Position numbers and translations under genes: made by a program. A stretch of 64,000 nt of DNA from Arthrobacter sp. M4 (GTDB lineage: Bacteria > Actinomycetota > Actinomycetes > Actinomycetales > Micrococcaceae). The stretch is from the NCBI RefSeq assembly GCF_020251205.1, contig NZ_JAIWYX010000003.1, positions 186,001-250,000 on the forward strand, in the 5' to 3' direction. Positions within the stretch are counted from its first letter, which is position 1, and each line of letters opens with the position of its first letter. Under the pieces are notes generated by a model. The model saw nothing but the letters and a program-made list of their open reading frames with translations, searched no databases and was not told where the DNA came from. Positions 1 to 64,000 of this stretch are shown one piece after another.

Positions 1-6
1 GTCTGC

Positions 7-579
7 ATGGGGAGCATTGGATACGCCAGGGTAGCACCGGTGATCAGAACGCGGATCTGCAGCACGCGGCGTTGAAGGCGGCAGGCTGTCATCGGATATT
101 CACTGATCATGGCGTGAGTGGGTCGAAGGCCAGCCGATCTGAGCTGGACAAGATGCTCGATCACCTGCGTAAGGGTGACGAGGTCGTGGCCTGGAAGCTA
201 GACCGCCCTGGACGCAACACCCGCACCTGCTGGCCCTCATCGACGATCTGGAACGCCAGGGCGTGCACTTCCGCAGCGTCACGGAAGGCATCAGCACAGC
301 GGGGCGGATGGGCCGCGCCATGCTCACCGTCATCTCCGCAATCGCCCAGCTCGAACGCGATCAGCTAATCGAGCGGACCAGGGCTGGCATGACCGCGGCC
401 TCCGAACACGGATGAAAGGGCGGGCGACGGGAAGTCACCGCCAGCCACGCCAAAGTCAACCGTGCCCGCGATCTGAAAGCTCAAGGGCTAAGGCCTGCGG
501 ACATCTGGAAGATCATTGGCGCCAGCCGGGGGCTACCGTCTACCGCTACCTGCGTTTGGAAAGCAAAGAAGTGACCTGA
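7..579 (+). pseudogene. Degraded serine recombinase (resolvase/invertase)
   Basis: Read across three frames, the DNA encodes pieces of a small serine recombinase. The pieces are an N-terminal start (MGSIGYARV), then a block with ...FTDHGVSGSKASR and VVAWKLDRPGRNTR, then DDLERQGVHFRSVTEG and ISAIAQLERDQLIERTRAG. The C-terminal HTH is recognisable near 430-575 (ARDLKAQGLRPADIWKIIGAS, then YRYLRLES in another frame). These match, in order, the catalytic core, E-helix and DNA-binding region of the Tn3-resolvase/Hin family. At least three frameshifts (about 50, 225 and 530) and an in-frame TGA at 413-415 break the gene, so it cannot make a working enzyme. It marks an old transposon or inversion site. 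Confidence 0.8.
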
Positions 580-673
580 GCGAAACACGCCGCAACTGAC
601 CGATAGTTGAAAACAAAACCGTGGGGGCCATGGAGGCGGGCATACGACAAGGCAGGGTTCTAGACTTCCTACC

Positions 674-1543
674 ATGACAACCCCGAAAGCGGCAGCTCCC
701 CCCGCAGTTCAGAGGTACTGGAAAGCTGTTTCAAATATTCTGCGTACCGAATCACAGGATATTGCTGGACTCATTACCCATAGTGGGACCAGGGGTACAG
801 CCGACGAGAACTCGATAATCAAGGTTCTTGGACAGGTGTTGCCACCGTCTACCAGGGTCTCCAACGGCGAAGTCATAGACGCAGACGGAAAAGTCTCCGC
901 CCAGATGGACGCGCTGGTCCTTTCCAACACCTCGCATCCGATTCTTTTTGGCCAGACTCCCGATGAACTGATTTTCCCCGTCGAATCAGTACTTCTGGCC
1001 ATCGAGGTCAAGGGGAACTTGAGTAAAACGGATGTCGAAGAGGACATTGTGGAGAAGGTCAGAAAGCACCAAACGCTGAGCAGTCCTGATCATCCCCTCC
1101 CCGTTTTCGCGGTGTTCGCGCATGAAGCAACTTCTCATCCCAAGACTGTTGCGAAATGGTTCTATGGACTACCAGAAGATGCCCGTCCCAAGTTTTTCCT
1201 GGTGAACGATGCCGCCTTGTTTGGGATTCTTGACCCCAGCTCCGCTGACGGCTACGAAATCGTCATGCCGTTTGCGCCGAAAGCCGGGGAGGGTAATTCA
1301 AAGCCCGTTGCAGAGTTGGGGGGCGCAGAGACGGGCTTCTGGAGGCCCCTAAATCTTCCCATGGGCGACCAGGTTCGGGTTGACCACGGCGCAGGGATGC
1401 TGCTGTTCGTCAAGGCTGTTTTGGACGTCCTCAGCGCAAGAGGATACGCCGATGTCGCTTGGTTGGAACGCTACCTCGACAAGGTGAGCAGCAAAAGAAT
1501 TCGTTACGGCAAGGACAGCGATCCTGTTATGGAGCTTTCGTGA
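674..1543 (+). CDS. DUF6602-like, PD-(D/E)XK nuclease-like protein
   Basis: A 289-residue soluble protein with no signal peptide or membrane segment. The layout fits DUF6602 proteins: a helical start (RYWKAVSNILRTESQDIAGLITHSGTRGT), a conserved NGEVID stretch near residue 65, then D79 in QMDALV and the strand LLAIEVKGNL with E111-x-K113. D79 plus ExK is the catalytic pattern of the PD-(D/E)XK nuclease fold. Its 3' end overlaps by 17 bp the convergent PIN-like gene. Family assignment is from motif recall; nuclease activity and a defence role are inferred. The ATG start follows a short leader with no strong ribosome-binding site. Confidence 0.6.
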   Translation: MTTPKAAAPPAVQRYWKAVSNILRTESQDIAGLITHSGTRGTADENSIIKVLGQVLPPSTRVSNGEVIDADGKVSAQMDALVLSNTSHPILFGQTPDELIFPVESVLLAIEVKGNLSKTDVEEDIVEKVRKHQTLSSPDHPLPVFAVFAHEATSHPKTVAKWFYGLPEDARPKFFLVNDAALFGILDPSSADGYEIVMPFAPKAGEGNSKPVAELGGAETGFWRPLNLPMGDQVRVDHGAGMLLFVKAVLDVLSARGYADVAWLERYLDKVSSKRIRYGKDSDPVMELS

Positions 1544-2039
1544 CAATGACGACGCCCGCGGCGTCCAGGAAGTCCTTCACTGTGCAGTTGTCGATACCGA
1601 GGAATGCGCAAGCTTCGGGCACGGTGCATCGGTCTTCCAGCGTCAGTTCCTCGTTGGAGACCACGATAACCTCGTAGGTCGAGGCCAGCTGCTGCGCCAG
1701 GACGACCGTCGCGAGAGCTTGCTGCTGGTCGGTCTCCTCATTGTTGATATCCATGATGTGCTGCTGAGAGGGAGCCAGGGCGAAGTCAACGCAGACGGAC
1801 TGGACACTGTTGTAGTTGACTTTCGCATCGTTCTTGAGGATCCTCCAGCCCGATGCGGCCCAGATCGTTACAGGTTCGCCTCTGGCGTACTGCTGCCGTT
1901 CATTCTTCGCGGCCTCGCAGTAGATGACACGAGACTTATCCCGAAGTTCTGTCAGCTGCTCAGTGAGCGTGTCGTCGTCGACTGCTAGCTCATTCAGAGT
2001 CTGCAGGGCTGAGCTGTCGAGTACATAGATCTGTGCCAC
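1527..2039 (-). CDS. PIN-like DUF4411 family protein, probable toxin
   Basis: A 170-residue protein that begins IYVLDSSALQTL, the first strand and catalytic Asp (D8) of a PIN fold. Further acidic positions lie in the middle (E44 region, then NNEETDQQQALATVV) and the third strand is VIVVSNEE. Length and layout fit DUF4411, a PIN-like family usually coded directly after an ImmA/IrrE-type metallopeptidase. Here the start codon is 2 bp after the stop of such a gene, so the two are one transcription unit. The pair is commonly regarded as toxin-antitoxin-like. RNase activity is inferred from the fold. Confidence 0.7.
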   Translation of the reverse strand: MAQIYVLDSSALQTLNELAVDDDTLTEQLTELRDKSRVIYCEAAKNERQQYARGEPVTIWAASGWRILKNDAKVNYNSVQSVCVDFALAPSQQHIMDINNEETDQQQALATVVLAQQLASTYEVIVVSNEELTLEDRCTVPEACAFLGIDNCTVKDFLDAAGVVIVTKAP

Positions 2040-2041
2040 CT

Positions 2042-3211
2042 CTACACGGCCTCCCGGCCGAGTGCGAGGAAATTACGAAGCTCGTTTTGGGACTTGAGGT
2101 TGAGGCTCTTCCGGACTTCAATTTCAGAGACGGCAGCATTTTGAAGGGCCTCTCCAAACAGCCTGGCTATTCCAGTCCCATAGGCAGACAGCCGCTTCTG
2201 CACCCGCGTCTGGCCTCCGCGGGCGAATCCGTCCTGTGCGGGCTCCTCGAAACTGCCCGAAACCGCATCCACAAGGCCGGCGCTGGCGAGTCCCAGCTGC
2301 TTAAGGCGGATGGCGACAGAGTAGTAGCTGCAGAAGAAGTATCCGGCGATGCGTCGAACGGAGTCGATGTCATCGTCTTGAATAAATCCCTTCTTCAGGT
2401 ATTTCCCCATGTAGAAGGTGAGCTCCGGCTGGGACATGAGGAACGCCGCCGCGAAGCGGTTGCACCAGGCTTCCTCGCTTGTGCGGGACTGCAGATCATG
2501 TTTGTCGCACGCCTTGTCGACCCCACGTAGCAGATGCGCCAGTTCATGTAGCAGAGTAAAAGAACGAGCTGCGGGGTGTTTCACAGCCGAATTGACGAAG
2601 ACCAGGGGCACATGATCGTGGTGGAGGGTGAAGCCGCGGAGCGCGTCACCCTCCACCGGTAACAGATTTGTCATGATGCCGTGGCCTTCTAAGGCTTCCC
2701 TGATTGCCACGAACAACTGAGTCTTGCTTGTAATATGTCGGCGGCGTTCCTGAACGTCGCCCCACTGCAACCACCGGGCAACGACGGCCGCTGCTCGTTC
2801 CGGCGTTGCATTTGATGGGATGGAAGGGAGCCGAACGGCGTCGTGCCCCAGCTCCCTGGTTATTTTCTCAGCCGCCTGTTGGCGTCGCTTCGCGTCTCTA
2901 ACCGCTGCACGTTCATCGGGGCTGAGAGTTCGCGCTTGACCAGCATTGGACATGGGAGCCCGGAAATTGGCATCCACCGAATGCCGGCTTGTTTCGGGCG
3001 GCGCTGGTAGGGCAAAGAAATAGACCGATCGGCGCGTCGCTCTCGCGATGTACTTGAGGGCTTCCTCGTCAAGGGTGACCGGCCCGGCAAGGGGTAGGGA
3101 CTGCGCGGCGCTTCCCCTTAGCCCGACAGCTGCAAGGATCTCGTCCCTGTTAACCCCGGCATCCTCCAGTGCCCACTCAAGAACATCTCCTTGAACGGTG
3201 GCTTCAGTCAT
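2042..3211 (-). CDS. ImmA/IrrE family metallopeptidase with N-terminal regulator region
   Basis: A 389-residue protein. The zinc site HELAH is at residues 222-226 inside SFTLLHELAHLLRG, and a downstream glutamate lies in EEAWCNRFAAAFLM, as in the COG2856 (ImmA/IrrE) gluzincins. Residues 1 to about 100 look like a divergent XRE-type region, typical of the long form of the family (regulator fused to peptidase). The C-terminal 100 residues carry no motif I recognise. It leads an operon with the PIN-like gene downstream. In known relatives the peptidase cleaves a repressor or restrains the partner; which applies here is not visible. Confidence 0.8.
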   Translation of the reverse strand: MTEATVQGDVLEWALEDAGVNRDEILAAVGLRGSAAQSLPLAGPVTLDEEALKYIARATRRSVYFFALPAPPETSRHSVDANFRAPMSNAGQARTLSPDERAAVRDAKRRQQAAEKITRELGHDAVRLPSIPSNATPERAAAVVARWLQWGDVQERRRHITSKTQLFVAIREALEGHGIMTNLLPVEGDALRGFTLHHDHVPLVFVNSAVKHPAARSFTLLHELAHLLRGVDKACDKHDLQSRTSEEAWCNRFAAAFLMSQPELTFYMGKYLKKGFIQDDDIDSVRRIAGYFFCSYYSVAIRLKQLGLASAGLVDAVSGSFEEPAQDGFARGGQTRVQKRLSAYGTGIARLFGEALQNAAVSEIEVRKSLNLKSQNELRNFLALGREAV

Positions 3212-3586
3212 GTTGGCAATCCTAGGCCCTTCTGAACGTTTTCTAGGCTACGTGGGCCTTGTTGCCGGCCGTAGTCGGCGTCCTGCTGGCGGCGATACCC
3301 CGCTGGCCGCCGCTGGGTCGCTGTGGCGGCGCCTGCATCGGCGGTCTTGTCCCCCTGAGTGCTAACCCTCTCGTAACCAATCATGTTGCCACGTCAAAAA
3401 GTCTCCGCTCTGGGTTTTGACCAGCTTTCATTTCGAAAACCAGTTTTGACCAACAATAAGAGGCTTTCTCGACGTTTTTTGGCGGCAAGCCGCTGGCTAG
3501 TCAGAAACGGTCGTTATTGACATTGGAGGAATCACAGGCGCGAGCCCTTGAATAGAGTGGGACCTCGATACAAGTAACCTTGACGA
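3212..3586. promoter_or_regulatory. Divergent promoter region with GTTTTGACCA direct repeats
   Basis: This 375-bp gap separates the leftward ImmA/IrrE operon from the rightward GAF-like membrane gene. It holds two exact copies of GTTTTGACCA at 3414-3423 and 3443-3452, 29 bp apart (about three helical turns), and an inverted partial copy GTCAAAA at 3393-3399. The segment 3380-3480 is clearly more AT-rich than its surroundings. This fits an operator for the HTH part of the metallopeptidase, but no binding protein is shown by the sequence. Confidence 0.45.
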
Positions 3587-4594
3587 GTGAAACGTGTCCT
3601 GGGGCTGATCTGGAGAATCGTCGTTGCCTTGGTCGCCCTGGCTCTTGTCGTCCTGAAATCAGCCACAGAAGTTAAATTCATTGGCGGAGATCCTCAGCTC
3701 GAGTTTGTACTACTAGTCGCCGCCGGCACCGCGGTCTTCCTAGAATCTGTCGTGAAGGCTGTCCAACTTGCACGGCGACCTGCTATCGAAACTAAGAGGA
3801 AGCGCCTTGAAAAGACTGTTCTTGGCTGCCTTCAAGCCGTGAGTACGTCCACTTCCATCGACGTATCGGAGATTGGGGGGTCAGTGTTCGTTACCCGCCG
3901 CCCCTTCCCATGGCTTATGTTCCAACGCAGTTTCCCTTGGTTGGGCGTCAGGCAGGTTCTAAAAAGAGTTCTACGCTTCCGCCTCAACGACGAGCCCCAA
4001 CCATCAAAAATTCGGTGGACTTTAGAACGGGGCGCTATTGGGGCAGCCGCTAAAACAGGCCAACTCCAGCACGCCTACTGGACTGACTACGCCAAACAAC
4101 TGAATACGGCGGCCGGCAGCGAAGCGGCTGTCTACAAAAGCGTTCCCATAGACCAGCGATTCGGTCTAGGCCAGGAAGACTTCTGCCGTATGGCTCGAAA
4201 GTACTCGGAGTGCCTCGCGATACCTCTGGTGGACTCGATGGGCACCAAAATTATTGGAGCCCTGTCCATAGACGTCCCTTATGAGAGCGCTAGAGCCAGC
4301 CAAGGACGCATGCTCAACTCAACCGAAACCACGCGTGCCGTAGCTTGCGCCGCGGTCGTCGCAGACATCATCCTTGACCAAAAATCGGTGACCGGAGTGG
4401 CCCAATCGGTTATCCGCTACCACCTCGCAATCGCTGCGAAACAGGACCTGGGCCTGCGGGCTGCACACCACGGTGCGCAACCACCGGCACCGGCACGGCT
4501 CACAGCAGCCGGCAAGCGGAACCTCCAGGACATCCTGGCCTCTTATCAGGCCGAGGGCCGGCGGCCAGTAACTACTCCGCTGATGCCTAAGTAG
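3587..4594 (+). CDS. Membrane-anchored protein with GAF-like domain
   Basis: A 335-residue protein starting at GTG. Two hydrophobic segments (about residues 6-22 and 39-58) form an N-terminal anchor. A soluble part follows. Its best motif is CLAIPLVDSMGTKIIGALSID near residues 207-227, which resembles the core strands of a GAF sensor domain. No kinase, cyclase or nuclease motif is visible. It lies 147 bp upstream of the HEPN-containing gene on the same strand, so the two may be cotranscribed. A sensor role is inferred only. Confidence 0.5.
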   Translation: MKRVLGLIWRIVVALVALALVVLKSATEVKFIGGDPQLEFVLLVAAGTAVFLESVVKAVQLARRPAIETKRKRLEKTVLGCLQAVSTSTSIDVSEIGGSVFVTRRPFPWLMFQRSFPWLGVRQVLKRVLRFRLNDEPQPSKIRWTLERGAIGAAAKTGQLQHAYWTDYAKQLNTAAGSEAAVYKSVPIDQRFGLGQEDFCRMARKYSECLAIPLVDSMGTKIIGALSIDVPYESARASQGRMLNSTETTRAVACAAVVADIILDQKSVTGVAQSVIRYHLAIAAKQDLGLRAAHHGAQPPAPARLTAAGKRNLQDILASYQAEGRRPVTTPLMPK

Positions 4595-4741
4595 AGGATC
4601 ATCAGTGCCCTAACGACCCGCTCCCCCATCGCTGGACAACGGTGACGTCAGAAACCGTCGTTCTTGCATACGACTGCTGCATCCTTTGGGGGACCCCGGA
4701 TTCTGGTGTCAAACTGGACGCAACCAACGATCGGAGAAAAC

Positions 4742-6613
4742 GTGGTGCGGGTTCGCCCGACGGCAACCGTCAGTGACTGGCTTCTCTCGGTGGCGGAAGT
4801 TCTTCCCCTTCCGCATCGCGCTGTCCCCCCATACACGCTCGGTGAAGCGGTCGCCGAACTCGGCGAGTACGCTCAAGCGGTCGATGCTTCGGAGTGGAAT
4901 TTGAGGTTCGCCAGGAACAATCGCCGTTCCTTGCAAACTGAGATTCAGGCGCAGTCTGAGGCCGTCGGGGGACGGCTTGGAGCTTTAGTCGTCCCTCTCC
5001 TGGATGACCTTCGCGATGACGCTAACCAAGAGGCTATTGTTGCAGCGGCTACTAGGTTCGGTGAGGTGTGGCACTCAGAGATAGCGGTCACTGACGCATT
5101 CCGCGATCTTTGCGCCGCAGCGAAGGTCTTCGGGATGACCAGCCGTGCGTTGCGGCGACTGTCAGCCATCATCGCATCGCAAGTAGGGCCCGCCGCACAC
5201 AGTTCCTTCTCGTTGCTTAGCCACGCAGCCGATGCGCTAGTCAACACGGAGGAGGACTTGGCTCGCGGGCGCGATGCACCGATTCCTGAGCCACTGACGG
5301 AAGAACACCGGCTTGGGATGGCGAAGGACAGTCTTGTTGCCGCACCGGTGGGCCGGGTAGTCGTGTGGACCGTGTATTACCGCGCCCTTCTTTCAGGGAT
5401 GCGCGAAGTTATAGGCTCGATGACGTTCCTGAGAGCGGATTGGGCGCTTCCGAATGCTTTTGAGCACGAACTACACGACTTCCCAGAACGTGCCGAGCTG
5501 CGCGGGATCCGCGAGAAAGTAGGCTGGCTCGAAGATCTCAATGTCGAAGCGCTGAAACCGGAGAACCGACTCACCCTCGTTCGTATCGACCTCGGCGAAC
5601 GGCAGGTCGCCGGCGCTGAAGAGGAAGCCCGGCGTCGAATTGAGGCAGTAATAAGCGTCGCCGTCGAGGCAGGCGGCGTCTCTTGGCAGAGCGCAGGCGC
5701 AGCTACCGTACTCCTTGACGGAAAGGTTCGCAGCTCTTCCCTCGGACTCACTGTCTGCAACGTTCCGGTGCTAGAGGATGACACCTACGGGATGGGCGGC
5801 ACAGCCGAGATCCTCAGCAGCGTCGCAGATCAGTTCGGCGATGCCCTGGCCAAGGGACCCATGCCCGAGCGGCTCGTCGAAGCGCTGACCTCGCTCCGTG
5901 AGGCACGGATGACTGATCATCGCGACGTTCTCTTCTACGGGGCGCGTCGGGTCACGCCTCGCATAGCGACAGCGCTCGAGGACCATGCGATGGAACTCTT
6001 CGCATCCGTATTACGGGTGCCTGCGGCAGACTTGGCTACCGCCCTCCAGCGTCGAGAAGCGCTCCGTCAAGCAGACCGTCGAACAGTAGGCCAACTGATG
6101 GCGCCATTCAACGAAGCATGGTCACGCGAACGATACGAGGGGCGGGAGGAGCTCGAACGGAGAATCTCCAAATACAGCCGAGGTGGAGTTCGCGTGGTGT
6201 CAATTGCGAAGGCTGTTGCCCTCCAAGACGAAATTCGCGCACTTCCGATGTCTGAACTACAGCGCGCAGATCTGGAGGATGCGCTTGCGATCTGCACTGA
6301 TCCGGACCGGGAGCGACAGCACCTAGAGGAGATGTGGCGTGAAACGGAATTGCTTCGTAGTCGCCACCGACGTGTTCGGAACGCTGTCAACCATGGTCTG
6401 CCACTCCATGAGGTTACGCTGAATAGCATCCGCAACTATGCCGCCGACACATCGAGGACGGCGTTGAACATCGCCCTCACCTGGTTCAAAAACGGCGACC
6501 CGGGTGCGGCCTTGCTCCAGCGAGAAGAGAAGGCCTGGACCGACCAAATGGATCGGATCGGTCGCGGCATGAGTTGGGCTGAAGAGAGCGCGCAGACCGA
6601 GGAAGAATCGTAA
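4742..6613 (+). CDS. Large protein with C-terminal HEPN RNase-like motif
   Basis: About 623 residues from the GTG at 4742, chosen because GGAG sits 8 bases before it; a TTG at 4664 gives 649. Most of the protein is helical and unlike any family I can name. Near the C-terminus (R546 to H551) it has RNAVNHG. This is the R-x4-H motif of HEPN ribonucleases with the usual polar residue after Arg, in a helical setting (LRSRHRRV before, SRTALNIALTWF after) like ApeA-type HEPN domains. HEPN proteins often act as abortive-infection RNases. Placement beside a membrane sensor-like gene and other defence cargo supports that inference. Confidence 0.5.
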   Translation: MVRVRPTATVSDWLLSVAEVLPLPHRAVPPYTLGEAVAELGEYAQAVDASEWNLRFARNNRRSLQTEIQAQSEAVGGRLGALVVPLLDDLRDDANQEAIVAAATRFGEVWHSEIAVTDAFRDLCAAAKVFGMTSRALRRLSAIIASQVGPAAHSSFSLLSHAADALVNTEEDLARGRDAPIPEPLTEEHRLGMAKDSLVAAPVGRVVVWTVYYRALLSGMREVIGSMTFLRADWALPNAFEHELHDFPERAELRGIREKVGWLEDLNVEALKPENRLTLVRIDLGERQVAGAEEEARRRIEAVISVAVEAGGVSWQSAGAATVLLDGKVRSSSLGLTVCNVPVLEDDTYGMGGTAEILSSVADQFGDALAKGPMPERLVEALTSLREARMTDHRDVLFYGARRVTPRIATALEDHAMELFASVLRVPAADLATALQRREALRQADRRTVGQLMAPFNEAWSRERYEGREELERRISKYSRGGVRVVSIAKAVALQDEIRALPMSELQRADLEDALAICTDPDRERQHLEEMWRETELLRSRHRRVRNAVNHGLPLHEVTLNSIRNYAADTSRTALNIALTWFKNGDPGAALLQREEKAWTDQMDRIGRGMSWAEESAQTEEES

Positions 6614-6729
6614 CCGCAACCGAGCAAACCGACTCGTAAGTGTCAACCGATAGCAACCGGGTAGCTTGTAAGGTGGTAAGCGGTCTTACGGAACCATTCC
6701 GGGCTGTATCGAAGAACCCGCCCCGTCAG

Positions 6730-6746
6730 CAGCAAGCCCCTTGCTG
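6730..6746. terminator. Small hairpin between convergent genes
   Basis: CAGCAAG and CTTGCTG form a perfect 7-bp stem with a CCC loop, between two genes that face each other. There is no clear T-run, so termination is weakly supported. Confidence 0.3.
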
Positions 6747-6783
6747 TTGCTCAGTGAGGGAAAGTCCTGCGGGCCGCTGGGGG

Positions 6784-7389
6784 TCAATCATTTTCCGAGG
6801 GCGGATGGTTCTGGTGAAATCGCTCAAGCTGTCGGACGTCACCACGGCTTAGGAAGTCCGGGCTGTTTATCGGCCGGTTCCAGATTCGTTTGAGCGAGTC
6901 CGAGTAACGAAGGAAGTAGAAGCTGTTGAACTTCCCGGTGTCCGCCGTCATGGCGGGCACCGTTGCGATTCCCGAGTCGCCGGGACTGATGACAAAATCT
7001 CCGGTGTGGGAGGACAGGACGGGCATCGGCCGCCACTCGGTCCCGTTCCAATACCTCACTTCGACCATCGACAGCGGGTGTGGAGTCGCGTTGTGAACCG
7101 AAATTTCGTAGGTGTAGGGAATGTTCATGCCGTTGCCTCGGAGTTTGAGATCACTTGTTACAAGTCGAGCCTCGTCTTTGCGCTTGCGGAACGTGCGAAC
7201 GCACCACACGACTAAGCCGATGAAGGCCAGCAGCAAAGGAACTACGACACCCAGCCCGCCAAAGCCGTCGTTGAACTCGAGCTTCTCGAAGAAGTCACTT
7301 ATTGATTCTGAGCTGTTCGATGGCGATGGCGCTGGTGATGAGGACCCAAGAGGTACAAGATATGGCACCCGCTTACGATAGCTGACCAT
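6784..7389 (-). CDS. Single-pass membrane protein, unknown function
   Basis: A 201-residue protein from ATG. Residues 1-45 are Ser/Pro rich, one membrane segment follows (GLGVVVPLLLAFIGLVVWCV, about 44-64), then a basic stop-transfer stretch (RTFRKRKDE). The C-terminal 120 residues are rich in beta-strands (YTYEISVHNATPHPLSMVEVRYW) and look like an immunoglobulin-like or beta-sandwich domain. No catalytic motif is visible. It converges on the HEPN-type gene and is not obviously part of an operon. Confidence 0.55.
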   Translation of the reverse strand: MVSYRKRVPYLVPLGSSSPAPSPSNSSESISDFFEKLEFNDGFGGLGVVVPLLLAFIGLVVWCVRTFRKRKDEARLVTSDLKLRGNGMNIPYTYEISVHNATPHPLSMVEVRYWNGTEWRPMPVLSSHTGDFVISPGDSGIATVPAMTADTGKFNSFYFLRYSDSLKRIWNRPINSPDFLSRGDVRQLERFHQNHPPSEND

Positions 7390-7934
7390 CCTGAAGGCGG
7401 CCCACGACGGATCCCCCTGTCCGGCGATGGATTGCGGGGACGCTGCGGCAGTCAGGCCTGGGGTCGGCTAGCGACATGGCCGCCGTTCACTGCGCGCCCG
7501 GTAGGACCGCCGGCCCTAGACTGTCGGCACACCAAGATCGAGTAACAGTGGCGTTCCCCCCGACGTAGCGTGGTGCGTATGAACAAGAAGGAGGTCCACA
7601 CGCACCAAAGCCGTTACAGGTTCTGCAGGGACTGGCAGACGGTCTCTCTCGAGATCCTTCGGTTTCGAGAGAGACCAACTGCAGTCTCAGGACTGCTTCC
7701 TAGCCCAGCTCATATCTGACTTGGCGTAAAGCCAACTCGGACGCCAGTCCATGACACTCTGCCGACTCCTCTCAGAACCTCTTTCGACAGCCCATACGAC
7801 GATTCCACAATCGCCTCACGCTGCAGGCTGCGCCTGCTCTCCCACCTCTTACACCTCTGGCATCCAAGGACTGACCGTGGCACTCCCTCACGCCGAAGTC
7901 ATGTCGCCGGGCTGTCCTTCCTTGATGAACGAGC
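7390..7934. other. 545-bp intergenic region with hairpins, candidate oriT
   Basis: No convincing gene lies here. The stretch contains a perfect 12-bp inverted repeat at 7641-7652/7665-7676 (GGTCTCTCTCGA and its complement) and a second hairpin TTGGC-GTAAA-GCCAA near 7721-7735. It sits just upstream of the small coiled-coil gene and the relaxase. A position next to the relaxase operon with inverted repeats is what an origin of transfer usually looks like. No nick-site consensus is recognised, so this is an inference. Confidence 0.4.
7641..7676. repeat. Perfect 12-bp inverted repeat
   Basis: Arms GGTCTCTCTCGA (7641-7652) and TCGAGAGAGACC (7665-7676) enclose a 12-base loop. The repeat lies about 260 bp upstream of the transfer operon start. 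It could be a relaxase-recognition hairpin of oriT or a transcription terminator; there is no T-run after it on either strand. Confidence 0.6.
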
Positions 7935-8453
7935 GTGTCTAGGAGGAACTGCGAGGAGTGCAGGAGCAGCTTCGAACCCAGCCGCATGTCGCAGCGGTAC
8001 TGCTCCACCCGCTGCGCCGATAGGCAGCGCGACCGTCGACGTCGGAACGCCCGTCGACCAGCGGACACGCCCGCATCCGTTGACTCAAACGCCGAGGCAG
8101 CGCGCCTCGCCATAGAACTCGAAGCAGCCAAGCGCCAACTCGAAACCACATCCAAGGCCTGCCAGCAACGCCTAGACGAACTTCAATCCAAACTCCGCTC
8201 CCAAGCCTCCGAAATCGACCGACTCGAAGCAGATAGCTCCGAACAACTCGAGCGAATCAGCCTCCTCCACAGTGAAGTTGCGCGCCTCAAGCGAGCCCAG
8301 CGGACCAATGTGCAAGACCTCGCACACGTGGCGGCTTGGCTCGTGTCAGTAGCTCAGGCCAAAGGCGTCGCACTTGACGTCAAGACCTTGGACATTCTCC
8401 GCCGTCGTGGTTGGACGCCATCACGACGAAATTCAGGAGCACCACGGGCATGA
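7935..8453 (+). CDS. Small zinc-ribbon/coiled-coil protein upstream of relaxase
   Basis: A 172-residue protein from GTG. Residues 5-30 hold CEEC and YCSTRC, a C-x2-C/C-x3-C zinc-ribbon pattern, followed by a very basic stretch (RQRDRRRRNARR). Residues about 50-130 form a long coiled coil rich in Glu, Gln, Leu and Lys. Its TGA overlaps the relaxase ATG (ATGA, 8450-8453), which implies translational coupling. A DNA-binding accessory role at oriT, such as a relaxosome helper, is inferred from position and composition; the family is not recognised. Confidence 0.6.
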   Translation: MSRRNCEECRSSFEPSRMSQRYCSTRCADRQRDRRRRNARRPADTPASVDSNAEAARLAIELEAAKRQLETTSKACQQRLDELQSKLRSQASEIDRLEADSSEQLERISLLHSEVARLKRAQRTNVQDLAHVAAWLVSVAQAKGVALDVKTLDILRRRGWTPSRRNSGAPRA

Positions 8454-11400
8454 CCATGTCCATCGCTAGGCTTTCCGCGCAATCAGGACTGAAGTACCTG
8501 TTCAAGACCACCATGATGGACGATGTCAGCACCCCTCCCCCGGACGCCACCACGTACTACATGCAGGCTGGGACGCCTCAGGGCCGCTGGATCGGCAGCG
8601 GACTCGCCGGCATCGACCGGAGCACCGGTGACCACGTCACCGAAACTGACGCGAAAGCGGTCTTCGACCGCGCCGTCCATCCCGACGCCGGCACTCCCCT
8701 CGGAAGGCCCCACGGCCAACCAACCATCACCCAGGCCGGAGACGGGAAGCCCACTGCGCGTCACGCCGTCGTCGGCTTTGACCTGACCTTCAGCGTTCCC
8801 AAGTCTGTGTCGGTTCTCTGGGCGCTGAGCCCCCGCAGCGTTCAGGACCAGATCCTCGAGACCCATCACGACGCTGTCAGCGCAACCCTCAAATGGCTCG
8901 AAGAGAGCGTCATCCACACCCGCGCGGGGCGGAACGGAGTCGCGCGAATTAGCACTTTAGGTGCCGTCGCTGCAGCGTTCGATCACTGGGAGTCGCGCAG
9001 CGGCGACCCGCAACTTCACACCCACCTCGTCATAGCCAACCGCGTCCAACGCACCACCGACGGCGCCTGGGTCACCCTTGACTCGCGGACGCTCTACAAG
9101 GCCGCCGTCGCAGCCAGCGAACACTACAACGGCTTGCTGTTCGACGCCCTTCGCCGGAATCTCGGAACCGACACCACCATCAGCGAAACCGGAACCACCA
9201 GCCACAACCCCAGCCAGCAACTCACGGGCATCGACAGCGCCCTGATTCGCGAATTCTCCAACCGCTCCCGCCTCATCGATATTGAAACCGACCGGCTTGT
9301 CGCCGAATGGAGTAAGGAGCACGGCCATCCCCCAACAGCAACCACCATCATCAAGCTTCGCCAGCAGGCAACACTGTCCACACGTGTCCCAAAGACTGAC
9401 CAACCCAAGCCTCTTCACGAACTCTCAAAGCAATGGCGTGCACGTGCAATTGACAAGGGCTTCGACACGAACACGGTCCTGGCCGCCACCATCAGACGCT
9501 CTCACGTCACGCCCTTCGCGCGCTCTGATTTCAACGCGTCCTGGGTTACCGCCGTCGCGTCCCTCACCCGTGAGCATGTTGGGGCCAAGCGCGCCACCTG
9601 GAACCGGTGGAACCTGCTCGCAGAGGCTGAGCGGGTCTGTGCACAGATCCGGTGCCGGTCTTCGGAGGATCGCAACGCGCTGATTGAACTCGTCGCCACC
9701 GCCGCCGAACAACAATCCGTGCCACTGAACGAGTACCGCTACACCCTTCCTCCAGAGGCCCAAGCTGACATGAAGCTCGGGCAGCGCAGTGTCTTCGACT
9801 TCCATGGCTACCGTCTCTTCACGGACGCAAAGACGCTCGCACGCGAAGAAGCCGTCATGGCGGCAAGAAACGACGACGGCGGTCCGGTCGTGCCTGCGAC
9901 CGTCACCATGGACGCGCTCAATGAATTCCGGCAACATGGCCGGTTTGAGTTACACGGGGACCAACGTGCCGCAGCTGCCGAGGTCGCGCTGAGCGGCAAT
10001 CGCCTCGACGCCCTCGTTGGACCGGCAGGTACCGGCAAGACAACAACCCTTGGTGCGGTGAGGGCTATTTGGGAGGCAGAGTACGGCGCGGGCAGCGTCG
10101 TCGGATTGGCCCCTGCCGCTGCCAGCGCCGAGGTGCTCGGCAGGGAGCTGGCGGTGGCCACTGAAAACGTGGCGAAGTGGCTTTACGAGTCCATGGGCCA
10201 AGGTGCGAATGGTCGGGGGGAACGATTCTTTGATCTCGAAAAGCGATTGGCCACGGCTCGGGCGGACGCAGGTCACTGGGTCCTCCGCTATGGGCAAGAA
10301 GCCACCCGCCTTGCAGCCGAGCAGCAGCGATGGACCTTCCATCCAAACCAGCTGATTATCATCGACGAAGCCTCCATGGTCTCCACATTCCAACTCTCGG
10401 AACTCGTCGGCCAAGCCCAAGATGTGGGGGCCAAGATTCTCCTGGTGGGCGACCCGGCACAGCTGGACGCCATTGACGCAGGAGGCGTTCTCGGGTGGCT
10501 TGACCGGCAGGGCAAGACAACTCGACTCAGCACCATCTGGAGGTTTGAGGATATTTGGGAGCGGGAAGCGTCATTGAAACTCCGAACCGGAGACTACACG
10601 GCCATTGGGGACTATGAGCGGCATCAACGGCTTCGGCACGGCAGTTACATGGAGGTGGTCGATCAGGCTTACCGGGCCTGGCAAACAGATGCTCGTACTG
10701 GAAAGTCATCCATTTTGATTGCCGCGGACAATGACACCGTCAACATGCTGAATGAACGTGCCCAAGCGGATCTCGTGGTTCAGGGCCTCGTGGATGCCGA
10801 AGAGACAGTCCCTTTAAGCGATGGTTTACACGCTGGGCGTGGAGACACCATCATCGCCCGCCGCAACGACCGCAATGTCGTGGACAGCAACGGCGACTTC
10901 CTCCGGAACGGAAGCCTGCTCGACGTCGTCAGCCTTGGTAGGCGTGACAACTCCCTTGTCGCGACGCGACGCGATACTGGGGCGAGCGTCACCCTTCACT
11001 GTGACTATATAGGGTCGGCAGTCGAATTGGGCTACGCGACGACGGCGCATCGGTCGCAAGGGATCACGGTTGATACTGGCCATACCGTTGTCACGCAGGG
11101 CAGGCTGACCCGTGAGCTCTTATATGTGAGCATGACGCGGGGTCGATCCGGCAATTACGCCTACGTGAGCGAAGGCGATTCGTCAGACCACCAGGCTCTC
11201 GACCCTGCCCTGCGGCCTTCGTGGCGGACGATTCTGGGAGAGATCCTTGCCGCAGAAGGTGCTGAACGAACCGCTCATGAGGTTGGGGAAATAGAACGTT
11301 TGAAGGCTGACAGCCTGGAGCGACTAAGTGGGGAGTACGACTATCTGGCACAGATTGTCGCTTCCGACGACCTGTCTCGAGTTCTCGAGCTTCACAGAGC

Positions 11401-12019
11401 TGAAGTGGTTGAGGAACTAAAGAAGTCGCCGTCATGGGGGCCAGCCGTCGCTGCATGGCGCCGGGCCTCGAGCTTCAACCGCGCAAGTGCAGAGCGTACC
11501 GTCGTGCAGGCTTTAGAGAGCATCTCTACTGCGGTGGATACGGCAGCCGTGATTCACGCAAGACTGCGACAACACCGTGATCCAACACACAGGAGCGAAC
11601 TTGACCCTTTGTCGGAGCATCTTCGAACTGATCGTCCTGATCTTGCTGATCTGCTCGCCCAGGTGAAGGCCCGAATTGCGAGACGCACAGACGACGTCGC
11701 ATCGAATGCCATGCTGTTCGAGAGCGACTGGAAGCGAGGGCTAATCGAGTCCGTGGGGCCAAGTGAATCGGAGGTCGTGAGCGAAATCGTCAGACGCGTC
11801 GCAATCTTCAGGGACCGATGGGGCGTTTCGGATTCTCCCCTGCCTTTGGGACCCATTCCGTCTGACTATGAATGGGAACAAAGCGAGCAAAGAACAATAG
11901 TTGAAACGGAAATCGAACAGATCAAATTGCATTCGATCCCACCGACATCAGAACAGGGCTCGATTTATCAATTAGGTTCCCAGCGCGACGCCCTTATTGG
12001 AGCCGGCTGGCAGCTCTAA
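8450..12019 (+). CDS. MobF-type conjugative relaxase-helicase (TraA/TrwC-like)
   Basis: About 1189 residues from the ATG that overlaps the upstream stop; a GTG-type extension to 8411 is possible but less likely. The N-terminal third is a TrwC/MobF relaxase. It has tyrosines near residues 36-37 (TTYYMQ), the block GKPTARHAVVGFDLTFSVPKS, and the HUH metal site in DPQLHTHLVIANR (H190, H192). A RecD2-like helicase follows, with GPAGTGKTT at 524, IIIDEASM near 636 and a C-terminal helicase block (ELGYATTAHRSQGITVD). The enzyme nicks oriT and unwinds the transferred strand. The last 250 residues are helical with no clear motif. Confidence 0.95.
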   Translation: MTMSIARLSAQSGLKYLFKTTMMDDVSTPPPDATTYYMQAGTPQGRWIGSGLAGIDRSTGDHVTETDAKAVFDRAVHPDAGTPLGRPHGQPTITQAGDGKPTARHAVVGFDLTFSVPKSVSVLWALSPRSVQDQILETHHDAVSATLKWLEESVIHTRAGRNGVARISTLGAVAAAFDHWESRSGDPQLHTHLVIANRVQRTTDGAWVTLDSRTLYKAAVAASEHYNGLLFDALRRNLGTDTTISETGTTSHNPSQQLTGIDSALIREFSNRSRLIDIETDRLVAEWSKEHGHPPTATTIIKLRQQATLSTRVPKTDQPKPLHELSKQWRARAIDKGFDTNTVLAATIRRSHVTPFARSDFNASWVTAVASLTREHVGAKRATWNRWNLLAEAERVCAQIRCRSSEDRNALIELVATAAEQQSVPLNEYRYTLPPEAQADMKLGQRSVFDFHGYRLFTDAKTLAREEAVMAARNDDGGPVVPATVTMDALNEFRQHGRFELHGDQRAAAAEVALSGNRLDALVGPAGTGKTTTLGAVRAIWEAEYGAGSVVGLAPAAASAEVLGRELAVATENVAKWLYESMGQGANGRGERFFDLEKRLATARADAGHWVLRYGQEATRLAAEQQRWTFHPNQLIIIDEASMVSTFQLSELVGQAQDVGAKILLVGDPAQLDAIDAGGVLGWLDRQGKTTRLSTIWRFEDIWEREASLKLRTGDYTAIGDYERHQRLRHGSYMEVVDQAYRAWQTDARTGKSSILIAADNDTVNMLNERAQADLVVQGLVDAEETVPLSDGLHAGRGDTIIARRNDRNVVDSNGDFLRNGSLLDVVSLGRRDNSLVATRRDTGASVTLHCDYIGSAVELGYATTAHRSQGITVDTGHTVVTQGRLTRELLYVSMTRGRSGNYAYVSEGDSSDHQALDPALRPSWRTILGEILAAEGAERTAHEVGEIERLKADSLERLSGEYDYLAQIVASDDLSRVLELHRAEVVEELKKSPSWGPAVAAWRRASSFNRASAERTVVQALESISTAVDTAAVIHARLRQHRDPTHRSELDPLSEHLRTDRPDLADLLAQVKARIARRTDDVASNAMLFESDWKRGLIESVGPSESEVVSEIVRRVAIFRDRWGVSDSPLPLGPIPSDYEWEQSEQRTIVETEIEQIKLHSIPPTSEQGSIYQLGSQRDALIGAGWQL

Positions 12020-12036
12020 TCTGGTTGAAGGGGAAA

Positions 12037-12600
12037 ATGTTGATAGCCAACCCAGTCCTTAAACCAAGGGTGGCGACAGTCCCACTGGTCCTAGTCAGCG
12101 CGGCTGTCTCGATCGGCTGCGTTCTTTTTCTAATTGTTGTGCCCGCTGCGACCCAGCCTTGGTCGCCGGCAGTAATAGTCAGCGGGGGAGTTCTTCTTTC
12201 AGCAGTCCTCGTCCTCGCCGCTCAATGGTGGACACGAGCACGACGTCGCCACGCGTGGGCAGTGTATGCAAACGAAAGGTGGGCGATGCTGACTGCCACC
12301 AAGCTCGCGGCCGGTACGACGACGGAAATAACCGTGCTCAGTGTCGACGAAGTACAACCCACAGGATCTTGGATCACCATCAACTGGAACCGCTTCGGCC
12401 ATATTCAACATGCCTGGCTGGAGGCCTTGCCTGAGTCGATCTGGCCGGGGTCGGTCCTCTTGGTGGCCCCCGATCCGGAGCAGGTGAGGCCAGGGATGCC
12501 ATGGCCCGAAACGTACTTCATCCAGGCGTCGGATTGTCTCGCATCGGCGCCTGCCGACGGTCAGCCAAGCACACGTCTGCCCGGCATTGTGCCAAAGTAG
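12037..12600 (+). CDS. Two-TM membrane protein downstream of relaxase
   Basis: A 187-residue protein from ATG 12037 with GAAGGGG just upstream. Two membrane segments occupy about residues 14-38 and 45-65, followed by WWTRARRRHAW and a soluble domain with strands such as TTEITVLSVDEVQ and SWITINWNRFGHIQHAWLE. It starts 17 bp after the relaxase stop, so it is probably cotranscribed. No family is recognised. It may be an accessory transfer protein, judging only from its place. Confidence 0.55.
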   Translation: MLIANPVLKPRVATVPLVLVSAAVSIGCVLFLIVVPAATQPWSPAVIVSGGVLLSAVLVLAAQWWTRARRRHAWAVYANERWAMLTATKLAAGTTTEITVLSVDEVQPTGSWITINWNRFGHIQHAWLEALPESIWPGSVLLVAPDPEQVRPGMPWPETYFIQASDCLASAPADGQPSTRLPGIVPK

Positions 12601-12629
12601 TCAGCTTGAGGTGAACACATGTCCGCCGA

Positions 12630-12758
12630 GTGGCTGGAAGCAACGCCCTCGGCGTCCCAATCTTCATCCTGTGGGAGGAGGGTGGAACCCTGCGTACCAA
12701 CCAAAGCCGCTGGGAGCTCCCTGAACGCCTGTACGCTACATACCCGATTTCATGGTAA
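12630..12758 (+). CDS. Possible 42-residue peptide or gene remnant
   Basis: The frame from GTG 12630 to TAA 12758 reads VAGSNALGVPIFILWEEGG, then TLRTNQSRWELPERLYATY, PISW. The composition looks like real protein rather than a random frame. It is the only such stretch in the 350 bp between the two-TM gene and the DUF6119-like gene. No good ribosome-binding site is present, and it could equally be the tail of a lost gene. The remainder (12759-12950) shows nothing I can name. Confidence 0.25.
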   Translation: MAGSNALGVPIFILWEEGGTLRTNQSRWELPERLYATYPISW

Positions 12759-12950
12759 GACCCGGCACAGGCAGACAACCGAATAATTGCCAACGCCAAA
12801 CCCACCCGTGTTCAGATCTTTGACACCAGTCATTGTTCCTATAGCCGATGGGTGCGCCTAGGCAAACAGAGTCGACATCGCAAGGGAGAACTGCGGCAGG
12901 CGAGTGGCGTGGTGCCCAATCGAAACTCCTCCATCGTGGTAACAAGAACC

Positions 12951-14579
12951 ATGGTGGAGATTGTCGCGACGAAGCGCACGACGCTTTATAGAATGCTCGA
13001 AGGCAGCACGCTCGAAACGGCTCTTACCGAGGCACGCCGGGAGTCCGATGATGATTTTACGGTAACCGATCTGACGATGGAACATCGTCCCGCCCGTCTC
13101 GTCGCCGGATCAATAGCGACGAGCGCGAAGTGGGCCAACGACGTGAAGATCCTCACCGGGCACTCCGTCTCGCTGTCGAACAGTTCACCCGGAGCTGCGC
13201 TCCTGATTCAAGACATGGACAAGATAATCTGGGCTCTCACCTGGGGCACCGGATTCCATTTCCTCGATTCCGAACAAATCGACTTCGGATTCGGATCACG
13301 CGTCGTCGCCCGTTCCGCGCTTCCCTCCGAGGTGAAGTCGCTGACGAAGACAGTGCTCGATCACCGGGCGCGCGTCGACCGCAGCTCGATGCCGAACGGC
13401 AGCACTATTCGAGACCTGGGCGTGGACGGCTACGGCGAGGTTGTCAGCAGGATCGAAGCGAAAGCCGTGATCGGGGATCTCGCGGTCGGCGACAAGGTGA
13501 TCCTGCTCCGCGCCGCTGATTCCTTGAATGTCCCTCTCGCGAAGTCGCCCGAACGCCTCATACGAGACCTAGGCGTACTCGCGGCGCTGTCCCACCGGCC
13601 CGTGCTCCCTGGTCTCGAGAGTCTCGAGCAGCTTATCGCCCTCAAGCCGCAGGACAGTAGGGTTCCTGCGCTCGACGATAAGCTGATCGATGCTTTGCTC
13701 TCGTCCCAGACTCAGCGGCTGGGAGTGTCGTGGCCGCACGAACGCCTTGACGTCTATGGCCCGGTGATGAGCGCCAAAGTGACTGGGTTGGGCGACCGCA
13801 AACGGCGGGTGTTCGAACAAGCGCCCGAGATCAGCGATCTCATCGAGTGGTTCGCTGATGTGCCGCGTCAGGAGATCTTGGACCGCCTTAGAACCGTGAA
13901 GATCGAGCTGCACAGCGACGCCGAACCGCAGAGCAATACGCTCGTCTCCACGCCGGTTCCACTACGCCGATGGCTCGCCTTCGAAATAGAGGACGACAAT
14001 CAGCGGTTCTGCCTTCACGACGGGAACTGGTACCGGATGGACGATCAGTACCTCGCCCGGATTGACGAGCGTGTCAGCGAGATTCTGGCGGAGCCGGCGT
14101 CACTGACGCTTCCTCCGTGGGGGCAAGAGAAGGAGGATGCGTACAACAAGCGCGCCGCTCAGGTCCTGTCCGGATATTGCTTGGACAAGAAGCTGATCAC
14201 CACTCCCCTGCATTCCCGCGGAGGAATCGAGCCGTGCGATGTGTTCGTCGCACCCGGCGTGCTCATCCATGTGAAGCGTGGCCGCCAATCCTCCGATCTA
14301 AGCCATCTGCTCGCACAGGGGCTCGTTTCCACCGACGCTCTCGCGCGTGACGAGAACGCTCGCTCCGCGTGGAAGAAGCGGATCTTGGAAGAAAGTGACG
14401 GTGCGATCGAGGACGCTCAGCTAAAGGAAGTCATTCTGGCGGTCGGCAGTGAGCGACCCGTCACCGTCGATACCTTGTTCACGTTCACCAAAGTGAATCT
14501 CGTGAAGCAGTTCGACGCACTCCGCTACTTGGGTGTCCAGGTACATGTGGCTACGGTGAGCCCGCCTCCGCAGGATTGA
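12951..14579 (+). CDS. TIGR04141/DUF6119 family sporadically distributed protein
   Basis: About 542 residues from ATG 12951; an upstream GTG at 12852 would add 33 residues. The start (KRTTLYRMLEGSTLETALTEA), the block WGTGFHFLDSEQIDFGFGSRVVARSA and the late strand GVLIHVKRGRQSSDLSHLLAQG are the hallmarks of the TIGR04141/DUF6119 family. Its roughly 550-residue members occur patchily in genomes, often near restriction or other defence genes. The V-x-VKRGR strand resembles a nuclease-fold core strand. The gene stands alone with no partner in operon, and its biochemical role is not known to me. Confidence 0.7.
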   Translation: MVEIVATKRTTLYRMLEGSTLETALTEARRESDDDFTVTDLTMEHRPARLVAGSIATSAKWANDVKILTGHSVSLSNSSPGAALLIQDMDKIIWALTWGTGFHFLDSEQIDFGFGSRVVARSALPSEVKSLTKTVLDHRARVDRSSMPNGSTIRDLGVDGYGEVVSRIEAKAVIGDLAVGDKVILLRAADSLNVPLAKSPERLIRDLGVLAALSHRPVLPGLESLEQLIALKPQDSRVPALDDKLIDALLSSQTQRLGVSWPHERLDVYGPVMSAKVTGLGDRKRRVFEQAPEISDLIEWFADVPRQEILDRLRTVKIELHSDAEPQSNTLVSTPVPLRRWLAFEIEDDNQRFCLHDGNWYRMDDQYLARIDERVSEILAEPASLTLPPWGQEKEDAYNKRAAQVLSGYCLDKKLITTPLHSRGGIEPCDVFVAPGVLIHVKRGRQSSDLSHLLAQGLVSTDALARDENARSAWKKRILEESDGAIEDAQLKEVILAVGSERPVTVDTLFTFTKVNLVKQFDALRYLGVQVHVATVSPPPQD

Positions 14580-14819
14580 TAGCCGCATGCGTAGCAGTTC
14601 AGTCAATCGCCGACGACCTAGAATCACGACCCCGCCAACCGAGCCGAGCCCGAGGCGCCTCCGCGGAGGGCTGCGGATATCAGCAGCATGCGAAGTCGCT
14701 CGCGATCAGGAGCAACCCCGGCGGCGATAGCGGCTGACCACAGCGTAGCCTTCTGACCAATTCTGTATGACAGTCCGACGCTTAGTTGTCATACACACAA
14801 CGACGCGCTGGAAGGCCAA

Positions 14820-15005
14820 ATGGCGAGCTACGTCGACTTCCTGATACGCGAAGACCGCTGGACAGTGCTGAAGCCCCATCTCGAAGGCAACGACAACGGG
14901 AACTCGCATCACCGCGTGCTCGACACCTATCTGCGGATGCTGTCCGAGTACCGCCGCATCATGGACAGCCGGAAGGCGGCCTTAGCCGGCTGGATTACCT
15001 CCTGA
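14820..15005 (+). CDS. Small hypothetical protein, possibly a remnant
   Basis: A 61-residue frame from ATG with GGAAGG 6 bases upstream. It reads MASYVDFLIREDRWTVLKPH and ends MLSEYRRIMDSRKAALAGWI, compact and helical. No family is recognised. Two exact copies of GAACACGGAGGAC follow at 15059-15071 and 15141-15153. The whole 14580-15207 stretch looks like decayed coding DNA between the DUF6119 gene and the K+ channel. Confidence 0.3.
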   Translation: MASYVDFLIREDRWTVLKPHLEGNDNGNSHHRVLDTYLRMLSEYRRIMDSRKAALAGWITS

Positions 15006-15058
15006 CGCGGAAAGAGCTGGAGCGGTCGCTGCGGCAGCATCCACGCGTCCAATCGCCG

Positions 15059-15153
15059 GAACACGGAGGACTAACCGATGGAACGATCGTCAGTAGCGGC
15101 GCTGCTTCGGCGAAAGACTTGCTGCCGCATCCTGAAGCCCGAACACGGAGGAC
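15059..15153. repeat. 13-bp direct repeat pair
   Basis: GAACACGGAGGAC occurs exactly at 15059-15071 and 15141-15153, 82 bp apart, in a stretch without a convincing gene. It may be a duplication relic. Confidence 0.5.
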
Positions 15154-15207
15154 CAAAGCCAAAGCTACACAGGGCAGTTCCGCCCTTCAGGTCCAGGGAC
15201 TGATCAG

Positions 15208-15939
15208 CTAGAAGTCATCTTCCCGTCTTCCTGCCAGCGCCTTCGTCAGGCGCTCAATTTCCTTGGAAAGTCGGGCCACCTCTTCGCGAACGGGGGCTTC
15301 GGTTGCTTCCAATTCCGCGGCCGTCTCCGTGGCGACTTGCTCCACTAGCCACGAGGCTACAGCTGCTGTCACGACACCCAGGACCGCGATGCCCCCGATC
15401 ATGAGTCCGGCGGCGACGAAACGTCCCAAAGTCGTGACTGGGAAATGGTCGCCGTATCCAACGGTCGTAATCGTCGTCAGGGCCCACCACAGGGCGTCCC
15501 CAAAGTTTCGGATGTTGGAGCCATCAGCGTTCTCCTCCACATCAAGAACTGCGAGTGCTCCTGCGTAGGTCAAGAGCACTGCGGAGCCAAGGACGTACGC
15601 CAGGATGCGTCCGCGGAGAGCGTTGCCGGCAGCCCGATGAAGAACTCTCAGTAGGGTAACCAAGCGGAGGAGGCGCAAGGGACGCAGAACAGGGAGTGCC
15701 AGAATGAGGAGTTCATGCAGGTTCCGGACGAACCATCGAACCCGCTGCGGAGCCAGCACGAGGTTCACCAAATAGTCCACAATGAAGAGCGCCCATGTGA
15801 CCCAGACTATGACCTCAAGGGCGACCGAATCCGAGTCAGGAAGGTTCCCGATGACTTGAACCGAGTACGCGGCGAGGAAGGCGATTGCGGCTATGGTGAG
15901 TGGCCATTCCGCGTAGCGGCGCCACGATTCCTGAGTCAT
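15208..15939 (-). CDS. Voltage-gated-type potassium channel
   Basis: A 243-residue protein with a six-segment channel layout. S1 is near 12-30, S2 near 42-62, an arginine-rich S4 lies around 84-103 (LRPLRLLRLVTLLRVLHR), and S5 is near 111-132. The pore loop contains the K+ selectivity filter TVGYGD at 159-164, and S6 is near 172-196. A C-terminal coiled coil (EEVARLSKEIERLTKALAG) probably assembles the tetramer. It is unusual cargo on a mobile element. The downstream neighbour is unrelated and the gene appears to be monocistronic. Confidence 0.92.
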   Translation of the reverse strand: MTQESWRRYAEWPLTIAAIAFLAAYSVQVIGNLPDSDSVALEVIVWVTWALFIVDYLVNLVLAPQRVRWFVRNLHELLILALPVLRPLRLLRLVTLLRVLHRAAGNALRGRILAYVLGSAVLLTYAGALAVLDVEENADGSNIRNFGDALWWALTTITTVGYGDHFPVTTLGRFVAAGLMIGGIAVLGVVTAAVASWLVEQVATETAAELEATEAPVREEVARLSKEIERLTKALAGRREDDF

Positions 15940-16468
15940 GGGTGCATCCTACGACTCAGACGCGCCATGCCTTACCCTCGTTGACGGACTTTTGGTGCCG
16001 TCAGGAATCCATAACAGTCCACGCAAGCGCTTTATGTCCCTGGCCGCCGTCATGTTGGATTTCGGCCCGGGCACCCCCATCGACACTACATTTATCGAGC
16101 CAAACAGGTGACTGATGCGGCCAGCAGCCCGCGTTCGAACAACAACTCGAGGTAGCGTTTTGGATCCTCGGACTTGAGGCGAGTTGGCCGACTGCTACAG
16201 GATCTTAAGGATATGAATCGGATGATGGCCGGCTCGAAGCGGAAGGTAACCATCCAGACGCAACGACGGTGCCATTGTCGAGTCTCCTAGGAACGAGACT
16301 TCCGCTCGTTCATGTCGGGAACATCAATGGCACCGCCGTTGCGGTATGCAGCTATTGTCTGGCCGAGGGGACGGACTAGGGCAGCTCAGAGTTCGAGTAG
16401 TTTCGAGCCAAGGAAATCAGGAGATGCACCCCCTAATCGAGCGACGCAAAGGTCCGGGGCACAGACAC
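15940..16468. other. Gene-free 529 bp holding a nested hairpin element
   Basis: I find no convincing gene between the K+ channel start and the 3' end of ssb. The clearest structure is the repeat at 16261-16341, listed separately. The rest shows no further motif that I can name. Confidence 0.5.
16261..16341. repeat. Nested inverted repeats with alternative inner hairpins
   Basis: Outer arms CAACGACGGTGCCATTG (16261-16277) and CAATGGCACCGCCGTTG (16325-16341) pair at 16 of 17 positions. Inside, two hairpins share the bases GAG and exclude each other: AGTCTC/GAGACT (16281-16286/16295-16300) and GAACGAG/CTCGTTC (16291-16297/16305-16311). This is far more structure than expected by chance. Candidates are a transfer or replication origin, a regulatory RNA, or a non-autonomous mobile repeat. 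Confidence 0.65.
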
Positions 16469-16972
16469 TCAGAACGTCATTTCATTCCCTGCCGCTGCGC
16501 CGAAAGGGGACGCCATCACCGGACCCTTGGTAGCAATGTTGTAGGCAGGTGCCGCCGCCTCGGGCGAGGCTTGGACACCGGCATCGACTTCTGCGTCAGC
16601 GGAAGCGGCGGCGCGGGGCGAACGCTGGTACGTCGATGTGCCGAATCGCAGGTCGGGACCGATGGTGTCAGCCACGATACGACGGGCCTCCCGTCGTTCG
16701 CCGTCCCTTTCGAAGGCACGGAATTCGAGTTCGCCGGAAACCGTGACAGGATCCCCCTTCTTCAGTGAATTGGAAGCGTTCTCTGCAAGCGCCCGGAAGG
16801 CGGACACGTTGTGGAAGACTGGGTCGCCGTCCTGCCATGTCCCGTCTGCGCCCTGGATGCGCTGGTTTACGGCCACCCGCAATTTGGCGTGAGCAATTCC
16901 AGACTCGCCGTAGCTAAGTTCAGGATCCGCGACGAGGTTACCCGCGATGTTGACCGGAATCTTGGTACTCAT
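16469..16972 (-). CDS. ssb: Single-stranded DNA-binding protein
   Basis: A 167-residue SSB. The OB-fold start is IPVNIAGNLVADPEL and the core strands are AKLRVAVNQR, PVFHNVSAFRALAENASNSLKKGDPVTVSGELEFRAF by segments. A low-complexity Ala/Pro-rich tail (about 115-167) lacks the canonical acidic DDDIPF tip and ends GNEMTF. It probably coats transferred single strands in the recipient. It lies 53 bp downstream of the ArdC-like gene, a typical leading-region pairing. It is a mobile-element paralogue, not the chromosomal housekeeping copy, judging by its neighbours. Confidence 0.9.
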   Translation of the reverse strand: MSTKIPVNIAGNLVADPELSYGESGIAHAKLRVAVNQRIQGADGTWQDGDPVFHNVSAFRALAENASNSLKKGDPVTVSGELEFRAFERDGERREARRIVADTIGPDLRFGTSTYQRSPRAAASADAEVDAGVQASPEAAAPAYNIATKGPVMASPFGAAAGNEMTF

Positions 16973-17025
16973 TTTCTATCCTTTCCTCGCAGACGGGACT
17001 TTCCCGCCCCACGCATTGCCGGACG

Positions 17026-18183
17026 CTAAGGACCGGACATTTCCAACCCCCTGGATGGTCCAGCCGGAAGCTCCAAGCCGACATAGGACTCCTCGCCCTC
17101 GACCCGCACAGATCGCTCGACCGGCGGAACCTTTCCGCCGAATCCGGGAGGTTCAGTGACTTCGAGGATGCCCTTGCACGCGGCCGTCACCCGGCCAAGC
17201 ACGGACTTCGCAATGTCAATGCGTGATCCGGGAAGCCGACGGGATGATGCTTCTCCCGAAACAGAACCTTCCGTCTCGATCACCGCGTCAGCCCAGCCGG
17301 CCAAATAGCTCGCGGATTGAGGGCCACGATCGATGCCGTGGGCTCGAAGCACCGTGTACGCAACCGACTCAGCTTCGACCTCGGCAAGGCCGCGATGGTC
17401 CACGCTGCTTCCATACAGCCGGCCGACGTCGTCATCGGGCCCATGAAGCAGCACATGCCCAAGCTCGTGCGCCAGCACCGCTGTCCGCTCCTCGAAATTC
17501 AGCCACGCACCTACCTGAACCTGATGCTCAGAAAAGTCGGTGAAGCCGCTCGTCAGCCCGTACTGTGCATCCGTGACTTGGACCTTGAAACCGTGCCGGC
17601 TTGCAACATCGCTCAGCGATTGCCAAAGCGCCGCAGCGTCCGCTGCTGAAGGAGCAACGGACCGGGGAACCAGAAGAGGCGTGCCTTGAGTCTGCGAAAC
17701 ATCAAAAACGGCCTGGCCCCGCCAGCCAGTAATGAGCGTCTTCTTCCCTTCGTCGACGGCTCCCTGTGGAAGGTTCTCCCCTGCAAGCATCCGCTTATGA
17801 GTGCCATCGGGCATCAGGATCTGCTGAACACGAGCCGTGCGCGGCGCAATCACCCACAGTGCATGCTCTCCGCGCAGGACGGTCCGGCCGTGGCGCTCCC
17901 ACTCCTTGTATCCAGCTACCAAGGTGGGTTCGTCCGTACCACGCTGGGCCATCTGCATCATGAGCAGAGCGACATTCCCACCGGAATAGCGCCAGAGCGA
18001 GGCGGAAGCATCCAAAAGAACCTGCCAGTGGGATGACGACTCCACAGCTTTCGCCAGGATCGTGTGAAGACCGTCCATCAGCCTCTCGACACGTTCCTCT
18101 GGAGTCATCCGTCCGCCGAGATCAGTCTGACCAAGGCCAGAGTCAGTCGTAAGAGATGAGGGAACTTCAGAACTAGCGGCCAC
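17026..18183 (-). CDS. ArdC-like antirestriction protein with zinc-peptidase domain
   Basis: About 385 residues from the GTG at 18183, chosen because GGAGG lies 9 bases upstream; no ATG start exists. The N-terminal region (WQVLLDASASLWRYSGGNVALLM, then GYKEWERHGRTVLRGE and LWVIAPR) is the ArdC-type ssDNA-binding domain. The C-terminal half has a metallopeptidase motif in TAVLAHELGHVLLHG, with a later Glu in GLAEVEAESVAY. ArdC proteins protect incoming ssDNA from host restriction after conjugation. Neighbouring ssb supports that role. Confidence 0.85.
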   Translation of the reverse strand: MAASSEVPSSLTTDSGLGQTDLGGRMTPEERVERLMDGLHTILAKAVESSSHWQVLLDASASLWRYSGGNVALLMMQMAQRGTDEPTLVAGYKEWERHGRTVLRGEHALWVIAPRTARVQQILMPDGTHKRMLAGENLPQGAVDEGKKTLITGWRGQAVFDVSQTQGTPLLVPRSVAPSAADAAALWQSLSDVASRHGFKVQVTDAQYGLTSGFTDFSEHQVQVGAWLNFEERTAVLAHELGHVLLHGPDDDVGRLYGSSVDHRGLAEVEAESVAYTVLRAHGIDRGPQSASYLAGWADAVIETEGSVSGEASSRRLPGSRIDIAKSVLGRVTAACKGILEVTEPPGFGGKVPPVERSVRVEGEESYVGLELPAGPSRGLEMSGP

Positions 18184-18267
18184 GACAGCCACCCTCCAAA
18201 CTTCTTGGGACCGCAGCACAGCTACGGGGACACCTGTTCATGCCCGAAGGAGCCGGAACAACATGAC

Positions 18268-18774
18268 TTAGATCCCCAGTTGATGGGAGGCGTTTTGCCA
18301 TTCCAGAAACTCAGGATCATCCGTGGCCAACAACCGAGGCGTCGGCTCTTTGTGCGCCTGCAAGCCGACACAACCTGCTGTCCGGGTATGCATCCGTAGG
18401 CGTTCGACGGCGTGGGGCAGTCTTTCATGGAAGGCAAGTGGACCGAAGCCGCGGTCTTCATCCGTATAGGAGGCCAGCTCGGCACGCTGCAGCGCGTACA
18501 GCTCAGCAACAATCTCAGGGTGCCGCCACCAGCAGTCCGGAACTACCGACGTCGTTAGCTGATAGGTGGCCACCAGCCATCTGACCCAAGCCGTCAGCGA
18601 AGTCCAGACCTCGCGCGCCTGTTCAGGAGTGAGCTCGCGCCAACGACGTGTTACAGCTTTCGGACTAACTGATGCGTTGAAAGCGGACCGGAAAAGCTGC
18701 GCGGTGATCTCGTCGTCCCCGATCGGCCCAGAAGTAGGAATGTCGAATTCATCGGCCTCATCATGACTCAGCAT
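18268..18774 (-). CDS. Conserved ICE-associated hypothetical protein
   Basis: About 168 residues from ATG 18774, favoured by AAGGA 7 bases upstream; a GTG at 18789 is the alternative. Segments such as WVRWLVATY, VPDCWWRHPEIVAELYALQRAELASY and GPLAFHERLPHAVERL are typical of a small protein that I associate with a position just after the VirD4 gene in actinobacterial conjugative elements, related in style to DUF4913. The start overlaps the coupling-protein stop by 14 bp, implying coupled expression. Function unknown. Confidence 0.65.
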   Translation of the reverse strand: MLSHDEADEFDIPTSGPIGDDEITAQLFRSAFNASVSPKAVTRRWRELTPEQAREVWTSLTAWVRWLVATYQLTTSVVPDCWWRHPEIVAELYALQRAELASYTDEDRGFGPLAFHERLPHAVERLRMHTRTAGCVGLQAHKEPTPRLLATDDPEFLEWQNASHQLGI

Positions 18775-20572
18775 CACGCGTTCCTTCACTCTCTAACTGA
18801 CGACGCCTATGGCCATCAGCCAGCACGCGCTCTGTCTCTGCCTTGGAGCGTCCTAGCTCAGCTGCATCCTTGCGCTTATGCCATTCGCGCAGATCCAAAA
18901 GGATCGGCCTGGTGCGACGACCGAGCATGAGCGCTGTGCCTACCGGAAGACGTCGGATCTCGTCCAAGGCGATGACTGGAGTCTCACGGATCTGCTCACC
19001 GTCCTGCCGGCCCTGGGAGGACCACGAGCGTGTTGTCAGAGTCAGGCTTCGCTCCCCCAGCAGCCCCGCCAGCGAGCGCAGATCGCGTTCATCTGAGCCA
19101 CCACCGAAAATCACCTTGATGATCGCCGAGTCCCAGATCGTGGCGGCCTCGTCTATGGACCAGCCTGAGCGTGCCTGTGAGAGCGACTGGAGCACCACAA
19201 GGGTCGAGATACCAATGCCCCCGCCATCCGCGAGTGCCACCGGCAATCCCGGCCATGGAGCCAGGTTGGCAATCTCGTCGAGGATCAAAGACAAAGGCGG
19301 ATCGAGCCGGCCCCCGGGTGACACAAAGGCCATTTCACGGGCCGCATTGTCAATGTCATCGATCAAGGCCGACAGATACGGTCCCGCCGCTGCGGCTCCT
19401 GCCTTGGTGCCAATTAGGTACAGAGTCCCGCGATCGCGAATGAATTGCTTGGGGTCGAACTCCTCAGCCTCATCTTGGGGGTCCAAGGCAGCGAGTACTT
19501 TAGGCGACGACAACGGCGCTACCGCCGCCGAAACACCAATCCAAGAGTTGGAGGTGTTTCGCGGATCGTCCTCAAGGATCCCCATCAGGTCGGCCTGCCA
19601 CCCCAGCGCCGCACCAGGGCGGCCCAGCACCTCCAACGCTTCCCGCGCCAGAACCGGGCTGGAAGACCATCGCCGGAATGCCCGGACCCCTTCCCCGGAT
19701 AAGGCGGCAGCGTGAAGTAGGCCCTGCAACACGATCAGCGAGCGCTTTTGCCATGCAGCGTTCTCGCCCTTCATCTCTGTATCAGCAGTAATGACCAACG
19801 CACGTCGGGTGGCAATGTCCGGGTCCTCACAGCCACGCACAGGAGACCAACGAAGAGAAGACGGGATCCCCGACATGCCTTGAGGATCGAAAACCGTGAC
19901 CGGCCTACCTCCCGTAGCACGCGCCCTCATCGTCACCACGAGGTTGTCAGCCCGAGTGGACGTAGTGACCACTGCGCCAGGGGCATCGAGGATGGCATTG
20001 ATCACGACGTACAGGCCTTTACCTGAACGCGGCGCTCCCTGGATCACCATCGACTCCTCCGTAGAGACGTGGACAGTGATGCCGCGGGACCGTCCCAATG
20101 TCCAGGAAACGTCCTGAATGGTCGGCCGGGCGAGACCGGGACGCGTGAACTTGCCCCGTTTCCTCACGGCCCTAGAGCCGAAGTCATGCAGAATCTCAGC
20201 CCGACGAGCCACTCCATCCCTATTTAGAATGTCCTGCCGGAGCCAAGCGCCGGATTGTTTCCACCGGCGCCACATGACGACAGAACCCACTGCGAGCGCA
20301 GCGACCACGACGAACACAGGCCCAAGCAGCCACCAGACACCCTCCAACCCAACCGCGCACCCATTCGGCGGGCGGACAACCCAGTCCGGCCTATTCACTA
20401 CAAGCCCGACGACGGCCGCCGGGTTGAAAAACGACGGCGGCATGGTGCCGCAGCGCCAGGAGACGACCAAATTTGCAGCCCCTTGAACGAGCACGCAGAG
20501 GCAAACATACGCACCGGCCGCCATAAGACCGGCAGTTACGAACGGACTGTTTGAGGCAGAGCGTGCAGCCAT
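18761..20572 (-). CDS. VirD4/TraG-type coupling protein (T4CP)
   Basis: A 603-residue protein. Two N-terminal membrane segments (about 11-33 and 80-100) precede a cytosolic ATPase. Walker A is GAPRSGKG at residues 179-186, and the Walker B region is LSLILDEIANLAPWPGLP. A TraG/TraD C-terminal block (STLVVLQSLSQARSGWS) follows. It links the relaxosome to the transfer channel. It is 7 bp downstream of the VirB4-like gene in the same operon. Confidence 0.93.
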   Translation of the reverse strand: MAARSASNSPFVTAGLMAAGAYVCLCVLVQGAANLVVSWRCGTMPPSFFNPAAVVGLVVNRPDWVVRPPNGCAVGLEGVWWLLGPVFVVVAALAVGSVVMWRRWKQSGAWLRQDILNRDGVARRAEILHDFGSRAVRKRGKFTRPGLARPTIQDVSWTLGRSRGITVHVSTEESMVIQGAPRSGKGLYVVINAILDAPGAVVTTSTRADNLVVTMRARATGGRPVTVFDPQGMSGIPSSLRWSPVRGCEDPDIATRRALVITADTEMKGENAAWQKRSLIVLQGLLHAAALSGEGVRAFRRWSSSPVLAREALEVLGRPGAALGWQADLMGILEDDPRNTSNSWIGVSAAVAPLSSPKVLAALDPQDEAEEFDPKQFIRDRGTLYLIGTKAGAAAAGPYLSALIDDIDNAAREMAFVSPGGRLDPPLSLILDEIANLAPWPGLPVALADGGGIGISTLVVLQSLSQARSGWSIDEAATIWDSAIIKVIFGGGSDERDLRSLAGLLGERSLTLTTRSWSSQGRQDGEQIRETPVIALDEIRRLPVGTALMLGRRTRPILLDLREWHKRKDAAELGRSKAETERVLADGHRRRQLESEGTRDAES

Positions 20573-20579
20573 GGCTCGC

Positions 20580-22025
20580 TCACACCATCCGCTCGTCGGT
20601 GCCGAAAACCGCTAGTTCGTCGGTCGTCACTCTGTTGGCCACGATGAAGGATCTGTTCCCGACCTTCCAAAGACCCACGCCTTTGGGGAGATTCTCCACA
20701 TGCTCACACTCAGCTTCGGTCAGCCCGAGGGCTTCCTTGGTGAGTCGCATGGCATCGTGCTTTTGCCGGTAGATGATCCGTGTATCAGCCTCAGTCAGTA
20801 GTCCTAGGGCCTTTTGTCGATGGCCGCTGGTGCTGTCTCCGATCTCATTGAGGTCAGCAACCTTATGCATGATGAGGATGTTCGCGATTCCGTATGTGCG
20901 AGCCAGCCGCCACTGCTCGCTCATCTTGGCCAACATGTACGGGTCGGCGAGCATCCGCCAGCCTTCGTCGTACACAACTAGCCGCTTGCCGCCGTCGGGG
21001 TTTGTAATGGCCGCTTCCAACCAGGTGGCACCGCAAGCCGCCGCCAGTGACAGCGCCTGCTCAGAGGCGCCAATGAGCGCCGACGTGTCCATGACCATCA
21101 TGGGGGCATCAGCGTCAAAGGCTACGGTGGAAGGCGCATCGAACATTCCTTCGAGATCGCCTGATACCGTGCGCCTCAGGGAGTGGCTGACCGCTGTTCC
21201 GCCATCTGCCCCGACTAGGGCGGTCATCTCCTTCGACGGTCTCAAGAGGTGGTCCAGCACCATGGGCAGGGTTGGGTTCGAGTTCTCCGCCATGGTCTCC
21301 ATGAGGGCGATGTCCAGGGCGGTGTGCTCAACCGGGCGGAGGGGCGTGCCTTGCCGCATGAGGGAAACCAAGGCCACCAACAGGTACCGCCTTCGTTGGC
21401 GAACCACCGCCTGCCACTGCTGTTCCGTCAAGGCACTCGGCCGCGGGCCGGCGTCGAGAGGGTTAACCCTCGCCGGACGTCCCGGACCAACGGAAATGAC
21501 CTTGCCGCCAACAGCTTTCGCAACGGCGACCCACTCGCCTTTTGGATCGGACGCGACGGCGGCCTTCCGGCCGAGCGTGATTGACCGCGTCACCAGGGAC
21601 TTCCCGCACATGGATTTGCCAGTACCGACCGTTCCGATCACCACAATCGACGGCCCACTGATGACGCCCTTGTCGTAGAGGATCCAGGGATCGTAGGAGA
21701 AGGCTCCGGAACCAAAGACGTCCGTACCGATGTAGGTGCCCTCATGTCCCAGGCCCGACTCCGTCAGGAACGGATAGGCTGCCGCAAACGTCATCGTGGA
21801 GGCACGGTGGGGTGCAGGACGGAGCCGATGCGGGCCACGTAAGGAATTCGGCCCCTTGCTCCCCCAGTCGCCGCCAAGTTTGAGGCTTTGGCGGTCCGGT
21901 TCGACATTGTCGTCTGTGGGGCTTGCCCACCCGGACCGGGCCAGTCGGATGCGGCGATCGGCCTTCCGCTCAAGACGTCCGTTTGTCGAGGACAGATACT
22001 CAACGGTTTGCTGCGCTCGCTTCAC
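20580..22025 (-). CDS. VirB4/TraC-like ATPase
   Basis: About 481 residues. The GTG start at 22025 overlaps the TGA of the preceding gene (GTGA), which fixes it over an upstream in-frame alternative. Walker A is in IVVIGTVGTGKSMCGKSLV, and Walker B is in KRLVVYDEGWRMLADPYM. A later arginine-containing block (HRQKALGLLTEADTRIIYRQK) is typical of VirB4 C-terminal domains. In this family the N-terminal VirB4 part is carried by the separate SCO6880-type protein upstream. It powers the type IV secretion channel. Confidence 0.9.
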   Translation of the reverse strand: MKRAQQTVEYLSSTNGRLERKADRRIRLARSGWASPTDDNVEPDRQSLKLGGDWGSKGPNSLRGPHRLRPAPHRASTMTFAAAYPFLTESGLGHEGTYIGTDVFGSGAFSYDPWILYDKGVISGPSIVVIGTVGTGKSMCGKSLVTRSITLGRKAAVASDPKGEWVAVAKAVGGKVISVGPGRPARVNPLDAGPRPSALTEQQWQAVVRQRRRYLLVALVSLMRQGTPLRPVEHTALDIALMETMAENSNPTLPMVLDHLLRPSKEMTALVGADGGTAVSHSLRRTVSGDLEGMFDAPSTVAFDADAPMMVMDTSALIGASEQALSLAAACGATWLEAAITNPDGGKRLVVYDEGWRMLADPYMLAKMSEQWRLARTYGIANILIMHKVADLNEIGDSTSGHRQKALGLLTEADTRIIYRQKHDAMRLTKEALGLTEAECEHVENLPKGVGLWKVGNRSFIVANRVTTDELAVFGTDERMV

Positions 22026-23524
22026 CTCAGCCCCCTCCCCAACGGAAGCCCGCCGGCCACGAAGGCAGCCCACTGCTGGCCATAAAGAAGACGCAGCTCC
22101 ACGAATGCGCCTGCAGCGGCGGACTCAAGTTCCTGCCTGTGCCGCGCCAAGTCCTCTAAGGACGCTGCCGTGATTGTCAGGTAAGCCGCGGGTCGCACGT
22201 CCCCATGGCCGGCGACGATTTCTTCTTCCCTTTGAACCACTTCTTCTTCCTCTGCCCGTTGCTCACGTGTAAGCGGTCTGTCAAAGCGCGCGTTGATCCG
22301 GCGTCGCGTCTCATGTGCTTCCTGGGCCGAGCGAATATCGCGCAGAGCTTCAGCGGTAGGCACGGCCCGGATGACCTCCGTGAAGGTGTGGCGGAACTCG
22401 CCCACATAGATCAGCGGATGAAGGAAGCCAGGGAAGACTTTCTGCCGTGGCCACTCTGCAACCCAGAACGTTTGGTGGAATCCGGAATCGGTTCGGAGAT
22501 AAGTCCAGTGCTCCTCCACTCCCATTGGTCCGCTCGGACCTGGACCGGTTCCTTGAGATTCGTCCTGAGATTCCGACGCTGGACCGCCCCTTTTGGAGAC
22601 GGCCTTCAGGTTGGGCAGGGACGCCGGATCAAACGCTGCCCGAATCAACCGAAGCAGTCCCCTCTCAGGCAGCCACTCCTCGACTTTCACGCTGTGCGTC
22701 CCGAGAGCAGTCTGGATAGCCTCGACCTCCATGTGCAGAACACGCTCGATGCCAACCAGTCCCCCGCCAGACTCTCTGATCCGCCGTCGAGCTTTGCTTG
22801 TGTCCACGACGATGGAAACCAACAGTTCGTGGCTCATCGTTGATCCGGCCGCACCGAGCAAGTCCTCGTAGGCGCGTTGGCCCCAGGTTCTTTCTTCGGA
22901 GCCCTCGGCCCGTTCTTGGGTGTTTCCCTCGTAGAAATCCCACAAAGCCGAAGAGGGATAAGGGACTGTGTAATCCTGAACCGCAATTCGCGCGATGCTT
23001 GAGCGCTGCGCCATTCCAGCCTGCACTCGCGACCATGCTTGGACAGCCCACGCCTTATCGTCAGCGTCCAGTAGGGCGAACGACCTCGTGCTGCAGCGAA
23101 GAACAGCAACAGCTTCCTTTCCGCGACTATCCACTATGAAGGCCTGGCCGTTCGTCGTAGTTCGAAGCTCCAGATTCCCGAGGCCGCCAGGCAGAGCTAA
23201 TCGTCCCGCAAGCTGCGGTACTTCCGGCCTTGCCAGAAAACGTGTTTGTCCAATTGCCGCCCGGTAAAAGTACAAGGCAATTTGTGTTGCCCAGACTGGA
23301 AACGGAATGCGCGAATACTGAAGCAGTCCGAGCAATAACAGTCCCAGCCACATTGGACCGGCCGCGAAGAGTCCCGCAGGACCCCGTATGGCGGAGGCGA
23401 CAATGGCGACCATGACCCCGCCCCCGATGATCAGGAGCTGATACCACTTGAGGCCTAAGAAATATCCCCGACGCTCGTATCTGGGAAACTTGACCGCAGT
23501 CAGGGTCCTGGAGTCTTCAGACAT
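22022..23524 (-). CDS. SCO6880 family conjugation protein (PrgI/VirB4-N-like)
   Basis: A 500-residue protein. The start is VKFPRYERRGYFLGLKWYQ, followed by two membrane segments (about 29-47 and 54-72), a PrgI-like beginning. The soluble part (ALLDADDKAWAVQAWSRV; MSHELLVSIVVDTSKARRRI) resembles the N-terminal domain of VirB4. This is the layout of SCO6880 proteins of actinobacterial conjugative elements. It overlaps neighbours on both sides (8 and 4 bp). Likely a channel-base component working with the ATPase downstream. Confidence 0.85.
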   Translation of the reverse strand: MSEDSRTLTAVKFPRYERRGYFLGLKWYQLLIIGGGVMVAIVASAIRGPAGLFAAGPMWLGLLLLGLLQYSRIPFPVWATQIALYFYRAAIGQTRFLARPEVPQLAGRLALPGGLGNLELRTTTNGQAFIVDSRGKEAVAVLRCSTRSFALLDADDKAWAVQAWSRVQAGMAQRSSIARIAVQDYTVPYPSSALWDFYEGNTQERAEGSEERTWGQRAYEDLLGAAGSTMSHELLVSIVVDTSKARRRIRESGGGLVGIERVLHMEVEAIQTALGTHSVKVEEWLPERGLLRLIRAAFDPASLPNLKAVSKRGGPASESQDESQGTGPGPSGPMGVEEHWTYLRTDSGFHQTFWVAEWPRQKVFPGFLHPLIYVGEFRHTFTEVIRAVPTAEALRDIRSAQEAHETRRRINARFDRPLTREQRAEEEEVVQREEEIVAGHGDVRPAAYLTITAASLEDLARHRQELESAAAGAFVELRLLYGQQWAAFVAGGLPLGRGLR

Positions 23525-24887
23525 TCGGGCTACCTCCCGTTGGAGAGTCGATTCGGGGCGGTGGAGGTTTCGGAGACTGCACCTTGGCAGCGCCTGAGGG
23601 GCTGAAGTCGTGCTGGCTCTCGCGAGGTGGTCCCATCGAAGACCCAGCTGGAGCCTTTTCTGCGGTTACCCGTGTTGGTCCAGACATGGGCGTCTCCACG
23701 GCCCCAGTGGCTGTTCCTTGAAGCTGGTGTGTGGCCGTTGCCGAGTGAGATGACCCAATGCTGAGCTGGTTTCCACTGCTGCCGTTCTCTTGCGCGGCTG
23801 TCGAGTGGCCAACAGGAGCTAAGGCACGCGTTGGGAAGATGGGCCGACTGGAGTGGATTGGGCGGGTCATCGAAGATCGGCTCACCATGCTGGCGAGGGT
23901 GAGACGGCCACCGGTCTGCCTGCTGATCTGTCTCGCCGCAACGCTGGTGCTTCGCGAGAGAACATGGCCGCCGCCTGCAGTTTGTGCTGCTGCCGCGAGT
24001 TCGCCACCCGCGAAGCTCACGAGACGCAGAGCCATCAGCGGCGCGCCGCATGCGAGGGCCATACCTACAGTTCCGGCCGCTAGACCCGCGAATGACTTGG
24101 CCTCCGTGAACAGTTTGACCGCCACCGCCAACACGGTGGCGGCCAAGGGTTTGGCGAGTAACAGCGCGACGACGACTTCACACCATCTTCCTGCCCAGGA
24201 CTTTGTCTTGTCCCACGGCAGCAGCATCAGAGCCACCGGCGCGACGGCGGCCAGCACGACCAGTGCGAAGGACCGGAAGATCATCGAACACATCAGGATG
24301 AAGGCCAGAATCCAGACAACAATGACCGCCATGGCCGTGACAATGACGGCTCCAGCAGCACCACCATTAGTGCCTGGAGCCAAAGAGACGACGTTCCATT
24401 CCCTGCCCGAACCTTCAGGTGCCCGCTCAAAGCCGAACAGCCTCATGAACACCAAGTACGGATCCGAACCAATGGATTTGAGGAGGGCAGCGGACGCTTC
24501 GTCACTGGCTTTCGTCAGTTGCCGAACCACGTACACGGCGCCGCCAACCAGAGGAACGGCGACGGCACCTCCAGCCAGTGCCCGTCCAATCCGGCGGGGC
24601 TGCTGGCTCAGCAGACCTGACAGGATCTGGAGGATCATCACGACGACGAGCGGGGTCATCATGACCACCACCCACCAACTCGTAACCCCTTCTATCGAGA
24701 GCCATTGGGAATCGTCAACGTCCGAAGCAGTGAAGGCTCCTGTGATGAACGCCCAAAGCCAGGACGCGATGTTCTGAAGGATGTTGGCGAACAGCGCTGT
24801 GACAGCACCCATGGCGCCGTCGTTGGCTTGGGAGACTAGGCCGCATCCGGGCGGCCACCAGCCATTGAGGTCGCACTGAACCGGCAT
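23517..24887 (-). CDS. TrbL/VirB6-like membrane protein
   Basis: A 456-residue protein. At least six membrane segments lie between about 35 and 300, including VVMMTPLVVVMILQIL, AVIVTAMAVIVVWILAFILMC and ALVVLAAVAPVALMLLPW. The last segment before the tail is rich in Gly and Ala. The C-terminal 150 residues are disordered, rich in Ser, Thr and Pro, as is common in TrbL-type channel proteins. It overlaps the SCO6880-type gene by 8 bp. Probably forms the inner-membrane pore. Confidence 0.82.
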   Translation of the reverse strand: MPVQCDLNGWWPPGCGLVSQANDGAMGAVTALFANILQNIASWLWAFITGAFTASDVDDSQWLSIEGVTSWWVVVMMTPLVVVMILQILSGLLSQQPRRIGRALAGGAVAVPLVGGAVYVVRQLTKASDEASAALLKSIGSDPYLVFMRLFGFERAPEGSGREWNVVSLAPGTNGGAAGAVIVTAMAVIVVWILAFILMCSMIFRSFALVVLAAVAPVALMLLPWDKTKSWAGRWCEVVVALLLAKPLAATVLAVAVKLFTEAKSFAGLAAGTVGMALACGAPLMALRLVSFAGGELAAAAQTAGGGHVLSRSTSVAARQISRQTGGRLTLASMVSRSSMTRPIHSSRPIFPTRALAPVGHSTAAQENGSSGNQLSIGSSHSATATHQLQGTATGAVETPMSGPTRVTAEKAPAGSSMGPPRESQHDFSPSGAAKVQSPKPPPPRIDSPTGGSPNV

Positions 24888-24890
24888 AAT

Positions 24891-25178
24891 CTAGAACCCC
24901 AATGGAAAGGCTGTCTGGGACCAAAGAATGTAGCCGTTGATTCCGCCGAGAATAGCCGCCACGGGCCCAGTCCAGAGCAGGATCATGCCCCCGCCGGAGG
25001 CAAGCCTGGACGATTGGCTGAGTTTGCCAGTCAAAAGCATGGCGGCCCCAATGATCGCCACGATGGCGATCACCACAAAGGCACCGACAAGAATGCCTCC
25101 GCCGATCTGCTTCAGGGATTCAAGAAAAGGAAAGTTCGCGTTTGGTGTGATCCCAGGATCCACCGCTGCCAAAAACAT
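24891..25178 (-). CDS. Small two-TM conjugation protein (DUF6112-like)
   Basis: About 95 residues from ATG 25178, chosen over a TTG at 25214. After a short leader (MFLAAVDPGITPNANFPFL) come two membrane segments, GGGILVGAFVVIAIVAIIG and GGGMILLWTGPVAAILGG. Size, layout and place next to a TrbL-like gene match a small membrane protein family of actinobacterial ICEs (DUF6112, from memory), with a VirB2/TrbC-like pilin or channel role possible. The stop is 3 bp before the TrbL-like start. Confidence 0.7.
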   Translation of the reverse strand: MFLAAVDPGITPNANFPFLESLKQIGGGILVGAFVVIAIVAIIGAAMLLTGKLSQSSRLASGGGMILLWTGPVAAILGGINGYILWSQTAFPLGF

Positions 25179-25534
25179 GGCTGCTCCGTCCGTCGTTTTC
25201 CATAGAGTGAGCAAATTGAGCTCGCGGGTTCATGGAAATGACGGGGTGGAGCGACATGACTTCGGGTGCGCACCAGCATGGCGACCATGAGACCAAGTTT
25301 AAGGGCCGCGCGGACTGCCCGGGGTTTACATACGCGCATTTGGTTGCCGCGGGGGCTCATTCTCTTCTCGAGAGGTATCCAAGAGAACTTCTATACTGCA
25401 CGTCACCAGCAATACAGAAAGTGAAACCGAAACGATCGGCTCAGCATGAAAGAGGGCATCAAGTTGCGGTAAGCCGATGACATTGTCGCTGGAAGCGATT
25501 TGACCTTACCGAATTCAGAGATCATGATCTGAAC
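25179..25534. other. Intergenic region upstream of divergent transfer and Septu genes
   Basis: The region separates the leftward transfer operon from the rightward Septu genes, and should hold both promoters. A 7-bp inverted repeat TTCTCTT/AAGAGAA lies near 25360-25390. A perfect 12-bp palindrome lies at 25519-25530. I see no gene. Confidence 0.45.
25519..25530. promoter_or_regulatory. Palindrome AGATCATGATCT before ptuA
   Basis: A perfect 12-bp palindrome ends 4 bases before the ATG at 25535, where a ribosome-binding site would be expected but is not seen. It could be an operator or an mRNA structure that limits expression of the defence pair. Confidence 0.4.
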
Positions 25535-26872
25535 ATGGCAGCAGTAGGCAGTTCGTTTCAACCAAGGTACAGCGATCCCACATCATTCAGGTCGCTTAGA
25601 ATCGAAGCATGGCGCCAGTTCAACGCCATGGAATTAGACCTGCGTGCACCATTGACCATCATTACTGGCGCGAATGGAACCGGAAAAACAACCCTTCTGA
25701 CACTGGTGGGAGTCCACTTTAATTGGCAGATCCAGTTGATCGGAACGCCCATCCTGGATGATGAAGGCCACCTGACGTTCAAGCTTGGAACAGACCTGCA
25801 GGTGGAACTTAAGTCTCAAACACCTGTGGTGGGCCAATTGCCTCACTACGGCCCTCCTCAGTTTGTACCACCACCTACATCCAAAATTGGATCCCTTCAA
25901 TATGAGAACGGCGTTCAAACGGACCTTCTCGTTCCAGAAGGACAAAGCCCTCAGTTCAGTGTGCATTACGAGAGGCAGCAGACGGTTGAGGGCTTATTTC
26001 TCAACTCTCATCGCAGTATCAGTGCCTACCAATCAGTAAACTCCATTCCGGCCCGATTTTCTCCAGCCAAAGAGCTCCTAGATGCTTTTTACAACGAGAT
26101 CAGATCGCGCTTCTTTGGTACAAACTCTCCAAAGACAAGCATGCTTGTGATGAAGGAATCATTACTCGCTGCGGCAATTTACGGCGAAGGGAACTCGTCG
26201 GTTGTTGCAGATGAAGAGGCGCAAAATGTTTGGGATGGTTTCCAAGAGACACTCCGCCTCCTTCTTCCGGAGGAATTAGGCTTCCGAAGGCTAAAGGCCT
26301 CTCCTCCCGAGATTCTATTGGAAACAGAAACAGGTGACTTCACAGTCGACGCTTTGTCGGGAGGGCTGAGGGCTATTTTCGAACTCGCTTGGCAGATTTT
26401 CTTACGCTCACACAACACCGACAGCTTTACAGTATGCATTGATGAGCCAGAAAATCATCTGCACCCTTCACTGCAGCGGTCTTTGATGCCCAGCCTTATG
26501 AAGGCGTTTCCCAAAGTGAAGTTTCTCGTTGCCACGCATAGTCCTTTTGTGGTTAACTCGTCAGTAATTGCAAATGTCTATGCTCTCGAATACGATGAAT
26601 CGCATCGAGTTAGCGCAAATTTGCTGGATATGTCCAAATCTGGATTGTCTGCAGAGGACACCTTGCGTGATGTGTTGGGACTGGGCAGCACTCTACCGAT
26701 ATGGGCCGAGGCGAAATTCAATACTATTCTTGCGGCATTCACGACGGCTAATCCAACCCCACAGATGATCGGTGACCTACGGGAGGAGCTGGCCCGGGCC
26801 GGACTCTTATCCGAGATGCCACTGGCCGTGGAGACGTTGGTAAGTGGCAGTCAGGACGAGCCGGGTCAGTGA
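25535..26872 (+). CDS. ptuA: Septu-type AAA/ABC-like ATPase PtuA
   Basis: A 445-residue SMC/ABC-style ATPase. Walker A is GANGTGKTT (45-53). The ABC signature LSGG is near 273, and Walker B followed by the catalytic acid is CIDEPENHLHP near 300. The H-loop region is FLVATHSPFVV. These are the marks of the OLD/RecF-type ATPase found in Septu. The last 4 bp overlap the HNH gene (GTGA), and the two are the only genes of the unit. Septu blocks phage growth by nuclease attack; the ATPase controls the HNH partner. The segment is visibly more AT-rich than its neighbours, suggesting recent acquisition. Confidence 0.82.
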   Translation: MAAVGSSFQPRYSDPTSFRSLRIEAWRQFNAMELDLRAPLTIITGANGTGKTTLLTLVGVHFNWQIQLIGTPILDDEGHLTFKLGTDLQVELKSQTPVVGQLPHYGPPQFVPPPTSKIGSLQYENGVQTDLLVPEGQSPQFSVHYERQQTVEGLFLNSHRSISAYQSVNSIPARFSPAKELLDAFYNEIRSRFFGTNSPKTSMLVMKESLLAAAIYGEGNSSVVADEEAQNVWDGFQETLRLLLPEELGFRRLKASPPEILLETETGDFTVDALSGGLRAIFELAWQIFLRSHNTDSFTVCIDEPENHLHPSLQRSLMPSLMKAFPKVKFLVATHSPFVVNSSVIANVYALEYDESHRVSANLLDMSKSGLSAEDTLRDVLGLGSTLPIWAEAKFNTILAAFTTANPTPQMIGDLREELARAGLLSEMPLAVETLVSGSQDEPGQ

Positions 26873-27495
26873 GATCGCTGAAGAAACTCCCAGAACCCGA
26901 AGTTGTAACAGCAAATCAAAAGGTCTGGACAGAAAAATATTTAGAGGCAAAGACTACGGGCCAGAAATTGCCCAGCGCGTGGAGCCATCCCAAGATACGC
27001 GAAACACTTCAGGCAGAGACGGATAGTCGCTGCGCCTACTGCGATAGTCACCTAGCTCACGTGGCCTCATCGCACATTGAGCATTATCGACCACGATCAT
27101 TGTATCCCGAGCTGGTTGTTGCCTGGGAAAATCTCACAGTGGCATGCCCCCGATGCAACTCATCGAAAAGTGACCTGTTTAGTGAAGATTTGCCATTCAT
27201 AAATCCTTTTCTGGATGAACCCGATGAACATTTTGTCTTTTTTGGAGAGCTCGTGCTAGCACCATCCAGTCAGCGCGGCGAATACACTATTAGCGAATTA
27301 GGCCTAAATAATGACGATCTAATGTCTGCGCGCAAGCGACGACTTAATAATATTGTTCAGCTCGTGTCTTCATGGCATAAAGCACATGACTTGCTTAAGC
27401 CGGGGATTTTGGACGAAATCCGGAGGCAGCTTGATCAGGGTGAGTATCAGGCTTCCGTTAAATCTCTTCTTAAAACATTGAATTTCAAAGTCTAG
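26869..27495 (+). CDS. ptuB: Septu-type HNH endonuclease PtuB
   Basis: A 208-residue protein. CAYC (C55, C58) and CPRC (C93, C96) bind the structural zinc, and the HNH core HIEHYRP places histidines at 69 and 72. An asparagine-containing block WENLTVACPRCNSSKSDLF follows. This fits the TIGR02646-like HNH nucleases that act as the effector in Septu and in retron Ec78-type systems. The GTG start lies inside the ptuA stop, so translation is coupled. No reverse transcriptase or retron RNA is visible nearby, so plain Septu is the better call. Confidence 0.82.
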   Translation: MRSLKKLPEPEVVTANQKVWTEKYLEAKTTGQKLPSAWSHPKIRETLQAETDSRCAYCDSHLAHVASSHIEHYRPRSLYPELVVAWENLTVACPRCNSSKSDLFSEDLPFINPFLDEPDEHFVFFGELVLAPSSQRGEYTISELGLNNDDLMSARKRRLNNIVQLVSSWHKAHDLLKPGILDEIRRQLDQGEYQASVKSLLKTLNFKV

Positions 27496-27587
27496 CGACA
27501 AACAGAACGGAATGAATGCTCGAGACTGCAGAAGGGGACCGTTCGCGGCACAAGAGTTTATGAGATGGCTTAGGACTCTCGGACGGG

Positions 27588-28721
27588 TCAATGTTGCAGG
27601 TATAACTCCAGCAGATCAAAATATTCGGAACCAGGATTCCAGCTTACCGGATGTAGCAACGTCCCCGCAGCCGGGTTCAAGGCGCTGTACATCATCCCAT
27701 CACCCGCATAAATCCCTACGTGGCCCCAGTTGTCAGGACCCTGCGGATTCTGAACCACCAGATCTCCAGGCTGAGGATTCTCCGTCCGCAGGCCCACTCT
27801 CCACTGCTCCACGCGCGGCAATTCAATTCCGGCTTGTCGATAAATCCACTGCACATAACCCGAGCAATCCCACGCCTTGAAGGCAGTGCCACCCCAGACA
27901 TACCTTCCGCCCAAGCCTTGCTGAGTGAAACGAAGGATGTCCTGCCGAACCTGACTCAGGTCCGGGGATAGCCCCGGAGCAGGCATGGCAGAGAATGATC
28001 CTTGGCAAGTTGTTGGCTCAGTATTCCCCTCTAACACCCCCACTATCGCTGTCGCCGCAGGTTCCCAACGGGCATACAGCTCAGGAAATGCAGAAACTTG
28101 AACAGACTGGGCGGCCGCGCCTTTATCCATTGATTGCCAACCAGGAATGTCCAGAAGCCCTCGAGGGCTGCCACGATTAGGACCCGCCGGCCCCCCGTAA
28201 AAGGCTCGGGCGTTGTACGTCGCATCCATCAACTGCTCGACAGTCCCCCAACCAGCCGCTGGCCGCTGTTGAGCTGACCCGATGGAGTCGTGATCATTCC
28301 CAACACCGTCATTTGGATATTGGAGGGATGCCGGAACGCTCGGGTTGGCAAGCATTCTCAAACTGGATTCCTGAAGCGCCATCATGATGGCAATAATCTG
28401 GCCGGCGCGCGGCACTCGTAACTCCTTGCCGACGGCAATGTAGGCCCTGGCAACGGACTCCTGCCGGGACGTTAGCTCGTAAAGCTGCTGACCGCCGTCG
28501 CGAATTTCCAGAAGTGCAGCGTTCCGCCCTTGCCTAGCACCAGATCCGCCCGCGACCGAATTGCATGACGCCGGCGCCTCATCAGACCTTGCAGCGAGCA
28601 CCGCGATGCCACCAAGAAAGGCCATCGCCGCCACCAGAAGCAGGGTCACAGTTGACGCAGTGCAAACCCGAAGAAGTGAACGCCTTTTCATCAGTCCGAC
28701 GACAGCCAGATGTACCGGCAT
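27588..28721 (-). CDS. VirB1-like cell-wall hydrolase with NlpC/P60 domain
   Basis: A 377-residue protein with an N-terminal membrane anchor (about 21-44). The C-terminal NlpC/P60 domain reads YVWGGTAFKAWDCSGYVQWIY with catalytic C286, and WGHVGIY with H334. The middle region (QIIAIMMALQESSL; GSAQQRP; YNARAFYGG) looks like a lysozyme-like or transglycosylase domain. Such two-domain hydrolases open the peptidoglycan for the transfer channel. Its start overlaps the previous stop by one base (TAATG), so it belongs to the operon with the VirB8-like and sigma-like genes. Confidence 0.85.
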   Translation of the reverse strand: MPVHLAVVGLMKRRSLLRVCTASTVTLLLVAAMAFLGGIAVLAARSDEAPASCNSVAGGSGARQGRNAALLEIRDGGQQLYELTSRQESVARAYIAVGKELRVPRAGQIIAIMMALQESSLRMLANPSVPASLQYPNDGVGNDHDSIGSAQQRPAAGWGTVEQLMDATYNARAFYGGPAGPNRGSPRGLLDIPGWQSMDKGAAAQSVQVSAFPELYARWEPAATAIVGVLEGNTEPTTCQGSFSAMPAPGLSPDLSQVRQDILRFTQQGLGGRYVWGGTAFKAWDCSGYVQWIYRQAGIELPRVEQWRVGLRTENPQPGDLVVQNPQGPDNWGHVGIYAGDGMMYSALNPAAGTLLHPVSWNPGSEYFDLLELYLQH

Positions 28722-29425
28722 TAATACACGATCCTGTCGGGATCTGCATAAAAGCCGACCATGGCACAGCGGTCAATCGGAGCTGCGGCTGCAGGCGGGC
28801 AATTGACCATAACACTAACGAGCGCCAAGTAGTCCCGACGGCCATTGTTCGACTCGTCCTTGACCCGAACGGTCACTGTGCAGACATGGAGCCCAGCCCA
28901 AGGAGCGGGATAATCGCGCACCTTGGCCAATTCGTGGTCGCATCGGAGAGACTCCGTCACGCCAGTCCGGCGTGCACCCTGGTCTGCTAAATCAGCAAAT
29001 GTGCTGGCGGTGACGCCTGTGCTCTCAAACTCCCGCGCCAGCACGGTCAACGGATTCGATCCGTCGGGCAGCAATTCCCACCAATCGCGGATCCGGGAAT
29101 AGACGTCGGAATACGACGACCTTCGCGTATCCCAGGTGTAAATTCTCTGTGCGGCCGCGGCGGCGAGCGCCCGGTAATCGAGCGTGTGCGGCAGACCGCC
29201 GTCGTTCGCTTCCTTCTCAGCAGGGCCAGTGGGTGCCTTGCCCGGAATCGAGTCCGACGGCGGCACTGTCGCCTCAGAGGGCGCCGAGGGGGCCGCCGTC
29301 GCCCTGGACGCTCTTCCCCCGTCAGGAGCCGACGGCCACAACAGGAGGAGCCCGCTGGCAAGTACCAGGCCCCCAACCAGCGCGGCCAACAGATACACAC
29401 GAGCGGATCTGCGAAACGAGTGCAT
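28721..29425 (-). CDS. Membrane-anchored protein, VirB8-like candidate
   Basis: A 234-residue protein with a short basic start (MHSFRRSAR), one membrane segment (VYLLAALVGGLVLASGLLLL, about 10-29), a Pro/Ala/Ser-rich linker and a C-terminal domain of about 140 residues. That domain has an alpha-beta pattern (RDYPAPWAGLHVCTVTVRV; RDYLALVSVMVNC) consistent with an NTF2-like VirB8 fold. Operon position between a sigma-like protein and a cell-wall hydrolase supports a channel role. The VirB8 label is an inference. Confidence 0.5.
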   Translation of the reverse strand: MHSFRRSARVYLLAALVGGLVLASGLLLLWPSAPDGGRASRATAAPSAPSEATVPPSDSIPGKAPTGPAEKEANDGGLPHTLDYRALAAAAAQRIYTWDTRRSSYSDVYSRIRDWWELLPDGSNPLTVLAREFESTGVTASTFADLADQGARRTGVTESLRCDHELAKVRDYPAPWAGLHVCTVTVRVKDESNNGRRDYLALVSVMVNCPPAAAAPIDRCAMVGFYADPDRIVY

Positions 29426-29434
29426 CCTCGCCTC

Positions 29435-30373
29435 CTAGACGAGCGAGCCAGCGCCGCTTTGGAGAACGCGCCAAGCGGTTCGATACAACTGCCTGGCGAA
29501 GCCGATGTTCACGGCGACATACCGCTCAGTGACACCGAGCTCAACGGCGAGAGCCCCGAGTTGAGCAGCCCGCTCCGGCCCTCGCAAACCTGGGCGGACA
29601 ATCGTATCGGCCACCCTCCTAAGAATGGTTGTTGGCAGGCAGTTCGCGGCGCATCGGCAAAGACTGTCGACGTCGGAAACTGACCCAGGCTCGCAGTTGA
29701 GGGCTGCATTGATCGTCTTGGCGGTCTGTCGGACTACCGTTACCGCATGCCAACGCCGGCGGTCTTGTGGCGACGGCGGTCCATACCTCCGGGGCGCGGT
29801 CAGGCTCGCCGTTGCAAGCCTCCATGTTTCTTCGTTGACACTACGGTGTACCATGCCAAGCATTGTCTGCGCCCACGCCTGATCGACCAGTTTCTCGGGG
29901 CTCCTGTCCAAATCTCGATCCAGACAAAGCACGGCAAGCGTGTCCGTGACTGGCTCGACGTCGGACGTAGTGGCCTCAACAAGCAGCGGCAAGGTTTGAT
30001 GGCTGAATTCGCGGCGGATATAGGCAGCGCAGACATTGCCGCAGACGCCCTGAACCCAGGCGCCGAAGGAAACACCCGGAATCCGGTGGTAGCGCCCCTT
30101 CGCGACTCCGTCCCACACCGCAAAGCGAATGTCTTGCATAACGTCGTCGACATCGCAGGACCGCCCAATGCGCGCCAGGCGCGAAATAACATACCGATGG
30201 ACCCCGTCTACGGCGGTCATTATCTGATCTATAGGTATTGCGGTCTCTGTGGCTGTCGGTGCGCTTCGTAGTGAGACATCCACTGCCCCGAGGTATGGTG
30301 CTTGCTCATTGCTTTGATTTGCCGTGGCTTCGACGTCCATGGCTTCACCGGCTTCGACTATCGAATTGAACAC
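29435..30373 (-). CDS. Sigma-70-like protein heading the transfer operon
   Basis: A 312-residue protein from GTG 30373; an ATG about 12 codons in (MDVEATANQ) is possible. A sigma region-2-like block is present (RYVISRLARIGRSCDVDDVMQDIRFAVWDG by segments; FGAWVQGVCGNVCAAYIRRE). The C-terminus (ALAVELGVTERYVAVNIGFARQLYRTAW) resembles the HTH of region 4. The middle is divergent. It is the first gene of an operon with two cell-envelope transfer genes and lies 150 bp from the divergent winged-helix gene. It may direct expression of transfer genes, which is inferred. Confidence 0.6.
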   Translation of the reverse strand: MFNSIVEAGEAMDVEATANQSNEQAPYLGAVDVSLRSAPTATETAIPIDQIMTAVDGVHRYVISRLARIGRSCDVDDVMQDIRFAVWDGVAKGRYHRIPGVSFGAWVQGVCGNVCAAYIRREFSHQTLPLLVEATTSDVEPVTDTLAVLCLDRDLDRSPEKLVDQAWAQTMLGMVHRSVNEETWRLATASLTAPRRYGPPSPQDRRRWHAVTVVRQTAKTINAALNCEPGSVSDVDSLCRCAANCLPTTILRRVADTIVRPGLRGPERAAQLGALAVELGVTERYVAVNIGFARQLYRTAWRVLQSGAGSLV

Positions 30374-30522
30374 TTCGAAAGCGGCATAAAGCCGCTCGTA
30401 AATGGATTCCGGAATCCGACCAGCATCAGCAAAACGTTACATGAATTATTGTCAAAGATAATTAAAGTATCGTCAAGGCTGCGGTTCTTACTTTTTCGAG
30501 AGCCTTCCGGAAGAATGCTGTC

Positions 30523-30846
30523 ATGCCGAGGATTACGCAGCCTGAGGACGCCGCCTGGTCGGCGGACGTCGAGGCTGCCGTCGCGACCTTCGGTAACCGG
30601 TCCCGGAATGAAATTCTCCGCTATCTGTCAGCCCACGGGCCGGCGACCCGCGGCGACATTGTCTCAGCTGTGAGTGCGGGCGAGCCCAGCGTCGCAAAGC
30701 ATCTGACCGCTTTGGAGGAGGCCGGCGTTATCGTCGTCGACGTCGAACCAGGGCGCCGACACGGCCGCTCGCCCCGCTATTCAGCCAACACGAACCGCAT
30801 CAAGGAACTGCTGGACGCTCACCTTAAATACCTGTTGGAAAAGTAG
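30523..30846 (+). CDS. ArsR-like winged-helix regulator
   Basis: A 107-residue protein with the winged-helix layout RNEILRYLSAHGPATRGDIVSAVSAGEPSVAKHLTALEEAGVIVVD by segments, typical of small ArsR/MarR-like regulators. No metal-binding cysteines are present. It resembles the second such protein at 31569. It faces the first EspR-like gene, with 31 bp between their ends, and diverges from the sigma-like operon. An AT-rich stretch at about 30440-30480 upstream may hold its operator. Confidence 0.75.
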   Translation: MPRITQPEDAAWSADVEAAVATFGNRSRNEILRYLSAHGPATRGDIVSAVSAGEPSVAKHLTALEEAGVIVVDVEPGRRHGRSPRYSANTNRIKELLDAHLKYLLEK

Positions 30847-30877
30847 AAAGCCCGACGGCGGCACGCCCCTTGGTCTG

Positions 30878-31387
30878 TTAGCCCAGGTTTTGCGGCTCGT
30901 CCTCTTCGTCAGATCGCAGCTTGGCGGCAGCCTGCTCACCCTCGGGATGCCGGCTGATGTCCTTATTGAGGTACTCGGTGATCGCTCGAAGGGTTTCCGG
31001 TGACACGTCCCCCAGCGTTCGAGCGGCAAAAGACTTAACTCTCGCAGCGCGTAAAGACTTCACAAACTCAAGCTGGGAGTCAATGCGTTCGGGCAGGTCC
31101 GTGGTCCCGCCATCAAGAAGATATGAAGCATCGACGTTGAAGATTTCACAAATGGCTGCCAGCACCGATGGATCGCTGACGAGCCTTCCCGTGCCGTCTT
31201 TCATATAGAACCAGCGGGCCCTCGAGATCGTAATTCCCCTGGCCGCCAATTCCTCTTGGACTTCACGGAATGTGACGGGCTTTCCCCGCTCGGCAACTGC
31301 AACGTCCAGGAGCAGGTTTAGCCTGCGTGCGAGTTCGGCCTGAGGGGTTAGCTTCGCATGTTCCAAACGAGATTCGTCGCCAGACAC
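30878..31387 (-). CDS. EspR-like DNA-binding regulator, copy 1
   Basis: A 169-residue protein. The block ARRLNLLLDV...VTFREVQEELAARGITISRARWFYMKDG, then LAAICEIFNVDASYLLD, follows the HTH layout of EspR, the mycobacterial ESX-1 regulator. A second helical part (FVKSLRAARVKSFAARTLGDVSPETLRAITEYL) matches its dimerisation region. A related gene is at 32949-33395. A perfect 15-bp inverted repeat lies 121 bp upstream and is the likely operator shared with the divergent winged-helix gene. Confidence 0.75.
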   Translation of the reverse strand: MSGDESRLEHAKLTPQAELARRLNLLLDVAVAERGKPVTFREVQEELAARGITISRARWFYMKDGTGRLVSDPSVLAAICEIFNVDASYLLDGGTTDLPERIDSQLEFVKSLRAARVKSFAARTLGDVSPETLRAITEYLNKDISRHPEGEQAAAKLRSDEEDEPQNLG

Positions 31388-31508
31388 TCGGTTTACCCCC
31401 TCCGTTCGTCGGTGGCCGCATTACTGCTCAGTATTCCGTGGGTAGACAACGCCTGCAATAACTCGGCGAGCGCCTGGAGGTTCCATCTGTTGCAGAACGA
31501 GCGTATCG

Positions 31509-31540
31509 TCTTTAGCTGTAGACCCGTCTACAGCTAAAGA
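31509..31540. promoter_or_regulatory. Perfect 15-bp inverted repeat, probable operator
   Basis: TCTTTAGCTGTAGAC (31509-31523) and GTCTACAGCTAAAGA (31526-31540) are exact complements around a CC centre. The site is between the divergent EspR-like gene and the winged-helix gene, 13 bp before the first ATG of the latter. Position and perfect symmetry favour an operator for one of these two regulators. Confidence 0.7.
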
Positions 31541-31568
31541 AAACTTCTCATCAATGGTTGTGGTCTCC

Positions 31569-31907
31569 ATGGCGAATATCTTGATGAATCCTGCGCGAAG
31601 CCTCCTTGTACGCTTCCTGATCACGCACGGACCCGCAACGTGCACGGAGATTGCAGCGGCTCTGCATGTCGCGTCACCTACGATTCGCCGGCACCTCGCT
31701 CTGCTGTCCAGCGCAGGAATTGTCAAACATATTCGGGGCCAATTCAAAGCTCAACCGGACGCAATCCGCAGGCAACTCGACGAACTCGCGGCTCTATTTC
31801 AACCGGCCGGCAATGATCCCAGGAACCGAGCGACGGAACCTTCCCACTTCTCGACGTCGCCGTTCCACTCCAGCGAATGGCCTGGCACTTCGAATCGAAC
31901 CAGCTGA
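31569..31907 (+). CDS. ArsR-like winged-helix regulator, copy 2
   Basis: About 112 residues from ATG 31569; an ATG at 31554 adds five. The block RSLLVRFLITHGPATCTEIAAALHVASPTIRRHLALLSSAGIVKHI by segments is a winged-helix fold similar to the gene at 30523. The recognisable domain ends near residue 80. The last 36 codons lie opposite the 3' end of the hydrolase gene (109-bp antisense overlap), so the tail may be an extension without function. It likely binds the palindrome just upstream. Confidence 0.65.
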   Translation: MANILMNPARSLLVRFLITHGPATCTEIAAALHVASPTIRRHLALLSSAGIVKHIRGQFKAQPDAIRRQLDELAALFQPAGNDPRNRATEPSHFSTSPFHSSEWPGTSNRTS

Positions 31908-32965
31908 ACCAGATCTGGGCGCGACCTCGCCAGCCGTTCCGAGACCACAAATGGTGTCGACTTATCCTCCGCTCCATGCAGCACGAGTATTGGAGTCCTA
32001 AGGTCAGCGGCCCGGCTTACCCAGTCCAGAACCTGGAGGTCGATGCGTTCCTTCAATCCCGTCACCCAACGCATCTGTGTTGACTGCAGAAGCCCCAGCC
32101 CGAGCAGTGCCACAGGCTTCGGCAGCCCACTTGCTCTGCCATTTGAGGTCAGCGTTGTGGCCCAGTCCAAAACGGGAGCGTCGAGGACTAGGCCGACTAT
32201 GCGGTCTGAGTTGGACGACAAGTCTGCGAGACGCAGCGCGATCGAACCACCCAGCGACCACCCAAAAAGCACGATGCGCTCAGCACCTCGACCAATGGCA
32301 TATTCCACCGCCGCTTCCACGTCGAGCCATTCATTTTGGCTGAGCGAATAACGGCCATCGTCCGACGGCGGCGCCTCGCCGTCGTTGCGAAAGGACACCA
32401 CTAGCGATGTGAAGCCGAACCGATGTGCAACGGGCACACCACGCAGGGTCCCTGCGCGTTTACCGCCCATCCCATGAATATGAATCGCCCACGTCGACCC
32501 AGGCCGCTGTAGCGGTTCGAATTTCCAGGCTGGCGCTGTCCCGCCATCGACCGAAATTGCCACGTCGTCATACGGCAAACCAAGCTGCTCTGGTCTTGAG
32601 TATGCATAGCCACTCCAGATCCCTATGTTTGCGCTCCGAATGTCGCCATAATCGACTCGCTCAACGACGCGGGTCACGGTCCCCTCGCCGGCGTCCACAA
32701 CCTCGCCGACGCAGGCGTGCCCGGAGCCGTTGGCGAACCAGATACTGTAGCGGCCGCGAGCACGTGTCAGCGGTGACGCAGGCAGCTCTACGAGTAAGGT
32801 TCCGTCGTCGCCGTCGAACACTCTGAGGATCCGAAGATCCTCCTTACGCGCCTTCGTAGGCACGGCGATGCGCCTGGCAAAGTAGCCCGCGCCCAGGAAA
32901 CCGGCCAATCCTAGAAGCGCAGCGGCGACCGTCAATCCAGCGATTACCCTAGTAACTTTCTTCAT
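31799..32965 (-). CDS. Membrane-anchored alpha/beta hydrolase
   Basis: A 388-residue protein from ATG 32965. A signal or anchor segment is at about 5-30 (VIAGLTVAAALLGLAGFLGAGY). The hydrolase part has an oxyanion-side motif IHIHGMGG near 161-168, the nucleophile elbow GWSLGG with S237, an acid in HGAEDKSTP and a histidine in VPGHSLEW. The catalytic domain should face outside the cytoplasmic membrane. It overlaps the EspR-like gene by 17 bp and is last in a four-gene operon. Substrate unknown; a signal lipid, ester or peptide ester is possible in this context. Confidence 0.78.
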   Translation of the reverse strand: MKKVTRVIAGLTVAAALLGLAGFLGAGYFARRIAVPTKARKEDLRILRVFDGDDGTLLVELPASPLTRARGRYSIWFANGSGHACVGEVVDAGEGTVTRVVERVDYGDIRSANIGIWSGYAYSRPEQLGLPYDDVAISVDGGTAPAWKFEPLQRPGSTWAIHIHGMGGKRAGTLRGVPVAHRFGFTSLVVSFRNDGEAPPSDDGRYSLSQNEWLDVEAAVEYAIGRGAERIVLFGWSLGGSIALRLADLSSNSDRIVGLVLDAPVLDWATTLTSNGRASGLPKPVALLGLGLLQSTQMRWVTGLKERIDLQVLDWVSRAADLRTPILVLHGAEDKSTPFVVSERLARSRPDLVQLVRFEVPGHSLEWNGDVEKWEGSVARFLGSLPAG

Positions 32966-33395
32966 CACCCCGCCGCATCCTTTCGTCGATAACGTCCCTG
33001 AGGCGTGCCAGGGTATCTGGCGAAATCCCTTGCAGCTGCCTAGCTGCGAAGTTTTTGACGCGCGTTTCACGCATGGAGCGGAGGAGCTTGAGTTGGGCCT
33101 CCACGAGGTCTGGAATTTCGGCGGATTCATCCAAAAGGTATTGGGAGTCAACCCCAAAGAACTCAGCCAGATTCCTGAGCAGCTCCCGCTCCGTCGCCAT
33201 CGAACTGTCGCCGGAGCGCATATAGGCCCATCGAGAGCGAGACAAAGGAGTACCTTTTGCTGCCATATGCTCGCTGATCTCTCGGTACGAAAGTGGTCCT
33301 GATCCTTGGGATTCGTACAGATCAAGCAAGAGATTGAGCTTTCGAGCGAGCTTTGCCTGGGGATTTTCCATGGACTCGCCTGATGAGGACGTCAT
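32949..33395 (-). CDS. EspR-like DNA-binding regulator, copy 2
   Basis: A 148-residue protein. ARKLNLLLDLYESQG, SYREISEHMAAKGTPLSRSR and LLRNLAEFFGVDSQYLLDES match the other EspR-like protein position by position, followed by a similar helical C-terminus (LRSMRETRVKNFAARQLQGIS). Its start overlaps the stop of the 7-TM gene by 4 bp. It is third in the ImmA-7TM-EspR-hydrolase operon, and may control that operon through the palindrome at 35002-35019. Confidence 0.78.
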   Translation of the reverse strand: MTSSSGESMENPQAKLARKLNLLLDLYESQGSGPLSYREISEHMAAKGTPLSRSRWAYMRSGDSSMATERELLRNLAEFFGVDSQYLLDESAEIPDLVEAQLKLLRSMRETRVKNFAARQLQGISPDTLARLRDVIDERMRRGDEESY

Positions 33396-34423
33396 CTATG
33401 CAGGTTCCTTCTGGCCTTTTCAGAACCTCCGATGGCATCTATCCGCGAGCCGCGGTGCGAGGCCAGATAGTCTTCGGCGCGACTCAAGGTTTCTCGGTCC
33501 CTATTGCTCAATAGAGTTGCGGTAGCAGGTTCCATAAGGAGCGCATCCTGGATTTCAACGAGCATGCGATGCAGGCGTCGATTCGCAGCATCGACCTGTT
33601 CGTCCGTTACCGCAGGAGGTGGCAGGCGAGTCTCCATACGAGCCTCTGTCATCTTCTCCCACACAGGTGCAAGGCTCTCCCCCAATTCAATGACCCTCTT
33701 CAAGTCACTTCGTCCGGTCAGTCGACGGGCTACCGGCGGCAACGCAAGACCAATGCACAAGAAGGTCATTGCCCCCACGACACTTGCGTCGTAGACCAAT
33801 GACAGCGCCGCCATTGTCCGGACGTCCCCCATGAGATGCGCTATGTCCATTCCCAGAACGGACAAGGCGAGAACGAGGGCCAGCACGCACCCGATTCCAA
33901 TAAGAGTGAACCCGATACGAAAGTACGGCCGCGCCATATCTCCGCGGAACCTAAAGCAAACTACGCCGGTTAGGGCAACCACAGCTCCAATGTAGATGAA
34001 TTGAATGGCGGAATAGACAGCTGCAGCCCATTGGTCCCCATAATCCTTCATGAAGTTTGTGGACGAGTCTGTGGCGTCAATTTGGACGAAGGCCACAATC
34101 AATCCCAGGATCACCAAGCAAAGAATGCCGAGTCCGATGCTGTCTTTGCGAGCCATATCCTCACGTGGATCTGCCGCACCAAGGATGGCCTTGGAGAGGA
34201 AGTAAATCCCTACCACCATCAGGATGTTGGCGCAGACGTCCAAGACGTTTCTGCTTCCAAGGGCTCTGTCGAGCGCAAGGTAGATCGGGTCTATGTTCAA
34301 AGTCAGAGAAGTAGCGATTGTCAGGGCTGCAATAAGAATGCTGTGGTCCATGCGCCGCGTAGTACCGGGCAAGAGGCATAGCACTAATCCCCAGATGACA
34401 AGGGCCGCAACGAGTTGAGTCAT
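33392..34423 (-). CDS. Seven-TM protein, DUF6545/MAB_1171c-like
   Basis: A 343-residue protein. Seven membrane segments lie at about 3-20, 27-47, 60-80, 93-115, 134-156, 168-190 and 203-225. A cytosolic tail of about 115 residues follows (SDLKRVIELGESLAPVWEKM, HRMLVEIQDALL). This matches a family annotated as MAB_1171c putative transporters (DUF6545, from memory), seen beside XRE regulators and ImmA-like peptidases in actinobacteria. There are no transporter motifs. A receptor role is as plausible as transport. It overlaps both neighbours by 4 bp. Confidence 0.65.
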   Translation of the reverse strand: MTQLVAALVIWGLVLCLLPGTTRRMDHSILIAALTIATSLTLNIDPIYLALDRALGSRNVLDVCANILMVVGIYFLSKAILGAADPREDMARKDSIGLGILCLVILGLIVAFVQIDATDSSTNFMKDYGDQWAAAVYSAIQFIYIGAVVALTGVVCFRFRGDMARPYFRIGFTLIGIGCVLALVLALSVLGMDIAHLMGDVRTMAALSLVYDASVVGAMTFLCIGLALPPVARRLTGRSDLKRVIELGESLAPVWEKMTEARMETRLPPPAVTDEQVDAANRRLHRMLVEIQDALLMEPATATLLSNRDRETLSRAEDYLASHRGSRIDAIGGSEKARRNLHR

Positions 34424-34983
34424 CCGAAGATCCGCTCGAAGGAGCGCGGCTCGATTGCGCTGTCACGAATTGCAGCAGCAAGGAGATCGGCGAGAGTTTC
34501 CGCAGCAGCTTCCACCTCATCGACGAAGCTGCTGCGGTTCAGAACCTTCCTCACCAATTCCCCGTTGAGATTGGGAAAGAGGCTCTCTGCGTATTCCGCG
34601 GAGACACCCAACTCATCATGGCGCAAGATCATGTGCCCGAGTTCGTGAAGGATGAACTGCTGCCTGTGCAGTGCTGACGGCGAGACGGCATGAAGGATGA
34701 TTTCACTGGCCTCCGTTGAGAGCCAGAGCCCGCAGACGGATCCGCCGTTCAGGACAGGTGCGACGTCGATTTCGATCGGGCGGCCTCTCAGTACCTCCAC
34801 TATTTCAACGAGGCCATCCAAGGTCAGGTGGTTCGGAAGTCGAAGGGATTTGAATGCGTCTGCGGCTACGACCGCCGGAGTCGATCCATGCACTGATTGT
34901 TCTTCCACGGCGCCCCTCCTCGCAGCGGACAGCTCGGCCATCAGGATCGCTTTCAGATCGAGACGCGCACAAACTGCATTCAC
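34420..34983 (-). CDS. ImmA/IrrE-like metallopeptidase, operon head
   Basis: About 187 residues from GTG 34983, which lies downstream of an 18-bp palindrome and follows AGGGGAGG at 12 bp. A GTG at 35022 would place coding over the palindrome, and an ATG at 34941 is also possible. The zinc motif is in QFILHELGHMILRH (histidines near 113 and 117), with acidic residues in DEVEAAAETLADLL as the possible third ligand. It heads the operon ImmA-7TM-EspR-hydrolase. By analogy with ImmA-ImmR it may cleave the EspR-like regulator when a signal arrives. Confidence 0.7.
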   Translation of the reverse strand: MNAVCARLDLKAILMAELSAARRGAVEEQSVHGSTPAVVAADAFKSLRLPNHLTLDGLVEIVEVLRGRPIEIDVAPVLNGGSVCGLWLSTEASEIILHAVSPSALHRQQFILHELGHMILRHDELGVSAEYAESLFPNLNGELVRKVLNRSSFVDEVEAAAETLADLLAAAIRDSAIEPRSFERIFG

Positions 34984-35001
34984 GTCAATTGAACGCCTCC
35001 C

Positions 35002-35019
35002 CTCTGGACATGTCCAGAG
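35002..35019. promoter_or_regulatory. Perfect 18-bp palindrome at the start of the ImmA operon
   Basis: CTCTGGACATGTCCAGAG is its own reverse complement. It lies 19 bp upstream of the preferred ImmA-like start and about 120 bp from the divergent excisionase-like gene. It is a likely operator, possibly for the EspR-like protein of the operon. Confidence 0.65.
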
Positions 35020-35136
35020 CACTTGGCTGGCTCGAAGTAGTTTCCATGACGCTGAAGAAGCGACTCATGCAGTCATGTCCGTTTCAATTGGAGCGCCCAT
35101 GAACAGCAAACCAACTAGTGAGTCTTGGGAGTTTCC

Positions 35137-35412
35137 ATGGAGCTTGAATTCTTCGAACCAGCCGAAGCCGCAGCCCTCATGCGCTGCACAGAAGCATGGC
35201 TCCGCGAAGGAGCCTCCAGCGGTCGGTTTCCCCACGCGTGTTGGGGAAAGGGGAAGATCATATTCACCTCGGAACACATCCTAGAGATCGCTCGGTTAAG
35301 TGAGATCCTCCCCGGCGGCAATGGCACAACGAATTCCACCCCAGTCCAGTCCGGCTCCGCGGGAAGGCTGATCGGGACGCGAGCCAGAGCACGACTTGCT
35401 CCTGTAAATTGA
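35137..35412 (+). CDS. Excisionase-like HTH protein
   Basis: About 91 residues from ATG 35137, with GGGAG 6 bases upstream. ELEFFEPAEAAALMRCTEAWLREGASSGRFPHACWGKGKIIF by segments is the MerR-like winged-helix of small excisionases (Xis), where a tyrosine/arginine-rich first helix is followed by the wing KGKIIFT. The remaining 45 residues are low-complexity. Place between the integrase and the cargo supports a role in excision. It could instead be a transcription regulator of transfer. Confidence 0.65.
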   Translation: MELEFFEPAEAAALMRCTEAWLREGASSGRFPHACWGKGKIIFTSEHILEIARLSEILPGGNGTTNSTPVQSGSAGRLIGTRARARLAPVN

Positions 35413-35697
35413 CCCTGTTCGAGTGAATTTGCCCGCAGTTCTGTACACCGGGCCCGATAGTGCGGATTCCCTGACGGGCGAACCCCAAGATGAGCAGGTA
35501 CCTTCGACGACTCTTCCCGACGCGACGCTTGGCCGCGGATCGTGTGGATGCCCGACCAGTGCGAGTGGACAGCACCTCGGATTCGAAGTATGTTCCTGAA
35601 CATGGTCCGCCGAGCTCGTGACGCCGAGATACCTAGGCGGCAGTGACTTACCTGCAACCCGCGGGATGGACGCTGCCGCAGGAACTCGGAGCGTCAC

Positions 35698-36030
35698 ATG
35701 TCCCGTACCGACAAGACCCAGCCGTTTCGCGTCCGCCTGTGGGACGGTACCCTGCGCCGCGTCGCTGTCCACGATCACCGTGACGGCATCTGCGACCTGC
35801 CCGCCAACGTCCAGGAGGACCGTAGGCAGGTCGTCACTAACGGCGGCTTCCTCCCCAATCGGTCCTGCCACTGGGAGTTCCAGTACACCGGCTCCAAGAC
35901 ATGCTGCTGCTCGGTCTGCCACGACGGAGACGGTCTGCGCCATGAACGTCGGGCGGAGCGTCATCGGAACCGCCGCGAGTTAGCCAATCTGCTGAAGTTG
36001 GCCCACCACGACTGGCGCAACATCGACTGA
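35698..36030 (+). CDS. Small basic ICE-associated hypothetical protein
   Basis: A 110-residue protein, MSRTDKTQPFRVRLWDGT at the start, then VAVHDHRDGICDLP and CCCSVCHDGD (four cysteines), with a basic C-terminus (RHERRAERHRNRRELANLLK). The Cys cluster could bind zinc. Similar short proteins (SRTDKT...DHRDG..CDL) are common on actinobacterial plasmids and ICEs, judging from memory. Function unknown. Confidence 0.55.
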   Translation: MSRTDKTQPFRVRLWDGTLRRVAVHDHRDGICDLPANVQEDRRQVVTNGGFLPNRSCHWEFQYTGSKTCCCSVCHDGDGLRHERRAERHRNRRELANLLKLAHHDWRNID

Positions 36031-36369
36031 CCGACCACTCAGCCGAGTTCGCATCGGATTCATTTCTGTGTCCCTTGAGACCGATATCGGCGCCACCCGC
36101 GCTTAAAGTGGGCCCAGCGTGTCTAACTACTGAGGAGGACATGCTGGGTCCGAACACCCGGAGATGCTGAACATCACCGGGCATGGTCCGTCCTCCAACA
36201 CCGAAGTCCTAGCCGGCCGTTGACCGGACATCTTCGTATTTCCCTGAGCATTCTGTGTTTCGCTGCGAAAAGGTGTGGATATCAGCGGACCTTGGCAGCT
36301 TTGTGAGAGTCTAAGGGCGTCTTGGCGTCGGCGTTGAAGTTCAGCACTGGGGACTGCTGATGCTTGGCA
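36031..36369. other. Gene-free 339-bp stretch
   Basis: I see no convincing gene or repeat here. A strong AGGAGG-like site at 36132-36137 precedes only a nine-codon frame. Confidence 0.4.
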
Positions 36370-37188
36370 TCAAGCGGGTTTGAACCGTGAGGCCACCAAC
36401 TTGTGCATCGCAGGGACGTCGATCTCGCCCGTAGTCTCCTGTACAAGCAGTTCGGTTAGCCGCTTCGGCCAGAGTACGTGAACGCCTTGCGTTGAGAACG
36501 AGCCACCGATGAGGGGCCAGTCGGCTTCGACGAAGCAAAGTGCCCCTGTCACCGGTGCATCGTGGAAGAGGTTCCGAACGGTGTCGACCTGTTTGAGCGC
36601 CCCATCGATCAACTTCGTGCAGTCGCGCCCGCCGACGAGGAACTTCTCGGTGCGTGGCCGAAGAATCCCGCCATCAATCTTCAGCTCGGGTCGCCCCTTG
36701 TACCGCTTAGCGTCAATCACCCAGATTCCGGCGGTAGTTATGGCGATGTGGTCGATGTTTGCCTTCGACCCGGGGATTCGTCGGTCGTGAAGGACTGCGA
36801 TTCCATCGGTGGCTAGGGAATCGAGTCGGGCACCGAGGCGCTCCTCGCCGATGGCGCCTCGCTCCCAAGACTTGGTGCTCTGCCGCTCGTCCGAGAGGGC
36901 CACAGCGATGACGCCGATTGGCCCCCATTTCTTGCGGAGGTTTTCTTCATCCTTGGCCTTGCGACGCTCGTATTCACGTCGGGCCGATGATCCTGCTACT
37001 CCAGACTCGGTCCGCGACGACCCATCAGAAGGTGATTCGAGATCCGGCGCGGATTCCATGGCCCCTTGGAGGCACTCCAAGCAGGTGAGGGTCTTCGCCT
37101 CGCTCTCGTAGATCGCTTCCGTCCGGGCCGGAAGATATCTACCACATGCCCGGCACGTTCCGGGATACCGGAGACTCATCTGCTTCAT
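36370..37188 (-). CDS. NERD domain protein with zinc ribbon
   Basis: About 272 residues from ATG 37188. The N-terminus has CRACGRYLPA and CLECL, a C-x2-C pair typical of a zinc ribbon. After a basic linker, the NERD domain reads GAIGEERLGARLDSLATDGIAVLHDRRIPGSKANIDHIAITTAGIWVIDAKRYKG by segments. The D-x-I and D-A-K residues form the nuclease-like core of the fold. NERD proteins are DNA-related and occur in defence and mobile-element contexts. It stands alone near the integrase and may be cargo. Confidence 0.85.
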   Translation of the reverse strand: MKQMSLRYPGTCRACGRYLPARTEAIYESEAKTLTCLECLQGAMESAPDLESPSDGSSRTESGVAGSSARREYERRKAKDEENLRKKWGPIGVIAVALSDERQSTKSWERGAIGEERLGARLDSLATDGIAVLHDRRIPGSKANIDHIAITTAGIWVIDAKRYKGRPELKIDGGILRPRTEKFLVGGRDCTKLIDGALKQVDTVRNLFHDAPVTGALCFVEADWPLIGGSFSTQGVHVLWPKRLTELLVQETTGEIDVPAMHKLVASRFKPA

Positions 37189-37200
37189 GAGGATGCGCAC

Positions 37201-37796
37201 TGGCTCATCGGCACGACGGCATCTCGCGCGTTCACAAGGATCTTCTTGGGCACGGGATCAGTCTGCCAACGGACACGCCCGCTGTGAAGGCATCAGAATC
37301 ATGACCGTGGCGGAGAAGCCGCCACCGTATCCGTTACTCGCACGGAGCGTGCGACTCCCAACTCTAAGTCGCTGCCGGTGAGTTCTGTCAGGTATCCCTG
37401 CGTTGGCACGCCGCGAGCTAGGGATCCCCAACGCAACGCTCAGGAGCCCGCACCTCGTCCGAGCCATTCTACGGGTCATCATTGCGGCGTCCGCTAAAGG
37501 ATGCATCACCAGGCAAGGTTGGAGCGCAGTCCAGAACAATTTTCCGGCGCGTGGCCATGCCTGAACATGACTCCGCAGCGGCGTTCGAGATCCCGCAATC
37601 GGACTTCTCAGGAACAAGTTCTGAGGAATCCTGCTGACCCCGCCCGCGCATGGAAGGTCACCGAATGTCCGTTGTCGCCATGGAAGACGGCTTCGGAGCC
37701 CGCTACCGTGATCGTGCCCGCCTGAAAACGGTTTCCCCAGCCCGGGGGCCGATTGCCTTGGCCGTCGTCTAAGGGGTGATCTAATTGTGTAGTGCC
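37201..37796. other. Gene-free 596-bp stretch next to the integrase
   Basis: No convincing coding frame is visible between the NERD gene and the 3' end of the integrase gene. A 7-bp hairpin GTGGCGG/CCGCCAC lies at 37307-37325. Otherwise nothing is recognised. Confidence 0.4.
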
Positions 37797-38951
37797 TCAA
37801 GCATCACCACGTAACGGTCGCAGCGGCACAAACCCCGACACCGACCGCTCCATCGCATCTGCCGTGGCCTGCAGGGCTTCCGGCATCAAGTGCCCGTAGA
37901 CCTGCTCTGTCGTCCGAGTGGAAGTATGCCCGAGATGCCGCGAGATCGTGAACAGCGGAACCCCATCCTGGATTAGCCAAGACGCATGTGTGTGGCGCAG
38001 ATCGTGTATGCGCGGCGACTTCGTCAGTCCATTGGCTTTCGCGGTCTTCACGGCCGGCAGCCAATAGTGCTGCCAGTACACCTGTTGAATGATCCGCCCA
38101 CCTTTCGGCGTAGTGAACAGAAGATCTTTCCCCGGCCGACCGGCAACGAGCGGAATCAGCAGCTCCACTAGGGCGTGGTTGAGTCCGATAGTGCGCTTGC
38201 CGGCGCCAGTCTTTGTTGGGCCGATGTAGTACTGGTTCTGGCCGTCACGTTTCCAGGCCTTGTTTATCCGCGCTGTGGGCGGCTTGGAGAGCAAATCAAC
38301 GTCCGCCACAGTTATTGCCGTGGCCTCTCCAAAGCGGGTTCCCGTCATTACGAGAAAGTTCGTAAAGGCCTTGTACCGCTCCGCCATGCCCTCAATAACC
38401 ATGCTGAACTCGGCATGAGTGAGGAACATGGCTTCATCCTCAGGCTTTTGAAGGTTGGGGAGCTGTACGCCGCGGCAAGGATTGCGAGGGATATATTTCA
38501 ACTGTTCGGCCGTATTCATGGCCGCCGAGATCAATCCGTGCACGTTGTGGATCGTCTTCGCTGAACGGCCCTTTGCCGTCATCGACTTCACCCAATGTGC
38601 TATATGCCGGTAGTCGAGCTTATCCACTGGGATGTGGCCGATCACGTCCCGCACATGAAGATCGAGCATCGTCTGATAAGTCCTGGTGGTTCCGCTCGAA
38701 GGGCGGATCAGCAGGTCGATGTGTTCCTGAATGACCTCCGCGACGGTCGGCACCAGCTTCGCATTGGTTAGGATTGCGTGCTGAGCGATTTCAAACGATT
38801 GGCCGTTGGCATCCAACAGCCGTCTGAGGGTCTCGGCCTCCACTTGCGTGGCCACCGTGAGGCCCTGCTGCTCGTGGGTGTTCGGGTCCCGCCAGCAAAC
38901 CATGAAGGACGATGTACCGTCCTTTTTTGTCCGTTTGCGGATACTGGCCAC
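37797..38951 (-). CDS. Tyrosine recombinase, ICE integrase
   Basis: A 384-residue phage-type integrase from GTG 38951. An N-terminal arm-binding start (MASIRKRTKKDGTSSFMVCW) precedes a SAM-like core-binding domain (YQTMLDLHVRDVIGHIPVDKLDY). The catalytic domain has the first Arg in TGTRFGEATAI, H-x-x-R in HDLRHTHASWL, the following His in HLGHTSTRTTEQVYGHL and the nucleophile Tyr in that stretch. It lies 85 bp from the 3' end of tRNA-Leu, so the element uses that tRNA as attachment site. Confidence 0.95.
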   Translation of the reverse strand: MASIRKRTKKDGTSSFMVCWRDPNTHEQQGLTVATQVEAETLRRLLDANGQSFEIAQHAILTNAKLVPTVAEVIQEHIDLLIRPSSGTTRTYQTMLDLHVRDVIGHIPVDKLDYRHIAHWVKSMTAKGRSAKTIHNVHGLISAAMNTAEQLKYIPRNPCRGVQLPNLQKPEDEAMFLTHAEFSMVIEGMAERYKAFTNFLVMTGTRFGEATAITVADVDLLSKPPTARINKAWKRDGQNQYYIGPTKTGAGKRTIGLNHALVELLIPLVAGRPGKDLLFTTPKGGRIIQQVYWQHYWLPAVKTAKANGLTKSPRIHDLRHTHASWLIQDGVPLFTISRHLGHTSTRTTEQVYGHLMPEALQATADAMERSVSGFVPLRPLRGDA

Positions 38952-38969
38952 ATAAAAATGCTAGGCCCG

Positions 38970-38998
38970 TGTCAACAGATTTGGGGTTTTTGTCAACA
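38970..38998. repeat. TGTCAACA direct repeats at the element edge
   Basis: Exact copies at 38970-38977 and 38991-38998, 21 bp apart (two helical turns), lie between the integrase start and tRNA-Leu. The spacing and position fit arm-type binding sites of the integrase or excisionase. Confidence 0.55.
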
Positions 38999-39036
38999 CC
39001 CAACCTTTAAACAGGCCCTGACCTGCCGAAACACTG

Positions 39037-39118
39037 TGCCCGAGGTGGGACTCGAACCCACACACCTTTCGATACCGCATTTTGAGTGCGGCGCGTCTGC
39101 CAATTCCGCCACTCGGGC
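39037..39118 (-). tRNA. tRNA-Leu (anticodon CAA), ICE attachment target
   Basis: An 82-nt tRNA. Acceptor arms GCCCGAG and CTCGGGC pair fully. The anticodon stem CCGCA/TGCGG holds loop CTCAAAA, with anticodon CAA reading UUG codons. The T-loop GTTCGAGTCCC is standard, and a long variable arm fits a class II tRNA. The discriminator is A and CCA is not encoded. The ICE integrase lies just beyond its 3' end, so the tRNA 3' part is probably the attachment core restored on insertion. Confidence 0.95.
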
Positions 39119-39333
39119 ATGTGCCGCTTCCGTCCGCGCTCCCCCAACCCCATGACCCGGAATCTGTGAGCAACGCGATCTGCCGCAGCACGCGAAACTA
39201 CTCTACATGCAGATAGGCTGATTTACAGAAACGCACCCGCGCGGTGCCGCAAGGTGCGCTGCAATAAAGCGGTCGCAGTTGCGGGCCCAACTAAGATAGA
39301 CGTGAACCCGCCGTATCGTAACAAGGAGATCCC

Positions 39334-39939
39334 GTGTCAGAACAGACGGAGTCAAAGCCCACTTCCCAGCCGGCGCGCCGCGTCGTGGTCGCCGAGGACG
39401 AGACCCTCATTCGCCTCGACATCATTGAAATCCTCAAGGGCGAAGGCTTCGACGTTGTAGGCGAGGCAGACAACGGCGAAAAGGCCGTTGTGCTGGCCAA
39501 CGATCTCAAGCCGGACCTGGTCCTTATGGACGTGAAGATGCCCGTTATGGACGGTATCTCGGCCGCGGAAAAGATCGTCAAGGCGCGGATCGCCCCTGTT
39601 GTATTGCTCACTGCTTTCAGCCAGAAGGAACTTGTGGAACGCGCGCGTGACGCCGGCGCCATGGCGTACGTGGTGAAGCCGTTCACGCCGGCGGACCTGA
39701 TCCCGGCCATCGAGATCGCCCTGTCCCGCCACGAGGAGATCAAGGCCCTCGAGAACGAGGTCAGCGACCTTCAGGAGCAGTTTGCCACCCGCAAGCTCGT
39801 GGAGCGCGCCAAGAGCCTCCTGACCACCAAGATGGGCCTTACCGAGCCTGAAGCCTTCCGCTGGATCCAGAAGACTTCCATGGACCGCCGCCTGAGTATG
39901 CGTGAGGTCGCCGAGACCATCATCAACCAGGTCAACTAG
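39334..39939 (+). CDS. pdtaR: ANTAR-domain response regulator PdtaR
   Basis: A 201-residue protein from GTG with AAGGAG 6 bases upstream. The receiver domain has acidic residues in VVVAEDETLIRLDI, the phospho-acceptor in LVLMDVKMPVMDG, and the conserved Lys in AYVVKPFTPADL. The C-terminal ANTAR domain reads LVERAKSLLTTKMGLTEPEAFRWIQKTSMDRRLSMREVAETII by segments. It binds RNA hairpins as a transcription antiterminator when phosphorylated by the partner kinase PdtaS, which is not in this window. It is the first core gene after the ICE. Confidence 0.93.
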   Translation: MSEQTESKPTSQPARRVVVAEDETLIRLDIIEILKGEGFDVVGEADNGEKAVVLANDLKPDLVLMDVKMPVMDGISAAEKIVKARIAPVVLLTAFSQKELVERARDAGAMAYVVKPFTPADLIPAIEIALSRHEEIKALENEVSDLQEQFATRKLVERAKSLLTTKMGLTEPEAFRWIQKTSMDRRLSMREVAETIINQVN

Positions 39940-39946
39940 CAAACAC

Positions 39947-39991
39947 GCAAGCCCCGGCCAGGTCGGTTCCACTGCCCAGCCGGGGCTTTGC
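39947..39991. terminator. Hairpin after pdtaR
   Basis: CAAGCCCCGGC (39948-39958) and GCCGGGGCTTTG (39979-39990) pair over about 11 bp, just after the pdtaR stop. A short T-run follows on the plus strand. Confidence 0.7.
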
Positions 39992-40039
39992 TGTCTCCAG
40001 ATTTCCGCAAACACAGCCGCGTGCACAGACGGCAAAAGA

Positions 40040-40087
40040 GAACAGGGAGGGGCCCTGCCGATCAGTCGGCAGGGCCCCTCCCTGTTC
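40040..40087 (-). terminator. Very strong intrinsic terminator of pyk
   Basis: Arms at 40040-40061 and 40066-40087 are perfectly complementary over 22 bp with a TCAG-type loop of 4 bases. On the minus strand, the hairpin starts 9 bases after the pyk stop and is followed by TCTTTTGCC. It should end pyk transcription efficiently and may also insulate pdtaR from the opposite side. Confidence 0.9.
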
Positions 40088-40096
40088 ATCAAAGAC

Positions 40097-41596
40097 TTAC
40101 TCCTTAGGAGTCGTCTTCTTCTTCTTTTCCGGCCACGGGCCAAGCTTTTCCTTGACCGGGGCTTCGCCACTGCGCGAGGTATCGGCGAGGTCGCCCACCT
40201 TGTGCACCTTCAGCGAGTTGGTGGATCCGGCCTGTCCGGGAGGCGAACCGGCGGCGATGACCACCAGGTCACCGTCCTCGACAATGCCCATGTCCAGCAG
40301 GCTGCGGTCCACTTGTGCGGTCATCTCGTCGGTGTGCCCCACGGTGGGAACGAGCACCGGGCGGATGCCCCAGGTCAGAGCGAGCTGGTTCCACACGTTC
40401 TCCAGAGGAGTGAACGCAAAGACCGGCTTGATCGGGCGAAGACGGGAGAGGCGGCGTGCCGAGTCACCGGACTGAGTGAAGGTACAGATGTACTTCGCCT
40501 CTAGCTGGTCAGCAATTTCGACGGCGGCTCGGGTGATGGCACCACCGCGGGTGCGGGGCTTGGTGCCCAGCGGAGGAACGCGCTCCAGTCCGTGCTCTTC
40601 GGTGGACTCGATGATACGGGCCATGGTCTTGACCGTCTCGATCGGGAACTTGCCGACGCTGGTCTCGCCAGACAGCATAACGGCGTCCGCGCCGTCGAGG
40701 ACGGCATTGGCGCAGTCCGATGCTTCTGCACGGGTGGGGCGCGGGTTGTCGATCATTGACTCGAGCACCTGGGTGGCAACGATGACCGGCTTGGCCCAGC
40801 GGCGGGCCAGCTCGATGGCACGCTTCTGAACGATCGGCACTTCCTCCAGCGGAAGCTCCACGCCGAGGTCGCCACGGGCCACCATGATCGCGTCGAACGC
40901 GTCGATGATCTCGTGGAGTTGGTCCACTGCCTGCGGCTTTTCAATCTTGGCGATGACCGGGACGCGGCGGCCTTCTTCGTCCATGATCTCGTGCACCCGC
41001 TTGATGTCGGTTGCGTCACGGACGAAGGACAGGGCGACGAGGTCCACGCCTCGGTTGATGGCCCAGCGCAGGTCGTCCTCGTCCTTCTCGCTCAGTGCGG
41101 GAACATTGACGGCAACGCCAGGCAGGTTGATGCCCTTGTTGTTGGAGACAAAGCCGGGAACGGTAACCTCGGCGACCACCTTGACGTCGTCGACCTCAAT
41201 GGCACGCAGGGCGACCTTGCCGTCGTCGATCAGGAGCGTGTCGCCCACACGGACGTCTTCAGTGAGGCTCTTCAGCGTGGTGGAGCAGATCTCCTTGGTG
41301 CCGGGGACGTCTTCCGTGGTGATCGTGAAGATATCGCCGACTTCAAGGGCGTGCGGGCCATCCTCGAAACGTCCAAGGCGGATCTTGGGTCCCTGAAGGT
41401 CAGCCATGATCGCCACCGGCTTGTGCAGCTGGGCAGCAGCCTTGCGGACGTTCTTGTACGTGTTGTCGTGCACGGTGTAGTCGCCGTGGCTCATGTTCAT
41501 GCGGGCCACGTCGACGCCAGCTTCCAGCACGGCCACGGTGTTGTCGTAGCTGGAAATTGCCGGTCCGAACGTGGCAACGATTTTCGCGCGTCTCAT
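40097..41596 (-). CDS. pyk: Pyruvate kinase
   Basis: A 499-residue glycolytic enzyme converting phosphoenolpyruvate and ADP to pyruvate and ATP. Marks include [13 protein letters not shown] at the start, the Arg in VARMNMSHG, the catalytic Lys in [12 protein letters not shown], and [22 protein letters not shown] for metal and PEP binding. The C-terminal domain ends with a Lys-rich tail ([18 protein letters not shown]). It is monocistronic, with a strong terminator after it. Confidence 0.97.
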
Positions 41597-41707
41597 ATAC
41601 CTACCCTATTGGTGTGATGCTGGATTGAGCTTGCTTCAAAATGAACTTCCAATGTCCCCGCTCCGTCGTAAAGCACAACAAGCGCTCATCGGAACGGGGA
41701 CGGGAAG

Positions 41708-43157
<1,450 letters not shown>

Positions 43158-43165
<8 letters not shown>

Positions 43166-46100
43166 CGGTTACCTCCAGGATTCGAGACCATACTTCTTCG
43201 CCGTCGGGGTCCAGGCCCTCTTCGATGGCGTCGAGACGTGTTTGCAGGACAGCCGCGTAGTCACGCGGCAGTACCTTGGTGATGCGCGCAGCGGTGTCGT
43301 CGAAGTTGTCGAGCAGGCGCGCTGCCAGGGCGGAGTCGGTTTCCTCGACGTGCTTGACGAGGAGGCCGTGGACGATGTCGCGATCCTCGGCGTCCAGTTC
43401 CCGCAGTTGCAGTTCGCCGGACTCGAGTGCTTCCTTGTTCACGCGTTCCGTGCGCAGGTCCAGCACGTAGGCGGTTCCGCCGGACATGCCAGCGCCAAAG
43501 TTGCGGCCGGTCCGGCCGAGGATCAGCGTCTGGCCACCGGTCATGTATTCGCAACCGTGGTCACCAATGCCTTCGACGACGGCGGTGGCACCGGAGTTGC
43601 GGACCAGGAACCGTTCGCCAACCTGACCGCGCAGGAACAGCTCACCGCTGGTGGCGCCGTAGCCGATGACGTTGCCGGCAATGACGTTCTGTTCTGCCGG
43701 GAACACGTTGGTACGGTCCGGACGAACGATGATGCGTCCGCCGGAAAGGCCCTTGCCGACGTAGTCGTTGGAGTCGCCGTGCATGCGGAGGGTGATGCCC
43801 TGCGGCAGGAAGGCGCCGAGGGATTGCCCGGCCGTCCCGTTGAGCGTGACGTCGATGGTGTCCGTGGCCAGGTAGTCCGTGCCGAAGATCTTGGTGACCA
43901 CGTGGCCGAGCATGGTGCCCACGGAACGATCGGTGTTGATCACGTCGAGTGAAATCTTCACCGGCGAGCGGTCGCTCAGCGCTTCGGCGGCCATGGTGAT
44001 AAGCCGCTGGTCGAAGTGCTTGTCGAGCTCGTGGTTCTGACCGGTCAGGTTCCGCAACGGAACATCGTCGTCGAACTCCAGGCCGTGCAGGATCGGATCC
44101 AGATCCAGGCCGTCAGCCTTCCAGTGGTCGATCGCTTCACGGGAGTCAAGCACCTCGGCGTGGCCGATGGCCTCCTCGAGGCTGCGGAAACCAAGCTCGG
44201 CAAGCAGCTCGCGTACCTCTTCTGCCAGGAACTCGAAGAAGTTGACCACGAATTCAGGCTTGCCGGTGAAGCGGGAGCGCAGCTCCGGGTTCTGCGTGGC
44301 AACGCCAACTGGGCAGGTGTCCAAGTGGCAAACGCGCATCATGATACAGCCGGATACCACCAGCGGAGCAGTGGCGAAGCCATACTCCTCGGCGCCAAGC
44401 AGGGCAGCGATGACAACGTCCCGCCCGGTCTTCAGCTGACCGTCCACCTGAACCACAACGCGGTCACGCAGGCCATTGAGCATCAGTGTCTGCTGCGTCT
44501 CGGCGAGGCCGAGCTCCCACGGAACACCCGCGTGCTTCAGGGAGTTCAGCGGCGAGGCGCCGGTACCGCCGTCGTGACCGGAAACCAGTACGACGTCGGC
44601 CTTCGCCTTGGTCACGCCGGACGCGACGGTGCCGATGCCCACCTCGGAGACGAGCTTGACATGGACGCGGGCCGAAGGGTTGGCACGCTTGGCATCGTAG
44701 ATGAGCTGCGCCAGATCCTCGATCGAGTAGATGTCGTGGTGCGGGGGCGGGGAAATGAGTCCAACACCGGGGGTCGAGTGACGCGTGCGGGCCACCCAGG
44801 GGTAAACCTTCTGCGCCATCAGCTGGCCACCCTCGCCTGGCTTCGCACCCTGCGCCATCTTGATCTGGATGTCTTCAGCGTTGGTCAGGTACAGGCTGGT
44901 GACGCCGAAGCGTCCCGAAGCGATCTGCTTGATTGCTGAACGGCGCTCCGGATCCAGGAGCCGGTCGATGTCCTCGCCACCTTCACCGGTGTTGGACTTG
45001 GCTCCCAGCCGGTTCATAGCGATAGCGAGGGTCTCGTGGGCTTCCTTGGAGATGGAGCCGTAGCTCATGGCACCCGTCGAGAAGCGCTTCACGATGGACG
45101 AAACGGGCTCGACTTCCTCAAGGGGAACGGCCGGACGGACTCCCGTCTTGAACTTGAGGAGCCCGCGCAGGGTCATCAAATTCTCGGACTGGTCGTCAAC
45201 ACCCTTGGTGTACGCCTTGAAGATGTCATAGCGGCGTTCGCGCGTGGAGTGCTGCAGGCGGAAGACCGTCTCCGGATTGAACAGGTGCGGTTCGCCGTCG
45301 CGGCGCCACTGGTATTCGCCGCCTCCGAGGAGTGGGCGGTGCGGCTGCTCGATGCCGTTTTCGGGGTATGCCATCTCATGCCGTGCCGACACTTCGGCCG
45401 CGATGACTTCCAGGCCAACGCCGCCGAGCTGTGAGTGCGTACCGGAGAAGAATTCGTCCACCAGTTCCTGGGACAGGCCCAGCGCCTCGAATGTCTGTGC
45501 TCCACAGTAGGACGCGACGGTGGAGATGCCCATCTTGGACATGATCTTCAGGACGCCCTTGCCCAGGCCCTTGATGAGGTTGTAGACGCCGTCCTCAGGG
45601 GTGACTCCGGTCACCTCGCCGGTCCGAATGAGCTGCTCAACGGACTCCATGGCCAGGTACGGGTTCACGGCCGAGGCACCGTAGCCCACCAGGACTGCGA
45701 CGTGGTGCGTCTCGCGGACATCGCCAGCCTCCACCACAAGCGCGGTCTTCGTCCGGTTTGCGCTGCGAAGCAGGTGGTGGTGTACGGCGCTGACCAGCAG
45801 GAGGGACGGAATCGGGGCCCACTGGGCATTCGAGTCACGGTCGGACAGCACGATGTACTGCACGCCGCGGTTGATCGCGCCGGAAACCTGCTCGCAGATT
45901 TCGGTGAGGCGTGCACGCAGGGACGCCTCACCCCCTTCGGGGCGATAGAGGCCGCGCACCTTCATGGCGACCTTGTCGCCGTCGGCGTTTTCAATGTTGG
46001 CGATCTTGGCGAGCTGGTCGTTGTTGATGACCGGGAAAGGCACCGATACCTGCGGCTGGCGTACCTGCTTGGTGTCCAGGAGGTTTCCATTAGGGCCAAT

Positions 46101-47774
46101 GGCGCAGGTCAGGGAAGTGACGAGCTCTTCGCGAATGGCATCCAGCGGCGGGTTGGTGACCTGCGCGAAGGACTGCACAAAGTAGTCGAACAGCAGGCGC
46201 GGGCGCTTGGACAGCACGGCAACAGGTGTGTCCGAACCCATGGCGCCCAGGGGCTCAGCGCCGGTGCGGGCCATCGGGCCCAGGAGGATCTTCAGCTCTT
46301 CGGTGGTGTAGCCGAAAGTGCGCTGACGGATGTTGACGGACGCGGCCGTGTGCACAACGTGTTCGCGCTCTGGGAGGCTCTTGAGGTCGATCAGATTGTC
46401 CTTGACCCACTCGGACCACGGGTTGGCGGATGCCACCTCGGCCTTGACCTCGGCGTCGTCGATGATGCGTCCGGCGTCCGTGTCTACCAGGAACATCTTG
46501 CCCGGGGACACGCGACCCTTCTTGACGACGTTGGCGGGTTCGACGTCGATGACGCCCACCTCGGACGCGAAGACCACCAAGCCGTCTTCCGTGATCCAGT
46601 AACGGCCGGGGCGCAGGCCGTTGCGGTCCAGGGTGGCGCCAACCAGGTTTCCGTCGGTGAAGGACACGGCGGCAGGGCCGTCCCAGGGCTCCATCAAAAG
46701 GGAGTGGTACTCGTAGAACGCCCGGCGAGCCGGATCCATGGTGGCGTGGTTCTCCCAGGCCTCAGGGATCATCATCATGATGGCGTGCGTGATGGGCCGG
46801 CCAGACAGCCACAGCAACTCGGCGACTTCGTCGAATGACGCGGAGTCTGAAGCGCCAGGGGTGCAGATCGGGTAGAGCTCTTCCGGGGTGTCTCCGAGCA
46901 GCGGGCTGGCCAGCTGGGACTGACGGGCGCGCATCCAGTTCCGGTTGCCCTTGACCGTATTGATCTCACCGTTGTGGGCAATGGTGCGGAACGGCTGGGC
47001 CAGCGGCCACGAAGGGAACGTGTTCGTGGAGAACCGGGAATGGACAATCGCGAGCTTTGTCTTGAAGCGCTTATCGGAAAGGTCCGGGTAAAACGGCTCC
47101 AGCTGCGCCGTGGTCAACATGCCCTTATACACGATGGTCCGAGAGGACAGCGAGGGGAAGTACACACCGTACTTGTTCTGGGCGCGCTTGCGGATGCGCC
47201 AAGCGCGGGAGTCCAACTCGTTGCGGTCCAGGGCCTCGCCCGTTGCGGACGCAAGGAACGGCTGGGAGAAGTAGGGCATGCAGGCGCGAGCCATGGCACC
47301 CACAAGGTCGGCCACAACCGGGACCTCACGCCAACCCAGCACAGTCAGGCCTTCATCGGCAGCGAGAGCCTCGATGCCGGCTTTCGCGGCGGCGGCCTCG
47401 CGCTCCTCGGCAGGCAGGAAGGCCGTACCCACGACGTACTGGCCTGGGGCGGGCAGCTCAAACTCCGTCACGGCGCGGAAGAACTCGTCCGGGATCTGCA
47501 TGAGCAGGCCGGCACCGTCGCCCGTCCCCTCATCGGCGCCCACGGCGCCGCGGTGCTCAAGGTTGCGCAGCGCGGTCAAGGCGGCGTCGACAATGTCGTA
47601 GCCCGGCTCGCCGCGCAGCGTAGCGATGATTGCCAGGCCGCAGGCGTCCTTCTCCTTGTCCGGATTGTAGAGACCCTGTGCCTCTGGCAGCGCTGCAAAG
47701 CGCTTGAAAGGCGAGAGCGCAGCCGTGGCATGGTCCGATTCGAACCAGCTGGGGCCGTTAAGAGTTTGGGTCAT
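43158..47774 (-). CDS. gltB: Glutamate synthase large subunit
   Basis: About 1538 residues from ATG 47774; an upstream ATG at 47828 is less likely because AGGAGGAAGG precedes 47774. The N-terminal glutaminase nucleophile is C45 in [17 protein letters not shown], so a 44-residue propeptide is removed. The FMN-binding half contains [16 protein letters not shown] and [20 protein letters not shown]. The 3Fe-4S cluster is at [19 protein letters not shown]. The C-terminal GXGXG beta-helix follows. It makes two glutamates from glutamine and 2-oxoglutarate. Confidence 0.97.
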
Positions 47775-48170
47775 GGGAGACGTCCTTCCTCCTGATCGTG
47801 CGTATGGAAGGGACAACGTTGGCCCCACCTTGTTTGCCGGTTGATGGGCACAACAAAGCGCTAGTAATTGGAAATTGTAGGCCAGGCGGCGCCGCGGAAC
47901 GAAGAGTTACGCACGCCACTGGCCCAGGCTTGACCGGTCAGAAGCTGTCTGCTTCATGCCGGGCCTGCCCGGTTGCCACGACGCTGTGGATTTCGGGCCT
48001 TCCGAGCGGTTGCTCTGGTGCCCCTCTTGCCGAGGCTGGCATACATGGTGCCGCCAGCCTTCGACGCCGGGCCCAGCTGCGCTGCCTCCGGCACCGCCGG
48101 TGGCACTAGCCTCCGCTGAAGACTGGCTGCCGGCAGCGGGTTCCCCGCTGGATTCTGAACCGATGTCTCC
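47775..48170. other. gltB upstream region and decayed lgt tail
   Basis: This 396-bp gap holds the gltB promoter and a palindrome TGACCGGTCA at 47931-47940, a candidate operator. In the lgt frame, reading beyond its TGA continues as Gly/Ser/Ala/Glu-rich sequence for about 40 codons (GDIGSESSGEPAAGSQSSAE). A separate frame ends in a very basic tail (KRGTRATARKARNPQRRGNR). No promoter elements stand out beyond this. Confidence 0.45.
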
Positions 48171-49427
48171 TCAGTCAGAATCGCGGACTGGACCTTTTTG
48201 GTTATCTGGGAGGTTACCACGCGCACCACTATCTGAGACAGCCTGGTCCGGATCACGGACTGTGGTGCTGGTCACTCCAGAAGTGTCCTGGTCAGGCGCT
48301 ACAGCGGCTGCCCGGCGGCCCCGAGGTCGTGCTGCCGATTCCTGAGACTGCTCATCCTCCCGACGGACATCGTTGTCATCGGCGCCCTCCGGGACTTCAG
48401 AGGCGTCTTCACGTGCCGCTGAACCGTCGGCCGATCCTGCTTCATCAGCCGATTCTGATGGCTCGGCCTTACCGTTGGACGATGGCACCGCTGCGGCACC
48501 CGCACCCTCTTCAGATCCTTCCGCTGGTTCCTTGCCCGGCAGGTAGGGAGTGTCCGGAACCGGACGACCCTTGAGGCCCAGGAGGAAGAAAACGACGAGT
48601 GCTACGACGAACACCAGAATGCTGGTCCACACGTTGAGGCGCGTGGTAAGGCCGAACAACGTAACCTGCTCGGCGTCATCGATGCGCAAGGCTTCGATCC
48701 AGACGCGGCCCAGGGTGTAGTAGACCGCGTATAGCCAAAACAGCTGGCCACGCCTGAAGTGGAAGCGACGGTCCAGCAGGAGGAGGATCGCCACGCCCAC
48801 CAGGTTCCAGACGGACTCGTAAAGGAATGTGGGGTGGAAGAGCGTGCCCGCGGGCATCCCGGCGGGGAAGTTCGGGTTGGTGGGATCAATTTCCAGGCCC
48901 CAGGGCAACGTTGTGGGCGCACCAAAGAGTTCCTGGTTGAACCAGTTGCCCCAGCGTCCAATCGCCTGGGCCAGAAGCAGGCCAGGGGCCGCGGCGTCGA
49001 TAAAGGCCGTTAGCTTGACGCCCGCACGGCGACAACCAATCCAGGCGCCGAGGGCACCAAGGACTACCGCGCCCCAGATGCCCAGGCCGCCGCGCTGGAT
49101 CTGCGGAATCAGGGAGAGGTCGCCCGTCCCGTCAAAACCGGGCCCGAAGTAGGCATCCGGCGAGGAGAACACGTGATACAGACGACCGCCGACAATGCCA
49201 AAGGGAATGGCCCAAATTGCGATGTCCCACAGGCTTCCCTCTGGGGCCTTTCGGCTCTTCCAGCGGGCGCTCGTCAGCCAGAGGCCGACGATAATGCCGG
49301 CCAAAATGCACAGGGCGTAGGCGTGAATCCGCAACGCCCCCCACGGCAGCGGAATGTCGAAACCGGACCAGGACGGGCTCGGGATACTCAAGGGGGCAAG
49401 TGCTGCTGCGTGGAGGGCTGTCTGCAC
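48171..49427 (-). CDS. lgt: Prolipoprotein diacylglyceryl transferase
   Basis: A 418-residue membrane enzyme that attaches diacylglycerol to lipoprotein cysteines. The family signature is present: GRWGNWFNQELFG with the essential Arg/Asn residues, HPTFLYESVWNLVG and GRVWIEALRID. About seven membrane segments end near residue 275. A long C-terminal extension (about 140 residues, acidic, Ser/Ala/Glu rich) is unusual for the family but often seen in actinobacteria. It lies 3 bp after the trpA stop, so it is expressed with the trp genes. Confidence 0.95.
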   Translation of the reverse strand: MQTALHAAALAPLSIPSPSWSGFDIPLPWGALRIHAYALCILAGIIVGLWLTSARWKSRKAPEGSLWDIAIWAIPFGIVGGRLYHVFSSPDAYFGPGFDGTGDLSLIPQIQRGGLGIWGAVVLGALGAWIGCRRAGVKLTAFIDAAAPGLLLAQAIGRWGNWFNQELFGAPTTLPWGLEIDPTNPNFPAGMPAGTLFHPTFLYESVWNLVGVAILLLLDRRFHFRRGQLFWLYAVYYTLGRVWIEALRIDDAEQVTLFGLTTRLNVWTSILVFVVALVVFFLLGLKGRPVPDTPYLPGKEPAEGSEEGAGAAAVPSSNGKAEPSESADEAGSADGSAAREDASEVPEGADDNDVRREDEQSQESAARPRGRRAAAVAPDQDTSGVTSTTVRDPDQAVSDSGARGNLPDNQKGPVRDSD

Positions 49428-49430
49428 GGG

Positions 49431-50264
49431 CTAGGCCTCTTCCTGCGTGGTAGCGGCAGCGGCGGGCTTCTGCAGTCCGACGCTCAATTCCTTAGTGAGC
49501 TGCCCCACGGCGTCCACGCCGCCGTCGCGAATGGCCGCGACCAGCGCCGACCCAACAATAACGCCGTCCGCGTAGGAGGCAATCTCCCGAACATGTGACG
49601 CATTGGAGACGCCAAGGCCGACGCAGACCCGTTTCGCCCCGGCGGCATGGGTGTTGGCTACAAGTTGCTCGGCGCTGCTGCTGACTGCCGCGCGCGCACC
49701 CGTAACCCCCATGATGGAGACGGCGTAGACGAAGCCACGACTGGCCTCCACCGTCATGGCCAAGCGCTCGGGACTTGACGACGGGGCCACAAGGAACACC
49801 CGATCAAGACCATACTTATCCGACGCCGCAAACCATTCGGAAGCCTCATCCGGGATGAGGTCAGGGGTGATCAGTCCTGCTCCCCCGGCTTCGGCGAGGC
49901 GCCGTGAAAATTCGTCGACACCCATCCGAACCACTGGATTCCAGTACGTCATCACCAGCACGGCCACATCCGTAGCTTCGGTAATTCCGCGAACGACGTC
50001 GAAAACACTTGCAACCCGGAAGCCGTTTGCGATCGCCTCGGTAGTGGCAGCCTGGATGACAGGACCGTCCATCACCGGGTCCGAATACGGAATGCCGATT
50101 TCAATGAGGTCGGCTCCATTACGGGCCATGGCGATGCCGGCGTCGATGGTGGACTGCAGATCCGGGTAACCAGCGGGAAGGTAGCCAATAAGGGCCGCAC
50201 GGCCCTCGCGGTGAGCGCGATCGATGGCAGCCGCGGACTTACTGGTGATCTGTTCCGACATCAC
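49431..50264 (-). CDS. trpA: Tryptophan synthase alpha subunit
   Basis: A 277-residue TIM barrel. Catalytic Glu lies in [21 protein letters not shown], with the Asp in [15 protein letters not shown]. The phosphate site is in [10 protein letters not shown] and GVIVGSALV. It cleaves indole-3-glycerol phosphate and channels indole to TrpB. The GTG start overlaps the trpB stop by 4 bp (GTGA); an ATG one codon later is also possible. Confidence 0.97.
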
Positions 50265-51637
50265 TTCTGGACCTCGCTGGAGTCTGCGGCGGACCCCTGC
50301 GGGCCCTTGGGCTTGCGTGTGGACAGGGTAGTTCCCTTGACCTGGCCGTTCTCGTCAAGCATGTCGAACCACTCAGCGGCCGTCTGGACATCCTTATCGC
50401 CGCGGCCGGACAGGTTGACGATCACGATGGTGTCCGCAGGGTTTTCCTTCCCTTCCGTCAGGCTTCGGCCAACCCTCAAGGCACCGGCCAAGGCGTGCGA
50501 AGACTCGATGGCCGGGATGATGCCCTCGGTGCGGCACAGCAGCCGGAAGGCGTCCATGGCTTCGGCATCCGTGACGGGCTGGTAGCTGACGCGGCCAATG
50601 TCGGCGAGGTAGGAGTGTTCCGGACCAACGCCCGGGTAATCCAGACCGGCTGAAATGGAGTGCGATTCAATAGTCTGGCCATCCTCGTCCTGCATGAGGT
50701 AGGAACGGGCACCATGCAGCACTCCAGGGCGTCCCAGGGTGATGGTCGCAGCATGACGTCCTGTCTCGACGCCCTCTCCCCCAGCTTCGAAACCGAAAAT
50801 CTTGACGCTTGGGTCGTCCAGGAAGCCATGGAAAATGCCGATTGCGTTGGAACCGCCGCCGATGCAGGCGCACACTGCGTCCGGCAGGCGGCCTGTCTGT
50901 TCCAGGATCTGGGCGCGGGCTTCCTCGCCGATTACCTCGTGGAAGAAGCGGACCATGGCCGGGAACGGATGTGCACCCGCCGCAGTGCCTAGCAGGTAGT
51001 GGGTGTCGTGGACGTTGGTCACCCAGTCCCGCAGCGCGTCATTGATGGCGTCCTTCAGCGTCTGTGAGCCGTTGGTCACAGGGATGACAGTGGCTCCAAG
51101 CAACTGCATCCGCGCAACGTTGAGCGCCTGGCGCCGACAGTCCTCGGCACCCATGTACACCACGCATTCAAGGCCCAGCAGTGCGGCCGCTGTGGCGCTG
51201 GCGACACCGTGCTGCCCGGCACCGGTTTCGGCGATAACCCGCGTTTTGCCCATGCGCTTGGCGAGCAGCGCCTGGCCAAGGACGTTGTTGATCTTGTGTG
51301 AACCGGTGTGGTTGAGATCCTCCCGCTTGAGGAAGATCCTCGCGCCCCCCGCATGCTCGGAGAAGCGCTTGGCCTCCGTCAGCAGCGACGGCCGGCCGGA
51401 GTAGTTCTTGTTGAGCTCGTGCAGCTGGGCGATGAATTCTGGATCAGCCTTGGCCTTCTCGAACGTGTCCTCGAGCTCATCCAATGCAGCGATGAGGGAC
51501 TCAGGCATCCAGCGGCCACCGTAGGAGCCGAAGTAGGGACCCGGGGCGTGACGCAAAGACGCCCCACCCTGCAGGAATGCCTCGGCAGCGTTTTCTCCTG
51601 TGCTGGCCGCCTGCGCGTCCACCATCAGTCTCACCAT
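50261..51637 (-). CDS. trpB: Tryptophan synthase beta subunit
   Basis: About 458 residues from ATG 51637; an ATG at 51625 is an alternative, and further upstream codons are unlikely. PLP lysine lies in [22 protein letters not shown], and the glycine-rich phosphate loop is [15 protein letters not shown]. The end is extended by a low-complexity tail. It joins indole and serine to make tryptophan. A stem-loop at 51698-51726 lies between trpC and trpB. Confidence 0.97.
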
Positions 51638-51697
51638 CCTGTTCCAGTTTGGTTTGCTGGGATGACCAGCGTTTTGGGATTTCCATTGCCGCAAGGC

Positions 51698-51726
51698 AGG
51701 AGGGGGCGCCGTTGGCACCCCCTCCT
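51698..51726 (-). terminator. Strong hairpin between trpC and trpB
   Basis: AGGAGGGGGCGCC and GGCACCCCCTCCT pair at 12 of 13 positions with a 3-base loop. It starts 5 bases after the trpC stop on the minus strand. No T-run follows. It may be a partial terminator, a processing site or an mRNA stabiliser separating two expression levels. Confidence 0.55.
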
Positions 51727-51730
51727 CATT

Positions 51731-52549
51731 TCAGTTCCTGACGGCTATGGCAGCGGCACCCGCCGCCTTGAATTCATTGATGCGTTCCCGCGGCGTTGCG
51801 TCACTCACCAGTGCCTCGCCCACAAGGATGGCGTTGGCACCGCTGGCGGCGTAGCCTGCCACATCCTCAGCGTTCCGTACACCGGATTCGGCGACAATCA
51901 CGGCTTCGGCAGGGATCTGGTCGGCAAGTGCCGCGAAAAGTGAGCGGTCGACGTCGAGCGTCTTGAGGTTGCGTACGTTGACGCCGATGATGCGGGCTTG
52001 GGCTGCGACGGCGCGTTCGATTTCCTCCGGGGTATGCGTCTCCACGAGCACATTCATGCCAAGCTCATGGCTTAGCTCGGAGAAGTCACGGAGTTGGGCA
52101 TCGGAAAGTGCCGCGACAATGAGCAGGATGAGGTCAGCGCCGTGGGCGCGCGCTTCCCAGATCTGGTACTCGTCCACAGTAAAGTCCTTGCGGAGTACCG
52201 GGATGTCGACGGCGGCACGCACCGCGTCGAGGTCGGCGAGTGTTCCGTTGAAGCGCCGCTGCTCCGTAAGGACGCTGATCACCGACGCGCCCCCCTCGGC
52301 GTATTGCCGGGCCAGTTCGGCGGGGTCGGCTATGCCTGCCAGATGACCTTTGGAGGGGCTCCGGCGCTTGATCTCGGCGATGACCTTCAGTTCCTCGCGA
52401 CGGGACGACGGACCGCCGAGTGCCGTCCACGCGTCGCGGGCAGGCGGCACATGCGCTACTCGCTCTTGGAGTTCAGCCAGGGTGACAAGGCCCCGGCGGG
52501 CCTCCATATCCTCCTTGACACCGACAATGATGTCATCCAGGACTGTCAC
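51731..52549 (-). CDS. trpC: Indole-3-glycerol-phosphate synthase
   Basis: A 272-residue TIM barrel. Substrate-binding motifs are VIAEIKRRSPSKG, VLRKDFTVDEYQIWEARAHGAD, VLVETHTPEEIERA and IIGVNVRNLKTLDVD, then AVIVAESGV. It closes the indole ring from CdRP. The upstream partner is the HGxxPAAW membrane protein, 2 bp away. Confidence 0.96.
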   Translation of the reverse strand: MTVLDDIIVGVKEDMEARRGLVTLAELQERVAHVPPARDAWTALGGPSSRREELKVIAEIKRRSPSKGHLAGIADPAELARQYAEGGASVISVLTEQRRFNGTLADLDAVRAAVDIPVLRKDFTVDEYQIWEARAHGADLILLIVAALSDAQLRDFSELSHELGMNVLVETHTPEEIERAVAAQARIIGVNVRNLKTLDVDRSLFAALADQIPAEAVIVAESGVRNAEDVAGYAASGANAILVGEALVSDATPRERINEFKAAGAAAIAVRN

Positions 52550-52551
52550 GA

Positions 52552-52827
52552 CTAGTGGCCGGAGTTCTTCAGCTTGCTGCCGCCGACGCCGAAACCGGCC
52601 TTACGCATGGCCCAACCCACAATGAGGCCAGCCACAATCACAACGGCACCTGCGACGAAGATCGGAGTGTTGGCGATCACGAAGGCGATGGAGGAAATCA
52701 GCGCACCGACCAGCATAACGATCACGCAGGTCCACGCCGCCGGGCTGTTGCCGTGGCCCAGGTCGGTACCGTGGGTTTCGGGGGCGGTGGCAGGTGCCTT
52801 GGATGCGGACACAGTGGTTTTGCTCAT
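52552..52827 (-). CDS. HGxxPAAW family small membrane protein
   Basis: A 91-residue protein with two membrane segments (about 31-50 and 53-70). The name-giving motif is HGNSPAAW (H25 onwards), just before the first segment. This family is found only in actinobacteria, usually in the trp operon as here. Function unknown; membrane regulation or transport of a Trp-pathway compound is speculative. Confidence 0.9.
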   Translation of the reverse strand: MSKTTVSASKAPATAPETHGTDLGHGNSPAAWTCVIVMLVGALISSIAFVIANTPIFVAGAVVIVAGLIVGWAMRKAGFGVGGSKLKNSGH

Positions 52828-52941
52828 GGAAGTCTCCTCGGAATCAATGCTGCTTACATTCTGCCATTTATTGGGAGCCTCCCCGACATCGGGATATGCC
52901 GGATGTCCGCGGAATGCGTCCCTGCGACGAATCGCCGCCGT

Positions 52942-53559
52942 TTACGTTGGGTCCTCACCGCGCGTCAGGCGGTCCCAGCTGTCAATTTCGTCAACCGGTC
53001 CCGACGCCTTCCTGCCACGGAGAGCGGAGGTTTCGTACTTGGTGCGGGATCTCCAGTGCCTGCCGGCCGGGACTATCAGTAGGGCCACTGCCGCGAGGAG
53101 CCCTGCAGCGACAATTGCCAACACCGGGTATGCGGTGGCTGTAGCGTTCGATTGTCCGCCCGAGACGCCGGTGACGGCTGCGATGGAACCCTGCGCCGCA
53201 GCGAGCGGATTTGCCAGCACGGTAGCAGCTGCCACGGCAATGCCAGCGGCTGCGAAAACCACAATGCCGGAAATAATCCATCGCGACACCCGACCTGCGA
53301 TTGACGCAGCGAGTGCCCCCGCCACCGCAACTACAGCAAGCGCTGTCACGGCAGTCGCCGCCTTGCTGCCCTGGACCTGGAGCTCTCCCCCCGCGACTGC
53401 GGCCGAATCCACATGCACAACGATCCAGCTTTGCGTGGTGGTACCGAAGACCGCAACGGCCAGTAGCGCGGCGAGCAGCACCAGGGTGGACTTGCGTGCC
53501 CAAAGGGGGACTGACGGCTTGTGCGGCCCTGTGTGGACGTCACTTGGCGTATCGGTCAT
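52942..53559 (-). CDS. Trp biosynthesis-associated membrane protein
   Basis: A 205-residue protein with four membrane segments (about 23-43, 70-92, 95-118, 143-163). The block STLVLLAALLAVAVFGTTTQSWI matches the TIGR02234-type membrane protein of actinobacterial trp operons. Its start overlaps the trpE stop by 4 bp. Role not established. Confidence 0.85.
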   Translation of the reverse strand: MTDTPSDVHTGPHKPSVPLWARKSTLVLLAALLAVAVFGTTTQSWIVVHVDSAAVAGGELQVQGSKAATAVTALAVVAVAGALAASIAGRVSRWIISGIVVFAAAGIAVAAATVLANPLAAAQGSIAAVTGVSGGQSNATATAYPVLAIVAAGLLAAVALLIVPAGRHWRSRTKYETSALRGRKASGPVDEIDSWDRLTRGEDPT

Positions 53560-55172
53560 CGAGCGGTGGTCCCGCCGTCGTCGATTGTGTCCGCCAAGGC
53601 CTCTGGCGAGACCGCCCGGGTGGCTGCCGGCACGGAGTCTGCGGTGATGTTGTGCAGCGACGCGGCGGTGTGGACCGCACGCAGCGGAGCTGCCGCCTTG
53701 TTCACCGTTTCCAGTGCTTCGGCGGGTTTGTTGGAGTCCGCAACGATGCCGCCACCGGCCTGAACGTAGGCCCGTCCTTCGCGGAGCAGTGCGGAGCGGA
53801 TAGCAATTGCCATGTCCATGTCGCCCGCGAAATCAAGGTACCCAACGACCCCGCCATATACGCCCCGACGATGCGGTTCCAGCTCGTCCAAAAGCCGAAG
53901 GGCTCGGGGCTTCGGCGCACCCGACAGCGTTCCCGCCGGGAAGGTGGCCTTCAAGACGTCGTATGCCTTGGCTTCCGGGGACAGTTCACCAACCACCGTC
54001 GACACCAGGTGCATGATGTGGCTAAATCGCTCCACCTCCATGAACTGGGTCACGTCCACGGTGCCGGCCACGCAGACTTTGGAGAGGTCGTTGCGGGAAA
54101 GGTCGACAAGCATAAGGTGCTCGGCGCGTTCCTTCTGGTCGGCGAGCAACTCTTCCGCCAAAGCCTTATCCGCTTCCACCGTCTTCCCACGCGGGCGTGA
54201 GCCGGCAATCGGATGCGTAATGACCTCGCCTCCTGTGACGGTGACAAGGGCTTCCGGAGAAGAGCCGACAATGGAGTACTGACGGCCGTCCGCATCCTCC
54301 AGGCTGAAAATGTACATGTAAGGGCTGGGGTTGGTGTTCCGCAGCACGCGGTACACGTCGAGCGGATCGGCCGGGCAGTCCATCTCGAACCGGCGCGAGA
54401 TCACCACCTGGAACACTTCGCCGTCCACGATGGCTTCCTTGCCACGGTCAATGGCCTCAAGGTACTTCTGCTCGTCCCAGCGCTCCTGCACGCTCGAGGC
54501 GAAATCCAGGACGGAGTTGTCCAGCACCGAAACTGGCTGCTCCACAGGCGTGCTGATACGTGTCAGCAGCGACTTCACCCTTGACACGGCGTCATGCCAC
54601 GCCTGGTCGACGCGTTCGGAGCTGTTGTCGAAGTTGATCGCGTTGGCGATCAGCAGGACTGTGCCGTCCACGTTGTCGTGCACGGCCATGTCTGTGACGA
54701 GGTTAAGCGCCAGTTCCGGCAGCTGCAGGTCGTCTTCCGGCGGACTGGTGAGCTTCTCCCAGTGCCGCACCGACTCCCAGCCAAGGAAGCCGACAAGCCC
54801 GGATGTGAAGGGCGGCAATCCCTCGAAGCGGTCCGTCTGCAGGGCTGCCACGGTGTCGCGAACAGCCTCTACTGGGTTGCCGTCAACGGGCACGCCGACA
54901 GGAGGCGCGCCGATCCAGTGGGCCTGGCCATCCTTGGTTGTCAGCGTGGCGCGGGAACGTGCTCCGATGAAGGACCAGCGTGACCATGAGCCTCCAACGG
55001 CCGCGGACTCCATGAGGAACGTACCGGGCTGACCCTGGGCGAGCTTGCGGTACAAGCCGATGGGTGTCTCGGCGTCCGCCAGTACTTTCAGCCGAACGGG
55101 GATTACGCGGCTGTGGACTGCGAGTTCGCGGAACTCTTCCAGGCCCGGGGTGATGATGCCAAGGTCCTGCAT
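53556..55172 (-). CDS. trpE: Anthranilate synthase component I
   Basis: A 538-residue enzyme that makes anthranilate from chorismate with the glutaminase TrpG (not in this window). Chorismate-binding marks include IAGSRPRGKTVEADKALAEELLADQKERAEHLMLVDLSRND by segments, FPAGTLSGAPKPRAL and GGVVGYLDFAGDMDMAIAIRS. The N-terminal LxxS regulatory region for tryptophan inhibition (LMESAAVGGSWSRWSF) is kept. No Trp-codon leader peptide is visible upstream. It follows hisI by 69 bp on the same strand. Confidence 0.96.
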   Translation of the reverse strand: MQDLGIITPGLEEFRELAVHSRVIPVRLKVLADAETPIGLYRKLAQGQPGTFLMESAAVGGSWSRWSFIGARSRATLTTKDGQAHWIGAPPVGVPVDGNPVEAVRDTVAALQTDRFEGLPPFTSGLVGFLGWESVRHWEKLTSPPEDDLQLPELALNLVTDMAVHDNVDGTVLLIANAINFDNSSERVDQAWHDAVSRVKSLLTRISTPVEQPVSVLDNSVLDFASSVQERWDEQKYLEAIDRGKEAIVDGEVFQVVISRRFEMDCPADPLDVYRVLRNTNPSPYMYIFSLEDADGRQYSIVGSSPEALVTVTGGEVITHPIAGSRPRGKTVEADKALAEELLADQKERAEHLMLVDLSRNDLSKVCVAGTVDVTQFMEVERFSHIMHLVSTVVGELSPEAKAYDVLKATFPAGTLSGAPKPRALRLLDELEPHRRGVYGGVVGYLDFAGDMDMAIAIRSALLREGRAYVQAGGGIVADSNKPAEALETVNKAAAPLRAVHTAASLHNITADSVPAATRAVSPEALADTIDDGGTTAR

Positions 55173-55241
55173 GGCTGTTGTTCTCCGCCTTTTCGAGGAT
55201 GCTGGGTGGATGGTCGTGCCGGTTTAGCCTTCCGGGCCGGC

Positions 55242-55670
55242 TCAGTCCCGGTGGCCTTCGACGACGGCATAGCTGCGGTCATCAAAGCAAGTGCGGGTTC
55301 CCGTGTGGCAGGCTGCGCCTACCTGGTCCACACGGACCAGCAGGGCGTCGCCGTCGCAGTCAAGGGACACAGATTTGACCCACTGGACGTGCCCTGAGGT
55401 GTCGCCCTTGCGCCAATACTCCTGGCGGGACCGCGAGTAGAAGGTGACCCGCCCCGTGGTCATGGTCCGGTGGAGGGCTTCGTCATCCATCCAGCCGAGC
55501 ATCAAAACCTCGTTCGTGTCGTACTGCTGGATGATCGCGGCTACGAGGCCGGCAGCGTCCCGCTTTAGGGCATCGGCGACCTCCGTCGGGAGGGGGCTTT
55601 CAGTGGCACCCTGCAGGTACACGGCGGGCGGTGGAGAGAGCGGTGGAGTGGGGACGGGCTGTTCAGACAT
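55242..55670 (-). CDS. hisI: Phosphoribosyl-AMP cyclohydrolase
   Basis: About 142 residues from ATG 55670; an upstream ATG would overlap non-coding sequence. Metal and substrate motifs are [42 protein letters not shown] by segments, [21 protein letters not shown] with its Asp and Cys ligands. It catalyses the third step of histidine synthesis. It is transcribed towards trpE, joining the two amino-acid pathways. Confidence 0.95.
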
Positions 55671-55759
55671 CAGACCAAGTCTAGTGCCTCCCGGGGGACG
55701 CAAATTCAGCGGCGGTTCCAGTGCGCAACTGCTTGGCTGTCGTGCTAGTTTCACAAGTG

Positions 55760-56404
55760 ATGCATTTCGTCGATCCTTCCCGCGAAGTACTGGCCGAAAC
55801 CCTCCTCGCCGCCGGTCCTGACTCCCCCACGCTCTGCGAAGGGTGGCTCACCCGGGATCTTGCCGCGCACCTCTTCCTGAGGGAACGCAAAGCAGCTGTA
55901 GGGATCGGACTTCTCGTCAAAAGCCTGGGCAAGGCATCGGACAAGGCCACCGCCAAGCTGGCGGCCAAATTGAAGACGAACGACGACTACGCGGAACTCG
56001 TCAACGCCTTCCGGGCGGGTCCTCCTCCGTTGTCGCCGATGAAGATCAAGGCGTTGGACGAGTCGTCCAACCTGATCGAATACTTTGTGCACACCGAGGA
56101 CATCCGCCGGGCAGTGGATCGCTGGGCTCCGCGCGCCCTGGACGAAGCATATTCTGACGCGCTCTGGGACGAGTTGATCAAGCGGGCCGCCATCTTGTAT
56201 CGCGGGGTGGATCTCGGCATCGTACTGGTGCGCCCTTCAGGGCCCCGGCACGTGGCGAAACGCGCTCCCGTGTCCGTAGCCATCGTGGGCGAGCCGGGCG
56301 AGCTCCTGATGCATGCCCACGGCCGCACCGGCCACGCCCTGGTCACTTTCGAAGGCCAGCCCGACGCCGTCGCGTTGTTGCAGTCGGCAGAAATCGGCCT
56401 ATAG
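55760..56404 (+). CDS. TIGR03085 family metal-binding protein
   Basis: About 214 residues from ATG 55760. DinB/MDMPI-like fold, with [20 protein letters not shown] (conserved His) and the second metal site region [20 protein letters not shown]. These belong to the TIGR03085 branch of the mycothiol-dependent enzyme-like superfamily. Reaction unknown. It is the only core gene on the plus strand here besides pdtaR and is followed by a good terminator. Confidence 0.85.
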
Positions 56405-56440
56405 CAGGCAGCTAGGGCCCAAGTCGCCTGAACATACGTG

Positions 56441-56477
56441 AATGGCCCGCCAAGTGCATACGCACCGGCGGGCCATT
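56441..56477 (+). terminator. Intrinsic terminator after the TIGR03085 gene
   Basis: AATGGCCCGCC (56441-56451) and GGCGGGCCATT (56467-56477) form a perfect 11-bp stem, followed by TCTTTC on the plus strand. It lies between two genes that converge, the other being hisF. Confidence 0.8.
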
Positions 56478-56495
56478 TCTTTCAGCTCGGTCTTC

Positions 56496-57272
56496 CTAGC
56501 GGACCGCGAAGCCGGCTTCGCGGATCGCGTCCTTGACCTGGGCGATCATGTCGTCCGGCCCAAAGTGGAACATTGACGCCGCCAGCACAGCATCGGCGCC
56601 AGCTTTGATGGCCGGCGGGAAGTGGGCAGGAATTCCGGCGCCACCGGAGGCGATGATCGGAACGTTCACTGCACCCCGGACCAGCCGGATCAGTTCAAGG
56701 TCAAAGCCGTCCTTGGTGCCGTCCGCATCAATGGAGTTCAGCAGGATTTCGCCAACGCCCCGGGCAGCAGCCTCCTTGGCCCATGCCACCGCATCGATGC
56801 CGGTACCCTGGCGTCCGCCGTAAGTGGTGACTTCGAACCCTGACGGCGTTGGTGCATCACCAGGCCGTGTACGGCGGGCGTCGACGGAGAGGACAAGCAC
56901 CTGGGAGCCGAAATGACGGGTGATTTCATCGATGACGTCTGGCCGGGCCACCGCAGCCGTATTGATGGAAGCCTTGTCCGCCCCGAAGCGGAGCAGCTTG
57001 TCGACTTCCGCGACACCTCGGACGCCGCCGCCTACGGTCAACGGGATAAACACTTCCTCGGCGGTGCGGCGGACGACGTCGAAAGTTGTTTCCCTGTTGC
57101 CGGACGATGCCGTGACGTCGAGGAAGGTCAGTTCGTCGGCGCCCGCATTGTCATAGCGGTGGGCAAGCTGCACGGGGTCACCGGCGTCGCGAAGGCCCTG
57201 GAAATTGACGCCCTTGACCACTCGGCCCGCGTCCACGTCCAGGCACGGAATGACGCGTACGGCAACAGCCAT
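56496..57272 (-). CDS. hisF: Imidazole glycerol phosphate synthase cyclase subunit
   Basis: 258 residues from ATG 57272. A TIM barrel with [18 protein letters not shown] (first catalytic Asp), [22 protein letters not shown], and [18 protein letters not shown] (second catalytic Asp). It uses ammonia from HisH to make the imidazole ring. It is downstream of hisG by 54 bp. Confidence 0.97.
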
Positions 57273-57326
57273 CAAAAACTCCTCTGGTTTTGCGGTGGGC
57301 CCACTGGGAATGGGCGATTTCGGAGG

Positions 57327-58187
57327 TCAGATACGGCAGGCGTGGATGCTGCTGACAAGGATCGCGCGGGCACCGAGGTCGTACAGTTCGTCCATAATGC
57401 GGTTGGTTTCCTTTTTCGGAACCATCGAGCGGACAGCCACCCATTCGGAGTCACGCAGTGGGGAGACTGTGGGCGACTCCAGGCCGGGGGTCAGCGCGGC
57501 AGCGTCCTCCACCAGGTCCTTCCGGATGTCGTAGTCCATCAGCACATACTGGCGCGCCACAAGCACTCCCTGCAGGCGCCGAATGAGCACTTCAATTTCC
57601 TTGACCGTCCCGTTCGCCGCGCCACCCTGGCCTGTACGGCGGATGAGCACAGCCTCAGACTTGAGGATCGGCTCGCCGAAGATTTCCATGCCTGCGGCTT
57701 TGAGGGTGTTGCCGGTCTCGACCACGTCGGCAATGGCGTCCGCGACGCCCAGTCGCACGGAGGACTCCACGGCACCATCCAGCCGGACTACCTTTGCAGA
57801 GATGCCCCGCTCGGCAAGGTAGCCGCGGAGCAAGCCGTCGTAGCTGGTGGCGATGCGCTTTCCGGCAAGCTGTTCGACGCCGGCGAAGTCACCGACGGGT
57901 CCGGCGAACCGGAATGTGGATGCAGCAAAACCGAGCGGCAGCAATTCTTCTGCCTCGACCTCCGCATCCAGCAGCAGGTCACGGCCGGTGATGCCGACGT
58001 CGAGGGTTCCTTGTCCGACGTAAACGGCGATGTCGCGGGGACGGAGGAAGAAAAACTCGATGTCGTTGTCCGGGTCCACCATCACCAGTTCGCGGCTGTC
58101 ACGCCGCTGGCGGTAACCCGCCTCGGACAACATGGCCGAGGCGGCTTCGGACAGGGATCCCTTGTTGGGGACGGCTACTCGCAGCAT
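57327..58187 (-). CDS. hisG: ATP phosphoribosyltransferase
   Basis: A 286-residue long-form HisG. LRVAVPNKGSLSEAASAML at the start, DVGITGRDLL for substrate binding, DAIADVVETGNTLKAAG for PRPP binding, and a C-terminal regulatory domain with SPTVSPL and GARAILVSSIHACRI that senses histidine. It catalyses the first, feedback-inhibited step. hisE lies 125 bp upstream. Confidence 0.97.
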   Translation of the reverse strand: MLRVAVPNKGSLSEAASAMLSEAGYRQRRDSRELVMVDPDNDIEFFFLRPRDIAVYVGQGTLDVGITGRDLLLDAEVEAEELLPLGFAASTFRFAGPVGDFAGVEQLAGKRIATSYDGLLRGYLAERGISAKVVRLDGAVESSVRLGVADAIADVVETGNTLKAAGMEIFGEPILKSEAVLIRRTGQGGAANGTVKEIEVLIRRLQGVLVARQYVLMDYDIRKDLVEDAAALTPGLESPTVSPLRDSEWVAVRSMVPKKETNRIMDELYDLGARAILVSSIHACRI

Positions 58188-58312
58188 TTGGGGTCTTTCT
58201 GGGTTGGATTGGTTTCAGTCTGGGACAGGCACACGGCCACGCTGGCACCCATGTCCGGCTTGTTGCCAAGTTCGCGGCTTTCGTCGGCGTCGCGGCGAAC
58301 TGGGTGGCGTGG

Positions 58313-58576
58313 CTACAGATGCTTGTAGACGTCTGCCAGGCTGAGGCCCTTTGCGAGCATGAGGACCTGCAGGTGGTAAAGCAGCTGGGAGATTTCCTCG
58401 GCAGCGGCTTCGTCTGATTCGTACTCTGCAGCCATCCAGACTTCAGCTGCTTCCTCCACGACTTTCTTGCCGATGCCGTGGATTCCGGACTCCAATTCGG
58501 CGACGGTGCGGGAGCCCGCCGGTCGGGTGGCGGCCTTCTCGCTAAGTTCTGCGAACAGCGTCTCGAAATTCTTCAC
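58313..58576 (-). CDS. hisE: Phosphoribosyl-ATP pyrophosphatase
   Basis: An 87-residue MazG-like helical protein: [32 protein letters not shown] with metal-binding Glu residues, and [19 protein letters not shown]. It removes pyrophosphate from phosphoribosyl-ATP. It precedes hisG on the same strand. Confidence 0.96.
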
Positions 58577-58629
58577 GCCCTCAAGACTACTTGCTCACGA
58601 GCCAGAGCCATGACTCGGCCCATTAAGTG

Positions 58630-58679
58630 ACGACGGGGATGTGAGGGACAACACACGTTGCCCCTCACACCCCCGTCGT
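58630..58679. terminator. Long hairpin downstream of ribH
   Basis: Arms at 58630-58647 and 58662-58679 pair at 17 of 18 positions with a 14-base loop. The minus-strand side follows the ribH stop by about 16 bases. The T-run is weak, but the stem separates the rib operon from hisE. Confidence 0.7.
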
Positions 58680-58695
58680 TCGGAGTTCTAAGGAA

Positions 58696-59196
<501 letters not shown>

Positions 59197-59901
59197 TCAG
59201 TCTTGTTCGTGGTCAAAGGTTCCGGTGTTTTCATAGCGTGCTGATCCGGCATGTTCTGTCTCCAGGCTCAGCAAGTGGTCCATACGGTCCTTCTTGGTCT
59301 GCAGGTACCTAATGTTCTGCTCTCGCGAAGGTACTTCCGTGGGAACCATTTCGACTACCTTCACACCTGCCTGGGCAAGCCGGTTTTGCTTATCCGGGTT
59401 GTTGCTCATCAACCGGATCTCGTGCAGGCCAAGTTCCGCCAGGATCTGAGCCGCTGCCTTGTAGCAGCGGGCATCCACCGGGAGGCCGAGCTGTTCATTG
59501 GCCTCGACGGTGTCGAACCCCGCCTCTTGGAGGGCATAGGCCTTGATCTTGTTGGCGAGGCCGATTCCACGGCCTTCTTGTCCGCGCAGGTACAGAAGGG
59601 TGCCGCCTTCTTCGTGGATCAGCTCCAGGGCGTAGGCAAGCTGTTCACCGCAATCGCAACGGTACGAGCCCAACACGTCTCCCGTGAGGCATTCGGAGTG
59701 CAGCCGGACGAGCGGCGCCTTGCCGTTGCGCGGCGGAGTTTGCGAGCTCACCGCGAGGTGTTCAACGCCGGTGGCCAAGTCAGTCCAAGCCTGGGCAACA
59801 AAGTCGCCGTAGGCCGTGGGTAGTTGAACCACAGGCCCGCCGCTCACTGGATGGGGGGCACAGGCCGTCGCGGCGCCCTCGTGCTTGCTTGCCGTCATCA
59901 T
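59197..59901 (-). CDS. ribA: GTP cyclohydrolase II
   Basis: About 234 residues. ATG 59901 overlaps the ribB stop (ATGA); a second ATG follows directly. Zinc cysteines are in [25 protein letters not shown] by segments, and [30 protein letters not shown] holds the catalytic residues. In many actinobacteria this domain is fused to RibB; here they are two overlapping genes. Confidence 0.95.
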
Positions 59902-60647
59902 CTCTCCTCGTCTACTGCCGTGCCGGATGCCAGTCCACCGGAAGCCTTGCCTTCCAAGTAAGACACAAGGTCCTCGATCGAAATCAAAGGGCATCCATGA
60001 ACCGCGGCGAAATCCCTGAGGCTGTCCAGCCGCATCATCTCGCCGTTGTCGTGCACTACTTCCGCAATCACGCCGACGGGTTCCAGGCCGGCAAGCCGGC
60101 AGAGCTCCACTGCGGCTTCCGTGTGTCCCGGACGCTCGCGCACTCCACCCTTAACGGCCCGGAGCGGGAAAATATGCCCGGGCCGGGTAAGCGAAGCTGG
60201 AGTACTGGAAGGTTCTGCAAGAAGACGGGACGTCAAGGCGCGGTCCGATGCCGAGATCCCCGTGCTGATCCCCGCGGCAGCATCGCAGGAAACGGTGTAG
60301 GCCGTGCCTTTGGAGTCTTGGTTGACTTCCACCATCGGAGGCAGGTCCAGTGCGTCGGCACGGGCCGCGTCCAGGGGAACACAGATTACGCCGGAGCTGT
60401 AGCGAATGGTCCAGCCCATAAGTTCTGGGGTGGCGTGCTGCGCGGCAAAGATGATGTCGCCCTCGTTCTCCCGGTCTTCGTTATCAACTACCAGGACGGG
60501 GTGCCCTGCTGCCATTGCGGCAACGGCGGTTTCCACGAGGTCGAGGCCGCGATGTGGAGAATGCGCCCGCGTTGTTGCAGCGTGGCCTGGGTCTTGGGCA
60601 GCAGGAACCGCATGGGTGTCGATGAATTCGTGTGTCCGGACGCTCAT
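59898..60647 (-). CDS. ribB: 3,4-dihydroxy-2-butanone-4-phosphate synthase
   Basis: A 249-residue enzyme: [25 protein letters not shown] carries the metal-binding Glu and Asp residues, and [37 protein letters not shown] the substrate site, both by segments. A poorly conserved start of about 35 residues may be longer than needed. It overlaps ribE and ribA by 4 bp each. Confidence 0.95.
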
Positions 60648-61324
60648 GATGCGGTCTCCTGTCCAATGGCAACGGGGGTTCGGAGTTCGGTGTGGGACTG
60701 CCCGGCGGCGGGACGAGCCGCAAAGGCAAGCAGTCGTTCGGCATATTTGGCCAGCACGTCGACCTCGAGGTTCGCCCTGCCGCCGAGGCCTTTGGCTCCC
60801 AGGCCGGTTTCCTCAAGCGTCGTGGGGATAAGTCCCACCTCGAACCAAGGAGATGGTTCAGCGGCCTCGCTGACGGCCGTCACCGTGAGCGAGACGCCGT
60901 CGACGGCGATGGACCCCTTCTCGGCGATGTAACGTGCCAGCCGGGCCGGGACTGAGAAACGAAGGCGATCCCAGTTGCCTTGCGGTTCGCGTTCAAGCAA
61001 AGCGCCGACGCCGTCGACATGGCCTTGGACGACATGGCCGTCAAGGCGGCCGCCTGCCGGGACGCATCGCTCAAGGTTGACCTTGTCGCCTGGGGCGAGC
61101 TCGCCGATGGTCGTGCGATCCAGTGTCTCCCCCATGACATCGACATTGAATTCCTTGCCGGCAATTTCGGTGGCAGTCAGGCACACACCGTTGACTGCGA
61201 TCGACCCGCCATGCGGCAGGTTGTCAGCCGTACTCGGAGCGCTCAGTCGGAGTGTGGCGCTGGAGTCGCCGTTGTGCTCCAGGGACAGGACCGTGCCCTG
61301 CTCGGCAACGATTCCGGTAAACAT
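60644..61324 (-). CDS. ribE: Riboflavin synthase alpha chain
   Basis: A 226-residue enzyme with two lumazine-binding repeats: [32 protein letters not shown], then [16 protein letters not shown] and [16 protein letters not shown]. It dismutates two lumazines to riboflavin. Its start overlaps the ribD stop by one base. Confidence 0.96.
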
Positions 61325-62514
61325 CAGTGTCCTCCTGTGGTGTGCGCGGCGGGCATCGCACTGTCGCTAAGCCGTTGTTCTTCTGACCGGGCATGGCTTT
61401 GTCCGGGGGTGTCTGTGCCTTGTCGGACAGGCTTGAGGTGAAGCCTCAGGTCCCTGCCGAGTCGGCGCACGGAGCCACCTCCGGAGTCGTCCCAATCCCA
61501 ATGCTGGGCGGCGGTGAGGGTCTTGATTCCAAGCCCCTGGAGCGCCGGCGTACCGGAGCCCAGGAGGGTTGGCGCGATGTAGACCACCAGTTCGTCAACG
61601 AGGCCAGCGGAAAGGAAGGCACTGAGGATTCGGGCGCCGCCTTCCACCATGACGTGCCGGACTCCCTGCTCAAACAGCATCGAAAGGGCCTCCGCCGGCT
61701 CCCGGGTCCGCAGATGGGTGAAGTTGCCATCAGTTCCCTTCACAGCGGCATCTTCAGGGATGTCGCGAAGTCCCATCACGGCACGCAGCGGCTGGCGGCC
61801 AACGGCGTGGCCGTCCCCATCGCGGGCTGTCAAGCGCGGGTTGTCGATCAGCACGGTCTGGGTGCCTACCAGGATGGCGTCAATGAGGCCACGCAGTCCG
61901 TGGTTGTCCGCCAATGACTCAGGGCTGGAGATCCACTGGCTGGTACCGTCCTCAGCGGCTATCCGGCTATCGAGGGTTTGGGCGATGTGCAGGGTTACAA
62001 AGGGTCGTTTGGACGCAACCGCTTCGAACCACTCCCTGTTCAGCTCCAGCGCCTCGGACTCTTCGACGCCCGCCACCACTTCCACGCCCGCGGCGCGGAG
62101 GGTTCGTGCCCCTCCGGCGGCGGGACCGTGGGGATCGTCAATTGCGTACACGACCCGTGCGATTCCGGCCGCAATGATCGCTTGTGAACAGGGACCGGTA
62201 CGCCCCAGATGATTGCAGGGTTCGAGCGTAACCACCATGGTGGTGCCAGCTAGGTCCAGGCCTCTCCGCCGCGCTTCGGCGATAGCGTCCGCTTCGGCAT
62301 GCGCCGTACCCGCGCCACGATGAAATCCCGTGGCAATGGTGTGTCCCCTCGAGTCGAGGATGACGGCGCCAACCAGGGGGTTGGCGCCGCGCGGGCCGCC
62401 CAGCGCAGCTTGGAGGGCTTCCTTCATGGCGGCCACTTCAGTGACCGTAGCTCCGGCCGGGACCTTGGCGCCGGACACCGGAAAAACGTGAATGTCATGC
62501 TGGACGGCCGTCAT
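61324..62514 (-). CDS. ribD: Riboflavin-specific deaminase/reductase
   Basis: A 396-residue bifunctional protein. The deaminase zinc site is AHAEADAIAEA and TLEPCNHLGRTGPC. The reductase part has VTLHIAQTLDSRIA, DAILVGTQTVLIDNPRLTARD and VMVEGGARILSAFL. Its ATG overlaps the stop of a 32-codon ORF (ATGA, 62511-62514). It is the first large gene after the FMN riboswitch and leads the rib operon. Confidence 0.95.
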   Translation of the reverse strand: MTAVQHDIHVFPVSGAKVPAGATVTEVAAMKEALQAALGGPRGANPLVGAVILDSRGHTIATGFHRGAGTAHAEADAIAEARRRGLDLAGTTMVVTLEPCNHLGRTGPCSQAIIAAGIARVVYAIDDPHGPAAGGARTLRAAGVEVVAGVEESEALELNREWFEAVASKRPFVTLHIAQTLDSRIAAEDGTSQWISSPESLADNHGLRGLIDAILVGTQTVLIDNPRLTARDGDGHAVGRQPLRAVMGLRDIPEDAAVKGTDGNFTHLRTREPAEALSMLFEQGVRHVMVEGGARILSAFLSAGLVDELVVYIAPTLLGSGTPALQGLGIKTLTAAQHWDWDDSGGGSVRRLGRDLRLHLKPVRQGTDTPGQSHARSEEQRLSDSAMPAAHTTGGH

Positions 62515-62609
62515 AGGGCCACCTCAGCTGTAAAGCTCATTTCATGGTGTGCAGGAACAGCAGGCTGGCCCGCTACTCGCACGTCGAAGAGCCATCGCAA
62601 AGAGTCCAT
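62511..62609 (-). CDS. 32-residue ORF coupled to ribD
   Basis: From ATG 62609, with AAGGAA about 9 bases upstream, this frame reads MDSLRWLFDVRVAGQPAVP and ends SFTAEVAL at a TGA that overlaps the ribD start by 4 bp. The overlap type (ATGA) is the same as in the other rib junctions. Its own start lies between the arms of a 10-bp inverted repeat, so folding could affect it. It may be a short translated leader that couples ribosomes into ribD, or a chance frame; no homologue is recalled. Confidence 0.4.
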   Translation of the reverse strand: MDSLRWLFDVRVAGQPAVPAHHEMSFTAEVAL

Positions 62610-62644
62610 ATGCGTCGTTCCTTCCCTCGGGACCGCGATGGCTC
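62589..62644 (-). promoter_or_regulatory. 10-bp inverted repeat in the ribD leader
   Basis: GAGCCATCGC (62589-62598) and GCGATGGCTC (62635-62644) pair perfectly around a 36-base loop that contains the start of the 32-codon ORF and its ribosome-binding site. It is between the riboswitch and ribD, so it could be part of the switch output. Confidence 0.45.
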
Positions 62645-62699
62645 CGGGGGTGAACGACAGCAGACTGCACAGCATCAACGGATGCCACACAGCGCTGTA

Positions 62700-62851
62700 C
62701 GTGCTTCTCCCATCCAGACTTTAACTGTCGGTACCGGAATTCCACCGGTTCAACCGCCTGCCGACGTTCCCATCCATGGGATGGGAACTTCGGCTCACGG
62801 GTCGCGGACTATGACCGCCGGTTCGGACTTACACCGACCCCGGAGCACGTA
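62700..62851 (-). ncRNA. FMN riboswitch (RFN element)
   Basis: On the minus strand, the strongly conserved RFN parts occur in order: GTGCTCCGGGGTCGGTGTAA, GTCCGAACCGGCGGT, AGTCCGCGACCCG, the variable hairpin (GTTCCCATCC/GGATGGGAAC), GGTGGAATTCCGGTACCGAC, then AAGTCTGGATGGGAGAAGCAC closing P1. It binds FMN and shuts off the ribD-ribE-ribB-ribA-ribH operon. No clear terminator with a T-run follows before ribD, so control at translation start or by Rho is more likely than an intrinsic terminator. Confidence 0.95.
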
Positions 62852-62917
62852 ATGTGTGTTGCTATTGTGGCACAACCTCGGCGTGCCACGTGCTATTCCC
62901 GTCAGCGGGAGAAATAT

Positions 62918-63574
62918 TCAGCGGCTGCCGGCGGCGCGCAGGCGATCGATGGCAGCTGCCGGGTCTTGGTGCCCGTAAACGGCAGAACCGGCCACAAATA
63001 CATTGGCTCCGGCCTCCGCCGCCCGAACAATGGTTTCCTCGGTGATGCCGCCGTCCACCTGGATTGCCACGTGTACGCCGGAACCGTCCACGGCGGCACG
63101 AGCCCGACGAATCTTCGGAAGGGTCACGTCAAGGAACGCCTGTCCGCCAAACCCCGGTTCCACCGTCATGATGAGCAGCATGTCCAACTCGGGCAACATG
63201 TCCAGGTAAGGCTCAAGGGCCGTGGCCGGGCGGAGCGCCATGCCTGCCTTGGCACCGCGGGCCCTCAGTTCGCGTGCCAGCTTGATGGGTGCGATAGCGG
63301 CCTCGGCATGGAACGTGACCGAATCCAGCCCAAGATCCGCATATGCGGGCGCCCAGCGGTCTGCGTCCGCGATCATCAGGTGCGCGTCCAGGGGAACGGG
63401 GCTCACCGCCTGAATGCGCTGCACCACCGGCAGGCCCAACGTGAGGTTGGGGACGAAGTGGTTATCCATAACATCGACGTGCACCGCATCGGCGTTGCTG
63501 ATCCGCTTTAACTCGGTCTCCAGGTTGACGAAATCCGCAGACAGGATGCTGGGGTTGATACAGCACTTAGACAC
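62918..63574 (-). CDS. rpe: Ribulose-phosphate 3-epimerase
   Basis: About 218 residues from GTG 63574, with GAGAGGA 5 bases upstream. [34 protein letters not shown] (metal His and Asp), [23 protein letters not shown] and VDGGI are the family blocks. It interconverts ribulose-5-P and xylulose-5-P in the pentose phosphate pathway, which also supplies RibB with ribulose-5-P. It lies downstream of rsmB. Confidence 0.95.
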
Positions 63575-63627
63575 GGCGGTCCTCTCGTTTTGTGAGTGAA
63601 GGCTAGGCAGCGTGGTAGCTGGAACGG

Positions 63628-64000
63628 TCAAGGCTTCTTGCGGATGAGCGCCATGAACATGGCATCAGTGCGGTGGACATGGGGCCACAGCTGCGCCGTC
63701 TGCCCGTGGCCGGCGCCCAAGTTCGCGCTAAGGCTGACCGCATCGAGGGCCGCGCCGGCGTCGATTAGCTCCAGGTCCTCCCGCTTGCGCAGGACGTCCT
63801 CTACAACCGCGGTTGTTTCCGCCGGATGCGGTGAACACGTAACGTATGCCACCACGCCGCCGGGTCGAACTGCCTGGATGGCTGCAGAAAGCAGCTCGCG
63901 CTGAAGCGGCCCCAGATCTGCAAGGTCATGTGGTGACCGCCGCCATCGCGACTCTGGCCGCCGCCGAAGGGCACCCAGGCCGGTGCAGGGCACGTCGGCA
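63628..64000 (-). CDS. rsmB: 16S rRNA (cytosine-967-C5)-methyltransferase, C-terminal part
   Basis: The window ends inside this gene; only the last 123 or so residues are seen. [20 protein letters not shown] is motif IV with the conserved PC, and [22 protein letters not shown] is motif VI with the TCS cysteine of the RsmB/Fmu family. The end is [10 protein letters not shown]. It stands 53 bp upstream of rpe on the same strand. Confidence 0.9.

What the first reader, a model, noticed from the sequence alone, without database searches (positions are those of the whole stretch)
31799..35022. Four-gene ImmA-7TM-EspR-hydrolase operon: possible undescribed signalling system
Seen: four minus-strand genes overlap by 4, 4 and 17 bp, in the order HELGH metallopeptidase, seven-TM protein with cytosolic tail, EspR-like DNA-binding protein, and membrane-anchored Ser-hydrolase with the active site likely outside. 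Known: ImmA-type peptidases cleave XRE-type repressors in ICEs such as ICEBs1; DUF6545-like 7-TM proteins occur near such genes. Inference: a membrane protein senses a signal, the peptidase inactivates the EspR-like regulator, and the hydrolase makes or destroys the signal, perhaps controlling ICE transfer.
Basis: partly seen in the sequence, partly recalled or inferred. Interest (0 to 1): 0.75.

Follow-up and report, generated by a model that had tools for sequence, protein, structure and literature searches.

The report
Mobile-element receptor-protease-repressor-hydrolase operon
A conserved four-gene unit on mobile DNA of soil actinobacteria looks like a membrane receptor that tells a protease to remove a DNA-binding repressor, with a partner enzyme that probably acts on the signal; no description of it was found in the papers searched.

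Summary
The operon is real and the system view holds. The four genes overlap by 4, 4 and 17 bp; immA probably starts at 34908, since 35022 abuts an operator. Of 79 loci fetched by ImmA similarity, 77 have the 7-TM gene and 58 all four genes, on at least three different mobile backbones. In the genus sample, all 27 of 101 genomes with this ICE's marker gene carry an ImmA-7TM module: 21 with the hydrolase, 6 with an MpaB/Lcp-like oxygenase instead. An 18-bp palindrome, CTCTGGACATGTCCAGAG (within 1 mismatch), occurs once in each of those 21 genomes, always before this operon. Other clades have other CATG-centred palindromes; loci without EspR have none (0 of 8, against 54 of 71). The 7-TM protein models as a GPCR-like bundle. 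Best reading: ligand, receptor, ImmA, loss of EspR repression, derepression of the operon and sometimes of a divergent mobility operon, with an exchangeable enzyme acting on the ligand. EspR binding, cleavage, ligand and the enzyme's role are inferred, not shown. Closest known: ImmR/ImmA, CapH/CapP, and BlaR1/BlaI by logic.

The parts
34420..34908 (-). ImmA-like M78-type metallopeptidase, 162 aa (start corrected from 35022)
   Evidence: HELGH, invariant E133/E137, AGGAGG at 34920-34915; CapP and PprI at ranks 1 and 5 of a weak fold search
33392..34423 (-). 7-TM receptor-like protein, MAB_1171c/DUF6545 family, 343 aa, helical tail predicted cytosolic
32949..33395 (-). EspR1, EspR-family HTH protein, presumed repressor, 148 aa
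31799..32965 (-). Hyd, alpha/beta serine hydrolase with one N-terminal hydrophobic helix, 388 aa; conserved S237, D334, H363
35002..35019 (.). palindrome CTCTGGACATGTCCAGAG, presumed EspR1 operator; contains -35-like TGGACA (35016-35011)
34988..34993 (-). -10-like TTCAAT inside the conserved GCGTTCAAT, 17 bp after TGGACA
35137..35412 (+). xis-like gene (HTH_17 20.6 bits, below the cut-off of 27) divergent from the operon
30878..31387 (-). EspR2, paralogue of EspR1 that stays with the ICE core, not with the operon
31509..31540 (.). second conserved inverted repeat (core GCTGTAGACGGGTCTACAGC) between EspR2 and ArsR2
29435..30373 (-). sigma-factor-like ICE gene used here as ICE marker
37797..38951 (-). 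tyrosine integrase, beside tRNA-Leu 39036-39118
8450..12016 (+). MobF/TrwC-type relaxase-helicase (69% identical to the L041 protein that Pfam calls TrwC)

Best explanation
The operon is a mobile transmembrane switch. A small molecule outside or in the membrane binds the 7-TM protein (N-out, C-in). Its cytosolic tail activates the zinc peptidase ImmA, translated from the overlapping upstream gene. ImmA cleaves EspR1, the repressor bound to the palindrome over the -35 of the operon promoter. The operon, and where one is present the divergent mobility genes (xis, ZnF-MobF, or ArdC-primase in the Microbacteriaceae-type elements), is derepressed. The hydrolase, or in other lineages an oxygenase, FAD enzyme or amidase, acts on the sensed molecule and closes a feedback loop, as beta-lactamase does in BlaR1-BlaI-BlaZ. 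Shown: conserved operon, partner co-occurrence, position of the palindrome and its change with the EspR clade, presence of a module in every ICE-bearing genome examined, conserved catalytic residues, predicted 7-TM fold. Inferred: ligand sensing, receptor-to-protease coupling, EspR1 as the protein that binds the palindrome and as the cleaved substrate, the enzyme acting on the ligand, the effect on transfer.
For: Co-occurrence: 8 of 8 relatives with a 7-TM homologue of 54-63% identity have all four genes in the same order; 58 of 79 loci have all four. ImmA adjoins the 7-TM gene in 15 of 16 places over the MAB_1171c cut-off in a 296-genome phylum sample, the window's own included (the fifteenth seen in the wider stretch). 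Operator: one site per genome in 21 of 101 genus genomes (20 exact, 1 with one mismatch; reversed-pattern control 0 in all), each directly before the four genes. CATG-centred palindromes in 54 of 71 EspR-bearing loci and 0 of 8 EspR-less ones (Fisher p 4e-5, not corrected for kinship or near-identical loci; 0.68 of 79 expected from mononucleotide shuffles), each core going with its own recognition-helix type. It covers a -35-like hexamer 17 bp from a conserved TTCAAT. Shared control region: ArdC-like gene nearest on the other side in 21 of 31 Microbacteriaceae-type site rows, several near-identical; xis or ZnF-MobF in 8 of 21 genus loci. ICE link: 27 of 27 genomes with the ICE marker have a module. 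Relatives: capH 3.2e-5 for EspR1, CapP rank 1 and PprI rank 5 in the fold search with ImmA. Receptor: Z 13.4-15.5.
Against: No cleavage, binding or ligand data. No further site within 1 mismatch in the 21 genomes or 3 mismatches in the window, so EspR1 cannot be shown to reach int or T4SS promoters. In 13 of 21 genus loci the nearest divergent gene is neither xis nor ZnF-MobF. L226, outside that sample, has a second full copy inside MobF that the model does not explain. The oxygenase-type modules on this ICE show no EspR within the stretches read, so there the substrate must be another protein or the model fails; three other oxygenase-type loci do have EspR. 17 of 71 EspR-bearing loci lack a perfect CATG palindrome of 12 bp or more, among them five Sinomonas loci with the same helix sequence as L267, which has one. 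Six Sinomonas loci have ImmA-7TM-EspR with no hydrolase or oxygenase detected, and in several large-genome loci I identified no enzyme. Seven of the eight EspR-less loci are of the oxygenase type, so the 0 of 8 is not eight independent cases. ImmA is below the M78 cut-off and only 6 of 32 sequences reach E 0.01. Its fold match is weak (E 0.024).
Confidence: 0.5

Rival explanations
1. Self-sensing (quorum) system of the element: the enzyme makes or matures the ligand, the 7-TM protein reads donor density, and ImmA/EspR switches excision or transfer, like PhrI/RapI acting on ImmA/ImmR in ICEBs1 (recalled).
For: Enzyme in the same operon; enzyme classes that could handle lipophilic small molecules (MPAB_Lcp_cat, Polyketide_cyc, Amidase; lipase/esterase-like hydrolase); a module in 27 of 27 genomes with the ICE marker.
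Against: I noticed no dedicated signal gene or exporter beside the operon, without a systematic search for one. Different enzymes on the same ICE backbone would need different receptors; the 7-TM proteins of the two types are only about 24-31% identical, so this is possible.
Confidence: 0.25
2. Inducible accessory module (detoxification, surface or defence) that uses mobile elements only as vehicles; no role in transfer.
For: Palindrome only at its own promoter; module at different places in one ICE family, beside ArsR2/EspR2 on the int/xis side or beside DUF4192/MobF; FAD-enzyme and amidase versions in large genomes, where I saw no mobility genes in the stretches read.
Against: 27 of 27 genomes with the ICE marker carry at least one module; in the Microbacteriaceae-type elements it sits between ArdC-primase genes and an excisionase-like gene, which starts 85-150 bp after the hydrolase gene in 17 of 18 loci that have it.
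Confidence: 0.2
3. ImmA-EspR is a DNA-damage switch like PprI-DdrO or CapP-CapH, and the 7-TM and hydrolase genes are a separate exclusion or transport function in the same operon.
For: CapP and PprI at ranks 1 and 5 of the ImmA fold search, EspR1 hits capH; NCBI calls the 7-TM family a putative transporter.
Against: The 7-TM gene is beside ImmA in all 8 loci without a detected EspR and across families; the best fold matches are receptors (transporters are not excluded by that list).
Confidence: 0.05

Closest known systems
ImmR/ImmA of ICEBs1 and TnSmu1
   Same: HTH protein and M78-type peptidase in one operon on an ICE, palindrome in a divergent control region, near xis in 5 of 21 genus loci. 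ICEBs1 details recalled; TnSmu1 paper PMC10233336 seen in search listing and start of abstract only
   Different: EspR-type repressor, added 7-TM protein and enzyme, different gene order; no RapI/PhrI-like genes noticed
CapH/CapP regulators of defence operons
   Same: EspR1 hits PADLOC capH (3.2e-5); CapP 7t5t is the first fold match of ImmA
   Different: no defence family among the six window proteins scanned at a convincing score other than capH; membrane receptor added; CapP responds to DNA damage (recalled)
BlaR1-BlaI-BlaZ (system recalled)
   Same: membrane sensor, zinc protease, repressor and a serine hydrolase in one inducible unit; BlaR1 appears weakly among ImmA fold matches (ranks 6, 10, 19)
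   Different: sensor and protease are separate proteins here; other repressor and hydrolase families; ligand unknown
EspR of mycobacteria
   Same: same protein family over nearly the full length; in two genomes of the same class an EspR-like protein, one tested and close to solved EspR, sits beside ImmA-7TM
   Different: EspR1 appears to act on its own operon (inferred); no ESX link seen
G-protein-coupled receptors
   Same: predicted seven-helix bundle, loop charges fit N-out/C-in, top 50 VIA-align rows GPCR-type, Z 13.4-15.5
   Different: best Foldseek E 0.005, none at 0.001; sequence identities 5-13% in the VIA-align rows; presumed partner is a peptidase

Membership tests
MAB_1171c / DUF6545 7-TM family | score over curated cut-offs of NF042915 and PF20182 | tested here: met
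   113.3 bits vs 100; 27.5 vs 24.4; the 51 aligned sequences all match NF042915 at E 0.001 or better, cut-off shown only for the window protein
Peptidase_M78 (ImmA/IrrE/CapP) | Pfam PF06114 gathering score | tested here: not met
   12.9 bits vs 22; 6 of 32 aligned sequences at E 0.01 or better
Peptidase_M78 (ImmA/IrrE/CapP) | HEXXH plus downstream glutamate zinc site | tested here: met
   H88 E89 H92 E133 E137 invariant in 32 of 32
Peptidase_M78 (ImmA/IrrE/CapP) | M78 fold | tested here: inconclusive
   model pLDDT 79.9; CapP rank 1, PprI rank 5, but E 0.02-0.09
EspR family | full-length similarity to solved EspR including C-terminal part | tested here: met
   E 4e-7, residues 16-141 of 148
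EspR family | dimer of dimers, long-range DNA bridging (recalled) | not testable with these tools
   needs biochemistry
ICEBs1-type ImmR/ImmA module | HTH repressor gene in one operon with an M78-type peptidase gene on an ICE | tested here: met
   repressor function itself not tested
ICEBs1-type ImmR/ImmA module | operator between repressor operon and xis/transfer operon | tested here: inconclusive
   xis or ZnF-MobF nearest in 8 of 21 genus loci; ArdC-like gene in 21 of 31 Microbacteriaceae-type rows
ICEBs1-type ImmR/ImmA module | peptidase cleaves the repressor | not testable with these tools
   needs assay
GPCR superfamily | seven-helix fold of GPCR type | tested here: inconclusive
   Z 15.5, rmsd 3.8, 231 residues to 8wrb; no Foldseek hit at E 0.001
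Toxin-antitoxin (COG2856-Xre) | a toxin gene in the operon | tested here: not met
   no toxin family reached a convincing score for the four proteins in Pfam, NCBIfam or PADLOC

The most novel reading that the evidence does not exclude
A modular class of bacterial transmembrane signalling: a GPCR-like seven-helix receptor drives a separate soluble metalloprotease that destroys an EspR-type repressor, and an exchangeable enzyme (hydrolase, MpaB/Lcp-like oxygenase, FAD enzyme, amidase) sets which lipophilic molecule is made or erased. Conjugative elements use it to decide when to move, and the EspR regulator of mycobacteria descends from such modules.
Probability: 0.3. Interest if true: 0.92.

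Novelty: new variant of a known kind. Interest (0 to 1): 0.78.

Why it matters
If right, bacteria have a receptor-coupled version of the ImmA-type switch, spread on mobile elements among Arthrobacter, Microbacterium, Leucobacter, Agromyces and others. It would explain the 'MAB_1171c putative transporter' family, supply defined operators, and make the question of what triggers these ICEs directly testable. It also offers a new angle on what EspR-family regulators originally responded to.

Tried and rejected
ICE ends: no direct repeat of the tRNA-Leu 3' end in the window or, by shared 12-mers, in the 20 kb to its left; the left end was not found. EspR2-type core TTGAGCATGCTCAA in the window: 3 matches at 3 mismatches, 2.5 expected, not significant. 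GGAC-N14-18-CGTTCAAT elsewhere in the window: only the operon promoter. Viral contigs: 3 weak relatives only. ImmA profile against PDB sequences: no real match. MAB_1171c model in 14 control genomes: none.

Idea that the element recruited a housekeeping hydrolase: a tree of 25 element rows and 12 of the 19 chromosomal rows found puts the chromosomal ones in one clade (100/100) within the spread of element copies, so the opposite direction is at least as likely (rooting uncertain). The 610-aa Hyd-like row L148 in that tree is a long ORF on a very long branch and is not relied on. The idea that EspR1 directly represses int, T4SS or distant promoters was dropped for lack of sites.

Literature: DUF6545 0 papers; MAB_1171c 1 paper, PMC8707978, passages read: knockouts of MAB_1171c and two other genes lowered biofilm by about half, and it is called a transporter. 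PMC2701414, passages read: COG2856-Xre pairs, no 7-TM partner in the passages shown. PMC6579920, passages read: no occurrence of ImmA. The other searches showed nothing on this module in their listings; one search was swamped by unrelated words. The library holds open PMC papers only.

Caveats on counts: named loci (L218-L297) and unnamed G genomes overlap in part (L218 and G362 share contig length and place), so counts must not be added; some named loci (L252, L253, L256-L258) are near-identical here. One search used 41 sites, 35 after removing identical ones; two of them (first sites of L143 and L226) are not module sites. One search matched 28 genomes; one (E 4e-4) was dropped, leaving 27, two of which (G359, G369) have a stop inside the marker gene. 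Marker and module lie on different contigs in G014 and G378, and G022 has two markers and three 7-TM copies. One search dropped one of 80 loci (L269, no ImmA ORF found); the two loci without a 7-TM gene end within 480 bp of ImmA. The gene caller was home-made, missed the 7-TM gene in 4 stretches (L150, L154, L159, L167), and start sites of relatives are approximate. 'Oxygenase' means similarity to the L050 protein; Pfam was run on that one and on L047. One FAD enzyme (L165, below cut-offs) and one amidase (L155) were scanned.

Full report
Observation. The window holds a minus-strand operon immA-tm7-espR1-hyd with overlaps of 4, 4 and 17 bp. The immA start is better placed at GTG 34908 than at 35022: the upstream reading runs through a conserved palindrome, most relatives align with a start at the corresponding codon, and AGGAGG precedes it. 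The 7-TM protein belongs to MAB_1171c/DUF6545. EspR1 is an EspR-family protein. Hyd is an alpha/beta hydrolase with its catalytic residues. ImmA has the zinc-site residues but falls below the Pfam M78 cut-off.

Co-occurrence. Among 59 genomes searched with the 7-TM protein, 31 had a match. The 8 best relatives (54-63% identity) all have the four genes in the same order. Four loci at 38-39% have ImmA-7TM-Hyd-EspR. A phylum-wide sample of 296 genomes gave 22 with a match and 16 places over the family cut-off, one of them the window's own; 14 have ImmA in the first stretch and one more in the wider stretch. A named survey with the ImmA alignment kept 80 loci; of 79 with an ImmA ORF, 77 have the 7-TM gene, 58 have all four genes and 10 have an MpaB/Lcp-like oxygenase. 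These loci were picked by likeness to this ImmA, so the figures say what travels with this subfamily, not with all ImmA proteins. In some large-genome class-mates the neighbour is an FAD-dependent oxidoreductase (weak Pfam matches) or an amidase; in others I identified no enzyme. Six Sinomonas loci have ImmA-7TM-EspR only; one (L235) has Hyd.

Mobile context. The window element has an integrase beside tRNA-Leu, a TraG/TraD coupling protein, a TrbL/VirB6-like protein, an NlpC/P60 protein and a MobF relaxase. Its sigma-like gene, used as marker, was found at E below 1e-50 in 27 of 101 genus genomes. Twenty-one of these have the hydrolase-type module: 14 beside ArsR2-EspR2 on the int/xis side, 6 beside the DUF4192 gene and MobF, and one (G407) beside neither within the stretch read. 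The other six have the oxygenase type (SRPBCC-oxygenase-ImmA-7TM), in all six next to MobF or DUF4192. A second element family in Microbacteriaceae and others has ParB-like, DUF2637, primase and ArdC-like genes on one side, then EspR-ImmA-TM7-Hyd; in 18 loci an HTH_17 excisionase-like gene follows, 85-150 bp after Hyd in 17 of them. I did not check that family for integrase or T4SS genes, so 'ICE' is presumed there. Plasmid relatives are typed conjugative in 11 of 20 records; of three records read, one is MOBP conjugative, one MOBF conjugative and one non-mobilizable. So one module is carried by several backbones, and every genome with this ICE marker that was examined has one.

Operator. CTCTGGACATGTCCAGAG is at 35002-35019, once in the window within 3 mismatches, 0 expected, and once per genome in 21 of 101 genus genomes within 1 mismatch (20 exact), each time directly before the four genes. 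It contains TGGACA, 17 bp from TTCAAT in the conserved GCGTTCAAT. Plasmid-type relatives have TGAAACATGTTTCA, and the Microbacteriaceae-type elements TTGAGCATGCTCAA. CATG-centred palindromes of 12 bp or more occur in 54 of 71 EspR-bearing loci and 0 of 8 EspR-less loci, 0.68 of 79 expected by shuffling; seven of the eight are one type, so kinship weakens the test. Each core goes with its own recognition-helix sequence. I take this as good indirect evidence that EspR is the binding protein; binding is not shown. In L137, L226 and L234 TTCAAT stands on both sides, which would make the promoter bidirectional. Outside the core the arms differ between genomes yet stay complementary (offset 9: 29 of 35, offset 10: 25 of 35, offset 11: 21 of 35, four pair types each; 195 of 420 cells at offsets 9-20 against 94-116 when slid). 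That is unexplained; a hairpin role or template-switch repair are possible.

Receptor. The AlphaFold2 model of the 7-TM protein is good (pLDDT 89.5, pTM 0.82). Loop charges fit N-out/C-in: loops 1, 5 and the C-terminal part positive, loops 2, 4 and 6 negative, loop 3 near zero. Foldseek finds no match at E 0.001, but most of its top rows are GPCRs. VIA-align gives Z 15.5 (rmsd 3.8, 231 residues) for the first and 13.4 for the fiftieth row, GPCR-type throughout. The tool's note says unmatched helical models reached about 14 at rank 1 and 6, up to 13, at rank 50, so this is resemblance, not proof of kinship. Tail residues R286, E290 and D293 are invariant in 51 sequences and are candidates for contact with ImmA.

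Mechanism and rivals. ImmA weakly resembles CapP and PprI in fold and EspR1 hits CapH, so a repressor-cleaving pair is the natural reading. The 7-TM gene stays with ImmA in the 8 loci where no EspR was found, so receptor and protease look like the core, and the enzyme is the exchangeable part. Whether it erases the ligand (BlaZ-like) or makes it (quorum) is open; I favour erasing or modifying because receptor, repressor and enzyme share one promoter with the presumed operator. That is inference. The weakest points are the single-copy site, the absence of EspR from the oxygenase-type operons of this ICE, and the lack of any experiment.

Known or new. I found no description of the module (searches; open PMC papers only). 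Parts are known kinds; the combination with a 7-TM receptor and swappable enzyme looks like a new variant.

Noticed in passing
   Followed up: partly
window 31509-31540: Second conserved inverted repeat (GCTGTAGACGGGTCTACAGC core) between EspR2 and ArsR2; a repeat of this type with arms of 8 bp or more in 19 of 22 ICE loci checked besides the window, again with outer arms of varying sequence.
   Followed up: partly
window 35002-35019 and relatives: Outer arms of the palindrome vary in sequence while staying complementary, up to a 40-bp perfect palindrome in L230.
   Followed up: partly
   Followed up: partly
window 17026-18219 and 2042-3211: Two further M78-domain proteins in the window, the first an ArdC-like protein scoring about at the M78 cut-off.
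   Followed up: no
L226:2574: A second full copy of the palindrome with its -10-like element lies inside the MobF reading frame.
   Followed up: no
window 36370-37200: NERD-domain gene between the operon and the integrase.
   Followed up: no
L246, L260, L261, L263, L264, L267: In six Sinomonas loci the ImmA-7TM-EspR set lies near what look by eye like flagellin and hook-associated genes (no family search run on them).
   Followed up: no
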